A stretch of DNA of 64,000 bases from Limisphaerales bacterium (GTDB taxonomy: Bacteria; Verrucomicrobiota; Verrucomicrobiia; Limisphaerales; AAA164-E04). Positions 1 to 64,000 of the stretch are shown here, in pieces (positions within the stretch are counted from its first letter, which is position 1; the number at the start of each line of letters is the position of its first letter). The position numbers and the translations under genes are program-made. Under the pieces are notes generated by a model. It was not told the DNA's origin and did no database searches. It saw only the letters and a list, made by a program, of their open reading frames with translations. The DNA lies in assembly GCA_024761205.1 (NCBI GenBank), contig JAMASS010000010.1:1-64000 (forward strand), in the 5' to 3' direction.

Positions 1-930
1 GTGCCGTCTTGAATTTACTGCTACTTCGGACATAGAATGAGGCGATTTCACCGGCGTAAAGCACCGGGAAAAGGGATGCCGCCGACAGTGTCACAGTCAT
101 CAAGCTGATGAATATGTCCCCACTTGAAGCAGCGGCCGCCAAGTGTGTTTGAAGCGCAAATATGAGCCAAAAGACCGCCTGCTTCAGGCTTGGGCTGCGC
201 GAAGGCAAGGACGCCCCGTTCTCCGGCACGGGCTGAGGCGGATGAAACTTACTTTAGCGGGAAACATGCCAACATGAGCAACGCTCGCCGAAGGCCGCTT
301 AAAGGCGCCGGATGCGGGCACCGTGGGCAAAAGCGGGCGGGGGGCGGCATGAAAGTTTTGCGCTCGGTTAGGAACCCGTAACCGCCAAGGGCGGGCACCG
401 TGGGCAAGAGGGCGGCGGGAAAGACCGGACGAAGGCGGCGGGGTGCTTCACCTCGGCAGGGCTTCAAGGATTCGTCATTTGAGCACACGGCTCCGGGGGC
501 GGCGGGCTGCACGGACGAGGCAGCGGCTTATGCGGGATTCGCCCATGAGGAGATCAATCACTCCAAATACGTGCGCGGCACGATGCACCCGAACGGCGTG
601 GAATCCTTCTGGCCCATGCTGAAACGGGCATATAGGGGCACGTTTCACAAAATCTCCCCTAGGGACCTGAATCAGTGCATTCAAGGATTTTCGTCGGCAA
701 GCTCGGGTCTTCGCCAAGCGGACACGCTGGCGCAAATGACTGCGCTAACCGTCGGCACGGCCCTTTCATCGCTGATAACGGACTGCCTCGGGAAGCGGGG
801 GCATGAGCGGAGTCCACGCTTCAAGGGCGCGACGCCCGAGGTCATTGATGCGAGCAGCCATCCGATTGGGAACCTTTCCGGCGTCGGCTTGATCGGGCCT
901 TGCCGAAGCTCTAATGGAACGACCTAGCTG
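1..930 (+). pseudogene. Decayed IS1595-family (ISXO2-like) transposase
   Basis: Pieces of an ISXO2-like DDE transposase occur in several frames. At about 165-350 the remains of the helix QKTACFRLGLREG are followed by ADETYFSGKHANMSNARR, which holds the first catalytic Asp. At about 505-740 come CTDEAAAYAG (second Asp), a HSKYVRGTMHPNGVESFW stretch (catalytic Glu) and LKRAYRGTFHKISPRDL. The family normally has about 300 residues in one frame preceded by a zinc ribbon; here there are stops and frame changes throughout and the N-terminus is unreadable or outside the window. The order of the three acidic motifs makes the family call firm. It cannot encode a working enzyme. A second dead relative lies near 11.1-12.0 kb. 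Confidence 0.8.
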
Positions 931-1150
931 CCGTTGGATGATTACCCCCACCCCCAAAGCGATGGCGAGAGACCGAGTGGACAATGCCCTCTATTCCACA
1001 AAGACTTTTGCCACCAAATCAAGTGTATGGTCCGCTATCTAATCGCACTTGCTCGCCCATCGCGTGGGTCATTCCTTTGCGAATCGGTCATTTTCTGTTT
1101 AACATAAACCGTCAGAGACGGTCTCAATCTAAACTGTTTGGCATGTCACG

Positions 1151-1999
1151 ATGAACCCATCGACAGAACCAGCTCCAGATTCACCCACAAATACTGATCC
1201 GCTCCAGCAGAGCGCAACGGCGTTCGTGCTCGTGCGCTATCGGTGGCCCCTCTTTTTGTTGGGACTCGTCAGTATCATCACTGTGACCGGCTTTCTGGTC
1301 TGGAACTGTAGCCAGGACGCAGTGCAGGATACCATGACACAGACTGCTGAAGTCATGAAAACTGTGTTCAGCAGTGCCGATACCATCGCTGGAAGATTTC
1401 GCAGCGGCACCATTACCGAGACCTTTATCGCCTCACTTCCGAGGATCAAGGGCACCGGATCTGGGAGTTTGGAACTTGCCACCCTATCCTCCACCGAAGC
1501 CTTCCGCTCAGAAGACAACCTTCGAATTTGGTGGAACTACCTCTCCTTGGGGACAACTGTGACCGAAATTTCCGTGCCTGTAACTTATCGCTACCACCTG
1601 AAGCTTGACGACTCCTGGAAGCTTGATGTCTCCAACCAAACGTGCATTGTCACAGCTCCCAAAATTCGCCCGACCATCCCACCCAGTATCAATACCGGCC
1701 AAATGGTAAAATCATCCCAAAACGGTTGGGCGCGCTTCAATGCCGACGATCAATTGGAAGCTTTGGAGAAAAGCCTCACGGCAACACTCACAGAGTATGC
1801 CGTCAATGAAGACCGAATGTCGCTTATTCGCGAAGAGGCGCGGAAGACCGTCGCTGGTTTCGTCCGTAATTGGCTGCTCCGAGAAGATCAATGGCGCCAG
1901 GATCGTTTTCATCACATCGAAGTCCGATTTGCGGATGAACCGGAACCTCAGCGACTGAAGCAAGCAGTGGTTTTTCGCTCCACGGAAACGACCGACTAA
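1151..1999 (+). CDS. Membrane-anchored DUF4230-like protein
   Basis: A 282-residue protein. A hydrophilic N-terminus of about 30 residues is followed by one membrane helix at about 34-52 (WPLFLLGLVSIITVTGFLVW), so the bulk should lie outside the cytoplasm. The soluble part has the look of DUF4230: a strand-rich segment with LELATLSSTEAF, then SVPVTYRYHLKLDDSW, a proline-rich IVTAPKIRPTIPPSI turn, and a long C-terminal helix rich in E and R ending in a short VRFADEPE strand. The function of DUF4230 proteins is not known. The gene stands alone and faces recJ tail to tail, with 56 bases between the stop codons. The domain name is my reading of the pattern and is moderately certain; the gene itself is likely real. 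Confidence 0.6.
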   Translation: MNPSTEPAPDSPTNTDPLQQSATAFVLVRYRWPLFLLGLVSIITVTGFLVWNCSQDAVQDTMTQTAEVMKTVFSSADTIAGRFRSGTITETFIASLPRIKGTGSGSLELATLSSTEAFRSEDNLRIWWNYLSLGTTVTEISVPVTYRYHLKLDDSWKLDVSNQTCIVTAPKIRPTIPPSINTGQMVKSSQNGWARFNADDQLEALEKSLTATLTEYAVNEDRMSLIREEARKTVAGFVRNWLLREDQWRQDRFHHIEVRFADEPEPQRLKQAVVFRSTETTD

Positions 2000-2055
2000 G
2001 TGCCAAGTGTTACCGCGGCGCCATGTCACCGGAAAAACTTCCCAGCGTTTGTCAT

Positions 2056-3786
2056 TCAAGCAGTAGGGCGCCAATGCAACAGTTTCAACTGAATGGATCG
2101 TCGCCCGTTGTATTCGTTGATCTCGGGCGCGAAAGCTAAATCGAAGTGTCCGGACGGCATGGGATTGGAGCCACAATTCCACCAGAGGACCTCCTTGCTG
2201 ACCTGCTCGTCCGTGACCCGAAACGTCGCGTGCTGGCCCTCTTTGCCCATCCGGTGCGGCAGGCTTTGCAACATGACGTTTTTTGTCACAAACTGAAGCG
2301 GTACATTCCCCGCCCCAAACGGACGCAGCCGAATCAACTCCTCCATCTGCGAGAGCCTCATCGCCCCTAACGGGACCTCGGCATCCAAGCTAATCATGGG
2401 GGCGAGGCATTCGCGAGAGATGTTTTCCTTGGCGTACTGGTTAATGCGGGACCGAAACGCATCCAGGTTTTCCGGCGCGATGGACAATCCCGCCGCCATG
2501 GCGTGGCCACCATGACGCAGCAGTAGACCCTCACACTCCCGAAGGGCCTCAGCCAGATCAAAGCCTTCAACGCTTCGACCAGACCCCCGGAGCTCGCTAC
2601 CCTCACCCCCAAGGATGATCGTGGGACGATAGAACTCACGTAACACCCGGGAGGCCACGATGCCGACCACCCCGACGTGCCATTCCACATCTCCCTGAAC
2701 GATGACAAAGTCCTCCGCAGCGTTGAATCGTTCTCGAACCGCACAAATGGCCTGATCCGCAATCCCCTTCTCAATCTGCTGCCGCTCCCGATTGCAAGCG
2801 TCCAACTCCAATGCCTGCTTTTTCGCAGCGGCAACATCATCACATAAAAGCAGGTTCAACGAAGCCATGGCATCCTCCAATCGGCCCGATGCATTGATTC
2901 TGGGCCCTAATTGGAAGCTGATTTCAAACACCCCAATCTGATCGCGCACATGGGCCACTTCCATGAGCGCCAATACCCCGACCCGCCGCGTTTGGTTGAG
3001 TCGATTCAAGCCGGAAGTGACCATGATGCGATTCTCCCGCACCAAAGGCACCAAATCCGCCACAGTCCCTAAGGCGACCAAATCCAGCAACGGTTTCAGG
3101 TCATAGTCATGCGCCGAGGATGGCTGATTGAGCTGACGACAGCGCTTGATAATCGCATGCGCTAGTTTGAACGCCAGGCCAACAGAACTCAACTCACAGA
3201 ACTGACCACCATTGATCTGAGGATTCACCAACGCTACCGCTGAGGGAGCCGGATCCGATACCTGATGATGATCCAAGACAATGACGTTGACCCCTTGTTC
3301 GTTGAGAAAGGCGATCGTATCAACAGCCGTCGACCCGCAATCGACGGCTAAGACCACCGCTGGTGAAAACCGCTTCAGACAGTTTTCAACGGCAGCACGG
3401 CTGAGGCCATAGCCTTCGTTGAGACGATGCGGCAGATAAAAATCCAAACGCCAACCGAATTCCTCCATAACCTCAATCAGCAGCGCCATCGACGTGACCC
3501 CATCCACGTCATAGTCACCAAAGACCACGACTTTCTCTTTCTGCTCGCGCGCTTGAAACAAGCGATCGATTGCCGCCTCCATGTTGGGAACCTCCAAGGG
3601 ATTGGCAAGATTCTTCAACTGCGGCCGAAGAAATCGATCGGCCTCGTTGGAATCCGCCAGCCCGCGGTTAATGAGACACTGAGCCAACAACTCCGAGACC
3701 CCCAAATCATGCGACAACCTTTCCGCTACGGAACGTTGTTGCCGAAATATGGACCACCGGAAATTCATGAGGTGCCGTGTATCCAC
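2056..3786 (-). CDS. recJ: Single-stranded-DNA-specific exonuclease RecJ
   Basis: RecJ degrades single-stranded DNA 5' to 3' in RecFOR recombination, mismatch repair and base-excision repair. The 576-residue protein is of usual length. The DHH phosphoesterase core is complete: VVVFGDYDVDGVTSMALL (motif I, about residue 85-103), AVDCGS (about 149), VIVLDHHQVSD (motif III, about 170) and the linker to the DHHA1 domain with GPRINASGRL (about 293). The DHHA1 end carries GSGRSVEGFDL and RHGGHAMAAGL near residues 407-437, followed by a C-terminal OB-fold. It lies downstream of yajC and secDF on the same strand, but about 630 bases separate it from secDF, so it may have its own promoter. Nothing looks damaged. 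Confidence 0.96.
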   Translation of the reverse strand: MDTRHLMNFRWSIFRQQRSVAERLSHDLGVSELLAQCLINRGLADSNEADRFLRPQLKNLANPLEVPNMEAAIDRLFQAREQKEKVVVFGDYDVDGVTSMALLIEVMEEFGWRLDFYLPHRLNEGYGLSRAAVENCLKRFSPAVVLAVDCGSTAVDTIAFLNEQGVNVIVLDHHQVSDPAPSAVALVNPQINGGQFCELSSVGLAFKLAHAIIKRCRQLNQPSSAHDYDLKPLLDLVALGTVADLVPLVRENRIMVTSGLNRLNQTRRVGVLALMEVAHVRDQIGVFEISFQLGPRINASGRLEDAMASLNLLLCDDVAAAKKQALELDACNRERQQIEKGIADQAICAVRERFNAAEDFVIVQGDVEWHVGVVGIVASRVLREFYRPTIILGGEGSELRGSGRSVEGFDLAEALRECEGLLLRHGGHAMAAGLSIAPENLDAFRSRINQYAKENISRECLAPMISLDAEVPLGAMRLSQMEELIRLRPFGAGNVPLQFVTKNVMLQSLPHRMGKEGQHATFRVTDEQVSKEVLWWNCGSNPMPSGHFDLAFAPEINEYNGRRSIQLKLLHWRPTA

Positions 3787-3831
3787 CCAGAATGCGCCGA
3801 CGCCAAAGAACTGACAAGGGAAAATCTTTAC

Positions 3832-4205
3832 TTACGCCCCAAGTCTATCTCGGCTTTTCGCAATATCACTTCGGCTTCCTCCTCGATCGGAGATCGACGA
3901 CATCGACAGAGGGGGAAATTCGGACATCCGAGAAGCTAAATCATCTGCCTTAATTTTTTCCAATGCGCTCTCCAGTGAAGCCATGTGCTGCGCGAATTCC
4001 TTTAGGTTCACCCAAGCCCTGATATTATCCTTGGCTACTATCCTGTTCGACAGCAGCCGCTGCCCTATCAAACGACACACCACTGTTGTCCGCCACTATC
4101 TCGAAAATGGCCATATCTCGGGCATCCGCACTGACCGGTTCTAAAAACAACAGGGTAGCCTTAACTTTCTTTAGAGATAACTTAGCATTGGTCAGAGATT
4201 CAGCT
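3832..4205 (-). pseudogene. Unrecognised frameshifted ORF between recJ and secDF
   Basis: Two adjacent minus-strand reading frames look like one protein broken by a single frameshift near 4045. The upstream piece (about 4205-4020) reads HKVAESLTNAKLSLKKVKA and continues to a stop just after VEQDSSQG. The downstream piece starts in another frame with NIRAWVNLKEFAQHM and runs to SMSSISDRG and a stop at 3832. Both pieces are helical and charged, with a coiled-coil flavour (LESALEKIKADDLASRM). I do not recognise the family. No good start codon is visible for the joined frame. The surrounding 600 bases are more AT-rich than the neighbouring genes. Confidence 0.3.
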
Positions 4206-4420
4206 ACCTTATGGACTTTTGCACTGCAATAGCATTACACAGTAGCTCGTTAAATATGATATCCAACGCTAGTGCTAACACCAAAACAGGAATCAACAAC
4301 GATTATCGCACGGTCACCCCACCCCAACTTGGGATTGAATCTACTGAATTGATCTTCTGTTTCTTTTTATATTGTCTCATTTATCTCCTTAATGTAATTG
4401 GATGAAGCTCTCACTCTCTC

Positions 4421-6952
4421 CTACCTCTTAGGCGAAGATATCAAACTCGATGTCTTGAGCATCACATCCGGCGAAGTCTCGGTAAGATCAGGTTTTTCTC
4501 CCTTGGTCCACCAAAGCACGATCGAGGAGGCAATATAGATACTGGAGTAAGTACCAGTAATGATGCCGATCAAAAAGGTAAACGAGAAGTCGTTGATAAC
4601 CGTTCCCCCAAACACGTAAAGCGATGCGGCAGCAAGAAAGGTCGTTCCCGAAGTAATGATCGTTCGGCTGAGACACTTGTTGAGGGCCGTATTCATGATA
4701 TCGCGAAAACTCCCACGCACGCCCAACCTCAGGTCTTCTCGGATACGATCAAAGATCACAATCGTATCGTTGATGGAAAAACCAATCACAGTCAGAATGG
4801 CCGCCACCATCGGGGCATTCAGCTCTCGACCGGTCAGGAAAAACCATCCGAGCGTCATCAGAATATCATGGATGACCGCCAAAACCGCTCCAATAGCGAA
4901 GGAAAACTCGTAACGCAGGGCGACATAAAACAGAATGCCGAACAAAGCCAAGACCACCGAAATAATCGCTGACTTCTGAATTTCCTTTCCAACCACGCCT
5001 CCCACTTTAGCCGTCTTCGCCAGTTTAAACTGCGCTTCCGGAAATTGTTCACTGAGCAGGTCAGCGATCTGCTGCCCAGTGCCGAACGCGCTGGTAATCT
5101 TCAACGTCTCTGCACCACTACCGATGTCTTGCTGATACGAGATCTGCGCACCGCCAATATCAAGCCCGTCTATGGCTGCTCGCAAATCACCGACTTCCAC
5201 CGTCTGTTCAAAACGAAAGACTTGGGAATCACCACCGGCAAAATCCACCCCAAGAACATTTCCACCCCGCATAAGCCCGAATCCAAGTCCCACGGCAATC
5301 AAAACCCAAGAGATGGCAAACCCTTGCTTCCACAACCGCATGAAGTCAAACTGGTGCTTGTGGAGAGGGCCCAGTTTGAACATGGAGACCGATCTCATCA
5401 TGCCGGCAGCCATAAGCCCTTGGAAAACCAGCCGGGTCACGACCAATGCCGTAAACATACTCGTGAGGATACCGATCGTTAGCGTGACACCAAACCCTTG
5501 AACGGGTCCTTTGCCCATGAAAATCAAGATGACTGACGCAATAAGCGTGGTCACGTTCGCGTCAAAGATCGTTCCAAACGCCTTGTTGTAGCCGGTGTCG
5601 ACGGCGCCACGGGTAGACTTGCCCGCCATAAGTTCCTCTCGAATGCGTTCGAGAATCAACACATTCGCATCCACTGCCATACCGATGGTGAGGACGACAC
5701 CGGCAATACCCGGAAGAGTGAGCGCGGCATCCACTGAACACAACACGCCCAGCAAAATAACAATGTTCAACAACAAGGCGAAATTGGCGATCAATCCCGC
5801 CAACAGATAGTACCCTGCCATAAATCCCGCCACGAAAATTAGCCCCACTGTCGAGGCTCGGATTCCCGACTGAATGGAGTCACGTCCCAAAGTGGGTTCC
5901 ACGGTCTGCTCTTCGACAATTTTAACCGGCGCTTCCAACGGATTTTCCAAGACATTGGCCAACTCAGAGGCTTCCTGAAGATTATAGTTTCCTGATATCT
6001 CCCCGCGCCCGCTGACAATCGGGTTCCGGATCACTGGAGCCGACTTCAACTCACCGTCCAAAACAATGGCTAGCTGCCGTCCGGTGTTGCTCGCCGTCAC
6101 GTCGGCAAAAATACTCGCCCCCTCCGAGGTCATCTGAAAAAGGATGAACGGCTTACCGGTTATATCATGACGCACATCCGCTTGGGCGAGATGCTTGCCG
6201 GTCAAACCTTGCTCGGGGTTTTTCTTTACCAAATACTCAACAGTACGCTCAGTCCCCTCCGGCCCCGGATCTTTGATCTTCTCGCTCAAAATCTCGTAGC
6301 CCGGAGCCAATATCCCTTGAGTCAACAATTGCTCGCTTTGTTCATGAACTAAACGGAATTCCAAGTGAGCGGCTTTTGTTAACCTCGTTCTGGCGCTTTC
6401 ATAGTCCACCTCGGAAAGCCCCGGAAGTTGAATCAAAATCCGGTCGTCCCCAACCGGTTGCAAGCTCGGTTCGGCCACACCAAACTTATCCACACGCGAT
6501 CGCAGCACATCAATCGCTTGAGCCAGTACCGCTGTCTTTTCCTGATCGGCTCGTAATTTGTTGGTCTCCATGGCGACCAAAAACGAGATCCCTCCCTGCA
6601 AGTCCAGACCAAGCCGAATCTCACCGGCCGCTTCTTCTTGAAGCCGGTTTAAAATCGCGCGATTCGGCACGTCGGCATCAGAAATGTCGATGGCGGGAAA
6701 CAAAGGCGTCAAATCAGTGGTGCCGACGGCATCCAAAAGATTTGCATATTCGCGCCCCGGATTTGCCGCTTCGAATTCACGGGCCTTGGCGATAATGGCG
6801 TCAATCTGTTCGATCTTGCTCGCGTCGCTCCGGTCGACATGCAACGCAAAATAATCCACCAAATTCTGGCTCTTCGGCGGATTCATCTCTGTAATCGCCC
6901 ACGCCACGACGAAGATCACAAAAAACCATTTCCAATAGTATCCTGATTTCAT
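4421..6952 (-). CDS. secDF: Fused protein translocase subunit SecDF
   Basis: SecD and SecF use the proton gradient to pull exported proteins out of the SecYEG channel. Here they form one 843-residue polypeptide. An N-terminal helix (WKWFFVIFVVAWAI) precedes the large SecD periplasmic part with GLDLQGGISFLV at about 118, a hallmark DLQGG motif. The P1 region ends near RNPIVSGRGEISG. SecD helices 2-6 follow, with TLPGIAGVVLTIGMAVDANV (D of the proton path). The SecF half begins near residue 535 (FDFMRLWKQGFAIS) and carries GVDFAGGD and the VIGFSINDTIVIFDRIRED motif. A short hydrophilic tail closes it. yajC lies 19 bases upstream on the same strand, the common operon order. Length and motifs look complete. 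Confidence 0.97.
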   Translation of the reverse strand: MKSGYYWKWFFVIFVVAWAITEMNPPKSQNLVDYFALHVDRSDASKIEQIDAIIAKAREFEAANPGREYANLLDAVGTTDLTPLFPAIDISDADVPNRAILNRLQEEAAGEIRLGLDLQGGISFLVAMETNKLRADQEKTAVLAQAIDVLRSRVDKFGVAEPSLQPVGDDRILIQLPGLSEVDYESARTRLTKAAHLEFRLVHEQSEQLLTQGILAPGYEILSEKIKDPGPEGTERTVEYLVKKNPEQGLTGKHLAQADVRHDITGKPFILFQMTSEGASIFADVTASNTGRQLAIVLDGELKSAPVIRNPIVSGRGEISGNYNLQEASELANVLENPLEAPVKIVEEQTVEPTLGRDSIQSGIRASTVGLIFVAGFMAGYYLLAGLIANFALLLNIVILLGVLCSVDAALTLPGIAGVVLTIGMAVDANVLILERIREELMAGKSTRGAVDTGYNKAFGTIFDANVTTLIASVILIFMGKGPVQGFGVTLTIGILTSMFTALVVTRLVFQGLMAAGMMRSVSMFKLGPLHKHQFDFMRLWKQGFAISWVLIAVGLGFGLMRGGNVLGVDFAGGDSQVFRFEQTVEVGDLRAAIDGLDIGGAQISYQQDIGSGAETLKITSAFGTGQQIADLLSEQFPEAQFKLAKTAKVGGVVGKEIQKSAIISVVLALFGILFYVALRYEFSFAIGAVLAVIHDILMTLGWFFLTGRELNAPMVAAILTVIGFSINDTIVIFDRIREDLRLGVRGSFRDIMNTALNKCLSRTIITSGTTFLAAASLYVFGGTVINDFSFTFLIGIITGTYSSIYIASSIVLWWTKGEKPDLTETSPDVMLKTSSLISSPKR

Positions 6953-6971
6953 GAAATATCTCTAACCTCGT

Positions 6972-7319
6972 CTAGTTCGAGCTCTTTTCGGTGATCTCGG
7001 AGACCGCACTCTTCAAAATTTCCATTTTCGTATCCGCTGACCGTATGGCAACGCTCTTATCCTTCAGACTGACCACTGTCCCCATAATGCCTCCAGACGT
7101 GATAACCTTGTCACCAACCTTCAATTTGGACAGCAGCCGGGCGTGTTCTTTAGCCTTCTTCTGCTGGGGTCGGAGCATAATGACATAAAGCATCACCATC
7201 AGGAGCATCAAAGGCACTATATTCACCCAAAACGGCGGCGCTTCCTGTCCTGGTTGGGAGGCAGGAGTGAAGGCCAAAAGATTGACACTAGTTGTCATCA
7301 TCGTCCATAAGTTCAACAA
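6972..7319 (-). CDS. yajC: Preprotein translocase accessory subunit YajC
   Basis: YajC is a small single-pass membrane protein that associates with SecDF. The 115-residue product has a membrane helix at about 33-50 (VPLMLLMVMLYVIMLRPQQ), the invariant LRPQQKK segment straight after it, and a folded cytoplasmic part with LKVGDKVITSGGIMGTVVSL. The N-terminus is slightly longer than in enterobacteria; a start at a later Met (residue 7 or 8) is possible. It is the first gene of a yajC-secDF pair, with the secDF start 19 bases beyond the yajC stop. Confidence 0.95.
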   Translation of the reverse strand: MLNLWTMMTTSVNLLAFTPASQPGQEAPPFWVNIVPLMLLMVMLYVIMLRPQQKKAKEHARLLSKLKVGDKVITSGGIMGTVVSLKDKSVAIRSADTKMEILKSAVSEITEKSSN

Positions 7320-7496
7320 ATAGAGTCGGTTAATCTATTGATGAACCAGCATTTGGCAAGAGAAAGCTTCGCTGCCGCCAATGGCCGGGGAAACGCGTAA
7401 ATACGGCCCTTTTTCGCCCATTCACCACTCATTCCGGACAGCGCCAACCACTCAAAAACCCTTCAGCATCGACATGCTCTCTGGTATCGTTCACCC

Positions 7497-8555
7497 ATGC
7501 AGCGAGCATTTCTGTCTCTGTACCTAGGAATCGGCGCCTGCCTCCAGCTGAATGCAGCGACGCTCTATTTCGACCATGCCCCCGGTGCCCTTGCGGGACC
7601 CAACAAAAGTTTCCGCACCGAACTCTCGGGATCCGGCTCACCCGCAGAATGGAGGGTGCTCACCGACACCCTCCCCTCCGCCATGACTCAAATCTCTCCC
7701 CTCGCCAAAAACACCAATCGAAAGAACGTCATCGGCCAGTTCTCCCAAGTGCCTTCCAATGATCGCTTCCCCATGCTTATTCAAACCCAGGAGACCTTTG
7801 ATGATTTCCGGCTCTCGACCCGCCTGAAAGTCATGGACGGTAAACAATTCCAGATGGCCGGCATTATTTTCCGTTGGCAGAACCCACGGAATTACTACTC
7901 CGTCAGAATCGACACCCTCGGCGGCTGGTTTTACTTCCGGAAAGTGGTCAACGGACAGGAGCAGGAACCCATTGGCAACCGATACAAAATCGAGGCCAAA
8001 CAGTGGCACACCATGAAGATCAAATGTGAGGGACCGCGAATCACCCTGAGTTTGAACGAATCGAATACCTTGCCAGCCTTGACCGATACCCAATTCGCAT
8101 CTGGCAGGATCGGCTACTGGACACAAGGCGATACCGTTGCCTATTTCGCGGACACCAAAGTCACCTATCAGCCAAAAACCCCCACGGCGCAAAGGATTGT
8201 TGATCAAGTTATGGCCAAGTTCAACCGGTTGATACAAATATCCCTCTACACCCAAAAAAGCGAGAACGATCCCATCAAAGTCATCGCGAGCAACCAGAAG
8301 AACCGGATCGGGAATCCAGCAGATGAAGCTGTCCTAGATTCCATCGCCCGCAGAAACATCTACTTCGCTCGAACCAAGAAAACCGTCATCGTGACCCTCC
8401 CCGTCAAGGACCGGAACGGCGAAGGTATGGCCGCTTGCCGAGTGGAACTCACATCCTTCCGCGGCCAAACCCAACAAAACGCCATCGCCCGCTGCATTCC
8501 GGTCGTCGAAATGATCCAAGCACACCTCCTCGATCGAGATGACCTATTTGAGTGA
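7497..8555 (+). CDS. Secreted protein with concanavalin-like (DUF1080/LamG-type) domain
   Basis: A 352-residue protein with a signal peptide (about residues 1-20, ending LQLNAA). Residues 60-225 look like a jelly-roll lectin domain of the DUF1080/LamG type: QETFDDFRLSTRLKVMDGK, GIIFRWQNPRNYYSVRIDTL, KIEAKQWHTMKIKCEGPRI, and FASGRIGYWTQGDTVAYFAD, which is the usual closing strand. In such proteins this fold binds or hydrolyses glycans; no catalytic residues are evident here. The C-terminal 120 residues (from TPTAQRIVDQVMAKF) form a separate alpha/beta domain I do not recognise. It is divergent from yajC, with about 180 bases between the starts that should hold both promoters. Confidence 0.7.
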   Translation: MQRAFLSLYLGIGACLQLNAATLYFDHAPGALAGPNKSFRTELSGSGSPAEWRVLTDTLPSAMTQISPLAKNTNRKNVIGQFSQVPSNDRFPMLIQTQETFDDFRLSTRLKVMDGKQFQMAGIIFRWQNPRNYYSVRIDTLGGWFYFRKVVNGQEQEPIGNRYKIEAKQWHTMKIKCEGPRITLSLNESNTLPALTDTQFASGRIGYWTQGDTVAYFADTKVTYQPKTPTAQRIVDQVMAKFNRLIQISLYTQKSENDPIKVIASNQKNRIGNPADEAVLDSIARRNIYFARTKKTVIVTLPVKDRNGEGMAACRVELTSFRGQTQQNAIARCIPVVEMIQAHLLDRDDLFE

Positions 8556-9109
8556 GACCTTCGCAGCACACTCGTCATCTTCCAATCAACATCAATCGCC
8601 AGCCACTAAAGCGTAACACACTCGCTGAAATCGTGCGAAGTAGAAAAACAAACGCAATGATAAATTATGGGCATGGCTGGCAGTGGGTGATGCTTCACCT
8701 CGGGCGCGCGGATGAGGGCGCGCTTGTGAATCTGTTGTCCATATTCCAACTCCGGTTACTGGCGCTGTAGAACGGGGCGGAAGGGGTTGTCGCCCGCGTT
8801 GCCGAGTCTTTGTCCGGTAAGGGCATTCTCCGTTTCCTGCCAGGGGCTGTTGAAAAGCAGGGCACCCTTCCCGGGTACTGATAAATACCGCGCCTATCGC
8901 CCCGTTCCGGTTTTCGGCGCGCCGTCATCAATCACGCCCTCGCTTATGCGGAAGGGCTCATCAACACGATTGAAGGCCAAGCCCTGATAAAACGGGCTTG
9001 GGTCGCTCCGCCACTACAGCAAACGTTGTATGCTGCTTTTCATCGCTGAGGCGATCTGGAAATACAACAAGGGGATCGCCTCTGCCTGCTTCATACGGAG
9101 GTCCCTCGC
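8556..9109. other. Non-coding stretch before the broken methyltransferase
   Basis: About 550 bases with no convincing gene. A short open plus-strand stretch at about 8930-9050 reads INHALAYAEGLINTIEGQ and ALIKRAWVAPPLQQTLYAAF. It has coding-like composition but no start and a stop soon after, so it may be the end of a lost gene. I do not recognise it. Confidence 0.4.
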
Positions 9110-10564
9110 GTGAGCCGGATCAATCAGCTTTATTACGGCGATTGCCTGACTGTTATGCAGGATAATTTGGGGCCGGGCAGCACGGACCTGATTTACCTCG
9201 ACCCGCCCTTCAACTCGAATAGGGCTTACAACGCTATCTATAAAGACGAGACCGGTCGTCCTTTGCCGGAACAGGTCGAGGTCTTTTGCAATCAATGGAC
9301 GTTGGACGGTGAGCGGATTCGCGCCATTGAGCAGTTGCCGGTGCTCATGCGGAAATCCGGCATTGATGATGACACCGCAGAGTTTTGGCGGCTTTGGATG
9401 AAGTCCCTGCGCCGGACGGACCCGAGGTTGTTGGCTTATCTCTCTTATATGACGGAGCGGCTCCTGCCTATGCGCGGCATCCTCAAACCCACCGGGCATT
9501 TACCTGCATTGCGACCCGACTGCCAGCCATTATATCAAGGTGATGTTGCACGGCGTGTTCGGGCACAGGAATTTCAGGAATGAATCGTGTGGGCGTATCG
9601 CACCGGCGGAGCGAGCAAACGGCATTGGCCGCGCAAGCACGATGTGCCACTGTTTTATACAAAGTCCGGTTTGTATAAGCATCACCTTATTCAAGAACAA
9701 ATCTTTTACCATAAGCCATTCTTTAGCGAACAGGTTGATGAACAAGGGCGCTATTTTGCAGATGTTTAAAATATATGGGACGATATAAAAGCCATTATCA
9801 ATATATCTAAAGAACGCCTCGGCTATCCCACGCAGAAGTCCTTGGCGTTGTTGGAGAGGATCATCAAGGCGAGATCGAATGAAGGTGATGTGGTGTTCGA
9901 CCCCTTCTGTGGGTGCGCCACTACCTTGGAGGCGGCGCATAGCTTGAAACGCCGCCGGATCGGAAGCGACATCGCCATCCACGCCATCAAGCGCGTGGCT
10001 ACGGCTCGACTGCATGATCGGCTCGGATTGAAGGAAGGGGTTGACTTCGTTATTGATAGCGTGCCAAGCACGCTTGAAGGGGCCATTGATTTATGGAAGC
10101 GAGACGCATATCACTTCCAGAAATGGGTGGTAGAGGAGGTGGACGGCTTCGTCACGACGAAGCGAGGCAGGGACGGACGCATCTACTTCGGGCGGTCAAG
10201 GAAGAAGTTGCGCTCGATGGTGTTGGAGGTGAAGGGCGGCGAGAATGTCAATATCAGCGTGGTGCGCCAGCTGCGAGGTGTCTTGGAACGTGAAGAGGCC
10301 GATATGGCCGGCCTGATCCTGATGCGCAATTTGAAGCCGCAGCAGAAAGCCGCCTTCAGCCGTGAGATGGCAATGGCCGGAGAGATGAAGGACAAACGCT
10401 GCCCTCGACTGCAACTCCTGAGTGTGCCGGACATTTTGGCGGGACGCCGCTTCAAATTGCCGGAGGCGCCCGCCGCACGTGGGTCCAAGCAGGGGCAGCT
10501 TCCCTCCCCACCGAAGCCTCTCCATGCCTCTAACTCATCATTGCGAAAACAAAAGCAGTATTGA
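9110..10564 (+). pseudogene. Frameshifted DNA methyltransferase fused to a PD-(D/E)XK nuclease domain
   Basis: A beta-class-like N6-adenine/N4-cytosine methyltransferase, broken into at least three frames. The start at 9110 is GTG. The first frame carries INQLYYGDCLTVMQ and DLIYLDPPFNSNRAYN (catalytic motif IV, DPPF) and fails near 9500. The continuation SHYIKVMLHGVFGHRNFRNE is in a second frame and stops; IVWAYRTGGASKRHW follows in another. An in-frame stop after GRYFADV precedes the long last frame from about 9770. That frame holds YPTQKSLALLERII and VVFDPFCGCATTLEAA, the SAM-binding motif I, which follows motif IV as in the beta class. The last 170 residues add a nuclease-like domain with GRDGRIYF and VLEVKGG (D ... 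E-x-K). An intact version would be a single-chain restriction-modification enzyme. Confidence 0.85.
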
Positions 10565-11090
10565 ACAGGAAGAAACGGAGACAACAAAGGTCTATCTGAT
10601 GTGAGAAAAACTCTCTGCCTCCTCCGCTGACTTCTGCCCATTCCTTCAAAAGTTGTCTGCAGCAGCATTGGCAATGGATTATCCGGCTCAACCGAGAATC
10701 AGATTCCATTCAAAGATCGAGGTCTTCTCTCAACTTCGGTAAAGAACGTGGGCTATACTACAAGGTTGCTTGCTACTCAGCCACTTCCGATGTTCGCGCG
10801 ATTCACTTTGAATATGCAAACGATTTCATCGCTAACGACCTTCACCGCTTGCCGATCTGCTAAGCCCTAATTTAGCACCGCTCTGCCTAAGGCAGTGATG
10901 TGTTTATCGGGTCGATGGTGAAGTGGTTGAGTGTAAAGAACAATACAAACCCGTGAGATTAGCCAAGGCCTGCAGCAAGGCCCGAATAGCGGCATGTAAA
11001 AACAACTTCCTGCAGATGATCGTTGCGTGGAATTTTGTGCCGGAGACAACCAAGAACGACTAGACTCAAACATCCATCTGGACTCATCAC
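10565..11090. other. Decayed DNA with one unrecognised open frame
   Basis: No gene can be supported here. A plus-strand frame without a start is open at about 10678-10863 and includes GLYYKVACYSATSDVRAI and HFEYANDFIANDLHRLPIC before a stop. Its amino acid composition looks like real protein, so it is probably the 3' end of a lost gene. I do not recognise it. The rest of the stretch shows nothing. Confidence 0.35.
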
Positions 11091-12010
11091 CGGTTGAGTT
11101 GGGGGATCAGTGATGAGACAGGGAGCCTCCAACACTCAGTTTTTAGTGGATGAGAATTATACCCTTTTTGCGCCTTACATTGCTGCGGCCGAGCCCTATC
11201 ACTGACCAGCGGAGGAAATCAACGACGTGGAGCATCCAAGAGTTCGGAATGCATCTATAAATCAAACCATGGAACATAAAAGCTACTCCACTTGGCTGCC
11301 ATCCAAAAAACCGGCGCAACCGGGCCAGAAGCACTTTAAAACCTATCGTTTTACTGTGGACATCGGCGAGTCCTCGGAGCGTTCATGTTTATCTAAAAAA
11401 CCGCATGACACATGCTTCAGTATATCCACCATGCTACTGGTAATGATAATGTCCGGAATACTCGGTGGCACTGCAAAGGTAAACGAAATCTGTATTGGGG
11501 ACAAAAACAAACGTGGACAAAAGGGACGTAAGGTCGAAGCAGCAAGACCATGGTTTTCAGCATAACTGAACGGAACGACAAGACCAAAGCATTTCTCATC
11601 AAAGGTGCTAGTGCTACCGATGTCATGCTCCATGTCATTGATAATGTGTAGCCCTCGGACCGACAATCAATGCAAATAATAACCGTGGGTATTCCACACT
11701 GAACGCTACTATGTACGCTGGACCATATCAACAACAATCAAGGCGAGTATGTATGCGGAAAAACGCATACCAACAGTATTGAGAACTTTTGGGAACTGGT
11801 TAAACCAACATACATAAACATTCATCACTATTAAAGTAGAAAGTACACATAAAGTTATCTGAATAGATGCCAAAGGCATGGAACATACCGACAGAATAAC
11901 GTCCTTTGATCGGAGGCGGTATTTCTGTCAGCTTTCGCTGCAAGAGGCTAATCTTCATGAGTCAGTTACTGCCATTTAGCAAGGTGTTTCAGCACAACTA
12001 GTGACCTTAT
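11090..12010 (+). pseudogene. Second decayed IS1595-family (ISXO2-like) transposase
   Basis: An IS1595 transposase further decayed than the one at the left edge, and AT-richer. The segment at about 11450-11560 reads SGILGGTAKVNEICIGDKNK and RGQKGRKVEAARPW, which lines up with the GGxVEVDETYIGGKxKN block of the family; the catalytic DE has become NE. At about 11745-11815 a frame reads EYVCGKTHTNSIENFWELVK, matching the EYVRGxxHTNGIEsFWxxLK block with its Glu. Stops and frame changes separate the parts. The two IS1595 remains differ clearly in base composition, so they come from separate insertions rather than one duplication. No terminal repeats were found by eye. Confidence 0.7.
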
Positions 12011-12955
12011 CTCGATAAAGTCCCGGTTACACCTTACGTCAAGTGGGCAGATGACAAACGAGCACTAATACCGGACCAGAGCCAAGCACTTCTCGGACAA
12101 GTTTGATACCTACTGGAAGCCGTTTATCAGTGACGGTGCGGTGTTTTTCACGATGGCCGACAGGATTGAGCGCGCCGTAATTTCGGATACTAACGAGGAA
12201 CTAGTCATTGCCTACAAGGTGATTAAGGATTAAGCAAACGGTTTGATTGAGGTATTTCTAGTTTATAAACGAGGCCACAGGAATAATAATTGCTGTTTTC
12301 ACATTTAAAAGCAAGAATTTAATAGAGCGCACAACATAATTGTCCGATCTATCTACCTGCTAGAACACTCACTAGACTTGGCAACGGGAGGCTGACGTTC
12401 GCGTCACTTTCTTGGCTTTCGATGCCGTAGAAATGCAGCATTTATACAATCTGCTTGGACTGCAGTTCGATGACATTACTTCCACTTGTCACAACGCCCC
12501 CTCCTTCAATACCGCCCTCAGAAACGTCACTCCAAGGCCATCGAGAGTGAACTTTTTACGAGTGCTTGTAATCAAAATTACCGTGATCTGAACGGATTCG
12601 TTAGTATCGATGATCTGTCGATTGGTTGCCCTGCAGATGGAAATCTCGCGGTGACAAAGTGGCCCAATAGCCTTAAGATCAAGTTTTCCATTAAGTGTTA
12701 GTCCGTATGGGCCGAATCGTAATCTCCCAGTTCTTAAGGCGAGTTTAGAAAGTATTTGGTAGAATTTTCCAAAGAACCAGAGGCTGGTAGATTTCGCCTG
12801 ATTTTCCAATTTTTAGAACAGACCTTGAATCCCAATCACTAACGCAACAACCTGTGGTCTATCAATGAGTCAGATTGAGAAATCCAGAAATATCGTAAAA
12901 ATCTACCCTCAGACGTGAGTCCGGTAAACTGTATGCCTCTCTCTCACGACGGAAT
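12011..12955. other. Decayed AT-rich DNA with a fragment of an unknown gene
   Basis: No intact gene. A plus-strand frame at about 12100-12231 reads FDTYWKPFISDGAVFFTMAD and RIERAVISDTNEELVIAYKV and ends with a stop, without a start upstream. It looks like the 3' end of a lost protein-coding gene that I cannot name. The reading frames at 12486-12809 on both strands have no recognisable features and I do not call them genes. Confidence 0.35.
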
Positions 12956-13087
12956 ATGAAACCAGCGGTATTCGTACGGGATAACTTCGTAGTCGAGCAG
13001 GTACAGGATGGAGCCATTTATCGCCCGCCTCATCGAGTGGAAGAAATGGAGATCAACGCGGCGATCTTATCGCTTCTTCAACAATAA
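12956..13087 (+). CDS. Possible 43-residue small protein
   Basis: A short frame with an ATG start. It begins MKPAVFVRDNFVVEQVQDG, continues AIYRPPHRVEEMEINAAI and ends LSLLQQ. The composition is protein-like and acidic towards the end. There is no strong ribosome binding site upstream. It may equally be a scrap of a larger lost gene, because the whole neighbourhood is decayed. No function can be given. Confidence 0.2.
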   Translation: MKPAVFVRDNFVVEQVQDGAIYRPPHRVEEMEINAAILSLLQQ

Positions 13088-13482
13088 CTATGAATCAAGG
13101 GTTTTTAGTCATTTCTCGCAGTGAAAGCTGGAGACCGTGCATAACTCTTTTGAAACGCCGATTCCCAATCTACCAAACACTTATGTGTCCCCATGACGAA
13201 GCGAACGACTACCCTTGTCGCAAGCCATGGCCGAGGCAATTTCGGGGAGGCCATGTTTGAACACCGTCTTGATGGATTAACACTTCTATGTCCTGAGAGA
13301 CCAATGGCAAGACGCAGCAACCGACCAAGCGTTGGGTGCATCTCCATTCTGATTAATTCGCCGAAAATCGGCAATGACCATTAGGACTTTGTAATTCACA
13401 ACGTCGACGAAGCTATCGAAAAATTCTCTGTCTGCAGCGCACCAATATCCGAGCTCCTAGCGCACTAGATGATTACAAGCCG

Positions 13483-14373
13483 TCAGTTCTCGACCAATCC
13501 AGGACAAGATGGCTCCTGAGTCGACAACACGCCGCTGACCTCCTTAACCGGTGACGGCGGCAAATCATTGAGGGAAGGCACCCGAACGCCACCAACAACG
13601 GTTACCAAATGCTCGGCATCTGCACCCAGTTTGGGTCGAGTTTTGGTATAGTCATACCGCTGCCGAATCATGAGTTCGCCATCCGGCGTCACGACCAGAT
13701 AGCGAAATGACCGCGCCCTATACTGCTGCAACAGGTGGAGCCGACTTAACCGATCCACTTGTACTTCGGGCGCGCCAAAAGAAACCAAATTCCCCACCGG
13801 AAAAGTGCCGAAAACTTTCGAGTCATCTCGGCGGGCCACCCTGACGTAGAGCTCAAGTTGGTTATTGTTGAGCGCCCGAATCAAAGCGTAATTCCGGACT
13901 TCATAGTGGGTGTCATCGCCGGACGTCACGCCAAATTCCTTCTGCCACAGCGTCGTCGCACGAATGATATTCACCTCTGTCGGAGGACTCTTCAACACTT
14001 CCTTGAGCTCCTGGCAGAACACCGTTGCGGTCACTTGATACCGTCCTGGATCGCTCATCTTGTAATAGGGAGCTAAATTCACCCGGCGGATGCCTCTCGA
14101 CGCATTGGGAATTTCAAATTCACCGATCACTGAGGGATTGCCATCCTGATCCGCCAGAAACCCATTGCTTTTCTCCACCGAAAACATTAGCCAATGATTG
14201 TCTTTCCCAAAGGTCAATGATCGTCCGGAGAAATTCGTGATGCGCACACTGGCCAGCATGGTTTCGTCTGCGATATAGAAATCCTTCTCAAAATCCACCT
14301 TAACCGTCACCTGCCCTTGCACCAAACAACAGGGCCCGAGTGCGAGAAATGCCAAGAGTGTTTTTAGACTCAT
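13483..14373 (-). CDS. Secreted protein of unknown function
   Basis: The likely start is the Met at 14373, which opens a clean signal peptide (MSLKTLLAFLALGPCCLVQG); an upstream Met at 14454 would add 27 basic residues before it and is less likely. The mature part of about 275 residues begins QVTVKVDFEKDFYIADE and looks like an immunoglobulin-like beta domain (VRITNFSGRSLTFGKDNHW), then YYKMSDPGRYQVTATVF, which is the typical closing strand of an intermediate-filament-like or CARDB-like fold. The rest, with YLVVTPDGELMIRQRYDY, is mixed. I do not recognise a family. It diverges from the SH3-domain gene; 256 bases separate the starts. Confidence 0.6.
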   Translation of the reverse strand: MSLKTLLAFLALGPCCLVQGQVTVKVDFEKDFYIADETMLASVRITNFSGRSLTFGKDNHWLMFSVEKSNGFLADQDGNPSVIGEFEIPNASRGIRRVNLAPYYKMSDPGRYQVTATVFCQELKEVLKSPPTEVNIIRATTLWQKEFGVTSGDDTHYEVRNYALIRALNNNQLELYVRVARRDDSKVFGTFPVGNLVSFGAPEVQVDRLSRLHLLQQYRARSFRYLVVTPDGELMIRQRYDYTKTRPKLGADAEHLVTVVGGVRVPSLNDLPPSPVKEVSGVLSTQEPSCPGLVEN

Positions 14374-14629
14374 ACCGCTGAATCTAACGGCTTTCCCCCG
14401 TGAGGCAAACCTTTTACGGGCGGTCATAGGGGGAGAGGGGAGAGTAAACGCCAAGTTTTCAGTCCCACATTTCAGGTTTCAAGTTCAAAGGCAGCTAGTC
14501 AGGAGATTGGGCGAAGGTTTCCACTGGGCTTGGGTATTTAGGTCTTTTGTCGTGCGAACTCTCCACGGGCGGCGGGCCGTTTATTGTAGCATTGACAGAC
14601 CAGCTTCGAAATCTTTCACTCTCCACAAT

Positions 14630-15724
14630 ATGAAATGGATTCGCTGGGCCTTCGTCGTCTCGATTTGGAGCATCTTCTTAGCGCATCCTAGTGAGGTCGT
14701 CGCCTCGGAAGGGGTCGTCTTGAACGAGCGCGTCAATGTGCGAACTCGCCCCAGTATTGCGAGCGAAGTGATCCACCAATTCAATACGGGCGCCAAGGTG
14801 GTGGTCTTGGATCACATTCATCTGAACGATCCTCAACCGAACGAACCAAAGGAGTGGTATCAAATCCAAATGCCGGAGGAAACCACTTTGTGGGTATCGG
14901 CCCAATATATCGATCTGAAAACCAAAGCGGTCAAGGCCTCACGGCTCAATGTCCGGGCCGGTCCAGGGCTGAATTTCTCGGTCGTCGGACGGATCGAACG
15001 CAATACAGTAGTCGAACAAATCCGAGCTTCGGCGGGCTGGATGGCGATCAAACCACTGCCCGGCACGGTGGCCTATGTGGCTGCTGAGTTTGTCAACAAA
15101 TCCTCAACCGCAAACACGGGCGGCATCATCGAACCAAGCAAACCAACCGTGCTGGAATCAGCCACGCCAGAAGTCACCTCTAACGAGCAGATTCCGGCAC
15201 CCATTGTCGACGCCCATGAAAACGAGATCGCTGAAACCAATCCATCAGAACCCCCAACTGAAAACCTGTCTCCGCTGACAACGACACCCGCACCCGCAGT
15301 TCTGGCATCCATCATCAACGATTCAGAGAGTCTGTTTGACAAAGTGGATGCTCCGCTCACTCAGAGTCCTCCGCCCTCGCTACCGTCGGCCTTGGAGCCC
15401 ACGATATCACCCACCGAGATGCCGACGATCACCGTCTCCGAGGAGGTGGCCAATCAACTCAAGAGGATCATCACGCGAAACGGCATCGTTAAGCGCACTC
15501 GGAATATCCAAGCGCCTACCTATCACCGACTCGACGACCCCCGAACGGGGACGACGATCAACTACCTCTATACCGGCAAACTACAAGTGGATCTCGGCAC
15601 CGGCTCCAAAGCCTTGAAGCCCTATGAAGGTCGCAAGGTCCGCGTGGTGGGCACGGAAGCCGTGGACGCTCGCTGGCCACGAATCCCCGTGATTGAAGTC
15701 GAGCAACTTCGGGTTCTGGAATAG
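14630..15724 (+). CDS. Secreted protein with two bacterial SH3 domains
   Basis: The start at 14630 opens a signal peptide (MKWIRWAFVVSIWSIFLAHP, cleavage near VVASEG). Two SH3_3-type domains follow: residues about 30-95 with VLNERVNVRTRPSIASEVI and a closing TTLWVSAQYID, and 100-155 with ASRLNVRAGPGLNFSVVGRI and GTVAYVAAEFV. The xNVRxxPS pattern marks this fold, which often binds peptidoglycan stem peptides. A linker of about 120 residues rich in P, T and E follows. The C-terminal 95 residues (SEEVANQLKRIITRNGIVKR to the end) resemble the short OB-like domain found in such proteins, ending in a basic KVRVVGTEAVD segment. The protein should act in the periplasm. folD begins 6 bases after its stop and may be co-transcribed. 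Confidence 0.75.
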   Translation: MKWIRWAFVVSIWSIFLAHPSEVVASEGVVLNERVNVRTRPSIASEVIHQFNTGAKVVVLDHIHLNDPQPNEPKEWYQIQMPEETTLWVSAQYIDLKTKAVKASRLNVRAGPGLNFSVVGRIERNTVVEQIRASAGWMAIKPLPGTVAYVAAEFVNKSSTANTGGIIEPSKPTVLESATPEVTSNEQIPAPIVDAHENEIAETNPSEPPTENLSPLTTTPAPAVLASIINDSESLFDKVDAPLTQSPPPSLPSALEPTISPTEMPTITVSEEVANQLKRIITRNGIVKRTRNIQAPTYHRLDDPRTGTTINYLYTGKLQVDLGTGSKALKPYEGRKVRVVGTEAVDARWPRIPVIEVEQLRVLE

Positions 15725-15730
15725 CACACG

Positions 15731-16618
15731 GTGGATAATCTTCTCGACGGGCGGCAAATCAGCGCTGAACTCAATGCAGACACAGCATTAAAAGTCTCCC
15801 GGCTTAAAAAAAGAGACATTCATCCGATGCTGGTCTTCATCCGTATGGGGGAAGATCCCGCCTCACGGGTCTATGTCGGAATGAAGGAGAAAACTGCGGC
15901 TCAACTAGGTATCGAATCCCAGACGATTGTGTTCCCGGAAGCGACCGCTGAGTCCGTTCTCCTGGAACGGCTCCGATCCCTGAACAGCGACTCACAGACA
16001 CATGGGATCCTGGTACAAGCGCCTCTCCCGAAACACATCAGCGAAACCATCGTCTATAGAACCGTCGCTCCCCAAAAGGATGTCGATGGCTTCCATCCCG
16101 AGAACGTTGGCAAACTCATGCTAGGAGACCTATCTGGATTCGTACCTTGCACACCAGCCGGCGTTCATGAGCTTCTTCGCCGGAGCGGCATCGAAATTCC
16201 AGGGACCCGTGCCGTTGTCCTTGGCCGGGGAAACATTGTTGGCAAACCAATGACTGCCATCCTCCTTCAGAAGGCACCCGACGCGAATTCCACTGTAACT
16301 CTTTGCCATTCACGCACGCTGAATATCGAGTCTCATTGCCAAGCAGCAGACATCCTCATTGCAGCAATAGGCGTTCCCGAGTTTGTCAAAGCTTCCATGG
16401 TCAAACCCGGCGCGGTGGTCATCGATGTCGGCGTGAATCGCATCCCCGATCCCACGGCAAAAAAAGGATCGCGCCTCGTTGGTGATGTGGCCTTTGACGA
16501 AGTGCAGCCCATCGCCGGAAAGATCACCCCCAATCCGGGTGGGGTCGGCCCCATGACCATCGCCATGCTCATGCGCAACACCGTGGAGGCGGCATCAAGA
16601 ATGGCTCAGCAATCGTAG
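15731..16618 (+). CDS. folD: Bifunctional methylenetetrahydrofolate dehydrogenase / methenyltetrahydrofolate cyclohydrolase FolD
   Basis: FolD interconverts 5,10-methylene-, methenyl- and 10-formyl-tetrahydrofolate and supplies one-carbon units for purines and formyl-Met. The 295-residue product starts at GTG 15731 (6 bases after the upstream stop). The catalytic YVGMKEKTA (Tyr/Lys pair) is at about residue 50-58, and the substrate loop ILVQAPLP at about 94. The signature KDVDGFHPENVGKL is at about 117, the NADP loop VVLGRGNIVGKPM at about 163, and PNPGGVGPMTIAML near the C-terminus. All conserved parts are present and the length is normal. Confidence 0.96.
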   Translation: MDNLLDGRQISAELNADTALKVSRLKKRDIHPMLVFIRMGEDPASRVYVGMKEKTAAQLGIESQTIVFPEATAESVLLERLRSLNSDSQTHGILVQAPLPKHISETIVYRTVAPQKDVDGFHPENVGKLMLGDLSGFVPCTPAGVHELLRRSGIEIPGTRAVVLGRGNIVGKPMTAILLQKAPDANSTVTLCHSRTLNIESHCQAADILIAAIGVPEFVKASMVKPGAVVIDVGVNRIPDPTAKKGSRLVGDVAFDEVQPIAGKITPNPGGVGPMTIAMLMRNTVEAASRMAQQS

Positions 16619-16706
16619 TTGCCTCTGAACCGATAACCGACACCCAACTCTTTATCACTGATATTGACCACGTCTTTCTACCGACGAACAAAACCTTTCA
16701 TCACCC

Positions 16707-17180
16707 ATGGAACCATCACGAATCCTACCGGATCTCCAATGCTCGCTCCTGTGCGAAGACGTTCGGCAAGAGTCGAGCGGCAATTTTATTATTATCGGCG
16801 TCATCGGCCTCATTCGCGTCCCCAAAATCCCCATCATCGCCTTGAAGCTCTGCGTCTTTAATCGCTGGGTGGCAGGCATTGGCTCCTTCACAGAAACCGT
16901 CCGACTGGTTGGCCCGGATCAAACGACCATCATCCGTCAGAGCCAAGTTAAATTCGCCCTCCGTGAGGCCTCCAGCCACGCCACCAATGTCTCCTTATTC
17001 GGGCAGGTTGAGTTCAAAAAAACCGGCACCTACTTCATCGAGGTGATCGTTGACGAAGTCATGAAGCTGAGATTCCCCCTAGTAGTGCAAGTCGCACCAC
17101 AAAAAGCCGATCCTCGACAAAATCCGCCGCCATCAAGCTCGGGGCCCCCGCCGCAGACCCCTCCGAGCGACAATCCGTAG
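16707..17180 (+). CDS. DUF6941 family protein
   Basis: A 157-residue protein without a signal peptide. The pattern fits DUF6941: PDLQCSLLCEDVRQESSGNF near the N-terminus (the ASLLCDDVRxE motif), then FIIIGVIGLIRVPKIPI, a beta-sandwich with VRLVGPDQTTII, and KTGTYFIEVIVDEVMKLRFP at the end. The last 25 residues are a P/Q/S-rich tail. Members of this family occur in Planctomycetota and Verrucomicrobiota and have no known function. The following membrane protein gene starts 47 to 74 bases later on the same strand. Confidence 0.65.
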   Translation: MEPSRILPDLQCSLLCEDVRQESSGNFIIIGVIGLIRVPKIPIIALKLCVFNRWVAGIGSFTETVRLVGPDQTTIIRQSQVKFALREASSHATNVSLFGQVEFKKTGTYFIEVIVDEVMKLRFPLVVQVAPQKADPRQNPPPSSSGPPPQTPPSDNP

Positions 17181-17254
17181 ATCGTCCTCCAGCAATTGAT
17201 TGGACGAAAGAAGACCTCGCGAACCGAATGAAGCCGAGCAAAGAGGTGAATCCG

Positions 17255-18073
17255 ATGGCTCACTCGCCCACCGCTGCGCTACCAGTCCCACTTACATTCC
17301 CCGGGGTTGTGGCTTTTTCCCGCCGGCAAGCATCATGGTTTCTGTTGGGGTGGATCACCTTGGCAGGTCTGGCGGCCGGAACGACCATTTGGTTTTTCCA
17401 TTATCACTGGATTCCGGTTGTTGAGGAGTCGATCGAAACATTCCCAGCAAACCTGAAGATTCAGGACGGCCGCCTAAATCATCTGCCACCAGACAGTGTC
17501 ACTCGTCATCAAAATAACTTCCTATCACTCGTGGTGAGTTCCATCGCCAGCCCCACAGGCAATATGACTTCGGACTTCCAGATCATCCTAACACCCGAAG
17601 AAATTCGCCTCAAGTCACTCCTTGGCTACCTCGCCCTTCCCTATCCCCGTCAGCAATCCCTCAATTTATCTGCCGATCACGTCATTCCCTGGTGGAACGC
17701 GAGAAAGGGCCTGTTCACTATTGCCACGTTTTTCCTCATCACCGGAGGTCTCCTCATTATGTGGACAGGCCTCGCGACCTGCTACTACGTACCCCTTTCG
17801 GTCGCGTCATTTTTTGCCGATCGTCGCACGGAATTCTGGCCGACCTGGCGCTTAGCCGGGAGCATCCTGGTCCCCGGTGTCATCATCATGACTATTTCCA
17901 TTCTCCTATATGGCTTGCATCTTCTCAGCCTCCTAGGTCTCCTCCTCTCCGCCTGCCTGCACCTCATCATCGGATGGGTGTACTTGGCCGGGGCCATTCG
18001 ACACATTCCCCGAGTCCCGGAAAGCGCTATGATCTCCAAAAATCCTTTCTCCGGGCAAAACCTCACCCTGTGA
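17255..18073 (+). CDS. DUF1189-like integral membrane protein
   Basis: A membrane protein of about 272 residues. I choose ATG 17255, which has an AGAGGTG ribosome site 6-8 bases upstream, over ATG 17228. Architecture: a cytoplasmic N-terminus with FPGVVAFSRRQASWF, helix 1 (LLGWITLAGLAAGTTIWFF), then a soluble loop of about 110 residues. Three or four helices follow: LFTIATFFLITGGLLIMWTG, a helix near YVPLSVASFFA, SILVPGVIIMTISILLYG and LLGLLLSACLHLIIGWVYLA. One helix, a long extracytoplasmic loop and a helical bundle resemble DUF1189/YIP1-like proteins. The function is not known. A scrap of an ABC permease begins on the opposite strand just past the stop. Confidence 0.65.
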   Translation: MAHSPTAALPVPLTFPGVVAFSRRQASWFLLGWITLAGLAAGTTIWFFHYHWIPVVEESIETFPANLKIQDGRLNHLPPDSVTRHQNNFLSLVVSSIASPTGNMTSDFQIILTPEEIRLKSLLGYLALPYPRQQSLNLSADHVIPWWNARKGLFTIATFFLITGGLLIMWTGLATCYYVPLSVASFFADRRTEFWPTWRLAGSILVPGVIIMTISILLYGLHLLSLLGLLLSACLHLIIGWVYLAGAIRHIPRVPESAMISKNPFSGQNLTL

Positions 18074-18075
18074 GC

Positions 18076-18182
18076 TCAACCGCGCCTGAGCCTCCAGCCT
18101 AAAGAGCTCCCGCAGACCATCACCCAAAAAATTGAAGACCAGCAAGGTCGTGACGAACACCCCCCGCCGGAAACAAAATCAT
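18076..18182 (-). pseudogene. C-terminal scrap of an oligopeptide ABC permease (DppC/OppC type)
   Basis: The minus strand reads MILFPAGG from 18182 and, after a one-base slip in a run of G, GVFVTTLLVFNFLGDGLREL and FRLEAQAR. This is the C-terminal helix of DppC/OppC permeases, which end with a FPGxAxFxTVLAFNxLGDGLRD pattern. The rest of the permease is absent; upstream DNA shows no further match. It is the 3' relic of a lost peptide-transport operon. Confidence 0.65.
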
Positions 18183-19790
18183 CCATCAGCAGATTCGGAT
18201 CGGATTGATCTGCGCCACTCCCTCGGAAATCAAACCCCCTACAGCACAGCTAATTTCCATTATTGGCGATTGGAAGCGAGGGAGCCACGTTTGGAATTGT
18301 CAAGCGCGGCTTGAGGGAAGGCAGCGGCTGGATCAGGCGCCCCAAATTCTTCGAGCCAAGGGAGGCTCATGGCGCGAGCCGTCGGCCCTCGCTGGGCCGC
18401 GGAGGATGGCAGCGCGCGGAGAGTGCTTGGTTGATGTGTAACATGGCGCGAGGTTTGTAAACTCTGGCGATTCTTGACTCCATTTCGCGCTCCGAAGCGT
18501 CTGTTGAGACAGCTTTTAAGCAGTGCGGCCGGTTGGTTTCCGGTGGCCCCGCCGATTTTACGGGCTCATTTTTACCCGCTCGCCCCAAGATCATCGGTAA
18601 AGGCGGCGCAATCCCGTTTTGCCGCCCGGGGCCGCACCTTGCGGGAAAACCGACTGCGGTCTCGTGGTTCCAAACCCTCTCATGCCGCCTTCGCATCGTG
18701 GGAACTGGCTTGAATGGAACGCCGGCCTCCCCTTTCCCCATTGGCGGTTTGCCTAGGCGGGGGCCCCGTCCTCATCGGCAAGCCTCGGGGAGGGTTTGGC
18801 GGGCTGTTTGTCTCATTCCAAGAGCGAGCTCAGGGGGAGAGGGTGAGCTCCCGCTCCGGCCGGCAGCGAGGCCGTCGTTGAGCCCGCGCGGAAACGCTCC
18901 AAGAAGCGGCTGATCGAGCAGGTGAACGCCACCCGACTCACGCCCAATAGCGTTCTGCTCCGGATGAGTGCCATCTGTGCGCCAATTGCCTGCCGCCGGG
19001 AGATGCGCCTGCGGGCTGCGAGGCATTGCAAGACAGCGGCGGTGGCGCACGGGAGGCGCGTTTTCCGCCGCCCACCAACGGCGGGAGAAGGGAGACAGGA
19101 AGTAATATGAAAGCCGCAATTGAAATCGAAGGCAAACGCGCTAGGCGGCGGGGATGAGGATTGAAGGAGGCTCGACGATGGGCCGACTGGTAAGCGGCGG
19201 CATTGAGAGCGCCTTTCCCATTTTGTGCCGCAGGCGGGGGGCTGGTTTTTCAAGGGCAATTCACCCGCTTCGAGAATGTGCCCCGGCATCCGCCGAGGCC
19301 CCTGGAAAGCCCCCCCGAGGGTTTAAGTCTTTCCAGGCCTTTCCCAAGGGTTTCTTGAACTTCCTGCCGCCGAGGTTCAAGCGCGGGGTTTGTTGCAGCA
19401 TTGAACAAAAACGAGCTGAAGGAGATCGAGGGTTGCTGGTGAAGATTCAGAATTTTCGCCAAGAAAACGGGATTGGTGACCTATGGGGGCAATCGCGATA
19501 TCCACTGTTACGGTGAGGAACACGTCCGAGAAGGTGCTACGGTGCGTCAACGCTAGGCTGTCATGGCGATTCTTGTTCAGTCGCATCGGGATTGGCCGTG
19601 GCATCCGGGACGGTTTACAGCCGGATGTACATTCTGCTGTCAAGGGGTTGGATGCATTTAACGGGGGAATCCTAGTGTGTCATCGCAGTGGTAGCTGTGA
19701 ATCTGAGTGGATGGAATTGCACGAGTTGACGATTCGTGTGACAGCGGGCGATGCGGTGGTGGTGCCGCTGGAGTTGTTAAATCGGGCGGA
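18183..19790. other. GC-rich non-coding region
   Basis: About 1.6 kb in which reading frames overlap on both strands and none has recognisable motifs, a ribosome site or a signal peptide. A possible old coding trace is a plus-strand frame at about 19390-19540: it reads FVAALNKNELKEIEG, then after a stop KKTGLVTYGGNRDIHC and YGEEHVREGATVRQR. I cannot name it. The region lies between two ABC-permease scraps, so it may be the remains of one or more transporter operons. Confidence 0.4.
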
Positions 19791-19794
19791 AGAA

Positions 19795-20015
19795 CGAAGC
19801 GGATTTTCACGTCGGGCGGGGATCGATTGCAGCCATTTCGCTTTTGGTGGGTGACATCGGCATCATAAACATCATGTTGGCTAGCTTCACGGAGCGAACT
19901 TGGGAGATCGGTGTCCGGCGGGCCTTGGGTGCGAAGCGGGTGGATATCACCAATCAATTCCTGATGGAAACCATTATCTTATCCGGGATGGGCGGTCAGG
20001 TTTTTCGGGGTTTAT
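19795..20015 (+). pseudogene. C-terminal scrap of a MacB-type (FtsX-like) ABC permease
   Basis: A frame from about 19828 reads [20 protein letters not shown] and [20 protein letters not shown] followed by [15 protein letters not shown]. This matches the conserved fourth part of MacB/FtsX permeases (LVGGIGIMNIMLxSVTERTREIGIRxAxGAxxxDIxxQFLxEsxxLs). It ends in a frame shift just before the sulfatase gene. The ATPase domain and periplasmic domain are missing upstream. MacB acts in tripartite efflux or lipoprotein-linked transport; this copy is dead. Confidence 0.75.
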
Positions 20016-20075
20016 GTCGGATTTGAGCGGTGGTAATTGCTTGTTGATTCATCAATTTTGGGGCAGTTTGTTGAA

Positions 20076-21527
20076 ATGCTTCGTTTTTGTGTTAAACTAA
20101 TTTCCATTTTTCTCCTTATTTCGCCCCATTTGGCCTCGGGAAGCCCTCGGCTTAACTTTATCATCATATTAGTGGATGATTTAGGTTGGATGGATCTTTC
20201 CTGCCAGGGGAGTGACTATTATCAAACGCCAAATATTGATCGCCTTGCGGCGGAAGGTATGCGGTTTACCAATGCCTATGCCGCCTGTGCGGTTTGTTCG
20301 CCTACCCGGGCAGCGATTCAGACGGGTCGTTATCCCGGGCGCATCGGCGTGACTGATTGGATTCGTTCTCGATTCCAGCGCGACCAGATGGGAACGCCGG
20401 GGAAAAACCCCGTCGACTATGTCGGCTCGCCCAAGAGACGGTTTCTTTGTCCTCCCAATCCGTATTGGATGGAGCATGAGGAGCTGACTATTGCGGAAAT
20501 TCTGGGGCAGGAGGGTTACCAATCGGCGCATATCGGTAAATGGCACTTAGGGGATGATGGCTGGTATCCGACGGAGCAAGGTTATGATGAGAATCGAGGC
20601 GGTTGTGATTACGGTCAGCCACCTTCCTATTTCGATCCGTTTAATCGGCCGAATCATAGGCATCCGATGATTCGTGCCGGAATTCCTTATCTTGAGGGGC
20701 GGCAGGAGGGGCAGTATTTGACAGATCGTGAGGCGGACGAGGCTGTTAGTCTGATTCACCAATGGAAGGAGGAGCCGTTTTTTATTCACTTGGCTCATTA
20801 TGCCGTGCATACGCCAATTCAGGCTGAGGAGGCGATCACGGCAAAATATCGTCGTGCCGGAAAGAAGGAGTCCAACGCCAAGTATGCGGCAATGGTTGAG
20901 TCGGTTGATCGATCGACGGGCAGGGTGCTCGCAATTTTGGATGAGCTCGGAATTGCTGATGAAACGGTCATTATCTTTACCTCCGACAATGGGGGGCTCG
21001 ATCGCCAGAAAAGCCCGACGGAGAACGCGCCCTTGAGATCGGGAAAGGGTTACGCTTATGAAGGCGGCATCCGGGTTCCGTTCATTGTTCGTTGGCCCGG
21101 CCAAGTTCCCGCGGGTAAGACATCGGACATGCCAATTAGCTCGATTGACGTTTTGCCAACCCTTCTTGATGCAGCTGCGATTCCGGCTCCGAGCGATCGG
21201 GTGATCGATGGGTTATCCCTCGTGCCTCATCTCCGGTCGGGAGGACAAATACCACTGACTCGGGACACGTTAATTTGGCACTTTCCTCACTATCGTCATG
21301 ATCCCGGGCCTTATAGCATTATCCGAAAGGGACCTTGGAAGCTCATCAAGTTCTACGAGGGCATTCGGGAGCTGTATCATCTCGATGATGATTTGGGGGA
21401 GACGGTTAATTTGGTGTTGCAGCAAAAGCCTTTGGCCGACTCTCTGGAGTCGGAGTTGATGGCGAAGCTAAAGGATATGGGAGCACGCTTACCGCGTCCC
21501 AACCCGGCTTATCAGCCATCTCGCTGA
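20076..21527 (+). CDS. Secreted sulfatase (arylsulfatase family)
   Basis: A type I sulfatase of 483 residues. The start at 20076 gives a good signal peptide (MLRFCVKLISIFLLISPHLA). The metal site is seen in FIIILVDDLGWMDLSCQGSD (Asp-Asp). CSPTRAAIQTGRYP at about residue 74 is the Cys-type signature whose Cys becomes formylglycine. Further family parts are HIGKWHLG, FFIHLAHYAVHTPIQA, IFTSDNGG with the DN metal ligands, and GGIRVPFIVRWPG. Such enzymes remove sulfate from polysaccharides such as glycosaminoglycans or algal polymers. The formylglycine-generating enzyme is not in the window. The DUF4159 gene follows after 21 bases and may be co-transcribed. Confidence 0.93.
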   Translation: MLRFCVKLISIFLLISPHLASGSPRLNFIIILVDDLGWMDLSCQGSDYYQTPNIDRLAAEGMRFTNAYAACAVCSPTRAAIQTGRYPGRIGVTDWIRSRFQRDQMGTPGKNPVDYVGSPKRRFLCPPNPYWMEHEELTIAEILGQEGYQSAHIGKWHLGDDGWYPTEQGYDENRGGCDYGQPPSYFDPFNRPNHRHPMIRAGIPYLEGRQEGQYLTDREADEAVSLIHQWKEEPFFIHLAHYAVHTPIQAEEAITAKYRRAGKKESNAKYAAMVESVDRSTGRVLAILDELGIADETVIIFTSDNGGLDRQKSPTENAPLRSGKGYAYEGGIRVPFIVRWPGQVPAGKTSDMPISSIDVLPTLLDAAAIPAPSDRVIDGLSLVPHLRSGGQIPLTRDTLIWHFPHYRHDPGPYSIIRKGPWKLIKFYEGIRELYHLDDDLGETVNLVLQQKPLADSLESELMAKLKDMGARLPRPNPAYQPSR

Positions 21528-21548
21528 GGGCTGTTTGAGATTTTCATA

Positions 21549-22403
21549 ATGGCGTCGAATCGGTTGGCTTATCCGGTTGCCGGCTACCATTCAGTGGCTG
21601 GCCTGCTGATATTGTTGGTGACGCTTGGTTTGGCAGCAGACGACGATCTACAAAGGGTCAGAGGTGCCTCCGGGAACAGCGACCGTTTTGTGATGGTCCG
21701 GGTTCAATATGACAGTTCCGGCGGTTATGGTGAAGCTTGGTATGCGTATGAGGGACGGATCTGGCAACGTTGGGAGACCGACTACCCACGAGCGGAACTC
21801 AACTTTCTTCATCGTCTCACGGAGTTGACTTCAATTCCCACGGCATCGGATCCAATCAGCCTGAAACTAACCGATCCGGCCATCTACAACTATCCGTTCT
21901 TGTTCATGAGTGATGTGGGTTGGCAGGTTTTATCAAAGAAGGAGAAGGCGAACCTTCGTCGGCATTTGCGCAACGGCGGTTTTCTGTGGGTGGATGATTT
22001 TTGGGGCAGTGCTGAATGGCGGAATTTCGCTCGCATTAGCCAGGATGCGTTTCCAGATTGGGAATGGCGGGACATCCCTGATGATCACGCCTTGCTTAAC
22101 ATCGTTTATTCGCTAGATCGTTGCCCCCAAGTGCCGGCGCGGTTCTTTTTTGAAACGACCGGGCTAAGCTATGACCCTTTTTGGAGTCATCGTCGCCCTA
22201 ACGGTGGGGATGCCGATCTTTCGCAGGTTCACTTCAAGGGCTTATTCGATAAAGGGGGACGGCTGCTTGCCGTAGCGACCCACAACACGGATATCGCCGA
22301 TGGTTGGGAGAGGGAAGGGGAAGATCAGGAGTATTTTGAGCGGTTCTCAGTTCACACCTATGCTCTGGGGATCAATATTCTCATGTATGCCTTGACCCAC
22401 TGA
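21549..22403 (+). CDS. DUF4159 domain protein, secreted
   Basis: A 284-residue protein with a hydrophobic N-terminus (LAYPVAGYHSVAGLLILLVT) that should act as signal peptide. The mature part is the DUF4159 domain: RFVMVRVQYDSSGGYGEAWY, DYPRAELNFLHRLTELTSI, LTDPAIYNYPFLFMSDVGW, LRRHLRNGGFLWVDDFWGS and ALNIV-like DHALLNIVYSLDRCPQVP. These proteins have a glutamine-amidotransferase-like Rossmann fold and occur near MoxR/VWA gene clusters in related bacteria; no enzymatic role has been shown. Such partner genes are not visible here. It is only 21 bases behind the sulfatase. Confidence 0.85.
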   Translation: MASNRLAYPVAGYHSVAGLLILLVTLGLAADDDLQRVRGASGNSDRFVMVRVQYDSSGGYGEAWYAYEGRIWQRWETDYPRAELNFLHRLTELTSIPTASDPISLKLTDPAIYNYPFLFMSDVGWQVLSKKEKANLRRHLRNGGFLWVDDFWGSAEWRNFARISQDAFPDWEWRDIPDDHALLNIVYSLDRCPQVPARFFFETTGLSYDPFWSHRRPNGGDADLSQVHFKGLFDKGGRLLAVATHNTDIADGWEREGEDQEYFERFSVHTYALGINILMYALTH

Positions 22404-22404
22404 C

Positions 22405-23502
22405 TCAATTGAGGTGCTCTTCCCGCCTGAGGAAAATGTCGAAGGTATCATGTTTTGACAGATAAAGCACCAGCATCAGCACGCTCAAGAGGCTGATCCC
22501 GAGGCTGGTCAACGTGCCGTTGAAAGTGTTGAACAGGGCGTGCAGGATAGACGGAATCGTGAGGGCAACCAGGATGAGAACGAGGCGATGACTGGGATAG
22601 AGGTAGGCAAAGCTTAGAAAATAGCTCGCGATGCCGGTCCACACCGCATGGAGGGCGGGAAGCGATGTAAGTCGCAGCAGGTTTAGGAGGAGATATTCCG
22701 TGGATGACTCGGCAAAGAGCGCATTACGAGCGAGTTGATATTCCAAGCCTTCATGGATCCCGAAACCGAGTCCGCAGATCATGCCATAGTAGGCCATGGT
22801 TTTCGGCAGGTAGACTTCAGAGCGCTTGGAGAGCACATAGATCATGAGAATCTTACAAAGCTCTTCAGGCACCGCGACCCAAACGAAGAAGGCAACAGCA
22901 CGGATTGCAGGAATCTCCGCGCCTAGCCAGCTATTGGGCAGTGAAATGAAAGGAAGTTTGAAGAAACCCACCAAGAGGCTGATCGAGACCAAGCCGGTCC
23001 CCATAAAACAGAGAATTGATGTGCTGATGCGGATGTTGGGCGCGGGAAAGATATGGTAAAACAGAATCGCCCACAGAACTGAAAAATAGAACGCTGTGAG
23101 GAAGAAGACAAATTTGTCGGTAAACAGACCGGTGAATAAAGTGAGCAGGATCAAGGGCACCAGACCGATACCGGTGAGGGCGAGCAAATTCCGATTGTCG
23201 ATGTCGCCCAAGCGATGGAGTTGATTGAATGGCCAGAGGAAGAGACTGAGGCCGGTAAATTGACGGAGGAATCCGGATTTTTTTGGACGCGGTTTGTTAA
23301 TATGGTCGGAATAGCCTTCTGAGGCAGGAGGTGTGTCTGTCGTGAGTTCTTGCAGTTCTCGAAAGGCAACTGCGGCACTTGAGCCATCCCATCGAACTTG
23401 AGTTTCTAACGAAATCCGGCCGTCACGGAATCGTTTCTCCAAATCCTTCCTGGTGAAAGGTCCTTGATCCTCTTGATTCGAGTCCTTGATGTAGTAAGTC
23501 AT
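22405..23502 (-). CDS. GYF_2 - PrsW family intramembrane protease
   Basis: A fusion of about 365 residues; start taken at 23502, where MTYYIKDSNQEDQGPFTRKD begins the GYF_2 domain (residues 1-55, with the GPF and WDGSS core). After a basic linker come eight or so membrane helices. PrsW residues are present: PEELCK (E-E-x-x-K, near residue 225), the FGIHEGLEYQ segment (about 260) and LPALHAVWTG (His, about 300), followed by IPSILHALFNTF (second His). PrsW-type proteases cleave membrane proteins such as anti-sigma factors; they share the CPBP/Abi fold. GYF_2 domains bind proline-rich peptides, so the fusion may recruit a target. It converges with the DUF4159 gene, with one base between the stop codons. 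Confidence 0.85.
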   Translation of the reverse strand: MTYYIKDSNQEDQGPFTRKDLEKRFRDGRISLETQVRWDGSSAAVAFRELQELTTDTPPASEGYSDHINKPRPKKSGFLRQFTGLSLFLWPFNQLHRLGDIDNRNLLALTGIGLVPLILLTLFTGLFTDKFVFFLTAFYFSVLWAILFYHIFPAPNIRISTSILCFMGTGLVSISLLVGFFKLPFISLPNSWLGAEIPAIRAVAFFVWVAVPEELCKILMIYVLSKRSEVYLPKTMAYYGMICGLGFGIHEGLEYQLARNALFAESSTEYLLLNLLRLTSLPALHAVWTGIASYFLSFAYLYPSHRLVLILVALTIPSILHALFNTFNGTLTSLGISLLSVLMLVLYLSKHDTFDIFLRREEHLN

Positions 23503-23589
23503 GGGTTCGTGATCGGCTGGTGTGTAGATTAGATTTGGTACGAGTGTAATTAATATTCGGGATTCAACCGGTCTTGCTACTTGCAATTC

Positions 23590-23967
23590 AATCTAGCTGA
23601 TTCTAGCGGGGGGGTTGACTTCTAGGTGGAACGATACGTTCTAGATTTTTCGCGGATGGCGCGTGCCGACATCATACTGACAATAGTAAATGTAAAGTAC
23701 ATTATGTGTCCTTTGAATTGCGTTATTTGCTAGCAAATCTTGGTCCACTTAAGGATCGGACGACGCGACTCTTGGAGTTTGGCATCACTCGCTATGCGGA
23801 TGTGCTGACACCGGTGAGACAGGTCTCACCTTTGCTGAGGCCTGCCGAGAACTTCTAGACACTGGAGTAACGGCCGAAAAGATCGTGCCTTCCCCGGTTC
23901 CCGATCTCAACCGCGTGGTGTTTCCTTACTTGTTGTATTCCGGCAAGGATATCCAGAATCGAATCAC
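23590..23967 (+). pseudogene. Unrecognised gene fragments
   Basis: Two plus-strand frames without starts look like protein. At about 23705-23815 one reads FELRYLLANLGPLKDRTTRL then LEFGITRYADVL. At about 23805-23960, in shifting frames, GETGLTFAEACRELL and TAEKIVPSPVPDLNRVVF then PYLLYSGKDIQNRITF. They could be parts of one lost protein, but I cannot identify it. The second part runs straight into the dispersed repeat at 23968. Confidence 0.3.
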
Positions 23968-24335
23968 GTTTATACTATCTGCCGAAAAATCATTTTCGGA
24001 AAGCGCGGATGGAGGCAGTTTGTTGAGGAGGCGTTCATGAAGGGCCGAGGCGGTCCGCCACCTCCTGCGGGGAGCAGGTGATGTCATCCTGGAACCCGGT
24101 GGCCTTGAGTCGTCACCAACGCCTTTCGATCGGGTTACCCTCTGGCGGGGAGGGTGGCAGTCGCGGGAGGCTCGAAGCGGTGCCCGCCCGCCGTTAGTTC
24201 GTCCAGGAGCCACGAGAGGCTAGCGGCACGCCGCCTCGCTTCGCTTTGCGGGGTCGCCCAGAGGTGGGAAATCAAGCTGCCGCCCCCGGCTTGTGAGGTG
24301 GATCTAGGGGCGAACCCTCCGGTCATTGAGGTGGC
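23968..24335 (+). repeat. Dispersed degenerate repeat, copy A (inverted partner near 55.6 kb)
   Basis: This stretch matches the reverse complement of about 55560-55830 by eye. It starts with TATACTATCTGCCGAAAAAT and the palindrome CCGAAAAATCATTTTCGG (7-base arms, 4-base loop), continues with GCGTTCATGAAGGGCCGA and later CTTTGCGGGG and GGGAAATCAAGC and GGGCGAACCCTCCGG. The match is imperfect, with small gaps. The element has no reading frame shared by both copies. It could be an old non-autonomous mobile element or a relic of one. Confidence 0.65.
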
Positions 24336-25012
24336 GGGCTGGTTTTGGGGTGGCATCGCCCGAACGCCGGGCGCACCGAGTCTCCAAGCAGAGGTTGTTG
24401 TGCCAGGATTGGAGCCCTATACGGCGTTGCCTTTCGAGAGGCGGGGGAGACTTGGAGGCACGGTGCGGGGGGTGATGTTGGCGGTGCCCTATGTGGGAAT
24501 CGGATTTGGGAACGCTGGGGTGCATTTCCTCATGGCATGTTGTATTCAGTTTCCGGGATGTTGTGAGATTATCGACCACCGGGGTATGTTGTAGACCGTT
24601 CGTTGGTCCCTCATGGAATCTCGGCTTTGTGGAAAATTTCGACATTGGGGAGGAGTGCGAGGCGTTTGGGGTGGTTGGCGAGGGCGGTGCTTTGAATCTC
24701 TTCGAATAGTTGAGCGGATTTGTCCTCAAAGGTTTCTCTGTCCTCGGCGGAGGGGGGCTCGCGCAGGAGGAACCGGACGGACGCTGTCTTCTTGATTGTC
24801 AGCTGGATCATCGGCGATGGTGGAAATCGTTACTAGAAAGCGGCAAGCGAGTATGAGTGGAGGTCGAGCATGGTGCTAGACAAAAGCAATGGCTTTGGTT
24901 GATGAGTCAAAATTCGTGCCTGAAGGAATGAGAGGATTAAATTGCGGAATGTGTCGAATACGTGGAATGAGGAAATTGAGAAGTCTCAGGGTTCGGTTTT
25001 TCGGCTTGCTGG
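24336..25012. other. Intergenic region without a firm gene
   Basis: About 680 bases. The one candidate is a 66-residue minus-strand frame at 24611-24811, starting MIQLTIKKTASVRFLLREPP and continuing in a helical, charged stretch (FEDKSAQLFEEIQSTALANH). It has a sensible composition but no known family and no clear ribosome site. Otherwise nothing is visible. Confidence 0.35.
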
Positions 25013-25654
25013 TTAGCGACGGAGGTTTTTCATCGGAACGAATCGGACGGGGAGAAGTGTCTCGTGGTGAAATACATCGTCAGTATGGGTGATTCGTTTC
25101 AGTTGTTGGCTGTTGTCGGTTCCGGTGGGGATGACGAGCTTGCCGTGTTGATCTAATTGCTCAAGGAGAGGCGTGGGAATGTTGGTTGGTGCGCAGGTAA
25201 CGAGGATGGCGTCAAAGGGAGCTGCTTCAGGCCATCCTAGGGAGCCATCGCCTTGACGATAATGGATGTTGGTGAAACCGAGTTTGTTGAGCAGGGTGCT
25301 TGCTTGTTTTGCCAAAGCGGGGACCATTTCAATGGTAAAGACCTCTTTGACGATCTCGGCCAGGATTGCGGTTTGATAACCTGATCCGGTGCCGATCTCT
25401 AGGACGCGATCCGTAGACTTGGGATTGATTGCCTCAGTCATGTAGGCAACAATGAAGGGTTGAGAGATGGTTTGGCCGTGGCTGATAGGGAGCGGTCGAT
25501 CGGTGAATGCTGCCGCGCGGTAAATTTCCGGCACAAAGACGTCTCGAGGGACATGTCGCATGGCTGCAATCACATCGGGATACGAAATGCCGCGATTCTC
25601 TGAGAGCAGTTGTTCCTGGATCATCGCCTCTGCAGGGGTGGGAGAAAGGGACAT
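25013..25654 (-). CDS. pcm: Protein-L-isoaspartate O-methyltransferase
   Basis: This enzyme uses S-adenosylmethionine to methylate L-isoaspartyl residues in aged proteins so that they can return to aspartate. The 213-residue product has the family length. Visible parts: RHVPRDVFVPEIYRAAAFTD and the motif RPLPISHGQTISQPFIVAYM near residue 51-70, the SAM-binding VLEIGTGSGYQTAILAEIV (about 85-103), FTNIHYRQGDGSLGWPEAAP (about 125-144) and FDAILVTCAPTNIP. It stands alone on the minus strand. Confidence 0.95.
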   Translation of the reverse strand: MSLSPTPAEAMIQEQLLSENRGISYPDVIAAMRHVPRDVFVPEIYRAAAFTDRPLPISHGQTISQPFIVAYMTEAINPKSTDRVLEIGTGSGYQTAILAEIVKEVFTIEMVPALAKQASTLLNKLGFTNIHYRQGDGSLGWPEAAPFDAILVTCAPTNIPTPLLEQLDQHGKLVIPTGTDNSQQLKRITHTDDVFHHETLLPVRFVPMKNLRR

Positions 25655-25659
25655 AGTTT

Positions 25660-26545
25660 TGAAGAAGTCTTTTTGTTGTTGGTGCTTCGCAGGCGTCCTT
25701 AGATTACGGCTGATAAATGGTGATGTCCGCTATTTTGGGCAAGATTCTTTTTTGACGGAAGCTTTGGCTGTGGGTGATTTGAGGGTGAGCTTCATCCCTA
25801 TGAGGTCGCCGTCGTAGGAGGCGGACCGCCGGGTTCTTCGCCGCGGTGGCCTGCGCTGAGTGTGATTCCGATCTACGGATCGCGTTGTATTGGAGTAGGG
25901 AGCGCAAGTGCTTTCCAAGGTGAAGTTCTCTGGTGGCGGACGCTGCAATGTCACGAATGCTTGTGAGTAATCCCCGGGTGCTCATTTTGCGGAATTCTCG
26001 CCGGGTTTTTGCGGGTGTTGGCGTTTGCGCGTCGTGGCGACCGCGACAGAGGCGAGCCACAGCGGACTATGCGATGCGTTGGCTTCACTCATTTTGTGGC
26101 GCGAAGTTGACCGTGACTGCGGTTAAGAGCAGCAGTGCTCTGCCGGCGTTGTGCAGGGTGGCCACCGATGGCAGCAACAAAAACCGGTCAGTGTAAAATC
26201 CATACCACGCGCTATGTGGTGCGTCATGTGCTGCTGGTAACAATAGTCGGCACCTGGGTCCGTTGCCGTAAGCTGCCGGATCATTTTGCCCCGGTCGCGA
26301 CTCTGGAGATTGAGAACCTCATCGCAGCAGGGGGGGTGGCACGGGCCGGTCTCATGCGGATAACAGGAGTAGAAAGGCTCATCCACCACCGAGCAGTCGG
26401 CCGGTTTTCCCTGACGTGCATCATTGCGGTGGAGATTGTGCGTGGGCCCGGACCACATGGCAACGAGTGGTCATTGATGGCGATTGCGCCCCGCCGAATT
26501 AGTGGCTTTTGCCAGGGTTATCTCTTGCAGGGTTCTGTAACGCCA
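25660..26545. other. Intergenic region without a supported gene
   Basis: About 890 bases. Reading frames exist on both strands but none shows a family motif or a credible start. The only structure I can point to is a 25-base sequence at 26132-26156 (GCAGTGCTCTGCCGGCGTTG...) that recurs imperfectly at 27511-27536 on the other side of the Mrr gene. Confidence 0.4.
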
Positions 26546-26552
26546 CCTTCGA

Positions 26553-27467
26553 TTACTCCAGAAAGAAATCTTCGTCTATTTTTTTCAACTCAATGCTGCG
26601 GTTGATCTGCACCCCCACATTATACTTAAACATCAAATCAGTCAGTTTTTCGCCGTCGATCAAAATAATGGAAACGGGAACGCTTTTGGCATATTCGCGG
26701 GTCTGTCTGGAGAATGATGAAGTGGTGACAAAAACGCCCTTGTTCGCGGTTGCCTTGTTAGCCAAGCTGCCCACAAAGGCTTGAACGTCGGATCTACTGA
26801 TTGGGTGATCGGATGCATAGCGCTTGGCTTGAAAGTAAATCTGGTCGAGCCCCAATTTATCTTCATTGATTACGCCATCCACGCCGCCATCACCGGATTT
26901 TCCGAGATGCTTGCCTGCCTCTTCATCCAAGCCGCCGTATCCCATTGAAATCAGCAACTTCACAATCAGCTGTTCGAAGAATTCCGGCGATGCCTGCTGC
27001 ACCTTCGACAATAGCTCGGCTTTTATAGCGGCAGCGACTTCCGCGTAGGCATGTTCAATTCGTTCCTCCGGGGTCTCGGATTCATCCGTGCCGGTGTCGG
27101 ACGTGGCCAACGGTGCGCTGGGCGACTTATGCGTTTTGAATTCACGGAATTCCTGGTATTGTTCGAGAAACTTACAATCTATCTTGGCAGATGGCTTGGA
27201 AAGGGCGGCTTTGCCACGCTCCGTGGCCGTGAAGTAACCCCGTTTTGGTCTAATCAGGAGCTTGGCCTTTACTAGATAGGTGACAGCCCAACCGACCCGC
27301 CCCTTGACAGTGGTAATCCCTCCACTAGGTAAGAGCTGGGCTCTTTCCTCCTGCGTGAGACCGAATTCGTCAGCGAGTATTTTAACTGCTTCGTTCAGTT
27401 GAGTTGCCTTTTTGGCGCCCAACTTCAACACCGGAAGAATAAAAGATTGAAAATCTGGAATTGCCAT
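26553..27467 (-). CDS. mrr: Mrr-type restriction endonuclease
   Basis: A 304-residue enzyme of the Mrr group, which in E. coli cuts modified DNA. Residues 1-90 form the Mrr N-terminal winged-helix domain (MAIPDFQSFILPVLKLGAKK, ITTVKGRVGWAVTYLVKAKL, GYFTATERGKAAL). A charged linker follows. The C-terminal nuclease begins near residue 160 (LLSKVQQASPEFFEQLIVKL, ISMGYGG). It holds SGDGGVDGVI (catalytic Asp) and QIYFQAKRY (Q-x-K), the PD-(D/E)XK core, then VQAFVGSLANKATANKGVFV and TTSSFSRQTREYA. The gene has no methyltransferase partner nearby, which fits a stand-alone type IV enzyme. Imperfect 25-base direct repeats flank it and an IS630 element lies 290 bases upstream, so it may be an acquired island. 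Confidence 0.93.
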   Translation of the reverse strand: MAIPDFQSFILPVLKLGAKKATQLNEAVKILADEFGLTQEERAQLLPSGGITTVKGRVGWAVTYLVKAKLLIRPKRGYFTATERGKAALSKPSAKIDCKFLEQYQEFREFKTHKSPSAPLATSDTGTDESETPEERIEHAYAEVAAAIKAELLSKVQQASPEFFEQLIVKLLISMGYGGLDEEAGKHLGKSGDGGVDGVINEDKLGLDQIYFQAKRYASDHPISRSDVQAFVGSLANKATANKGVFVTTSSFSRQTREYAKSVPVSIILIDGEKLTDLMFKYNVGVQINRSIELKKIDEDFFLE

Positions 27468-27759
27468 CCGCCTATTCGCTTGTTTTTGTGATTGCTTGTA
27501 TCCTTTTTGTCAGTGCTCTGTGCCGGCAGTGTGCAGTGCCGTCATCAGTTGTCAATCGCCTCAGCCCGCATTCAACTGCAATGGCTGCGTATCGCTTCGG
27601 CTGATTCTTCAAATCTTGCATCAACATCATGGCGCGCATGGTCATTTCGACCGCCACCACAACATGGCGCCGGACGGCAAATGCGCGGTAGAGGTGATTA
27701 TCTTCCAATAGCAGCACCGTCTCCCGTTACCGCAGCGGAAGCTGGTGCGGCCGCCGAGT

Positions 27760-28876
27760 TAAACATAACGACTTAAGTAATGCCGCATAATCGTTGCAGA
27801 ACACGGTTCGGTTTTCGCCATTGGTCGAAGCAGGCCTCCACAGCGGCCGACAACTCCTCCAGGCTGCTGAAGTAGAGATTGTGAGGCGCCAGCCGCCGCG
27901 TCGGTTTCCAAACTCTCTTGATCGGCGCGAGCTGTGGGCTGTAAGGCGGCAGAAACAGCAGGTTGAGATGCGCTCGGTGGGCTCTCAACAGTGGTTTGAG
28001 CAGCTTGGCGTGGTGGTGGCGTGCGTTGTCGAGAATGACGACCATTTTCTGGTTGCGCGAGCAGCGTCGGAGCAGCACCTTCAGGAACGCCTCGAATGTG
28101 GCGGCGTTGAACACCGGCGAAAGGGTGTGAACGAACTTGCCGCTGCGTAGACTGACAGCACCAAAGCAGGCGACGGACTGGCGCGTGGGCGACGACCGGA
28201 TCTTTTTCCTCGGGCGGAACCCAGACCCGACAGCGAGTACCGTGTCGTTGAAAATGGCATTCATCCTGACTCCACAGCTCAATGTCCTCGCGTCGTGCCG
28301 GACGGCGCAGTTTTCTTAAACGTGGCAAGGCGTTGCGGATCGGCCTGCGCCACCTGCGGACGCGGCTTTCGAAATCGAAACCCCATCTGCCTGAACAACC
28401 GCTGACACTGGCGCACCCCCAATTGCACATCGTAATGACGCCGCAAGTGTTCGGCGAGCAACCCGCCGTCCCACAAGTGCCCGGCCAAGCCGAAGTCATC
28501 CGGTCGGCAACGCAGGTCCCGCTCCGGCGACGACCATTGATCCGGCCTGAGCGTACGGGGACGACCGGTTCTTTCACCGTCGCGCAGCCCATCGAACCCC
28601 CTCTCCTCAAAGGCTCTGACCCAACGCTGCACCCTTCGCGGATCCTCATCGAACCATTGGGCGACCTGGCGGCAACTCTGCCCTTCGGTCACCAACAACA
28701 GGCCGTGAAGCCGGTGATCGTACCTCGACTCGTCCGAGCGTTGGATTTCCTGTTGTATGGCGATGCGCATCACATCGGCATCGGTAATCTCGAGCTTTCT
28801 CGCCACAGCTTTCATCTCGTGTCGGGGTGCTCGTATCGTACGCCATTATGCGACATAATTTAAGTCGCCTTGTTTA
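27760..28876 (-). mobile_element. IS630-family insertion sequence
   Basis: A complete element of about 1.1 kb with matching ends. The left end at 27762 reads AACATAACGACTTAAGTAAT and the right end, read inward on the other strand from 28874, AACAAGGCGACTTAAATTAT; the similarity continues through GCCGCATAAT against GTCGCATAAT. About 24 of 30 positions agree. A TA dinucleotide stands at each boundary (27760-27761 and 28875-28876), the target duplication expected of IS630. Inside is a single transposase, now frameshifted. Confidence 0.88.
27773..28815 (-). pseudogene. Frameshifted IS630 transposase
   Basis: A DDE transposase of about 345 residues spread over three frames. The N-terminal helix-turn-helix part (from 28815) includes GQSCRQVAQWFDEDPRRVQR and FDGLRDGERTGRPRTL. 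The frame changes near 28300 into KLRRPARREDIELWSQDECH (first catalytic Asp). It changes again near 28180 into FGAVSLRSGKFVHTLSPVFN, MVVILDNARHHHAK (second Asp) and FLPPYSPQLAPIKRVWKPTR. In active relatives the last motif reads LNPIERVWK with the third acidic residue; here it is Lys, a second defect. IS630 transposases sometimes use one programmed frameshift, but two shifts plus the lost Glu indicate a dead copy. Confidence 0.88.
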
Positions 28877-29002
28877 ATTACCCGCCGGGCCATATTCCCC
28901 GAAGTTGTTTTCAGGCGGCGTGAACCGCCGGGGCGTATTGCTGGCAAATCATTCGCTGCGCCGTTTGCTTGCTGGCTTCGGCGAGGGGTAGTAGATTGAA
29001 TC

Positions 29003-30172
29003 CTAGGCGCCGGCGCTGACCAATTGCGAGAGTTGCAGATGAATCTCTCGCTGTGCGTTGCGCCATTCCTGCATCGCCCATTGAAGCTGGAAGTTGGCGT
29101 CGCTGATCCGGGCGCGTAGTTCTTCAAGCTTTCGGCCAGATTCTGCAACCTGCCTTTTGGCGATGATGGCGTATTGTTTCTTATGTTCTTCCCAGTTTGC
29201 TAGGGATTCCTGAACGCGGTCATGCGCTGTTTGCCAAAGCTGTTGCAAGGATTCGGGTATTTCCAGTGAGTGTTTGTTAATTCGTGTGGTGATCGCGCGC
29301 TGGTGCTCACTGATTTCGGCTCGAAGGATGCGTTCTTCTGGGATTCTGCGGAGATCATGGGTAAGGCCGATTTTGTTCAGCAGCCAAATGGCCCACTTCG
29401 TGGGATCAAAATGCCAGGCCTTGACCCCGTTTCGGTAGTCCGATTGAAACTCGTGATGAAAGTTGTGATAACCTTCGCCGAAAGTGAAGAGAGCCATCAA
29501 GTCACTGTCTCGAGCGGAGCACTTGGTTGAGTAAGGCTGGCGGCCGACGCAGTGGCAGAGAGAGTTAATGCAGAAAGTCATATGATGAACGGCGAAGATG
29601 CGGGCGACGCCGCTAATGAGAAACCCTCCTAACGCGCCGATCCATCCGTTCCATAGAAAACCGAGCAGAGTGGGCAAAGCAAAACCGACTGCGATGGCAA
29701 TCATGACGTAATTTCGGTGTTGCCACATCACCAAGGGATCTTGCGCGAGGTCTTTGGTATTATCCGGATCCAGTTCAGGTTGGTCTTTGAACATGATCCA
29801 ACCCATGTGAGCGTGGAAGAATCCCTTCTTGATATTGTATGGGTCTTTGTCGTGATCGACATGTTTGTGATGGTTCCGATGGTCGGAGCACCAACAGAGG
29901 GCTGAATTCTCAAAAGAGGCAGCACCAAAGACCAGGGACGACAACCTTACGGGCCAACTGGCTTTGAATGAAAGGTGGGAGAAGAGGCGGTGATAGCCCA
30001 AGGTGATGCTCAATCCCGTAGCAATGAAAAGGCTCACAAAGAGTGAGATTTGAAACCAATCAATGCCAAATGTCCAGATGTAGGCGGGAACTGCGGTAAA
30101 AGTCAGCAGCGCCGTTCCGGTCAGAAACAGGCTATTGGTGAGGCGAATGGTTCTGGCTACTGGCTGTGTCAT
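29003..30172 (-). CDS. Acyl-CoA / fatty acid delta-9-type desaturase
   Basis: A membrane di-iron desaturase that puts a cis double bond in fatty acyl chains. Start taken at 30172 (MTQPVARTIRLTNSLFLTGT). Helices lie at about 15-60. The three histidine boxes are intact: HRLFSH (about 61-66), HRNHHKHVDHDKDPYN (HxxHH, from about 98) and GYHNFHHEFQSDYRNG (HxxHH, about 240). The enzyme core ends near RRIPEERI at about 290. The last 90 residues form a long charged helix (LQQLWQTAHDRVQESLANWE to the end), unusual for the family and likely a coiled coil. The product is predicted in the cytoplasmic membrane and would adjust fluidity. Confidence 0.93.
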   Translation of the reverse strand: MTQPVARTIRLTNSLFLTGTALLTFTAVPAYIWTFGIDWFQISLFVSLFIATGLSITLGYHRLFSHLSFKASWPVRLSSLVFGAASFENSALCWCSDHRNHHKHVDHDKDPYNIKKGFFHAHMGWIMFKDQPELDPDNTKDLAQDPLVMWQHRNYVMIAIAVGFALPTLLGFLWNGWIGALGGFLISGVARIFAVHHMTFCINSLCHCVGRQPYSTKCSARDSDLMALFTFGEGYHNFHHEFQSDYRNGVKAWHFDPTKWAIWLLNKIGLTHDLRRIPEERILRAEISEHQRAITTRINKHSLEIPESLQQLWQTAHDRVQESLANWEEHKKQYAIIAKRQVAESGRKLEELRARISDANFQLQWAMQEWRNAQREIHLQLSQLVSAGA

Positions 30173-30509
30173 CGTCTGGTAAAAAATGTCGGGCGATTTT
30201 AATTCAAATTTTTTGTTGGCTTCGTTCCGCAACTAAAACACCGGCTGTTACGTTCCAAAGGGGACGCCAATGACTTTCCGGGAGCTTCAGACAGTTGCTG
30301 GATGTTATTCGCTTCTCGTCGTTGTTTTGTTGCGATGCCCTTAAACCGGGTTCGTTGTGGGTCTTATTTGCTGAATGGACTAATCATCATCCGACGAAGC
30401 GATGCTTTCAAGCCAGCGGAGATGTAGCGGAAACGGCGAATAAATGCAAACCCCCAATTTCGAGGATTGCAGAAACTGATTTGGTAGAGGGTTCTGTTGG
30501 GCAAGAAAA

Positions 30510-30534
30510 AAGAAACCGAGGTTTCCGGTTTCTT
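30510..30534 (-). terminator. Intrinsic terminator of the pseudopilin gene
   Basis: Read on the minus strand, AAGAAACCG pairs with CGGTTTCTT around a 7-base loop and is followed by a T-rich tract (the A-run at about 30504-30511 on the plus strand). It lies 30 bases beyond the stop of the pseudopilin-like gene. Confidence 0.75.
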
Positions 30535-30563
30535 TTCTGCCATAATGAGAGGATTTTAGCCGG

Positions 30564-31427
30564 TTAAGGCATCCAGTTCGGAAATTCCTTGGTACGCTCG
30601 CGGCCGTGGCGTGCGTAGGTGCGATGCCATTTATAGGTCCAAATCTCTTTGGGTGATTTGGTGGGGCGCACTGAGTTATCGAAGAACAAGATATTGATGC
30701 CTTTGTTGTGCCGCATGAAGGCGAAGTGTTTTGATTCGGCACCTTCACCGGTCCACTCGCCGTTGAATGCCGGAGCTGCGTCTTTGGTGTTCCTCCGATG
30801 GTCGGGGCCGCCACCGCGCCACATCGCATCGGAGAACAACGGAATCTCGGTAGTAGCATGGGGGACATTGAATGAGCCCCAGTGATCTTTTTGGGGTCGC
30901 TCTTGGATATCTTGCCTAGCTTTGTAGGTCCAATTATTGCTTCCGTAGCTCGCCGCGAGCCGACCATTATTGACTTGGTCATTCGTGAAGTCGGGAAAAT
31001 TGTAACCTGTGCGAGGACCACCATACCGGACGAGTAGGTGTTCAGGGGTGTCTACCGGCTTTCGGGCTTCTGTAAGGCTGAGGTGCCCGCGGCGAGCGTT
31101 GGCCTCCGGGCAGAAAAGGATGGCCGGTTTCTCGCGATAATGCACGGCGAGTGCGCGAACCCATTCCCCTCGATTCCAGTTGATGGCGGTGCCGCCGGTG
31201 CCGCCGGTGCCGCTACTGAAATTGCCCTCATTGTCGTCGGTATAAAAAACCCAGATGAGGCCCCATTGTTTAAGATTGGAGATACAGTGTATGGCTTTGG
31301 CTTTGGACTTTGCTTTGGACAGAGCCGGAAGCAGTAGGCCCGCCAGGATGGCAATGATGGCGATGACGACAAGGAGCTCTATCAGGGTAAATCCCTGTCG
31401 TTTGAGAGACGCAAATTTAGGATTCAT
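30564..31427 (-). CDS. Pseudopilin-like secreted protein (type II secretion / prepilin leader)
   Basis: A 287-residue protein with a prepilin leader: [12 protein letters not shown], then [20 protein letters not shown] and [13 protein letters not shown]. The GFTLIE cleavage site and the SKAK tail are typical of the very numerous Verrucomicrobiota/Lentisphaerota proteins of this type. The mature part contains [20 protein letters not shown], a Gly/Thr-rich segment, [14 protein letters not shown] and [10 protein letters not shown] (one Cys). Near the end [15 protein letters not shown] is the H-x9-DG type signature with N in place of G. A prepilin peptidase is not in the window. These proteins presumably assemble on or pass the cell surface; their substrate is unknown. 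A terminator follows the stop. Confidence 0.85.
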
Positions 31428-31439
31428 GGTGTGCCAATG

Positions 31440-31722
31440 ATTCTGTGTCGTTCATTTTGAGTCACGAAGTAATGCGAGGAGCATACACAATTGGCCACGT
31501 TTGGGAAGAGTATCTTTTGATCGCACAGGAAGGAATCGACAAAAAGGCGCCGAATTTGGATCAAATTGATGTGCGCGCGTCCCAAAAACGTGGAGTACAC
31601 GGCCGGGTGGCGGGTTTTGGTTGTGGATGGAGGAATTCAGCGATTCAATGCCTTATTTTTCTTTAGGCAGAGGTGAGGATGCACTCGCCGAATGGCGTTC
31701 CGGCGTCGTTTGCACTCGCCGG
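31440..31722. other. Upstream region of the pseudopilin gene
   Basis: About 280 bases without a gene. It should hold the promoter of the pseudopilin gene on the minus strand. No clear -35/-10 pair or operator could be picked out. Confidence 0.35.
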
Positions 31723-31950
31723 TCAAAAGAAAACCCGCAAACGCAGCGAGCACGAAGATGAGGAAAGAGTTGCCAGTAGGTGGTGGGTACGATGCCGTTG
31801 AACAAGGCAGCGCGGCTTGGTTCCCGCTATTGGCAGGCAGATGTCGTATCCGCTGGTTTTCAAGAGACCCTTGATAGCTAAGAGAATGGTTTCATCATCC
31901 TCAGAGACGAGGATTTTTTTGGGATTCCGTTGCGGCTTGGTGTTAGTTAC
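31723..31950 (-). pseudogene. N-terminal remnant of a response regulator receiver domain
   Basis: The minus strand reads PQRNPKKILVSEDDETILLA then IKGLLKTSGYDI from about 31938. This is the start of a CheY-like receiver domain: beta-1 KILVSEDD with the two acidic residues that bind Mg, then helix 1 and GYDI. After about 40 residues the frame runs into unrelated sequence and stops at 31723. The phospho-acceptor Asp and the rest are gone, and no start codon fits. A two-component system once stood here. Confidence 0.7.
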
Positions 31951-32065
31951 CCGCTGCGGTGATCGGTTTCATCTTTGGGGACGGGTTTGGTTGTCATCCA
32001 CAATGTCGCAACCCGATGCCGCCAGCGTTCGTTTGAGGTGTCGGTCGAGCCTTCGCCCGGCGGCG

Positions 32066-32431
32066 TCAATTGGTCCCTACCCCGGAAAATCGTTGGAAGT
32101 AGACCATATAGAGGGCGATAATAAGTAGGGCGATCGTGATGCCTGCGAGGGCCGGTATCTTTTGTGGCTTGCGGTAGGCAATCCCGGCCATGACTGAGAG
32201 GCCCAACCAGCAAACAAGTTTGACGATCATCCAGCCCGGAAATCCATACTTGAACGATCCGGATAATCCGAATCCTGCGATCACGGCCAGCAGGCTGCTA
32301 ATACCGGACGCCATCAGGACTTTCCGCCGCTGCGCTTCGACCGGGTTGGCAAAGGCAACAAAAGTCAGTCCGCTAAGGATGATGATCGCTAGAACGTGGA
32401 TTATGTAGAATGTGCCCTGGTCGTAGGTCAT
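32066..32431 (-). CDS. Small integral membrane protein, four helices
   Basis: A protein of about 121 residues; start taken at 32431 (MTYDQGTFYIIHVLAIIILS). Four membrane helices: FYIIHVLAIIILSGLTFVAF, a VLMASGISSLLAVIAGFGLS helix, MIVKLVCWLGLSVMAGIAYR and LAGITIALLIIALYMVYF. The layout (two helices, short GFPGWM loop, two helices) resembles SirB/CopD-like small membrane proteins, but I see no heme or copper ligands to support that beyond one His in helix 1. The gene is complete and stands between the dead receiver domain and the antiporter operon. Its function is unknown. Confidence 0.6.
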   Translation of the reverse strand: MTYDQGTFYIIHVLAIIILSGLTFVAFANPVEAQRRKVLMASGISSLLAVIAGFGLSGSFKYGFPGWMIVKLVCWLGLSVMAGIAYRKPQKIPALAGITIALLIIALYMVYFQRFSGVGTN

Positions 32432-32523
32432 GGGCCGTAGTATCTGCAAGATTGATCCAGTCGTAAACCTTCAAACTGCAACTTTTTTGAGATCAACGAT
32501 TTTACTAAGATTGGTGTGAAAGA

Positions 32524-34098
32524 TCAGTCAGTGCGCGACACAGCTGCCCGGCCCGTTTTGTCGAACCATTCGATGAACTTCTCAGCGGAAGCTTCTGAAT
32601 TCATGATGGGTATCCCTCCTTGGCGTTTTATCTGAGCCGCGTCGCTTTCTTCAAAAACGCGTACGATGATGGGGGTTTGATGAATATTTTGAAGAATGGT
32701 GTCGGCTTCATTGGGTCGGCGCATGGATGAAATAATGAGCTTAGCTTTTTCGGCGCCCGCTTGCTGTAACACTCTGATGTCGGAACCATCGCCTCTCAAA
32801 CAGGGAATTTTCGCCTGATTCAGATGTTCGATCACCACGGGATCATCGTCGACCACCAAAACCGAGTGCCCGGCCGCGATTAAGGGTTTGACGACCCACA
32901 TGCCGCCAGTTCCGAATCCCAGCACCAGGATGTGGTCGCGTTGGTCGACTTTAGGTCGGGATTGACGGCGATCCGGATGAAATCGCAGCAACCACCGAGT
33001 CATCCGGTCATTCGCCATCAATGGGGTGAGAGTCATCGTGAAAGCGGCGACCCAAGCAATGACCGAGAGAACGTCGCGGGAGATATCCGACAGCGTGATG
33101 TGTCCGGTAATGCCCAGCACTAGGGAAAACTCGCTGCTTTGCGCTAGGAGGACTCCAGCCTCGATCGCGTTTCTGGAAGAGAGGCCGAAGGCTTCCGCAA
33201 TCGCCGTAACAATCGGTGGCGTGACCGCAACTAGTATGAGTCCGAGGAGGATTCCTTTCATCAAGATGATCGGATCGTTGGGGATTCCAACGAAGGCGCC
33301 CAGGGCAGTAAAAAAGATGGCGAGAAAGAAATCAGTCAGCGAACTCAGGAGGGCACGGACAATGCCGTTGACGGGGAAGGACGAAAGCGAAAGGCCGGCG
33401 GCAAAAGCGCCCGCGATGCTTGGCAGCTCAAGCAGATCCGCCAAGCCGGTGAAGAGGAACAGTTGGGCGAGGACAACCAGGAGAAGCAGTTCGCTTTCCA
33501 GCTTATGGCGGAGGGCGAACCAGGGGACAAACCACCGTTGGCTGGCGAGCGCCAGTGCACCGAGAATAGCCGTTGCGGCGATCCCCCGGGTGACGGCGAT
33601 GGCTCCGTGCGGCACACGGGCGACCACGATGATAAGGAGGATCATGAGAATATCCTGGAACAGCAGAACTCCAACCACCAAGCGCCCAAAGGGTTCCGCC
33701 ATCTGGCGCCCTTGGCTGAGGAGTCGAACCACAACCAAAGTGGAGCTTGTCGAGAGCGTGAATGCGAGATAAAGGGCGGGTTTGGCGTCGAACCCTAACA
33801 TCCGGGCGGCTACGAAACCGATGAATCCCGCTGTGGCAAACTGGATGAGCCCCACCCAAATCACGGCTCTCTTCTGGCGGCCGAATCGCTGGGGATTGAG
33901 CTCGACACCCGAAGCAAAGACTAAAAACGTGAGGCCCAACTCCAGAGCCCTTTGGAGATCAATCTGATTCTCTTCGGTGACAAAGACTGAGACCGTGATG
34001 CCGCCGAAGAGGAAAAACGGAATCACCGGGATCTGGAACCGGCGGGCGATGCCAAAGCCGGTGGCGGCAATTAGAAGCAGCACAGTGATTTCCGTCAT
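32524..34098 (-). CDS. Kef-type cation:proton antiporter with TrkA-N domain (second gene of pair)
   Basis: A CPA2 antiporter of 524 residues. Residues 1-385 form about 12 membrane helices with LGLTFLVFASGVELNPQRFG, the STLVVVRLLSQGRQ region, and FLAIFFTALGAFVGIPND. The C-terminal TrkA-N/RCK domain begins near residue 395 (DHILVLGFGTGGMWVVKPLI, the GxGxxG nucleotide loop) and ends with HQTPIIVRVFEESDAAQIKR. Such proteins exchange K+ or Na+ for protons, with NAD(H) or glutathione adducts sensed by the RCK domain. Its ATG overlaps the stop of the upstream antiporter by 4 bases (ATGA), so the two are translationally coupled. Sequence identity between the two is low, so this is not a recent duplication. 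Confidence 0.92.
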   Translation of the reverse strand: MTEITVLLLIAATGFGIARRFQIPVIPFFLFGGITVSVFVTEENQIDLQRALELGLTFLVFASGVELNPQRFGRQKRAVIWVGLIQFATAGFIGFVAARMLGFDAKPALYLAFTLSTSSTLVVVRLLSQGRQMAEPFGRLVVGVLLFQDILMILLIIVVARVPHGAIAVTRGIAATAILGALALASQRWFVPWFALRHKLESELLLLVVLAQLFLFTGLADLLELPSIAGAFAAGLSLSSFPVNGIVRALLSSLTDFFLAIFFTALGAFVGIPNDPIILMKGILLGLILVAVTPPIVTAIAEAFGLSSRNAIEAGVLLAQSSEFSLVLGITGHITLSDISRDVLSVIAWVAAFTMTLTPLMANDRMTRWLLRFHPDRRQSRPKVDQRDHILVLGFGTGGMWVVKPLIAAGHSVLVVDDDPVVIEHLNQAKIPCLRGDGSDIRVLQQAGAEKAKLIISSMRRPNEADTILQNIHQTPIIVRVFEESDAAQIKRQGGIPIMNSEASAEKFIEWFDKTGRAAVSRTD

Positions 34099-35729
34099 GT
34101 CTTAAGAAATCCCAACTTGCCGAGCTGTTGGTTTTGCAATTTGATCCCGTCGACCTTCGGGATCATGAGATAGGTCGCGTCCATTTCGAGGAGATTATCG
34201 GTTTCCTCGAGATCGACGGCATGGATGGCGCAAGGGATCTGGAGCTGTCGGCATCGGTAGGCGAGGAGATCATTAGTGTCTTCAATGTGGAGGGCGGAGA
34301 CGAGGAGTTTGGCTTGCGGCAAATTGGCTTCCTCCAGGAGGGCCCAGTCTTCAGCGTTGCCCACTAGAGTGCGGCATTTGAGCGGCGCCAAACGTTGCGG
34401 ATTGGTGTCAATGGCCAGGACGGTTTCACCCCGGTCGAGCAATTGATCCACGATATAGATTCCCAGCGAATTCACCCCCACGAGGATCACGTGTTGGTGA
34501 AGCGATTTGACGGTTGGCGCCGGAGGCGAGGCGGCGGTCGCCTGAAACGGGGACAAAAGACGCCGGTGTCTCACAAAACGGTAGAGGAAGGTCTTGTATT
34601 GAATGCCATACGCTGAAAGCGAAATTGTCGCCAAGCCGACCAAGCCTATGATCGAGAGCGCGGTCTCGTCAATCAACCCTTTGCTGAAAGCGAGCGTCGC
34701 GAAGATGAGCGAAAATTCGCTGATCTGACAGAGGAGGACCCCGGAAAAATAGCTGGATTTTTCGTCGATGCGCAGCCGGCTGGCGGTGAGCATGACCACG
34801 GCGAATTTGCCGACGAGCACGAAGAGGGTGAGGGCGGCGGCGGTGATCCAGTAGCGGGTTGGGATATCCAGATTGAGGTTGATTCCCAAGGACGTAAAGA
34901 AGACCGCGATGAAGAAATTCATGAGGGGATTGACGCGCCGGGCGAGTTCGTGCTGAAACGGCAGCTGGGCGAGGCTGACTCCGGCCATAAATGCGCCGAT
35001 CTCGTGGGACAAATGAAACCAGTGCGCGATCTGGACGAGCGCAAAGCACCAACAGAGACTCCAGATAAAGAGCATGCCGGGATAGGTGATTGCCCAGGTG
35101 AGGAGCCGTAGGAGGATGAAGCGTGAGGCTAGGAGAGCGACAACCAGGATGGTGACTATGCCGCCAATGGCTTGAATCGTGTTCCCCAGAGTTTGGCTGA
35201 GAGAAAAATCGCTCCCTTCCTGCAGTCCCGCAAGAACCGTCAGGAGGAGGATTGCCGCCAGGTCTTGTACCAGAAGCACTCCGATCGCGATTCTACCATG
35301 CAAGGCGTCGAGTTCCTTTTTCTCCGCCAGCACTTTGACCACCACCACCGTGCTGCTGAACGTGAGTGCCGCCGCCATCACTAACGAGGTCCGCAGTTCA
35401 AATCCCAGCAAAATGCAGCAGCCAAAACTCAGAAACGATGTGACGACAATCTGTCCCGTTCCCGCCAGAACGGCAACCTTGCCGAGATTGCGAATTTTCG
35501 CGATGTCGAGTTCGAGGCCCACCAGGAAAAGAAGCAAAATGATGCCAATTTCGGAAATCAGGGAAACCACGCGGGCATCGTCGATCACATGGGTGGCAGG
35601 CCCCAACACAACGCCGGCAACCAGATAACCCACAATGGTGGGTACCCCTAGCTTTCGAGCCAGCGAGGCAAAGGCTGCTGCTGCGATGATCATCAGTCCG
35701 AGACTGCGAATAAAGGCTTCGTCTATCAT
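34095..35729 (-). CDS. Kef-type cation:proton antiporter with TrkA-N domain (first gene of pair)
   Basis: A CPA2 antiporter of 544 residues. Membrane part: LGVPTIVGYLVAGVVLGPAT (helix 2, the conserved VGYLxAGxxLGP), EIGIILLLFLVGLELDIAKI, FSSTVVVVKVLAEKKELDAL and HEIGAFMAGVSLAQLPFQHE. Then from about residue 405 a TrkA-N domain (HVILVGVNSLGIYIVDQLLD, LVGNAEDWALLEEANLPQAK). It probably exchanges K+ for protons. It overlaps its partner by ATGA at 34095-34098 and likely forms a heteromeric or paired system. Its own ATG overlaps the stop of a truncated upstream frame, suggesting a lost third gene of the operon. Confidence 0.93.
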   Translation of the reverse strand: MIDEAFIRSLGLMIIAAAAFASLARKLGVPTIVGYLVAGVVLGPATHVIDDARVVSLISEIGIILLLFLVGLELDIAKIRNLGKVAVLAGTGQIVVTSFLSFGCCILLGFELRTSLVMAAALTFSSTVVVVKVLAEKKELDALHGRIAIGVLLVQDLAAILLLTVLAGLQEGSDFSLSQTLGNTIQAIGGIVTILVVALLASRFILLRLLTWAITYPGMLFIWSLCWCFALVQIAHWFHLSHEIGAFMAGVSLAQLPFQHELARRVNPLMNFFIAVFFTSLGINLNLDIPTRYWITAAALTLFVLVGKFAVVMLTASRLRIDEKSSYFSGVLLCQISEFSLIFATLAFSKGLIDETALSIIGLVGLATISLSAYGIQYKTFLYRFVRHRRLLSPFQATAASPPAPTVKSLHQHVILVGVNSLGIYIVDQLLDRGETVLAIDTNPQRLAPLKCRTLVGNAEDWALLEEANLPQAKLLVSALHIEDTNDLLAYRCRQLQIPCAIHAVDLEETDNLLEMDATYLMIPKVDGIKLQNQQLGKLGFLKT

Positions 35730-35905
35730 GCTTCGATCAGAACGCTATCCGTGAGGTTTTCGTGCGGTTCAGAGATGCGTGGATAGTCTGTTTGAAGAAT
35801 CACCGCGCACCCTTGGAGACCGCTAGGATGGCCCATGGCCGAGAGTTTGCCTCCGTCCGCTGCCGTGGTGGGAGTTGGCTGGAGTCTTTGTGAATCTCAT
35901 AGACC
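35726..35905 (-). pseudogene. 3' end of a lost gene coupled to the antiporter pair
   Basis: On the minus strand a frame is open for about 55 codons and ends ISEPHENLTDSVLIEA with a TGA that overlaps the antiporter start (ATGA). It reads DGGKLSAMGHPSGLQGCAVI then LQTDYP. There is no matching start and the frame cannot be extended. The overlap is the arrangement expected of an operon, so I take this as the tail of a lost first gene. I do not recognise it; a chance open frame is possible. Confidence 0.3.
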
Positions 35906-36600
35906 TTCAGATGACCGGATTTCTGGCCCGCCGCAATGAGCCGCCGACAGAGGGAACAATGGCAAATGATCAAGGTGCCGCCTCTGTGAGGAGCTGTCCG
36001 GTGGAAACGAAGTTGTCCGGTCCGTTGGGAGACTTGGAAGCCAGCCGGCGGTATTGCCGTGTCCCCGATTCAGCGCATGGAGAAAACGGGCGGTTGGAGT
36101 CACTTTTAAGGGGATGCAGGGCGGTTCTCCGCGCCGGCGGTTTGTGAGGTGATGGAGCGGCGGACTGTTAGCGGGCGTCTTCATGATGCTAGGCTGCCTT
36201 TGTTGGGAGGACTTTAGGTGATGTCCCCCGGCTGGCACAATCACCAAGGACGCTGCCGCCGGATGAACTTGAATCATGTGTTGCCGGGCTGGAATAGGCA
36301 TTACAGGGGAGAGGAGACGCATTTTGTCTGCGTCAGGTCTGGCATACACGGCGGTGGCCCGGCTGGGAAAGCGGCGAGGGAACCATCAAGCTCACCAAGG
36401 TTCCGGACAGCAGGCAGAACCTGGCGGCTTTTTGAAAGCGCCGGAAAGCGCGGCAGCGTCCTGGAGTGCGGCGATTATTCGCTGCTTTTGACTTCCTCTC
36501 ATCAATGATACGGCTTGGCGACCGGAACAAAACCGGTTGACAGTCTGCACCGAGCAGGATGATTGACAGCGCTAGGCTTGAGCTTACTATCGGGGGGTCT
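35906..36600. other. Intergenic region with one hairpin repeat
   Basis: About 700 bases. No gene is supported on either strand. The only feature is the palindrome GCGGCGATTATTCGCTGC at 36468-36485, related to others at 49987 and 54093. The promoter of the S9 peptidase gene should lie at the right end. Confidence 0.4.
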
Positions 36601-36605
36601 TCGAT

Positions 36606-38888
36606 ATGCACAATAACTTCGTACGCTTCTTTTTGCGCGGTTGCCTCCTTGGGATTTTCATGCTCGGCGGTGCTTCATTCAGTTTGCCCCGGGCCGATGC
36701 CAAAGAGGTTGACGAGTCCAAATTAACCTTGAAACGCATCTTTGAGGGGGATGATTTCGCTGAAGAATCCTTCGGCCCGGCCCGTTGGCTGCCCGACAGC
36801 TCGGGATACGTGATCGTCGAGAAATCAGAGGGCAAGGCCGGCGGGAAGGACTTGGTGTTCTATGCGCCGGAATCGGACGAGAAAAAAGTATGGGTCGCAT
36901 CCCGCCACCTGATCCCTAGCGGTGAGACACAACCGTTGAGCATCGAGGATTATTCTTGGTCTTGCGATGGCGCTTACTTGTTGATCTATACGAATAGCCG
37001 CCGCGTTTGGCGGGCTAATACGCGGGGCGATTATTGGGTTTTTGATGTCACGAGTCACGAGCTGCGGCAGCTCGGCGGCGATGCGCTCCCGTCAACCTTG
37101 ATGTTCGCCGAGTTTTCTCCGGTGGACCACCGGGTCGCCTACGTGCACGAACGCAATCTTTTTGTGGAGGATTGGAAAGAGGGGACGATCACTCAACTGA
37201 CTCAAGACGGGGGCGAGCATCTGATCAACGGCACTTTCGACTGGGTCTATGAAGAAGAATTTCGTTTGCGCAAGGGGTATCAATGGAGCCCTGATGGTTC
37301 CAAAATCGCTTATTGGCAGATCAATACCGAGGGCGTTGGCGTGTTTCATCTGATCGATAATGTCGACGGCCTTTATCCGAAATTGATCCCGATTCCTTAT
37401 CCCAAGGCCGGCGAAAAAAATTCAGCCTGTCGAGTGGGGGTTGTGAGCGCCTCGGGGGGTAGGACCCGCTGGGTTCCCGTGCCGGGGGACCCGCGCAATC
37501 ACTATATTGCCTATCTGGATTGGGCGGATGATTCCGAAACGGTGATTGTCCAGCAGTTGAACCGGCTTCAGAATACCAACCGCTTGATGGTCTCAACTGC
37601 GGGGAGCGATGCGGTGGAAACGGTGCTGACAGATCGCGACGAGGCGTGGGTCGAGGAGGTGAAACCGTTGCGGTGGTTGGAAGACGGCGAACGTTTTCTG
37701 TGGCTGAGTGAGCGTGATGGATGGCGTCATTTGTACGTGGCCGATCGCTTCGGCCGCGAGTTTCGGCTGCTCACCAATGGCGATTACGACGTCATCGGCT
37801 TGGATGGGATCGATGAAAAGGAGGGATTGGTCTACTTTACAGCGTCTCCGGAAAACCCGACGCAGCGCTATCTTTACCGGATTCCCCTCGCGGGAGGCGA
37901 GGCCGTGCGGGTGAGCCCGAGCGAACAGCCGGGGGTTCACTCCTACCAAATGTCCCCCAACGGACGCTATGCCATCCATTCCTATTCGTCGGCGAACGAG
38001 CCTTTGGTTCGTGACTTGGTCGCGCTTCCTGAACACAAACTGCTCCGTCCGCTCACGGATAATTCCGAGTTGCGCGAGGCCTTGGGGAAGCTGGATCGGA
38101 ATCCGGTCGAATTTTTCCGGGTGGCGATTGCCGATGATGTCGCGCTGGACGCTTGGATGATGTCGCCGCCGAAAATCGATCCCGGAAAGAAGTACCCGCT
38201 ATTGGTGTTTGTCTACGGGGAACCGGCCGCTCAGACCGTGATGGATCGTTGGGGGGGGAAGCGCTACCTCTGGCACCTCATGCACACTCAAAACGGATAC
38301 TTTGTCACGAGCATCGATAATCGCGGCACGCCGGCGCCGCGAGGGCGCGGGTGGCGGAAGATCATCTATCGGCAAGTCGGCATCCTGGCGCCCAAAGATC
38401 AGGCCGCCGCCTTAGACCAACTGCTGGAACAACGCCCGCTGCTCGACCCCGAGCGCGTGGGCATCTGGGGCTGGAGCGGGGGCGGGTCCATGACCTTGAA
38501 CATGATGTTCAAATATCCGGAGAAATACGCCGTGGGAATGTCGATCGCTCCGGTGCCGAACCAACGTTTCTACGATACGATCTACCAAGAACGCTACATG
38601 GGATTGCCCAAGGACAATGTCGCCGGATTTCGAGACGGTTCGCCCATTCACTTTGCCGCCCGGCTAAGGGGAGACCTCCTGATCGTGCATGGCACGGGTG
38701 ATGACAATGTCCACTACCAAGGAACGGAGGCGTTGATCAATGAATTGGTGGCATTCAACAAACCGTTCACCATGATGGCCTATCCCAACCGGACCCATTC
38801 CCTCCGTGAAGGCGTCAACACCACACCCCACCTCTACGCCTTGTTGACCCGCTATCTCTATAAATCCCTGCCCGGCGGCGGACGCTAA
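36606..38888 (+). CDS. Secreted S9 family peptidase (dipeptidyl-peptidase IV-like)
   Basis: A 760-residue serine peptidase. The N-terminus is a signal peptide (FFLRGCLLGIFMLGGASFSL). Residues about 40-500 form the DPPIV N-terminal beta-propeller (SWSCDGAYLLIYTNSRRVWR, FDWVYEEEFRLRKGYQWSPD with the double Glu EEEF that anchors the substrate N-terminus). The alpha/beta hydrolase follows: GIWGWSGGGSMTLNMMFKYP with the nucleophile Ser near 623, Asp in HGTGDDNVHYQ near 699, and His in YPNRTHSLRE near 730. It should remove X-Pro or similar dipeptides outside the cytoplasm. The usual GWSYGG is GWSGGG here, a known variation. The gene stands alone and converges with the Sel1 cluster. Confidence 0.95.
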   Translation: MHNNFVRFFLRGCLLGIFMLGGASFSLPRADAKEVDESKLTLKRIFEGDDFAEESFGPARWLPDSSGYVIVEKSEGKAGGKDLVFYAPESDEKKVWVASRHLIPSGETQPLSIEDYSWSCDGAYLLIYTNSRRVWRANTRGDYWVFDVTSHELRQLGGDALPSTLMFAEFSPVDHRVAYVHERNLFVEDWKEGTITQLTQDGGEHLINGTFDWVYEEEFRLRKGYQWSPDGSKIAYWQINTEGVGVFHLIDNVDGLYPKLIPIPYPKAGEKNSACRVGVVSASGGRTRWVPVPGDPRNHYIAYLDWADDSETVIVQQLNRLQNTNRLMVSTAGSDAVETVLTDRDEAWVEEVKPLRWLEDGERFLWLSERDGWRHLYVADRFGREFRLLTNGDYDVIGLDGIDEKEGLVYFTASPENPTQRYLYRIPLAGGEAVRVSPSEQPGVHSYQMSPNGRYAIHSYSSANEPLVRDLVALPEHKLLRPLTDNSELREALGKLDRNPVEFFRVAIADDVALDAWMMSPPKIDPGKKYPLLVFVYGEPAAQTVMDRWGGKRYLWHLMHTQNGYFVTSIDNRGTPAPRGRGWRKIIYRQVGILAPKDQAAALDQLLEQRPLLDPERVGIWGWSGGGSMTLNMMFKYPEKYAVGMSIAPVPNQRFYDTIYQERYMGLPKDNVAGFRDGSPIHFAARLRGDLLIVHGTGDDNVHYQGTEALINELVAFNKPFTMMAYPNRTHSLREGVNTTPHLYALLTRYLYKSLPGGGR

Positions 38889-38904
38889 GACGCTTCCGCC
38901 CCGC

Positions 38905-40026
38905 CTACTGCCGGGGAATCTGCTTGTCCAAGACCGCCGCTCGTGCCTGCCCCGCCGCCCGCTCCTCGGACGTCAATCGCTTTTCAAAAAGCTCAATGAG
39001 CCTCTCCGCCGCCCGTTGCTCGGACGTCAATCGCTTTTCAAGAAGCCCAATGAGCTTCTCCGCCTCATCGCCAAATCCCCGCGCCTTGCCCAACAACGCC
39101 CAAGCGTAACCCTCAACGTCATTCTGCGTCACACCCAGGCCCTCGTAATACATCAAGCCCAGTTTGAATTGCGCCATAGCACTCCCTTGGTGGGTGGCTT
39201 TCCGAAACCATCTGACCGCTTCGGTGTCATTCTTCGGCACGCCCTCGCCGTTAGTATACATCACACCCAGGTTGAATTGCGCCTCGGCATCCCCTTGCTG
39301 AGCGGCTTGGCGAAACCATCTGACCGCCTCGGCGTCATCCTGCGGCACGCCCTTACCCTCGGCATACATCCCGCCCAAAAGGCATTGTGCGTCGGCATCC
39401 CCTTGGTGGGCAGCTTTCCGAAACCATTGAATCGCTTCGGCGTCATCCTGCACCACTCCCACACCGTTGGCATACGCCACGCCCAAAAGGCATTGTGCGT
39501 TGGCATCCCCTTGGTGGGCAGCTTTCCGAAACCATCTGACCGCTTCGGTGTCATTCTTCGGCACGCCCTCGCCGTTAGTATACATCACACCCAGGTTGAA
39601 TTGCGCCTCGGCAATCCCTTGGTGGGCGGCTTTCCGAAACCATCTGACCGCCTCGGCGTCATTCTTCAGCACGCCCTCGCCATTGGTATACATCACACCC
39701 AGGTTGTATTGCGCCGTGGCATGTCCTTGCTGGGCGGCTTGGCGAAGGCGGGCGGGGTCTTCATTGGCGACGCTGCGAATGACAGGCGCCAAGAGCGTGA
39801 GCAGGGATAAGGCGCCGATGAGCCGAAACAGGAACGCCTTCCGTCCGATTCTCCTGAAATGAGGGAAATCGCCGGCCGGCTCGGGAGCGGGGTCCGAAGG
39901 CGCGTTGTCCTTGCCCTCCATTTTTTGCAGCCCTTGGGCCTCCTTCCACTGGCTGCCTCCGCAATTTTCCTTGACGGACTTGGGCTTGTTCCTATCCGGC
40001 TGCGTAAAAGTTCGAAGCGGTTTCAT
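38905..40026 (-). CDS. Sel1-repeat protein 1 (six repeats), membrane-anchored
   Basis: A 373-residue protein. N-terminal cytoplasmic part of about 65 residues (MKPLRTFTQPDRNKPKSVKE), then FRRIGRKAFLFRLIGALSLL TLLAPVI, a basic segment plus one helix that makes a type II anchor or uncleaved signal. Six Sel1 repeats of 36 residues follow (about 95-310), each of the form AAHQGxAxAQxxLGxxYxxGxGVxxDDAEAVxWFRK. A short helical tail holds two copies of a KRLTSExRAAxxLIELFE unit. Sel1 repeats form a TPR-like solenoid that binds proteins. It is the last gene of a tandem set of four; gene 2 stops 48 bases upstream and shares the N-terminal 100 residues and upstream DNA almost exactly. Confidence 0.9.
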   Translation of the reverse strand: MKPLRTFTQPDRNKPKSVKENCGGSQWKEAQGLQKMEGKDNAPSDPAPEPAGDFPHFRRIGRKAFLFRLIGALSLLTLLAPVIRSVANEDPARLRQAAQQGHATAQYNLGVMYTNGEGVLKNDAEAVRWFRKAAHQGIAEAQFNLGVMYTNGEGVPKNDTEAVRWFRKAAHQGDANAQCLLGVAYANGVGVVQDDAEAIQWFRKAAHQGDADAQCLLGGMYAEGKGVPQDDAEAVRWFRQAAQQGDAEAQFNLGVMYTNGEGVPKNDTEAVRWFRKATHQGSAMAQFKLGLMYYEGLGVTQNDVEGYAWALLGKARGFGDEAEKLIGLLEKRLTSEQRAAERLIELFEKRLTSEERAAGQARAAVLDKQIPRQ

Positions 40027-40066
40027 CCGCTTGAAGGTCCGGGATTTTTAAGAGCGTTTCAACTGA
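39767..40066 (-). repeat. Duplicated promoter and N-terminal block, copy 1
   Basis: About 300 bases nearly identical to 41756-42055: the first 85 codons of the Sel1 proteins and the 40 bases upstream (AGTTGAAACGCTCTTAAAAA on the coding strand). A diverged third copy lies at about 42560-42897. Identity in non-coding DNA shows recent duplication or gene conversion. Confidence 0.85.
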
Positions 40067-40074
40067 AATCCCGC

Positions 40075-42015
40075 CTACCGCCGGGGAATCTGCTTGTCCC
40101 ACGCCGCCGCCCGGTCCCGCCCCTCCGTCTGCTGCTCAGACGTCAGGGTATTTTTTTCAAGAATCTCAATGAGTTCCAGCTTCTCCGCATCGCCAAATCC
40201 CCGCGCCTTGCTCAACAAGAGCCAAGCGTAACCCTCGGTGAAATCCTCCGTCACGCCCTTGCCAAAGGCATAGGCCACGCCCAGGTTGACTTGCGCCTCG
40301 GCAAGCCCCTGCTGAGCGGCTTTCCGATACCATTGGGCCGCCTCGGCGTCATCTTGCGGCACGCCCACGCCGTTGGCATAGGCCACGCCCAAGTTGAATT
40401 GCGCCTTGGCATGGCCTTGTTCGGCGGCTTTCCGGTACCATTGGGCCGCTTCAACGTCATTCTTTGCCGTGCCTCGGCCACTGGCCTGCTTCCAACCCAG
40501 GAAGAATTGCGCCTTGGCATGGCCTTGCTGGGCGGCTTTCCGATACCACTTGACCGCCTCGGCGGGGTTCTGCAGCACGCCCTTGCCCTCGTCATATATC
40601 AGGCCCAGGCTGAATTGCGCCTCGGTATGGCCTTGCTGGGCGGCTTTCCGATGCCACTGGGCCGCCTCGGCGTCATCCTGCGGCACGCCCACGCCGTTGG
40701 CATAGGCTATGCCCAGGAAGGCTTGCGCCGTGGCATGGCCTTGCTGGGCGGCTTTCTGATGCCATTGGGTTGCCTCGGCGTCATCCTGCGGCACGCCCAC
40801 ACCCTGGAGATACCTCATGCCCAGGTTGAATTGCGCCTCGGCATAGCCTTGCTGGGCGGCTTTCCGAAACCATCGAATCGCTTCGGCGTCATCTTGCGGC
40901 ACGCCCACACCCTGGCCATACATCAAGCCCAAGTTGAATTGCGCCCCGGCATGGCCTTGCTGGGCGGCTTTCCGATGCCATCGAATCGCCTCAACATCAT
41001 CCTGCACCACGCCCACGCCCTGGAGATAGGCCATGCCGAGGAAGGCTTGCGCCCCGGCATGGCCTTGCTGGGCGGCTTTCTGATGCCATTGGGCCGCCTC
41101 GATGTCATCCTGCGGCACGCCCACACCCTGGAGATACCTCATGCCCAGGAGGAATTGCGCCGTGGCATGGCCCTGCTGGGCGGCTTTCTGATGCCATTGG
41201 GCTGCCTCGGCGTCATCCTGCGGCACGCCCCGGCCCTGAAGATAGACAGAGCCCAGGTTAAATTGCGCCTCAGCATAGCCTTGCTGAGCGGCTTTCCGAA
41301 ACCACCTGACCGCCTCGGTGTCATCCTGCGGCACGCCCACACCCTGGAGATACCTCACACCCAAGTTGAATTGCGCCTCAACATGGCCTTGCTGGGCGGC
41401 TTTCCGAAACCATTGGGCCGCCTCGGCGTCATCCTGCGGCACGCCTTCGCTCTGGCCATTATACATCCAGCCCAGGTTGTTTTGCGCCTCAGCATAGCCT
41501 TGCTGGGCGGCTTTCCGAAACCACTCGACTGCTTCGGCGAAATCCTGCGGCACGCCTTCGCCCTTGACATACGCCATGCCTAGGTTGTTTTGCGCTTCGG
41601 CATGGCCTTGCTGGGCGGCTTTCCGAAACCACCTGACCGCTTCGGCGTCATCCTGCGGCACGCCTTCGCCCTGCAGATAGACAGAGCCCAGGTTGTTTTG
41701 CGCCTCAGCATCCCCTTGCTGGGCGGCTTTCCGAAGGCGGGCGGGGTCTTCATTGTCGGCGGTGCGAATGACAGGCGCCAAGAGCGTGAGCAGGGATAAT
41801 GCGGCGATGAGCCGAAACAGGAACGCCTTCTGTCCGATTCTCCTGAAATGAGGGAAATCGCCGGCCGGCTCGGGAGCGGGGTCCGACGGCGCGTTGTCCT
41901 TGCCCTCCATTTTTTGCAGCCCTTGGGCTTCCTTCCACTGGCTGCCTCCGCAATTTTCCTTGACGGACTTGGGCTTGTTCCTATCCGGCTGCGTAAAAGT
42001 TCGAAGCGGTTTCAT
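40075..42015 (-). CDS. Sel1-repeat protein 2 (fourteen repeats), membrane-anchored
   Basis: A 646-residue protein. The first 100 residues are nearly the same as in Sel1 protein 1: cytoplasmic segment, then IGQKAFLFRLIAALSLLTLL as the membrane helix. Fourteen Sel1 repeats cover about 95-600. Most read AAQQGHAxAQxxLGxxYLQG then VGVPQDDAEAxxWxxK. Repeats 4-10 are especially alike, a sign of recent internal expansion. Repeat 3 has one extra residue (MYNGQSEGVP). The tail KARGFGDAEKLELIEILEKN is shared with the paralogues. The solenoid should lie outside the cytoplasm and bind a partner protein. Because the repeats are 108 bases long, the opposite strand also stays open for 574 codons; that frame is a shadow. 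Confidence 0.92.
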   Translation of the reverse strand: MKPLRTFTQPDRNKPKSVKENCGGSQWKEAQGLQKMEGKDNAPSDPAPEPAGDFPHFRRIGQKAFLFRLIAALSLLTLLAPVIRTADNEDPARLRKAAQQGDAEAQNNLGSVYLQGEGVPQDDAEAVRWFRKAAQQGHAEAQNNLGMAYVKGEGVPQDFAEAVEWFRKAAQQGYAEAQNNLGWMYNGQSEGVPQDDAEAAQWFRKAAQQGHVEAQFNLGVRYLQGVGVPQDDTEAVRWFRKAAQQGYAEAQFNLGSVYLQGRGVPQDDAEAAQWHQKAAQQGHATAQFLLGMRYLQGVGVPQDDIEAAQWHQKAAQQGHAGAQAFLGMAYLQGVGVVQDDVEAIRWHRKAAQQGHAGAQFNLGLMYGQGVGVPQDDAEAIRWFRKAAQQGYAEAQFNLGMRYLQGVGVPQDDAEATQWHQKAAQQGHATAQAFLGIAYANGVGVPQDDAEAAQWHRKAAQQGHTEAQFSLGLIYDEGKGVLQNPAEAVKWYRKAAQQGHAKAQFFLGWKQASGRGTAKNDVEAAQWYRKAAEQGHAKAQFNLGVAYANGVGVPQDDAEAAQWYRKAAQQGLAEAQVNLGVAYAFGKGVTEDFTEGYAWLLLSKARGFGDAEKLELIEILEKNTLTSEQQTEGRDRAAAWDKQIPRR

Positions 42016-42055
42016 CCGCTTGAAGGTCCGGGATTTTTAAGAGCGTTTCAACTGA
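41756..42055 (-). repeat. Duplicated promoter and N-terminal block, copy 2
   Basis: The partner of 39767-40066. The two differ at only a handful of positions over about 300 bases, including the non-coding part upstream of the start at 42015. Confidence 0.85.
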
Positions 42056-42089
42056 AATAATGGATGGCCCGCCTGAGGCATCATCCCGC

Positions 42090-42779
42090 CTACGGCTGGG
42101 GAATCTGCTTTTCCAAGACCATCGCTCGAGCTTGCCCTACCGCTCGCCGCCCGGTCGTCAAGCGCTTTTCAAAAAGCTCAATGAGCCCCTCCGCATGTCT
42201 ATGTCCCCGCGCCTTGCTCAACAACGCCCAAGCGTAACCCTCAACGTCATTTTGCGTCACGCCCAGGCCGTTGGCATACATCACGCTCAGGTTGCATTGC
42301 GCCTTGGCATGTCCTTGCTGGGCGGCTTTCCGAAACCATTTGACCGCCTCAACGTCGTCCTGCGTCACGCCCAAGCCCTTGGCATGCATCGCGCCTAGGT
42401 TAAATTGCGCCTTGGCATTCCCCTGCTCGGCGGCTTGGCGATACCATTGGGCCGCTGCAACGTCATTCTTTGCCGAGCCTCGGCCACTGGCCTGCCTCAA
42501 GCCCAGGGTGTATTGCGCCCAGGCATCTCCTTGCTCGGCGGCTTGGCGGAGGCGGGCAGGGTCTTCATTGGTAGCGGTGCGAATGACTGACGCCAAGAGT
42601 GTGAGCAGGGATAACGCGCCGATGAGCCGAAACAGGAACACCTTCCGTCCGACTCGCCTGAAACGACGGGAGCGGCTGCCTCGCCTGGAATGACGGGAAC
42701 TGCTGGCTGGATCAAAGGGCGGGGTCCAACGGCGTGTTGTCCTCGTTGCCCCCCATTTTTTGCGGTCCTTGAGCCTCAC
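42090..42779 (-). CDS. Sel1-repeat protein 3 (three repeats), N-terminus altered
   Basis: A 229-residue frame with the same membrane helix (VGRKVFLFRLIGALSLLTLL) and three Sel1 repeats. The start is doubtful. The DNA upstream is homologous to the starts of paralogues 1 and 2, but the ATG has become GTG and that frame (beginning xNPLRIFTHPDRGKPK) stops after about 25 codons. The coding frame then continues in another phase from MRLKDRKKWGATRTTRRWTP to SRSRRFRRVGRKVF, giving a basic, low-complexity leader unlike its paralogues. Translation may start at 42779 or nearer to the helix, or the gene may be decaying. The C-terminus (LSKARGHRHAEGLIELFEKR) matches the family. Confidence 0.7.
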   Translation of the reverse strand: MRLKDRKKWGATRTTRRWTPPFDPASSSRHSRRGSRSRRFRRVGRKVFLFRLIGALSLLTLLASVIRTATNEDPARLRQAAEQGDAWAQYTLGLRQASGRGSAKNDVAAAQWYRQAAEQGNAKAQFNLGAMHAKGLGVTQDDVEAVKWFRKAAQQGHAKAQCNLSVMYANGLGVTQNDVEGYAWALLSKARGHRHAEGLIELFEKRLTTGRRAVGQARAMVLEKQIPQP

Positions 42780-42942
42780 GGACTGCCTCCGTAATCTTCC
42801 TTGACGGACTTGGGCTTGCCCCTATCCGGATGCGTAAAAATTCGAAGCGGGTTCACCCGCTGAAGGTCTAGGATTTTTAAGAGCGTTTCAACTGAAATAA
42901 CGGATGGCCCACCCCCCGCCCCTCGGCCTCATAACGCCCCGC

Positions 42943-43908
42943 CTACTGCCGGGGAATCTGCTTGTCCAAAACCTCCGCCCGGGTCTGCCTCGCTGCCCGT
43001 TGCTCGGGTGTCAATAGCTTTTCAAGACTCTCAACGAGCATCTCCGCATATCCAAATCCCCGAGCCTTGCTTAACAAGTACCAAGCGTAACCCTCGGCGT
43101 CATTCTGCGGCACGCCCATGCCAAAGTAATACATCCGGCCCAGGTTAAATTGCGCCTCGGCAAGCCCTTGGTGGGCGGCTTTCCGATACCACTTGACCGC
43201 CTCAACGTCATCCTGCGGCACGCCCATGCCGTTGTCATACGCCCAGCCCAGGTTGAATTGCGCCCTGGCATGGCCTTGTTCGGCGGCTTTCTGATGCCAT
43301 TGGGCTGCCTCGGCGTCATCCTGCGGCACGCCCACACCCTGGAGATACCTCATGCCCAGGTTGAATTGCGCCTCGGCATCCCCTTGCTGGGCGGCTTGGC
43401 GGACAGTGTTTTCGTTTCCGAGCCATAAAAGCAAAAAACCGACAGCGACAAGTATCAAAAAAACTCGCACCACTCCGATGTTGGCCTTCTTAGGCTTTCG
43501 CCGCTGTTCTTGTTCTTGCTGTTCTTGTTGCCGGCGTTCCCTTGCTTGCCGGCGTTGGAATTCTTCGTTGCCTCGCCGGCGGTCGACTTCTTCCTGCTGT
43601 TTCCTCCGCTGTTCTTCTTCCTGTCTTCGCCGCTCGGCTTGCCGGCGTTGTCGTTGCGTTGTCGAAGGGTTCGGCCGGGGGCGTTGGCGGGGTGTTTCGC
43701 CGTTGACGAGATACCGCTTGAGCGCGTCACGGGCTTCGTTGAGGTCCTTGGTTTGTTCCTGGGCTTTGCGCTGCAAGTTGGGATTGTTGGGAAAACGGTC
43801 GGGATGCCAGACCTGAATGAGGTCACGCCAAGCTTCCTTGACTTGCGGCAGGGTTGCGCCCGGTTCCAGACCGAGTGTTTGGTAGGCGCGTTGGATTTCG
43901 TCGGTCAT
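42943..43908 (-). CDS. Membrane-anchored J-domain / Sel1-repeat protein
   Basis: A 321-residue protein with four parts. Residues 1-70 are a J domain (IQRAYQTLGLEPGATLPQVK, VWHPDRFPNNPNLQRKAQ, with the HPD motif that stimulates Hsp70 ATPase). Residues 72-145 are a highly charged helix rich in R, Q and E. One membrane helix follows (VVRVFLILVAVGFLLLWLGN, about 148-167). Three Sel1 repeats (about 172-280) and the family tail end the protein. The J domain must be cytoplasmic to reach DnaK, which puts the Sel1 repeats outside. It heads the four-gene Sel1 set on the minus strand and diverges from trkH. J-Sel1 fusions are known but the adaptor role here is inference. Confidence 0.92.
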   Translation of the reverse strand: MTDEIQRAYQTLGLEPGATLPQVKEAWRDLIQVWHPDRFPNNPNLQRKAQEQTKDLNEARDALKRYLVNGETPRQRPRPNPSTTQRQRRQAERRRQEEEQRRKQQEEVDRRRGNEEFQRRQARERRQQEQQEQEQRRKPKKANIGVVRVFLILVAVGFLLLWLGNENTVRQAAQQGDAEAQFNLGMRYLQGVGVPQDDAEAAQWHQKAAEQGHARAQFNLGWAYDNGMGVPQDDVEAVKWYRKAAHQGLAEAQFNLGRMYYFGMGVPQNDAEGYAWYLLSKARGFGYAEMLVESLEKLLTPEQRAARQTRAEVLDKQIPRQ

Positions 43909-44268
43909 GCGGGTTTATCGCTGGATGGTTTGGCCTTTCTTTGAGTGGTCTGGCGGGTGGATTTTCTTGCGTCGTGGGGGAGGAGTGTATCGGGTGTTGG
44001 GGGCGGAGGCAACGGCGAATGGCGTTCGCCGGGCAAGGGGTGTTCCGTTGCGGCGGGGTTTTTGAAGCCGGGCCGTGGGGAGGGCGAGGGTTTGGGTTGG
44101 CGTTTTTTTCTCGTCGGCCGAGGCGGAGGGCGGGTTAATGCCTTGATTGCGCCGGCGCGCCCGGATAGGTTCTCGGCCCGGCGGCGGTTGAGGCTTTGCC
44201 GTTGTTCCGGGGCGTTCACGGTGGCGGGGGGGGATGCTCGGCTATGTTGCGCGCCTTGGCTCCAAGGA

Positions 44269-45741
44269 ATGAATCTTAGAATCTTGAGTAAGCTGATCGG
44301 CGTGCTGCTGATTCTTTTGGCGGTTTCCCAAGGGGTGTGTCTGGCTTTTTCGATTTGGCGCGGGGAATTCGCCGAGGGGTTGGATGCGGTTGAGGCTTTT
44401 TCGATTTCCATTGGTTTGGCTCTGATTTCCGGTTTGGCGTTTTTTGTCTTGGGACGAGACTCCGGCAATGAGTTGTTGCGGCGCGAGTCGGTTTCTGTGG
44501 TGGGCCTTGGGTGGATTTTCTGCACGCTTTATGGAGCGCTTCCTTATCTGTTGTGCGAACCGCGGATGAGTCTGGCCGACGGCTTGTTTGAGTCGGTGTC
44601 CGGATTTACGGCTACGGGGGCGACGGTGATTGAGGATTTGGAGCGGTTGCCCAAGAGTTTGCTTCTTTGGCGAGGGCTGACTCAATGGCTTGGGGGGATG
44701 GGCATCCTGGTGTTGTTTGTGGCGTTGCTTTCATCGTTTGGAGCGGGGAGCAAGGCGCTGTTTCGGCACGAATCGTCGACTGTTGAAACGGAGGGTTTGA
44801 GTCCGCGGATTCAATGGATTTCACTGCAACTGTGGGGGATTTACGTTTTTCTTTCGCTGATCTGTTTTTTGGGTATGCGGCTGCTGGGGATGGGGAGTTT
44901 TGATGCGGTTTGTCACACTTTTACGACTGTGGCCACCGGCGGGTTTAGCACTTATAATGATAGTGTCGCTCATTTTGACAGTTTTGCGATTGAGCTCTGG
45001 ATCGAGTTGTTCATGCTTCTCGGCGCGATGAATTTCATGCTGTACGCGTGGCTGCTCCGACGTCAGTGGGATCGTTGGCGGCAGGATGAAGCGAGCAAGG
45101 CACTGCTGCTGATTTTGAGTTTGGCCGCCTTAGTTATTGCGTTGAACCTCGTTTGGAGCGACGTTGATCTTTCGTATCTGGAAAGCTTCCGTCAGGCCCT
45201 TTTTCAGGTGATTGCGATTATGACGACCACCGGATTCACCACGGCGGACTATGATCAATGGCCCGCTTTTTCCGTGATTCTGCTGGTGGCGTTGATGGTC
45301 ATCGGGGGGTGCGCGGGTTCTACCTCCGGCGGGCTGAAGGTGGGGCGAATGGTGCTTTTCTTCAAGATCGTTCGCTATCAGCTCCGGACCGGTTTCCGAC
45401 CGAATCAGGTCATGAAGTTGAGGCTGAACGGGAATGCGGTGTCGGAATCGTTTCGGATAGACACGCTGTTCCTGATCGCAACGGCTGCCATTTCCTTGTT
45501 GCTGGGCACGGTTGTGGTGAGTTGTTTGCAGCCGGGGTTGGATGTGCGGAGTTGCTTTTCCTCGGCGTTGGCGACCCTGTTTAACATTGGTCCGGCCTTG
45601 GGCGAAGTCGGACCGACTCGAACTTACGCCGACCTCAATGGTGTGACGAAGGTCTTCTTGTCCTGCTTGATGGTCTTGGGCCGTCTGGAATTCTACGCCT
45701 TGTTGGTTTTGTTCATGCCGTCCCTCTGGAGGCGCTATTAG
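44269..45741 (+). CDS. trkH: TrkH family potassium uptake protein
   Basis: The ion-conducting subunit of the Trk system, 490 residues. I take ATG 44269 (CAAGGA ribosome site just before) and not the far upstream 43945, whose extra 108 residues are low-complexity GC-rich translation. Helices begin with ILSKLIGVLLILLAVSQGVC. Selectivity-filter loops: SVSGFTATGATVIEDLERLP (about 105), VCHTFTTVATGGFSTYNDSV (about 215), IAIMTTTGFTTADYDQWP (about 313) and a fourth near CFSSALATLFNIGPALGEVG. GGCAGSTSGGLKVGRM (about 345) is the conserved loop. The NAD-binding partner TrkA is not adjacent; the Kef proteins carry TrkA-N domains but are unlikely partners. Confidence 0.94.
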   Translation: MNLRILSKLIGVLLILLAVSQGVCLAFSIWRGEFAEGLDAVEAFSISIGLALISGLAFFVLGRDSGNELLRRESVSVVGLGWIFCTLYGALPYLLCEPRMSLADGLFESVSGFTATGATVIEDLERLPKSLLLWRGLTQWLGGMGILVLFVALLSSFGAGSKALFRHESSTVETEGLSPRIQWISLQLWGIYVFLSLICFLGMRLLGMGSFDAVCHTFTTVATGGFSTYNDSVAHFDSFAIELWIELFMLLGAMNFMLYAWLLRRQWDRWRQDEASKALLLILSLAALVIALNLVWSDVDLSYLESFRQALFQVIAIMTTTGFTTADYDQWPAFSVILLVALMVIGGCAGSTSGGLKVGRMVLFFKIVRYQLRTGFRPNQVMKLRLNGNAVSESFRIDTLFLIATAAISLLLGTVVVSCLQPGLDVRSCFSSALATLFNIGPALGEVGPTRTYADLNGVTKVFLSCLMVLGRLEFYALLVLFMPSLWRRY

Positions 45742-45819
45742 TTTGCCAGGCGGACATTGGCTGCGTTTCGGCTTGAATTCTTCGTTGCCTGTCGGTTGGC
45801 GGAATCGCATAATCTCTCT

Positions 45820-47301
45820 GTGAAACACTTCCTGTGGTTGCTCTCGGTTCTTGTTCTGGCGGCTAGTTCTCTAAGGGCGCAGGATCGTCCCAATGTTCTT
45901 TTGATCCTCGTTGACGATTTGAAACCAGTGATCGGCTGCTACGGGGACCCGCTGGCCATTACTCCCAATATTGACCGCTTGGCGGCGCGGGGGGTTCGCT
46001 TCGAGCGGGCTTATTGCAATCAGGCGGTCTGCGCGCCATCACGGAATAATCTGTTGCTCGGGACGCGTTCCACCTCGTTGGGCATCTATTCTTTGGGGCA
46101 GAACTTTCGGCTGGGCGCTCCGGACGCCGTCACGATGCCGCAGTATTTCATGCGGCACAACTACCGCACCGAAGCGATTGGCAAGGTACTGCACACCGGT
46201 CACGGCAATCATGATGACTTGGCTTCGTGGTCCACGCCGCCGCTGCACGAAAAGGTGGTGGAGTATTTGCTGCCGGAGAACTCCGCCGGCGGGAAATTGA
46301 CGCGAGAGGAGGCTTTCTTTACCAACCGGACGTTGGATCGAATTCAGTCGCTTCCCCGAGGGTCTGCTTGGGAGGTCGCTGATGTCGAGGACAACGCCTA
46401 TGCCGATGGACGGATAGCGGAGGAAGCGATTCGACGGCTGCGCGCAGCGAAGAGGCGTCCGGAGCAGCCGCTTTTTCTGGCGCTGGGGTTTGTTAAACCC
46501 CATCTGCCTTTTACGGCCCCGAAAAAGTATTGGGACATGCATGATCCGAATGCGTTCCAGCTCGCTTCTGATCAACATCACCCCGAGGGGGCGCCGAGCT
46601 ATGCCGGCAAACGCGGCGGTGAGATGGTCAATTACGCACCGTTAACGCTTGACAACCTGAAGGGGGAGGAGATGCAGCGGCAGCTGATTCATGGCTACTA
46701 TGCGGCTGCGACCTTCACCGACACTCAGATTGGGAAGGTGCTGGATGAATTGGATCGATTGGAGTTGTCGAAGAACACGGTGATCGTGCTGTGGGGAGAT
46801 CATGGTTGGCATCTCGGCGATCATGGTTACTGGACAAAGCACACCAACTATGAGCAGGCCAATCGAATCCCGATAATAATCGCCGCGCCGGGAGTTGCGG
46901 CCGCGGGGCGCGCGACTCTGCAGTTGGCCGAAACGGTCGATATCTACCCGACGCTCGCGGAATTGGCCGGATTACCAACGCCCGACGGGCCGCAGTCTAT
47001 TGACGGCATGAGTCTGGTTCCGGTGCTCCGCGATCCGAGTCGAAAGATTCGCGATCATGCGTATCATTGTTATCCGCGCGGCGACCGGCTGGGGCGAGCG
47101 ATTCGAACGGAACAATATCGCTTGGTGGAGTGGAAGAAGATCAGCGATCCCGTCGAGTCGGCTGATTACGAGCTGTACGACTACATCAATGATCCGGGCG
47201 AAAAGCGAAATGTGGCTGCTGAGCGACCCAAGGTCGTTTCTCAGTTGGCATCGGTGCTCGCTCGTCATCCAGAGGCGAAACGAGTTCGGCGACGGCGGTG
47301 A
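45820..47301 (+). CDS. Secreted sulfatase, iduronate-2-sulfatase type
   Basis: A type I sulfatase. The likely start is GTG 45820 (residues VKHFLWLLSVLVLAASSLRA form the signal peptide); an ATG at 45757 would add 21 residues. Family parts: NVLLILVDDLKPVIGCYGDP (metal Asp pair), CAPSRNNLLLGTRSTSLGIY with the Cys (about residue 71) that becomes formylglycine, TEAIGKVLHTGHGNHDDLAS, PLFLALGFVKPHLPFTAPKK, and VIVLWGDHGWHLGDHGYWTK. The VDDLKPxxGCYG and GKVxH patterns point to iduronate-2-sulfatase-like enzymes that act on glycosaminoglycan-type or algal sulfated sugars. It starts only 16-79 bases past trkH. Confidence 0.93.
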   Translation: MKHFLWLLSVLVLAASSLRAQDRPNVLLILVDDLKPVIGCYGDPLAITPNIDRLAARGVRFERAYCNQAVCAPSRNNLLLGTRSTSLGIYSLGQNFRLGAPDAVTMPQYFMRHNYRTEAIGKVLHTGHGNHDDLASWSTPPLHEKVVEYLLPENSAGGKLTREEAFFTNRTLDRIQSLPRGSAWEVADVEDNAYADGRIAEEAIRRLRAAKRRPEQPLFLALGFVKPHLPFTAPKKYWDMHDPNAFQLASDQHHPEGAPSYAGKRGGEMVNYAPLTLDNLKGEEMQRQLIHGYYAAATFTDTQIGKVLDELDRLELSKNTVIVLWGDHGWHLGDHGYWTKHTNYEQANRIPIIIAAPGVAAAGRATLQLAETVDIYPTLAELAGLPTPDGPQSIDGMSLVPVLRDPSRKIRDHAYHCYPRGDRLGRAIRTEQYRLVEWKKISDPVESADYELYDYINDPGEKRNVAAERPKVVSQLASVLARHPEAKRVRRRR

Positions 47302-47314
47302 GCGTTCGAGCATT

Positions 47315-47561
47315 TAGGGAACCGCGCGGAGCCAGCACAGCGTGCGTGTGCGGGGCTTGAAGCCTGTGCGGTTGCACAGCGTTCGGCGAAGGGTTTGCCA
47401 TTGACAAGGCGGGCCAACGGGATAGGCGCGGCGAACCAGACAGCGCGCGGATTTTGCAGGCGCCCGGGCACTGCCATGCCATACTTTTTGAGGCGTCGCC
47501 GGCGTGCCGGCAATTTTATGCCCTGAGCCTGAACGCCGGATACTGGTTCAGAGGTTCCCTA
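47315..47561. mobile_element. MITE-like element with TAGGGAACC inverted ends
   Basis: A 247-base GC-rich segment bounded by TAGGGAACC (47315-47323) and its exact inverse GGTTCCCTA (47553-47561). The right end read inward, TAGGGAACCTCTGAACCAG, resembles IS5-group ends. No coding capacity is visible inside. It begins 14 bases after the sulfatase stop. The family is inferred from the end sequence only. Confidence 0.55.
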
Positions 47562-48054
47562 GAAGCGCGAGGGCAGCTCCGGAGGTGCCGATAAAGGTCA
47601 AAAAAGGGATGCAGTCATGTTCAAGCTCTTTCTGTTATGGGACCGGCTGGAGGCTGTTGTTATCGTTGTTATCACTGCGTAACGGAACTTACAAAGAGTT
47701 CGCCGTTTCGCCTGAGCAATGGAAGGAGTTTGCAATCCCCGCCCGCTGCCTGGATTCAAGCTGTTGTGTGGGGCGAGCGACCCGACATGAAACGAGTCAC
47801 ACAGTGATAACGGGTGGAGATATGAGAAAAGGGCGGGGCGGCGTCAACGGGAACGATGAGAAATTTTGCGATTTTTTGGGATGCTTTCGGGAGTTTTGAG
47901 GGTTTCCGGTGATTAGCGTTGCGGGCGGTTGTTTTGGCTTAGCCAAGGAGCGGCCGGAAAAGGGCCGCATTGGATGGGTATCAGTGTTGTTGGCGATAGT
48001 GTTGGGGCTGTTTGATGGCGTTCGGAGCGGGCGGCGCTGCGTGCGGGTTATGAG
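47562..48054. other. Intergenic region without a supported gene
   Basis: About 490 bases between two convergent sulfatase genes. A 131-residue plus-strand frame (47504-47899) spans the end of the MITE-like element and has Cys- and Arg-rich, motif-free sequence, so I do not call it. No terminator hairpin was recognised. Confidence 0.4.
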
Positions 48055-49548
48055 TCAGCGAGCGAGTTCGGGAAAGGCGGCGGCAAGGTCCAGTGTGTCG
48101 TCATACTTTTTTTGTTGACGCTGGAGGTTGGCGAAGAGTGTTTTCATTCGTTCCGTTTGCGCCGGCTGATGGGCGAGGTCGTGTTGTTCGTGGCGGTCGG
48201 CTGCGTAGTTGTAGAGGCGTTTGACCTTGAGTTTTGGGTAAAGGATTAGTTTCCAGCCGTCGTGTCGGATGGCGCGTTGGCTCTCGGTGTATGCGCTGTA
48301 GACGCCTTTTGATGTTTCTTTCTTGCCCTCGAGGAGAGGGAGTAGCGATCGGAATTCGACTCCATTTCGTTCGTTGTCTCCGGCAAGGTGCAGGCTGGTG
48401 GCCATCAGATCTTGAAGAAAGATGGGAGTGCCGATGACTTGGCCCGGCTTGGCTTTGGGGCCCACAATGATGAAGGGCGGCCGCAACGAGTGGTCATACA
48501 TGTTTTGTTTTCCCATGAGCCCGTGATGACCGCAAGCGAGGCCGTGGTCTGCTGTGTAGATGATCCAGGTGTTGTCACGCAGACCCTGCGCTTGGAGTTC
48601 ATTAAGGATTCTGCCGATTTGTTCGTCGAGGTGGGAAATGATCGCGTAGTATTCACGACGATGGACTTTGACGGCATACTCGGTGCGCGGATAGACGGCT
48701 AGGGCTTCGTCGCGGAGTCCGGGATTCAGGCCGGAAGTGTTGTGCGGATACTTGTCCTGATACGGCGTGGGCAGCTTGACGCTTTCTAGCGGATAACGAT
48801 CCAAAAATTCCTGAGGGCTTTGCCGGGGATCGTGCGGCGCATTGAAGGCCAAGTACATGAAGAAGGGTTTTGTGCTGCCGCTGGCGGCTCGTTTGCCCTC
48901 AGAGCGCAGGAAGCCGACGGCGTCGTCGGCGAGGATTTCAGACCAGTGCCTGCCGCCTTCCCAGAACCCGCCAAACTTCGGGTCGGCCGGGCTCCAATCA
49001 TCCGGTTGGCTTTCAATGGGGCGATGGTAGCCCACGGTTGTCGTGCGGTCGCTGCGACTGTCATTGGGCATGCCGGGACGGATGTGCGTGACGTGGTCGA
49101 AGAGGTGATGGGGACTGACGCCGATGTGCCATTTCCCGGTGAAATAGGTTTCGTAGCCGAGCAACCGCATCCGGCGCGGCCAGAGGGCGTTGTAGAATTG
49201 ATTCTGTTCGGCAGCGCTTTGATTCTTCAGGTTGCGCATCATTTGATTGGCGGCGTGGGCATGCCAAAGTGTTTTTCCTGTGATGAGCATTGTTCGAGAG
49301 GCGACACACACGGCGCCGGTCCACGAGCCCATGTTGAAACAATGGGTGAACTGAGCGCCTTGACGGGCGAGTCGATCGAGATGCGGCGTTTGCACCTGCG
49401 GATCGTCGCCCGGGCCTAAAGTGTCGTAGGCCTGATCATCGGCGAAAATAAACAGGATGTTGGGTTTGGCGACGGTGGCGATGGGAGCGGCAAGGACGAG
49501 GATACCAAGTCCTATTGCCCATAGGTGGCGACATGGATTCATGGTCAT
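48055..49548 (-). CDS. Secreted sulfatase (arylsulfatase/choline-sulfatase-like)
   Basis: A type I sulfatase of 497 residues with a signal peptide (HLWAIGLGILVLAAPIATVA). Key parts: NILFIFADDQAYDTLGPGDD (metal Asp pair), FNMGSWTGAVCVASRTMLIT with the Cys-type signature C-V-A-S-R (Cys near residue 81), YFTGKWHIG, PFFMYLAFNAPHDPRQSPQE, and WIIYTADHGLACGHHGLMGK. It belongs to a different subfamily from the two other sulfatases in the window; its active site has V-A-S where they have S-P-T and A-P-S. Substrate unknown. It converges with the iduronate-type sulfatase. Confidence 0.93.
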   Translation of the reverse strand: MTMNPCRHLWAIGLGILVLAAPIATVAKPNILFIFADDQAYDTLGPGDDPQVQTPHLDRLARQGAQFTHCFNMGSWTGAVCVASRTMLITGKTLWHAHAANQMMRNLKNQSAAEQNQFYNALWPRRMRLLGYETYFTGKWHIGVSPHHLFDHVTHIRPGMPNDSRSDRTTTVGYHRPIESQPDDWSPADPKFGGFWEGGRHWSEILADDAVGFLRSEGKRAASGSTKPFFMYLAFNAPHDPRQSPQEFLDRYPLESVKLPTPYQDKYPHNTSGLNPGLRDEALAVYPRTEYAVKVHRREYYAIISHLDEQIGRILNELQAQGLRDNTWIIYTADHGLACGHHGLMGKQNMYDHSLRPPFIIVGPKAKPGQVIGTPIFLQDLMATSLHLAGDNERNGVEFRSLLPLLEGKKETSKGVYSAYTESQRAIRHDGWKLILYPKLKVKRLYNYAADRHEQHDLAHQPAQTERMKTLFANLQRQQKKYDDTLDLAAAFPELAR

Positions 49549-49823
49549 GGGTTGAGCCTAGTGAATTGCGTCGTTTGTTTCAGCTTTATTTTCGTGGAAA
49601 TCTGGAATGCGGTTGGGGCGGCTGAATTTGAACGGGACGCATGAGGCCAAAGCGGCAAAGCATCGCGCACGGCTCTGGGTGTTTAATTGTTCCGCTGGTT
49701 TCTCCGTGTTTGTTGGTCCTTCCGATCGCTCCGTGAGCCGGGAGGCTGCGGTTCTCCTGTTAGCGCCAATGCCTTGCGAGTCCTTGGGATCCCGCGGTCT
49801 CCTCGGCGGGAGAGTGTGCACCT

Positions 49824-49913
49824 AGGGAAACGCTAATTAATAATTAGAAACTCGGTTTTCTCCGAAAAAATCACTGTAAATAACAACGTTCAGGGATTAA
49901 ATCAGCGTTTCCC
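49824..49913. mobile_element. MITE-like element with GGGAAACGCT inverted ends
   Basis: A 90-base AT-rich element with perfect 10-base inverted ends, GGGAAACGCT (49824-49833) and AGCGTTTCCC (49904-49913). It cannot code. The ends are like those of the 47315 element (TAGGGAA) but not the same. It sits in a gap with no gene at about 49550-50120. Confidence 0.6.
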
Positions 49914-49986
49914 CAGGCCCCCAGCCTGCCCTCCGTAGCTCTAATGCGCTTTGGGGGTGTCAGCGTCCAGCTCGGCACATCCGATT

Positions 49987-50004
49987 GCGGCGATCATTCG
50001 CCGC
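49987..50004. repeat. Palindromic hairpin repeat GCGGCGA-TCAT-TCGCCGC
   Basis: Perfect 7-base arms around a 4-base loop, followed by TTTGG. Close relatives are at 36468-36485 (one mismatch) and about 54093-54112. They look like a family of REP-type elements in gaps between genes. Confidence 0.6.
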
Positions 50005-50123
50005 TTTGGTCGACCTATGGCAGAGTTTCCGTCGGTACTCGCATCGAGTTCCGATCATGCCGACTCCTGGTTGGTAGAGGGATATGTTTTTGAGAGAACC
50101 CAGTATTGTATTAGGCTGAGGTT

Positions 50124-51200
50124 ATGTTCTCAAGCGGGCTGATCAGTGGTCAGTGTCGCCGGTTAATTCAGGTGTGTGTCGTGCTTGCGACGGTCTTCGC
50201 AACCAACGCTGCTGAGGTGGCGGCATCCCCATCCTGCAATCGCGATATTTGGCCACTCTTGTCGGATTGTTGTTTTCCATTGCCATGGACGGATGAGGCG
50301 GCCCAAAAGCGAAGTTGCATTTGGATGATCGGGAGGCGGCTCTCGATTCGGTGATCATTCCTGGCGAGGCAGTGTCCAGCGAGTTAATTGCTCGAATCAT
50401 CAATTCTTAATTCGGACGATTTGATGCCGTCCCCGGATTCGGGGATGAAGCCGCTCGAGGCGCCAAGAGATTCAATTGCTGTGTGAATAAATCAATGCTG
50501 ACTCGGTTTTGGCCCTTCGATCTGAACGGATTACCTTTTTCGGTCGAGGCGGTCCGGGCTTTTGAGGGACAGTGGTGACATGGCCTATGATCGACTTTTG
50601 TGGACCGGTCTGCTCGATTTGAAGCGTTGTGGCGGACACATGGCGATGGCGTGGTTGGATGCGGCGAGGTATGTGGATACCGATGGATTTCAGGCTGCTG
50701 CCACACGCAGTAATTGGGTTCGGCGGGACCGAGCCATTGAAGCCCATAACGAGAACATGCCCTTTGATTGATTTACGTTGAAGCACTTTGCTCGAGGTAT
50801 CTGCTACCGAACGCCACAGCAGAGCAAATATTGGCTAGGTATTTTCATCGCAATCACATGGGAATGGTGAAAGGGCAGAAACCTAAGGAATCCCGGATTG
50901 CCTATGTCATTGATCGCGTCACAAAACACCGAGGGGACGGTTTGGTTGAGATTGATGCTAGGCCGCTCACAATGCCATTCACAAGTTCAATCCGATTCCT
51001 CAGAAAGAGTATTATCAGTTAAATGCCTTTTTCAACAGTGTCGACGGAGACGGCAAGGCTGACGGAGGCGCGAAACCCTTCATGGAATATTGATCTCCCT
51101 ATCCGGTTTGCCGAACTCAAAGCGGGGCTAGAGATGATAGACAACTTCCAATCGTGGTGCCAAGTTACGGCGAATATATTGTCCTCGACATCGAAGTCTT
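50124..51200 (+). pseudogene. Broken PSCyt1 / DUF1549 secreted cytochrome-like protein
   Basis: A clear relic of the Planctomycete/Verrucomicrobia family with PSCyt1, DUF1549 and DUF1553 domains. From ATG 50124 a signal peptide (LIQVCVVLATVFATNAAEVA) leads into NRDIWPLLSDCCF, the start of the cytochrome-like domain, whose CHGPDE has become damaged. Other frames carry KLHLDDREAALDSVIIPGEA, VSSELIARIINS, SDDLMPSPDSGMKPLEA, WPFDLNGLPFSVEAVRAFEG and AWLDAARYVDTDGFQAAATR. Then NENMPFD, LPNATAEQILARYFHRNHMG, AYVIDRV and QKEYYQLNAFFNSVDGDGKA. At least seven frame changes separate the parts. The C-terminal DUF1553 half is missing. These proteins are secreted and thought to act in polysaccharide breakdown. 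Confidence 0.88.
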
Positions 51201-51464
51201 TGATTCAGCAGACAGACGGCGGCTGGAGTTGCTGCTGCGGCTGCGTTAGGAATAGTGGGATACGGAAAGGCCGGACATGCGTTCATTCATCGTGCAGGCA
51301 TGGAGGCAGCAGGAGGCATCTTTGGTATCGCATTTACAGGGCTCGGCACAACACATAGCATAGCCTTGACCCTCCGAAACAATAAGGAAGCCAAGGAAGA
51401 ATGCTTTCGTGCCTATAATGGAGCGATTGCTTCCCTTACTGAGAGGATGAAACAAAATGGCTAG
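51195..51464 (+). pseudogene. Truncated small hydrophobic protein, ORF A of a broken operon
   Basis: An open frame of about 90 codons with no start at its left end, joined to the wreck of the PSCyt1 gene. It reads AAGVAAAAALGIVGYGKAGH, AFIHRAGMEAAGGIFGIAFT and GLGTTHSIALTLRNNKEAKE, then ends TERMKQNG. Two Gly/Ala-rich hydrophobic stretches could span the membrane. The family is unknown. Its stop overlaps the start of ORF B by 8 bases (ATGGCTAG). An internal Met at 51300 could start a shorter product. Confidence 0.4.
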
Positions 51465-51849
51465 AAATAAGTTGGATTAAAGCTAAATGGCTGCTTTTCG
51501 GGCTTGTTGCTGAGTTGGTTCCAGCAACTATTAGCTAGCTTATCATTATAAATATGATCGTTGCCTGAAATTCTTAAAAGAGGCAGAAGCGGAACGTATT
51601 CCTCGGATTGTTGAGGAAAGTGCAAAATCAAGAGCCAAAACCGATGATGAAACGGCTAGGAAGTTCAAAGGAGCAATGTGGCTTTCGATGCAGCAACAAT
51701 TTGAAGCAATGCCACCTAATGAACGCCAGCGGATTGAGGAGCGAATGAGTGATCCGGATTATCAGGAGATGGTACAGCGAATAATAGATGAAGGGAGCAA
51801 AACCTTCAGTGAACTAGAAAAACGAGCACCAACCGAGACCACACCATGA
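51457..51849 (+). pseudogene. Frameshifted small membrane protein, ORF B
   Basis: MARNKLD from 51457, then after a one-base shift KAKWLLFGLVAELVPATIS (membrane helix), then after another shift AYHYKYDRCLKFLKEAEAER followed by an uninterrupted helical frame: IPRIVEESAKSRAKTDDETA, MWLSMQQQFEAMPPNERQRI, EERMSDPDYQEMVQRIIDEG. It ends at TGA 51847-51849, which overlaps the start of ORF C. The joined protein would have about 130 residues. I do not recognise the family. The 90-codon last frame is long and clean, so it was under selection until recently. Confidence 0.5.
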
Positions 51850-51968
51850 AAAATAAGACCTTACTAATTTTAGCAATCGCATCACTACTAGCGCCGCCGC
51901 CTTACGTGTTCAGTTTTTCACCGTTTGATCTCATCATTACAGCGGAGCGCGCCGCAGAGCTTGACTAG
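51846..51968 (+). CDS. Small secreted or membrane protein, ORF C (possibly truncated)
   Basis: A 40-residue frame starting ATG 51846 in an ATGA overlap with ORF B. It opens with a signal-peptide-like MKNKTLLILAIASLLAPPPY and continues VFSFSPFDLIITAERAAELD to a stop at 51966. The overlap supports translation of a real gene. The product is short for a secreted protein, so the 3' part may have been lost. Function unknown. Confidence 0.4.
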   Translation: MKNKTLLILAIASLLAPPPYVFSFSPFDLIITAERAAELD

Positions 51969-52870
51969 CGCATTACAGAATGCCACACGGCAAAAGAAAG
52001 CTCGGAGTCATCCTTGCGATCTGAGGTGGTATCTGAATTGATCGGTGTAGTGGATTGGAGCTGAGTGCCACTTTTTCCGTGGACTTTATCAGCAACAACA
52101 CAGAGTCAGAAACCATGCGATACGAAAGTATGGTGACGAGGCCGTTAGTTTTAAGGAGAGTCGCTACACCAAGGAATACAACCGGATTCCGGCTGAGTTT
52201 GAGTCCTGCTTAAGAGGACAGTAACCGAAAATTTTTATATGGACCATTCACGGAGATTCATCCCATACGGGTGCTAAGAAGTGAAACGGCTTTTGCCATG
52301 GGCGTTTGATGGAGGCACCGGCGAATCTGTTGTGAATCACTATTCAAAAACGGCTAATAATCGGCCATCTAAAACAGTCTCAAAAGAGAGCATAATGCGT
52401 CCCAAGGGGGCATTTGACAAGGAATCTTTTGCTAGATTGCAGGCCGCAGGTATGTGTGGATGATGCCCTTTTCTCACGGATGGTTATATTTTTATTATAT
52501 CATAAACCTATAACGCAGACTCGTGGAAACAAGACTCGGTTTTGATTCGCGGAAGGTTTTGGATGGTTGGTCGGCGGACTTGCTTGGCGTTGATCGTCAA
52601 TGCTTTGCGGACTTGCTAGCTAGACCTAGCTGCACTCGGTGTCTACATTCACAGCTTGTGGAAGACGTTAGCAATGGTTGAGAAGGAGGAGTCTGGCGTT
52701 TTATTTAATATATTATATTACGTGAATCAGTGAAGCGGGCCCTGTTTCACGGGAATGGAAGGACATCATTCGATCAAATCGATCTTGGCGTAGAATTAGA
52801 TTAGGGAGATTCAAACTTCGGAATACTCGGACTACCCGGAGGAATTTTCGGCTTATATTTCTTTCTGCGT
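51969..52870. other. Decayed AT-rich DNA
   Basis: About 900 bases. Plus-strand scraps at 52085-52223 (KYGDEAVSFKESRYTKEYNR then IPAEFESCLRGQ, stop) and 52281-52463 (KRLLPWAFDGGTGESVVNHY) look like coding traces. A further scrap near 52560-52680 reads DGWSADLLGVDRQCFADLLA. I cannot name any of them. Confidence 0.35.
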
Positions 52871-52872
52871 AT

Positions 52873-53858
52873 TCAGGGTATTCCGCAGCCCCATCTCCCT
52901 GAAAACCCGTTGGTTCCGGAACAGTTTGCGAATGGATTATTCGCCTTCCGGTAGATTGCTGAGCTGGCGAAAGAAGATGGTGTAGTCGACTTCTTCAATA
53001 GCAAGTAGGAGAGCAAGTTTGATCTATAGCGCGGTCGTTTAATCAGGTTGTTGGTAGATCCCCAATTTGGCAGACATAGGCTCGGTGTAGTCATGTAGAC
53101 ACGCACCGGATTTTGCTAGACAATATCTCTGGAGCCGTCAACGGTAACCGTGGATTCTTTGGACAGCCGCCGTTAGTGAACCCCCATTTGTCATCCGTGA
53201 CCGTCGTGACAACGCACTCAACGGTGGGATCGGGAATTGCCCCAATCGTCTTGCCGGTCAGAGGTTCGAATCCGGAGACTAGATTTCATCCGGAGACGAA
53301 TAATTGATCGCGACCATCGAAGTGATAAACGACTGGCGAGGTGTAGGTGGCTTCACTTGGGCGTTTGTGCTGCATTTATTGTCAGCGGTTACACTGACCG
53401 ATGAATTGGTAGAACCTGCAGACTTGATGGCTGACAAAGTTTGAGATTCTCCGTTTCGCCGGTTTTTCCCTTTGATATCCAACACGATTGTGCGAACCGA
53501 GCCGTCATTGATAAAACTGGTCCGCATGGGTCAAGATTGACCAGATGATCTTTCCGTTGTGCCGATTGAGACAAAGAACGGATTGGGTTTCGTTTGTTTC
53601 GTCTGCTGTGGGTAGATGGACGAAGTCGCCGACGATAGTCAGTGAAGCGTGACCGCGCCCGGGATGGAGGATTTCCAAGTGGTGTTTTTGGTCTCGCTCC
53701 AGTGAGTGGGGCGATTGATTGGCAGCGGCAATGCCGTTGTGAGTGAGACCCCGCCAGTTCGGCCAATCGTGAGGGGCGATGTTTTCGAATGATGCGGTGT
53801 TCAGACTGAGCAAAAAAACAATTTGGACGGAAAAAAGGCTCCTAACGATCGTCAACAT
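52873..53858 (-). pseudogene. Broken PQQ-like beta-propeller protein
   Basis: A secreted PQQ-repeat (BamB-like) propeller, read from ATG 53858: signal-like MLTIVRSLFSVQIVFLLSLN, then HDWPNWRGLTHNGIAAANQS (the family opening DWPQWRGPxRxGI), LEILHPGRGHASLTIVGDFV and QSVLCLNRHNGKIIWS. A frame change near 53510 leads to INDGSVRTIVLDIKGKNRR and SVSVTADNK. Further on RDQLFVSG, an in-frame TGA where relatives have Cys, then NLVSGFEPLTGKTIGAIPDP and TVECVVTTVTDDKWGFTNGG. The rest down to about 52873 is harder to follow. The broad identity to the family over several repeats makes the call firm. The gene is dead. Confidence 0.85.
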
Positions 53859-54013
53859 GGCCCCTATGCCGGGTCGTCTGCCTTGTGGTCAATGATCAAA
53901 CGGCGGGCGAGCTATCCTGGGAGTGATCAACCAGTAGCAATCTGCGACTAGTTAGGCTAGGGTTGAAGAGTGACGGCCCTTATCTGCAGGGGCATTTTAG
54001 GGAGTGGGGAAAA

Positions 54014-54125
54014 GCGGTGAAAAAAATCACCGCAATCCAAAGCGCCGTCACGGTACAAAGAATCTTACAAAGTGCCGAAAGGTTCTGAAGGCCGCGATTC
54101 TTCGCCGCTTTGGATTTCAGGCGAT
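54014..54125. repeat. Nested palindromic repeat
   Basis: Starts with GCGGTGA-AAAAAA-TCACCGC (54014-54033). A larger inverted pair follows: AATCCAAAGCGCCG at about 54034-54047 against CGCCGCTTTGGATT at about 54103-54116. The left hairpin recurs inverted at 62016-62033 as GCGGTGA-TTTT-TCACCGC, with the flanking GGGGAAA shared. The right part is akin to the hairpins at 36468 and 49987. Confidence 0.65.
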
Positions 54126-54169
54126 GTTGGGGCTCTCAAGGCATCCGTTTGCTATGAGTCAGGCCTGTC

Positions 54170-54913
54170 TGTTGGGTCTTGTCGAAGGGTTTCTTCGGAA
54201 GCCAATTCCCAGTTGCGGTCATGGGCAAGGGTGAACGTGAGGCCGTGAGCCAAACCACGAATCCGTATCGTGGCGCGGGTGTGGCCAGGTCGATTGGTTT
54301 GAAGTTTAGACTGTTGGCGCGATGATTTTGGTTTGATGATCAAGCACAACGAAGTTTCCGGTGAGGCGTCGTCCGCTGTTCTCGCCTCGTTTGATGGTTG
54401 TCTTGAGGCCGAATCCGAGTACGACAACATGTAGCGTCCGTTCAGCGTCACTCGGTTCTGTGTCGACTAAGACCTCTCCGGCATTCCAAGCGCCCGCGAG
54501 GTGTTTCTCTAGTCGATTGCTGGTTTGGAAGCGGTTGTCGCTGAAAGAACCCCTTCCATTCGTAGCCATTTACAAAAAATCCTGGGGTATAGACCGAACG
54601 CATTTGGTGAAAGGCCTGATAGTCGTATTGCCGCTGAGTGAATTTTTGAGAGGCGAACGGGTCTTTCCATCCGAGCTGATCCCAGTAGTTGACGTGAAAA
54701 ACCATAGGGACAACCGATTTCCAAAGTCCCGGATGTTCTGTGAGAGAACCGACCCACCGCTCTGCAGGAGGACAGCTACTGCATCCCTGAGAGGTATTAG
54801 AGTTCGATCAATTGGGCGCCTTTGTCGGAGGATTTGGCCTCAACGAGACCCTCGACGGTTTGGGTGCAACTCGTCGCTAGCAAAAGGGTCGGGAGGACCA
54901 TGAGGTATCTCAT
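54170..54913 (-). pseudogene. Broken DUF1223 secreted thioredoxin-like protein
   Basis: From ATG 54913 a lipoprotein-like leader MRYLMVLPTLLLATSCTQTV and KSSDKGAQLIEL. A one-base shift then gives TSQGCSSCPPAERWVGSLTE, with the CSSC site of DUF1223, followed by HPGLWKSVVPMVFHVNYWDQ, LGWKDPFASQKFTQRQYDYQ and YTPGFFVNGYEWKGFF. A further shift leads to VVVLGFGLKTTIKRGENSGR and RLTGNFVVLDHQTKI, and a last one to VVWLTASRSPLPMTATGNWL. All parts of the family occur in order, so the gene was complete before three indels. DUF1223 proteins are thioredoxin-fold, of unknown role. Confidence 0.9.
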
Positions 54914-55175
54914 GCTAGCGTGACGGTGTTACGGCGTGGCTTATTCCCTGTCGAATCTCTTTGAAATCTGGTGGGGTGAGACTCCGTCGAGCCGCTATCG
55001 CCGAAGGCTATTGGATATAGCAAATGGCCTCTATTTCCCCGAGCGGGGAGCCTGGGAACGGGATTTCCGGCCTCCTTCGCATCGCTTGCGGAGGACGGGG
55101 CGGCTCAAGAGAGACTCTCACGCCTCACCGTTTCACTTGCGCTGAATCAGAAAGCGAAGAGGATAGCTGTTGACA

Positions 55176-55467
55176 ATGACCACTCTCAACCGACTGCTCA
55201 AGAAAGTGCGCGCTTGCACGATTTGTCGGGAGCACTTGTTACTAGGTCCCCTGCCGTGTTGAGTTGTCGAGCCACCGCAAAACTCTTGATTGTCTCAGCC
55301 AAGCTCTAGGGACGCGCGTCCATGAGTCTGGCATCGCGTGGGGCGATTCCAGCGGCGGGTGCTTACGGCAGTGGATGGATATCTCAAAAAAGAAGTTCTA
55401 CGAACACCCTTCGATTGCGATGATGCCTATGGGATGCTGGTATCCGGGAAAGGGTAGGGCATCCTGA
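55176..55467 (+). pseudogene. Broken and truncated uracil-DNA glycosylase-like protein
   Basis: From ATG 55176: MTTLNRLLKKVRACTICREH then LLLGPLP. A frame change leads to ATAKLLIVSQALGTRVHESG, IAWGDSSGGCLRQWMDISKK and KFYEHPSIAMMPMGCWYPGK G. This matches the uracil-DNA glycosylase-like family of about 190 residues that has LIVGQAPGxxVHxSGxPWxDxSGxRLRxW, FYDxxxxAIxPMGFCYPG. The Gly-Pro of motif I (QAPG) reads QALG. The C-terminal third is missing. The normal product would remove or bind uracil in DNA. Confidence 0.85.
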
Positions 55468-55559
55468 TAAGTTTCCGGAAACTTAGGCTGTGCTAGGTTC
55501 CATCTTTCTGCTTTGGGTTGCCTCTGCGGCGGCGGCGTTTCAAAATTCAACCCAGGACT

Positions 55560-55830
55560 GAAAACGCGGCGGCCGGAGGGTTTGCCCTTGTATCCGCCAG
55601 TTCAACCAAGCCGGGATCGGTGGCTTGATTTCTCGCCTGAGACGCCCCCGCAAAGCAAAGCGGCGGCCTCAAGATCGCCGGGTTTCAGGACGACATCTCC
55701 CGCTCCTCACGGGAGGTGTCGGACCCCGCCTTGATCCAACGTTTCGGCCCTTCATGAACGCCCCCCAACAAACCGATTTTATCCGTGCTTTCCGAAAATG
55801 ATTTTTCGGCAGATAGTATAAAGACGGCGG
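55560..55830 (-). repeat. Dispersed degenerate repeat, copy B
   Basis: The inverted partner of 23968-24335. Read on the minus strand from about 55830 it has TATACTATCTGCCGAAAAAT, the palindrome CCGAAAAATCATTTTCGG, GGGCGTTCATGAAGGGCCGA, GCTTTGCTTTGCGGGG, GAGAAATCAAGCC and GGGCAAACCCTCCGGC in the same order as copy A. Spacing varies by a few bases. Confidence 0.65.
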
Positions 55831-56220
55831 CCTCGCACCGTGAAGGGAGTGCACGGCTGAGCGGCGTCAAGCCGCTGCTCGCGCAGATGCCGGGCATCCG
55901 GCTGACTTTGGTGGTCGGTCAAACCGCACAAAGGCATTGCTTGCCCGATGGGGGTGAATCCGGTGTTACCGGCACAGTGAAGCGGTGGCCGGAATTTTTG
56001 CTGGGATTACTTCCCACTGCCGCATGTTGGTTCAGTCTCACTAGGCCGACGGCATAAATGTCTGACTGAACGGCTGCTGGTCGGTAGGCTACGGGATAGA
56101 AAATTGAGCGGGTGCGAAGAATCGATTGGAAATGGTCGATCAGCTGTTTGCGGCTCATCCCCATAAGACGGTCGTGTTCCTCGGCCTTTGTCGGAGCCCA
56201 TGTTCATGGCGGGGTCATAC
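55831..56220. other. Decayed DNA, unrecognised scrap on minus strand
   Basis: No gene can be supported. A minus-strand frame at about 56200-55920 reads EEHDRLMGMSRKQLIDHFQS and ILRTRSIFYPVAYRPAAVQS, which looks protein-like but has no recognisable family and no start of its own. Confidence 0.35.
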
Positions 56221-56224
56221 AGGG

Positions 56225-56465
56225 TCGTCTCTGCGTGGGATATTCATGGTTGTCTCCATGTCTTTGTGGGGATGCATGGGGAAGCTGCCACCGGGTTTGA
56301 TGGTGTCATTTTTCATGGCACGAAGTGATTGGAAACCCATATGTTCGGGGTTCAAATAATCGGCAAATGAGAAGGTGAACCTTGCATGCAATCAGCCGTG
56401 TTCGGCTTGGCCGAGTTCGGAGGCCGGGCGTTTGTTAAAAAAATGGCGACCCACAACAAAGGGCC
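56225..56465 (-). pseudogene. N-terminal relic of a pirin family protein
   Basis: The minus strand reads RPASELGQAEHG, then TGA where relatives have Trp, then LHARFTFSFADYLNPEHMGF, QSLRAMKNDTIKPGGSFPMH and PHKDMETTMNI. This is the metal-binding opening of the pirin cupin (W-L-D-x-R-H-T-F-S-F, H-M-G-F, G-G-G-F-x-x-H-P-H-R-D-M-E). The HxH...E ligands of the site are visible, but the frame stops soon after and the C-terminal cupin is gone. Confidence 0.85.
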
Positions 56466-56501
56466 ACCATTGCAATTTTGATTCAGGATGCTTGGAAACA
56501 G

Positions 56502-56900
56502 TCAGCGTTGGTAGCGCATCAAGTAATAAGCGTTTAATTTCTTGTACGCTTCATGGGCCTTGCGATCGCCGTTGGCCATCGGACCACCGAGCTCCTTCTG
56601 AACGTAGCGGAGGTTACTCATATTTTCCGAGGCGTTCTTGCCGCCTGACTTGATGGCAATGTCGACCGCCGCCATGTAGTTGCCCCTGTCCAAGGCAGCA
56701 TTGATTCGGTCAAAAGTGGACTGCCCTGCCTTTTTGGAGGCGGTTTTCTTTTTGCTCGCCTTGGGTGCGGCTGCCTCTTGGGTGATGGGTTCGGCACTTT
56801 CGCTTGCTGTCTCGTCGCCGCCACAGCCGATCAACGCCGTGGAGAGGGTGAAGGCCAAGAGTGCGACGAGGCCATTTTTACAATTTATCGCTTTTTTCAT
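56502..56900 (-). CDS. Putative lipoprotein
   Basis: A 132-residue protein with a lipoprotein signal: basic start MKKAINCKNG, hydrophobic core LVALLAFTLSTALIGC with the Cys at about residue 26 as lipid site (lipobox LIGC). A disordered E/A/K segment follows (ETASESAEPITQEAAAPKAS then KKKTASKKAGQ). The C-terminal 65 residues are helical: FDRINAALDRGNYMAAVDIA, LRYVQKELGGPMANGDRKAH and KKLNAYYLMRYQR. The helical end is TPR-like. Family unknown. The pseudopilin gene upstream on the same strand ends 36 bases before its start, so the two may be co-transcribed. Confidence 0.7.
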   Translation of the reverse strand: MKKAINCKNGLVALLAFTLSTALIGCGGDETASESAEPITQEAAAPKASKKKTASKKAGQSTFDRINAALDRGNYMAAVDIAIKSGGKNASENMSNLRYVQKELGGPMANGDRKAHEAYKKLNAYYLMRYQR

Positions 56901-56936
56901 CGCTTGCCGGTTGTTCTCGTTTCCGGAGTCGGGAGC

Positions 56937-57854
56937 CTACCATCCGCCTTTCTCACTCCCGGGCATCCAGTAAAGATCGTTGGGGAGTTCGTCCGGTTGA
57001 TGGGGGAAGCTGTTCGCCGGTTCCAGCTGAGGACCATTCCTAATGGCGCCCTTTCCGACCATCAAGTAAAATTCTCGGAAGGTCATATTGACCGCATGTC
57101 CACCGATGGCGCCCACCGTCGAACGTCCGCCAACGTCCGTTCTGCTATTTTTGGGAATTGAGGCGCTGTGGCGTTGGGAGATGCCTTCGTCAGGGCGGTT
57201 GCCGGCGTCATTGAAAAGGAAGGGCCAGTTTTCATCCGTTTCCCATTGGATGAGGTTGGTCGGTCGAAGGTCGGTGGATTTATAGGTCTTGAAGGGCCCG
57301 CCCGGAGAGCTGCCGCCGCTACGGCTGCCATGACCGCCGACAAAACCATTCCAGGTGTAGCTGGTGATCTTGACGTTGCGTTGGAGATAATCGTTGCGCT
57401 TCCGACCGCGAGACTCCGCGCGGTCCTTGGGGCAAATCATGATTTTTTCCGTGCTGAGAATGTTCCCCAGTTGGCCGAGGCGGAATGCTTCTCGCTGAAG
57501 TTCGAGCTGCGTCTCGAGATTCGCTATGGATGTCGAGGATGCTCGTCCGTCACTCATAATACTGCTGTAGGCCCAGCTATCCTTGAGCGTGCCCCAGGCA
57601 GGATAGGGCAGGTACTCTTCGTTATCGCCCGCAAACATGAGCGTCGCGAGCATGATTTGCTTGGTATTGTTGAAATCGATGGCGTTTTGCGCCTTGTCTT
57701 TCGCCTTGGAGAGCGCGGGCAAGAGCATGCCGGCCAAGATAGCGATAATGGCGATCACCACGAGCAACTCAATGAGCGTAAACGCTCTCCAAACGTGGCG
57801 CGCCTGACTTCCCGGAATGGGTGGGGAATGGGTGGGGAATGGGTGGTATTTCAT
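56937..57854 (-). CDS. Pseudopilin-like secreted protein (second copy)
   Basis: A 305-residue protein with a prepilin leader of about 24 residues ([23 protein letters not shown]) before [20 protein letters not shown] and [20 protein letters not shown]. The residue before F is Ala rather than the usual Gly, which may slow cleavage. The mature part has [40 protein letters not shown] and [20 protein letters not shown]. Near the end [19 protein letters not shown] stands in for the H-x9-DG signature. It resembles the protein at 30564-31427 only in leader and general plan. Its role is unknown; it may belong to the same secretion route. Confidence 0.82.
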
Positions 57855-58066
57855 TGTATTACCGTTATTTTGGTTAAGTGTGAATTGATGAAATCAGAGG
57901 CTGATCCGGTGGTTTGGTCAATCTCTTTGTCCGGTGAGCGGATGTGTTTTTAAGCGCACACCAAGATTGGATTCTGCCTGTTTTTTCGGGTGTCTTGATC
58001 AAAAGGCAGCAGAGAAATGGCACCTTCAACCGGCCGGCACGGTGGATCGCCGGCTGCCGCCCGGCT

Positions 58067-58828
58067 TTAACGGAGGCCGTCAAAGCGAAATCCGGTCACC
58101 TTGCCGTTGGCCACTGCGAGCCGTTCCAAGATATCGGGGCCGGGTGCGGCCGTCGTGATCTTCCAGATGTAGGTCGCTCCGTTGGCTGACTTGAGGACGT
58201 CGAGATAAATGGGGGTGTAGCCGCTGCTTAGTCGATTTTTTAACCCAAATTGCAGTTTGCTGAATTCAAAAGGATTGACCGTTAGTTGCTCGAGCAGCGA
58301 TTTGTCGGCCACGCCTTCAAGCGGTTTGACGGATCCGGTGAGTAACGATTGGATCACGGCCTGGCTGAGCTGTTCGGCGCGAGGATCCGGGTTTGTTGAT
58401 GTCTTGTTGGGCGGCGGACTGGGCTTAATGGGCTTTTCTGCGGCTGGTGCGGTTGTGGTGGACTTGGTTGCGCTTTTTTGGGGAGGAGGAGTCTTGGTAG
58501 CGGTGTCCGCAGAGGCCGGCAGTTGGGGCTTGACCGCTTCGGCAAGCAGTGCCTTGAGCTGCTCAATCTCGGCTTGCAGCGCTTGGGTTGGCTCTGGATT
58601 CACCGGAGGCGGATTCCTTGAAGCCAGGTTGGGAACCAGGGCCGCCCCGCTCGATATCGCCAGGGCCACTCCCAAAACCGTCCAGCAGGGCGCGGTGCTT
58701 TTGATGCCTTCCCAGTCCGGCCAGGCCGTGGCGATGGCGCGGTTCATCCGCTGGATGTGCAAGGTGGCCCAAACCAGACCTGCGCTCGCTGTCACTAAGG
58801 CGGCGCTCAGAAAAACCAATCCTATCAT
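58067..58828 (-). CDS. Membrane-anchored protein with proline-rich linker
   Basis: A 253-residue protein. N-terminal hydrophobic helix (IGLVFLSAALVTASAGLVWA), short loop, and a second helix (CWTVLGVALAISSGAALVPN). A leucine-rich helix (LQAEIEQLKALLAEAVKP) and a linker of about 50 residues rich in P, T, K and S follow. The C-terminal domain of about 90 residues (AEQLSQAVIQSLLTGSVKPL to the end) has mixed structure with KLQFGLKNRLSSGYTPIYLD and TAAPGPDILERLAVANGKVT. No family is recognised. The C-terminal domain is most likely outside the cytoplasm if both helices span the membrane twice and return, or inside otherwise; the topology is not clear. Confidence 0.6.
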   Translation of the reverse strand: MIGLVFLSAALVTASAGLVWATLHIQRMNRAIATAWPDWEGIKSTAPCWTVLGVALAISSGAALVPNLASRNPPPVNPEPTQALQAEIEQLKALLAEAVKPQLPASADTATKTPPPQKSATKSTTTAPAAEKPIKPSPPPNKTSTNPDPRAEQLSQAVIQSLLTGSVKPLEGVADKSLLEQLTVNPFEFSKLQFGLKNRLSSGYTPIYLDVLKSANGATYIWKITTAAPGPDILERLAVANGKVTGFRFDGLR

Positions 58829-58862
58829 GTCGTGAATTTGTCCAATTGCTGAGTCGGTGTGA

Positions 58863-59100
58863 TCAGCGCAATCTCAATGAAGAACGCTGCGCCTTCGCAA
58901 GGACGACCCCGAACGCGGATAGTGCCATCATGAGTTCGATCAACTGCTTGGAGATCGCCAGCCCCACAAGGCCGTTCCCGCCGAATTGACGGGTGGCGGA
59001 CGCGTCGTCAGGCGCGAGGTTGTCAAAGATTATCCGTTGCTTGTCACTGGATATCCCAATACCGGAATCCTTGACCTCGATCAATATGGGAAACACGTTT
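58863..59100 (-). pseudogene. C-terminal relic of a sensor histidine kinase (HATPase_c)
   Basis: The frame reads [40 protein letters not shown] and [15 protein letters not shown]. These are the N/G boxes of the kinase ATP-binding domain: VxDTGIGI, IFxxFxQxDxSTTRxFGGTGLGLAIS. The N box and the whole N-terminal half are missing upstream, and the last part ([20 protein letters not shown]) is degraded. It lies 34 bases before the gene at 58067-58828. A receiver-domain relic survives at 31.7 kb. Confidence 0.75.
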
Positions 59101-59199
59101 TTGTCCGATCCCTGGGATACTGCACTCGGCGCCGATCCTATTCAGAAGTTCGCCGAATCTCTTTTCGGGATCTGCCGCACAGAGACCACAGCAGGGTGA

Positions 59200-59992
59200 G
59201 ATCAGGTTATGATACTACTGGTTATTGGGGCTGGCCGGATTTTGAATATTACAGCCAGATGATGGCTGCAGACTGCGGTACACGGATCTTTTCGATAAGT
59301 ATAAAGGCAGATATGTTGTGCTGCTTGATATAGATGCCGCCGACATCTCCAACGGCAAGAGTTGGGTGGTCGATACGTACCGGAGCGTTTGGTTTTGGAA
59401 CACTGACAGAGTGACGTTATCCATTTCCAGCAGTTATAGTATGAGGAATGCGTGGGCCACGTATTATACCTGGAAAGAATGGATTAGCAGGCTGGTATGG
59501 AAGGATCAGATGCTGCGGGAAGGCTTTCCTATTGAGGAAATCGAGAAAGCGGTGGCGGAAACACAAGCGATGGAAGAGGCGACGGATCAAGCAGATTTTG
59601 GCAACGTTTATGAATCAGTGGAGTTGCTGCCTTTGGATCGAAGGCAAGGAATTAGTCAATGCGCTGACTTCGCTGGAGTTTGACTTGGCCGCCACATTGC
59701 AGATACCGGGGTATGACCCCTTAGGCATGGTGCTGAAGGGCGAACGCCTGCTAACGAACTCCGAGCTGCCCAAGCCCGCTACTAGGGCGAGCCGCAACCG
59801 TCACTTCAAGAGCGACTATTGGATGGCGTGGTATCAAGCGGTAACAGGTATGATGACGCCGGTAACGTGATCGGCATAAAAAGAAAATTCACCCCGAAGC
59901 CGCGGCCTGAATTGCTGCCGGTGGAGGAGCGGATGGAGCGGTTTTGGGAGGTGTTGAAGCAACGGGAGGAGAGTCAAGGCGGCTACGAATGA
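59200..59992 (+). pseudogene. Unrecognised frameshifted gene
   Basis: Consecutive plus-strand frames form a coherent protein of about 260 residues with indels. Pieces in order: GYWGWPDFEYYSQMMAADC; LRYTDLFDKYKGRYVVLLDI; DAADISNGKSWVVDTYRSVW; SMRNAWATYYTWKEWISRLV; GFPIEEIEKAVAETQAMEEA; then NALTSLEFDLAATLQIPGYD, PLGMVLKGERLLTNSELPKP and SDYWMAWYQAVTG; finally GIKRKFTPKPRPELLPVEER MERFWEVLKQ. I do not recognise a family. The aromatic-rich helices and clean stretches show that it was a real gene. Confidence 0.55.
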
Positions 59993-60335
59993 ATCCTCGC
60001 ATTGTTTGATGGCATGATATTCGAGGAAGTTGCCCCGGCGTTTTCGGAGTTTCGCTTCACCTAATTTCGGCCGATTAAGGTTAGCCTCAGTAGGGGATGA
60101 CATGGAAATTGAAAAAGGGTTTTGGAGAAAGATTCCAGAGAAACCCAGCAGATAACTTGATCATGCCAGTGAGAATAATTAGGCTGAGTTCAGTGGCAAC
60201 TTTCACATTCGGGTCGTGGTCTCCGTCCAATTCCGTTTCTCCAAGACAGCGATGCCTATAATGAAGTTGAGAAAGATGTGGAGTAATGTCAATTTTGGTC
60301 GGTCGAGCCGCAGTCAAGTTGCGCGGGGCATTTAA
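59993..60335. other. Intergenic region upstream of the FHA gene
   Basis: About 340 bases with no gene motif on either strand. It should hold the FHA gene promoter. Nothing further is visible. Confidence 0.4.
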
Positions 60336-60338
60336 GTG

Positions 60339-60968
60339 ATGATCGAATTACATTATTTGACTTGGGATGGGAATGCGCACTCGAAAGTGCTGCCACTGGG
60401 GCGCAGCTCGCTTGGCCGGACGGCCGACAATGACATTGCTATCAATGAATTGAGCATCTCCGCCCATCATTGTGAGTTTGAAGTGGTGGCGGATAAAGTG
60501 ATTGTCCGTGATCTTGACTCTGCCAGTGGGACTTTTCTTGATGGACAACTCGTGAGCGAGGCAGTTGTTGTTCCCGGACAAACATTGAATCTAGGAACTT
60601 TCGCGATCCGTATTGCAGCGCCCGCCGATGAAAGCCCGCGGAAACGCTCCTCGGGTTCGTTAACTTCCAGGCCACCGAGACAACTGGGCGATGGAACCTA
60701 CAGCTGCATGTGTCACGAGGCGGTTCGGGCTGCATTTGAGTGTGACCGGTGTTTTAATTTGTTCTGCCTTGAGTGTTTTGACGGCGAGAATCACGATGCT
60801 AGTGATCGCCGTTGTCCGCTGTGTGGCGACGAACTTCGGGGCCTTGATTGGTCAGGGATGGAGAGAACGACTAAAGATGTGGTTCGAGATCTTTTACCGG
60901 CTGAGGTGAAGAAAGTTCTCCGCTATTGGCAGCAAGTGAAAAACTGGCGGAGTGAAAAGGATGAGTGA
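60339..60968 (+). CDS. FHA domain protein with zinc-binding module
   Basis: A protein of 209 residues; start either ATG 60339 or the GTG just before it. Residues 1-90 are a forkhead-associated domain: SSLGRTADNDIAINELSISA HHCEFEV (Gly-Arg, Ser and His that bind phosphothreonine), then VIVRDLDSASGTFLDGQLVS and PGQTLNLGTFAIRI. A Ser/Arg/Pro linker leads to a Cys-rich module at about 120-165: YSCMCHEAVRAAFECDRCFN, LFCLECFDGENHDASDRRCP LCG, four or more C-x2-C pairs in a B-box or double-zinc arrangement. The C-terminal 45 residues are a charged helix. No membrane helix is seen, so it should be a cytoplasmic adaptor that reads Ser/Thr phosphorylation. No Hanks-type kinase is present in the window. 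Confidence 0.85.
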   Translation: MIELHYLTWDGNAHSKVLPLGRSSLGRTADNDIAINELSISAHHCEFEVVADKVIVRDLDSASGTFLDGQLVSEAVVVPGQTLNLGTFAIRIAAPADESPRKRSSGSLTSRPPRQLGDGTYSCMCHEAVRAAFECDRCFNLFCLECFDGENHDASDRRCPLCGDELRGLDWSGMERTTKDVVRDLLPAEVKKVLRYWQQVKNWRSEKDE

Positions 60969-61369
60969 CGGGAAGCAATATTTTGGAGACCGTTACCCGA
61001 CCTTTGGTTTGCGGTGTTTGAAGCGGCGTGGCTTAGCCTTGAGGCGAAGGCGCCCAGGGTTTTTTCAATGATTCCAAGTATCGCCACGACGCCCAAGCTG
61101 AGGGAAATAAGCGCTTTGATTGCCATGGGATGTGCTTTCTATGATGACCGAATTATTCGGTAATGATGTCATTTGTGTAATCGGGGAGCCAATTTCAGCA
61201 ATAACAGGCCGGGTTTTTGGTCTGAGAGTGCGGAAGATTTCAACACTTGTATGAAAAATTTGGCCGTTGGAGGAGAGGAGTCGTGGATTTTGGCAGGATG
61301 AACAGGATTTTTCTCCCTGCGCATCCTGCCGATTCAGTCCCGTCTTTGGCAGGCTTGATTGAGCACAAA
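60969..61369. other. Gap with a possible tiny membrane protein and a hairpin
   Basis: On the minus strand MAIKALISLSLGVVAILGII begins at 61126 and could be a membrane peptide of up to 67 residues that runs into the FHA 3' end; evidence for it is weak. At 61292-61330 GGCAGGATG pairs with CATCCTGCC across 21 bases, containing AACAGGAT. It lies downstream of rlpA and could act as its terminator, though no T-run follows. Confidence 0.3.
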
Positions 61370-61879
61370 CTAGCTTTCCGTTTGCACTCGGTAGAGGCGT
61401 ACGTAGATTAGCCCAAGGCGAAGATCTGCCAGGGTCTCGAACGCGGCTCGGCTCAAATCGATGATGCGTCCTTGGCGCACCAAGTGATGCGCCGGACCGC
61501 GGTCGGTTATGGTTACCTTAACGGATCGGTTTTCGTGGACTACGAGGATTTGGGTTCCAAAGCGGAAGAACCAGCTGGCGGCGGTGAGTTGGTCAGGATC
61601 GAATGGTTTTCCATTGGCCATTAAACTGCCGCGCAATTCTTCGCCGTAAAAGCTGGCGTAACCGGTGTGTTTGGGATGGATGGCCGTTCGCTCAGGTGTC
61701 AGTCGGTTCTGGCGCGGAGGGAAGCTCTGTTTCCCTTGATAGGGAACGATGCGGCTGGGGTTGGTCTGACAACCGATGATGAAGATAGTGAACAAACTCA
61801 AGATCCATGGGATCCATGAGGTGCCATCTCGCAGCGAAGAGCCTGGTGACGGCTTGTCCGTAGGGTGTGTTGTTTGCAT
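61370..61879 (-). CDS. rlpA: RlpA-like lipoprotein (septal ring lytic transglycosylase family)
   Basis: A 169-residue protein. After a hydrophilic start comes the lipoprotein signal SWIPWILSLFTIFIIGC (Cys near residue 37). The double-psi beta-barrel domain covers about 70-165: GYASFYGEELRGSLMANGKP (G-x-A-S-x-Y, catalytic-type Asp/Glu position), FDPDQLTAASWFFRFGTQIL, VKVTITDRGPAHHLVRQGRI (V-x-I-x-D-R-G-P) and IDLSRAAFETLADLRLGL. RlpA in Pseudomonas cleaves glycan strands that lack stem peptides, during daughter-cell separation; the SPOR domain found there is absent, as in many short members. It stands alone. Confidence 0.92.
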   Translation of the reverse strand: MQTTHPTDKPSPGSSLRDGTSWIPWILSLFTIFIIGCQTNPSRIVPYQGKQSFPPRQNRLTPERTAIHPKHTGYASFYGEELRGSLMANGKPFDPDQLTAASWFFRFGTQILVVHENRSVKVTITDRGPAHHLVRQGRIIDLSRAAFETLADLRLGLIYVRLYRVQTES

Positions 61880-62604
61880 CGGGTCTCCTTTGATTTGAGC
61901 CCGAAGGTCTGGCTTCGGTCAATGAGGATTCTGCCTCCTTCATTGAGGTTTCAGATGGCAGGCAGCACCTGGCGGTATTTCTTTCATCGATCCCGGATAA
62001 CGCGGGCAATGTAGTGCGGTGATTTTTCACCGCTTTCCCCACGCTCAAGACTTCCAATGCTCCACAGAATGTACAACCTTCTCGAATCAGCCTCTCGTCG
62101 TCAAATGTGGCACTTGGTATTCGGGAGGTGTTGATGGGGAATCAAGGTTCAAAGTTTAATTTGCCGAATCTGTCATCGATAGATTTTCTCAACTTGGTTT
62201 TCATTTGTCAGCTGGGAGTAACCGATCAAGGGATCATTCCGCCTGTTCCCAATGATGATGCGGCATAGAAATGAAGCTCACAGTAAGATGAGTGTGAGAA
62301 AAATGAGCCCGTAGAAGTTTTATGACCTTTTGAATTGCATCCTTGCCGGGCTCAAATTCTGCTGCTGGTTAGTAAGTGACTACAGCCCTTATGCGGGTTT
62401 AGTCGCAATCGAAGGCGGAAACTTTGATGCTTCCGTAGGCAATCCGCAGGGTATTCTTGTCGCTATACCGAGCGGGTGATTGAGTGAGTGGGAACCAAAT
62501 CGCCGGTTGGCGCTTGTAGTATTTCTGAAGACTCTAAGACCGTTAACCTTTAGGACCGGGCTGGTTAGCGTAATGTCGTCTTGACGTGTTCGCCATGTCG
62601 TTAT
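61880..62604. other. Intergenic region with one hairpin repeat
   Basis: About 725 bases without a supported gene. At 62016-62033 lies GCGGTGA-TTTT-TCACCGC, the inverted relative of 54014-54033. The remaining sequence has several stops in all frames. Confidence 0.45.
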
Positions 62605-63285
62605 TCACGGTGACTTCGATTCGGCGAACCGATCATCACTCCAAGGATCGGCCGTGTTGGAGTACCCTCTCAATTCCCAGAAGCCCAGAATGTCACGATC
62701 CAAGAAAACGATCTCCCGAATGAATTTGGCGCCTTTCCAAGCGTAACGTTTGGGAATAATCACTCGCGCCGGCCCCCCGTGCTTCTTGGTCAATCGCCGG
62801 CCATTCCACGAGTGCGCGATCAACACATCCTCATCCAAACAGGTTTGAACCGGGTTATTTGTTGAATAACCGTCATGGCTCTTGAAAAAAATATGTTTGG
62901 CCTCGGGTTTTGGTTTCACCAGCTCCGCGATCGTGAAAAAAGCAACTCCCTGCCACTCCATTTCGAACTGACTCCAAGTCGTGACACAATGAAAATCACT
63001 GACATCCGTAAACTGCGGCAAATCCATAAAATCCGCCCAACTCAACTTCACAGGATTCTCCACGTGCCCGTGAATATGGAGCGTCCACGCCTCCAACGGC
63101 ACTTCGGGATGCAATCCTATATCCAGCACCGGAAAGTCTTTCACCTCGTGCTGCCCCGGTGGGAGCCGCCCGCCGACAGCTTTGCGATCCAACTTCTTGC
63201 CAGCCATTTTCTGCACCCAGCGCTCCTTGCGAGCGATGTAGTCTTGATTCACATGACCGAAGCTACCCTTCGGGATCAAGGGCAT
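62605..63285 (-). CDS. Sulfite-oxidase-like molybdopterin oxidoreductase
   Basis: A cytoplasmic-looking member of the sulfite oxidase fold, 226 residues, without a Tat signal. After a basic N-terminus (GHVNQDYIARKERWVQKMAG) comes PPGQHEVKDFPVLDIGLHPE, then LSWADFMDLPQFTDVSDFHC VTTWSQFEM, where the Cys (about residue 98) should bind molybdenum. Further parts are WQGVAFFTIAELVKPKPEAK, FFKSHDGYSTNNPVQTCLDE, PARVIIPKRYAWKGAKFIRE and GFWELRGYSNTADPWSDDRF. The length fits the small sulfite-oxidase-like group, distinct from MsrP/YedY; substrate unknown. The gene is not next to a heme partner. Confidence 0.92.
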   Translation of the reverse strand: MPLIPKGSFGHVNQDYIARKERWVQKMAGKKLDRKAVGGRLPPGQHEVKDFPVLDIGLHPEVPLEAWTLHIHGHVENPVKLSWADFMDLPQFTDVSDFHCVTTWSQFEMEWQGVAFFTIAELVKPKPEAKHIFFKSHDGYSTNNPVQTCLDEDVLIAHSWNGRRLTKKHGGPARVIIPKRYAWKGAKFIREIVFLDRDILGFWELRGYSNTADPWSDDRFAESKSP

Positions 63286-63830
63286 AAAGGATTTTGCCGT
63301 TCTCTCCCGGCAAATTCATCGGAATACCAGGGATATGGGCGTTCAAGACCGGCGCAAATACAGAGCACCAAGAGAACACCCATTCCCTTCAACGCACATT
63401 TTAGCTATCGTGTCTTCCAACTTTTGGCGATGACGCACAAAAAACACTAGTGAAGCGCCCATTCCAAGACCAACTGGAAATCATCTGGCACTCGGCGGGG
63501 TCTGGGATTCCTGACCGTCAGTCAACCGTTTCGCAATCCTCACGACACGATTGGTGACCAGATTGACGCAACCCCCACAAACAGAAACCAGCGGCTTTAC
63601 CCCCAATGCCTTGACAAAAGTCAAGCTCCCTTCTGGAACTCGCCGGTGTCTATGGCGGATCTGTTCGCCGAGATGCAGCAAGAGTAGTTACACGCGCTCA
63701 TCGACGCCTCGCTTGAGGTCGGTGGGGAGGACACGCGTCATTCCCGACAAAAAACCTCAACTCAAAATAATCCACTGGCGTGTGCGTCATTGTGTGGACT
63801 GAGGGGCAACAACGCCATTTCGGTCAAGGA
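63286..63830. other. Intergenic region without a supported gene
   Basis: About 540 bases. Short frames on both strands (for example 63481-63681 minus with PLVSVCGGCVNLVTNRVVRI) have no recognisable family or start context. The promoter of the sulfite-oxidase-like gene should be near 63300-63350. Confidence 0.4.
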
Positions 63831-63839
63831 CCGCAAAAA

Positions 63840-63865
63840 GGGGCGGTCTCTTTTGAGATCGCCCC
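63840..63865 (-). terminator. Intrinsic terminator of the PEP-CTERM gene
   Basis: On the minus strand GGGGCGATCTC pairs with GAGACCGCCCC (one G-T pair) around AAAA and is followed by TTTTT. It lies 41 bases past the stop of the partial gene at the window edge. Confidence 0.85.
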
Positions 63866-63905
63866 GTGATTGGTGGGGATATGTTTAGTGCGGGGGAGAA
63901 ACCGC

Positions 63906-64000
63906 TTAGGCGCCTGTTTGCCGCTCTTGTTGACGGCATCGATGCCAAAGGGCGAAGGCTCCCAAGCCCAAGGCAAGGAAGAGCGCATACTCCGAGGGCT
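63906..64000 (-). CDS. C-terminal end of a PEP-CTERM-type sorted protein (partial)
   Basis: Only the last 31 codons lie in the window. They read PSEYALFLALGLGALAFWHR CRQQERQTGA: a short motif region, one membrane helix and a basic tail. This is the layout of the PEP-CTERM sorting signal recognised by exosortase (P-E-P-S-x-Y-A-L, hydrophobic stretch, R/K cluster); the PEP itself would straddle the window edge. Such proteins are exported and processed by the exosortase system. A terminator follows. Confidence 0.75.
   Translation of the reverse strand, partial: PSEYALFLALGLGAFALWHRCRQQERQTGA

Follow-up and report, generated by a model that had tools for sequence, protein, structure and literature searches.

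The J domain of DjlA is anchored to the inner membrane; the protein has an N-terminal helix, carries this domain at its C-terminus and lacks Sel1 repeats. Sel1 solenoids outside the cytoplasm are found in HcpB/HcpC, ExoR, AlgK, MotX and MerG, which have no J domain. The two elements are combined in SflA of Vibrio alginolyticus, in which a cleaved signal peptide and an N-terminal, periplasmic TPR/SLR domain are followed by one helix and a C-terminal, cytoplasmic J domain; it is described as Vibrio-specific, has a role in flagellation, and is modelled as passing on binding in the envelope to its J domain (review PMC7226244). SflA was the sole find of our literature search for bacterial J/Sel1 fusions.

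Here, we describe a cluster of four Sel1-repeat genes in a Limisphaerales bacterium, located in a stretch of 64,000 nucleotides (contig JAMASS010000010.1) that is termed the window. The first of the four, gene 1, is predicted from charge and hydrophobicity to resemble SflA in having one membrane helix, a Sel1-like domain outside and a J domain inside. It differs in that the domain order is reversed, the J domain being N-terminal and the Sel1 repeats C-terminal. A structure search with gene 1 retrieved the periplasmic domain of SflA (PDB 6IF6) at rank 50 (E 0.016, 15% identity), and because this fold match is weak the comparison is one of analogy, not homology. Gene 1 also shares with DjlA-type proteins the predicted tethering of a J domain to the inner membrane, and scores 23.8 bits over its J domain against the NCBIfam DjlA equivalog, for which the cut-off is 162. 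Sequence or structure matches link the cluster to the extracytoplasmic Sel1 families, whose scores lie below the family cut-offs except for that of gene 3 with MerG (354.4, summed over eight repeat matches, against a cut-off of 350; genes 1, 2 and 4 score 91, 86 and 175). Identities as MerG, ExoR, MotX or AlgK (NCBIfam) were rejected as generic Sel1 similarity. J+Sel1 proteins are present in 15 other genomes of the same taxonomic order, 13 of them with a membrane helix; such proteins, for example L139, L141, L145 and L146, share with gene 1 an N-terminal J domain, a single helix and C-terminal Sel1 repeats. They differ from it in being encoded by lone genes, and their J and Sel1 parts are not its closest relatives in the respective trees, so the gene 1 fusion may be a separate one.

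Layout of the cluster and topology of its products

The cluster spans positions 38905-43908 and comprises four minus-strand open reading frames between two plus-strand genes:

42943-43908, minus strand: gene 1, 321 aa, DnaJ domain and three Sel1 repeats (Pfam, AlphaFold, hydrophobicity and charge)
42090-42779, minus strand: gene 2, 229 aa from a GTG start, hydrophobic segment and then three Sel1 repeats (Pfam, alignment)
40075-42015, minus strand: gene 3, 646 aa, hydrophobic segment and then 14 Sel1 repeats (Pfam, tandem repeats)
38905-40026, minus strand: gene 4, 373 aa, hydrophobic segment and then six Sel1 repeats (Pfam, tandem repeats)
36606-38888, plus strand: left flank, S9/DPP-IV type peptidase, which adjoins TrkH in another genome of the genus
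44269-45741, plus strand: right flank, TrkH cation transporter, its start set by comparison with relatives

The original prediction had placed 3, 3, 14 and 6 Sel1 repeats, in transcription order, in four genes on one strand, with a J domain in the first only; Pfam gives the same counts and coordinates, and finds DnaJ in gene 1. The tandem 36-residue repeats exceed the curated Sel1 cut-off in all four proteins, and the whole-protein E-values of genes 2, 3 and 4 (9e-26, 5e-156 and 2e-70) are far beyond chance. Scans for sigma-70 promoters and terminators returned matches no more numerous than in shuffles.

The DnaJ match of gene 1 (Pfam E 2.9e-9, 37.3 bits against a cut-off of 27.8) corresponds to a J domain at about residues 5-65 with an intact HPD motif at 35-37, followed by a charged helical linker, a membrane helix (about 144-163), three Sel1 repeats and a C-terminal helical cap. 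The AlphaFold model (mean pLDDT 89) shows a J fold with helices at 20-33 and 43-69, in which HPD sits between helices II and III. After it come a long helix rich in charge, a helix at 144-174 with the membrane segment inside it, and a Sel1 solenoid. The hydrophobic segment is 19 residues long with a mean Kyte-Doolittle value of 2.64, and six lysines or arginines lie in the 15 residues before the membrane helix as against one after it. The strong single helix and this positive-inside charge predict the J domain inside and the Sel1 repeats outside, in line with the topology first proposed; gene 1 is thus probably a J-in/Sel1-out membrane protein. The host genome encodes a classical DnaJ and has full-length Hsp70 genes on contigs C9 and C71.

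A single hydrophobic segment precedes the Sel1 repeats in all four proteins. The proposal that each has a cytoplasmic N-terminal part and one membrane helix holds to this extent, with both the anchor and the N-terminal length uncertain in genes 2-4. Their hydrophobic core, LIGALSLLTLLAPVI, is only about 15 residues long with arginine on either side, and a cleaved signal peptide and a stable anchor are therefore equally possible. In gene 4, SVA could serve as a cleavage site, and a Sel1 relative elsewhere in the host genome (L041) starts with what resembles a normal signal peptide ending AFA/AVD. Export of the Sel1 repeats is likely for all four proteins, and genes 2-4 probably encode envelope Sel1 proteins, either anchored or secreted.

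The starts of genes 2-4 are associated with a duplicated leader of about 140 bp:

42777-42913, minus strand: leader of gene 2, upstream of the gene, 89% identical to the gene 3 leader
41930-42075, minus strand: leader of gene 3, upstream of and overlapping the gene start
39941-40069, minus strand: leader of gene 4, upstream of and overlapping the gene start, 100% identical to the gene 3 leader over 129 bp

For genes 3 and 4 the annotated start falls inside this leader, which is out of frame in gene 2, and the length of their N-terminal parts is unsure for this reason. The N-terminal part of gene 2 is frameshifted relative to genes 3 and 4 by several indels. At E 0.01 the genome holds three copies of the leader, all before genes 2, 3 and 4, and its identification as a dispersed mobile element was rejected on these grounds. 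A diverged version, visible by eye, lies upstream of a Sel1 gene on contig C15 (L043).

The leader also contains a hairpin, at 42861-42846 and at the corresponding positions before genes 3 and 4. It reads AGCGGGTGAACCCGCT, followed by TCGAATTTTT in gene 2 and by AAGCGGATGAAACCGCTT in genes 3 and 4; it varies between leader copies yet still pairs, and its loop holds the ATG annotated as the start in genes 3 and 4. It is possibly an attenuator, or due to chance, terminator-like matches being equal in number to those in shuffles.

Origin of the cluster and of the gene 1 fusion

In a single-contig genome of the same genus (G001), the S9 peptidase and TrkH genes lie 200 bp apart with no Sel1 gene between them. 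The empty-site comparison rests on this one genome because the flanking genes are not adjacent in two others, being in another order in G003 and on separate contigs in G002, and the empty site could reflect loss in G001 instead of gain at the cluster. Elsewhere in G001, at 2291-5959 of locus L155, a protein of 1222 aa has about 24-28 Sel1 repeats, another large expansion.

Recent tandem duplication of genes 2-4 is indicated by their shared leaders, by 97.5% identity between genes 3 and 4 at their 5' ends, by repeats in gene 3 with up to 91% DNA identity among themselves, and by a 54-bp segment duplicated in tandem within the C-terminal tail of gene 4. The suggestion that the locus has been expanding is borne out by this local duplication, leaders included. 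Conservation of the four genes as a system was not found: G001 has the empty site, J+Sel1 genes elsewhere are nearly always lone, and the gene neighbourhood, whose absence from relatives had been named beforehand as grounds for refutation, shows no conservation.

Gene 1 is a mosaic of three parts:

43674-43913, minus strand: J-coding part, 76% DNA identity to a Sel1-less J paralogue (L042) on contig C45
43404-43673, minus strand: linker and membrane helix, matching neither the J paralogue nor genes 2-4 at DNA level
42938-43403, minus strand: Sel1-coding part, 77-88% DNA identity to genes 2-4 and to L043 on contig C15

The partner of gene 1 in the J tree is the Sel1-less C45 paralogue (support 100/99), and in the tree of the Sel1 tail, built on the final two repeats plus tail, two other host genes fall into one group with genes 1-4 (89/99). 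Both trees come from short alignments and have many open forks. On the J tree, the Sel1 label needs seven changes, at least two of which are forced by well-supported branches. The simplest reading of these comparisons is that gene 1 is a separate local fusion; the J domain could, in the opposite direction, have been lost from genes 2-4. L042, the paralogue nearest to gene 1 in its J part, is predicted to have several helices and lacks an ectodomain.

Two host Sel1 genes outside the window may be mentioned here. L043 (minus-strand frame 2273-3139), the nearest to gene 1 in the tail, has an apparent frameshift near its start. In L044 (contig C8, minus-strand frame 1242-2927), the region after the Sel1 repeats looks similar to a trypsin-like protease domain and has a GNSGGPV motif.

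Distribution of the J module

A homologue search with full-length gene 1 gave mostly unrelated Sel1 proteins, and the J part was therefore searched alone. At E 1e-7 this J type occurs in 52 of the 320 genomes of the order, own included, with no relative detected at this threshold in the other genomes of the genus (0/3) or family (0/7); in a sample of the phylum, five of 388 genomes, again counting the own, pass E 1e-8. Among the 52 J proteins of the order outside the own genome, HPD is kept in 46, a helix follows within 130 residues of the J domain in 38, at least two Sel1 repeats are present in 15, and both helix and repeats in 13. Pfam confirmed DnaJ plus Sel1 in seven of nine J+Sel1 proteins tested. 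When the flanks of 16 J+Sel1 loci were extended, one (L152) had a directly adjoining Sel1 frame, an in-frame continuation just past the stop, and another (L154) had a weak two-repeat Sel1 match in a multi-helix protein several kb from the J+Sel1 gene.

The J module is joined to other ectodomains as well, namely NHL with Ig, Golvesin_C and a glycosidase-like 3-keto-disaccharide hydrolase, and also to a sulfatase-modifying FGE-sulfatase domain without a helix. The type extends to cyanobacteria, acidobacteria, Nitrospirota and others, most cyanobacterial members being without a helix; Sel1 is in frame with J in two of the best 80 named loci, both verrucomicrobial. Tentatively, gene 1 could be one of a modular and so far unrecognised class of J proteins of the inner membrane in this order (cytoplasmic J domain, one helix and exchangeable ectodomains such as Sel1, NHL/Ig, Golvesin_C and glycosidase-like ones) that would tie envelope events to local DnaK, and in which the J+Sel1 fusion would have arisen more than once.

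Five J-helix members (L138, L056, L100, L132 and L104) have lost HPD and kept the helix, which hints at roles without Hsp70 stimulation.

Possible function, rival explanations and other features of the window

The reading that we favour, with real doubt attached, is that the cluster is a young, lineage-specific Sel1 expansion lying between two genes that adjoin each other in a relative, with gene 1 a J-Sel1 fusion coupling envelope binding to DnaK. Genes 2-4 would be tandem duplicates, leader included, with a variable number of 36-residue repeats, and gene 1 would have joined a membrane-tethered J domain, nearest to the Sel1-less host paralogue, to a Sel1 solenoid like those encoded beside it. 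The solenoid would bind a protein or glycan partner in the envelope, and the J domain would recruit and stimulate cytoplasmic DnaK at the same spot, so that, in the manner modelled for SflA, binding outside would be linked with chaperone action inside. Genes 2-4 would act as independent or competing adaptors. The sequence data show the architecture, the charge topology, the mosaic origin, the empty site and the recurrence of J+Sel1 fusion; expression, localisation, partners, stimulation of DnaK and any cooperation among the four genes are what we infer.

A different role for genes 2-4 would follow if the four genes were a functional unit, in which the J protein of gene 1 serves a periplasmic scaffold made by the solenoids of genes 2-4 and links a cytoplasmic chaperone cue to extracytoplasmic complexes. 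We regard this as distinctly unlikely. Location on one strand, short intergenic gaps, similar Sel1 tails and a J part in the first gene only are all compatible with it; the cluster is, however, not conserved in the genus or family, J+Sel1 proteins of other families stand alone, and genes 2-4 each have their own duplicated leader, with duplication explaining their similarity. Neutral expansion, by which repeat-rich genes were duplicated and recombined and the J fusion arose in passing, the set having hardly any function or none and some of its copies undergoing decay, is a somewhat better but still rather unlikely account. It draws on the frameshifted N-terminus of gene 2, the 54-bp duplication in gene 4, the varying repeat numbers, the absence of the cluster from relatives and the apparent frameshift at the start of the C15 relative, and is opposed by repeat regions that stay open over 229-646 codons in all four genes, and by the retention in gene 1 of HPD and a strong membrane helix despite 24% DNA divergence from the J paralogue.

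That the N-terminal J domain merely recruits DnaK near the translocon, keeping its own long ectodomain export-competent with no sensing involved, seems very unlikely to us. The J module and helix precede unrelated ectodomains in related genomes (NHL with Ig, Golvesin_C and the hydrolase), and such a general role would account for the absence of a common one, but the closest J paralogue has several predicted helices with no ectodomain, and the FGE-domain relatives and most cyanobacterial members are without a helix.

Under the favoured reading, the tandem set would be an example of repeat genes expanding and acquiring new N-terminal modules. The J-helix-ectodomain pattern in the order matters more than the tandem set: if it is true that J-helix proteins relay envelope signals to DnaK, as SflA is proposed to do, there would be more transmembrane chaperone receptors in bacteria than recognised.

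Elsewhere in the window, a DNA methylase at 9110-10564 is apparently split over two frames, Pfam recognising the second part only, and a partial IS1595-type transposase lies at 400-927. A further transposase, presumably IS630-like, occupies two overlapping frames at 27773-28815 (an HTH part and a DDE_3 part), with an Mrr-type restriction gene nearby at 26553-27467.
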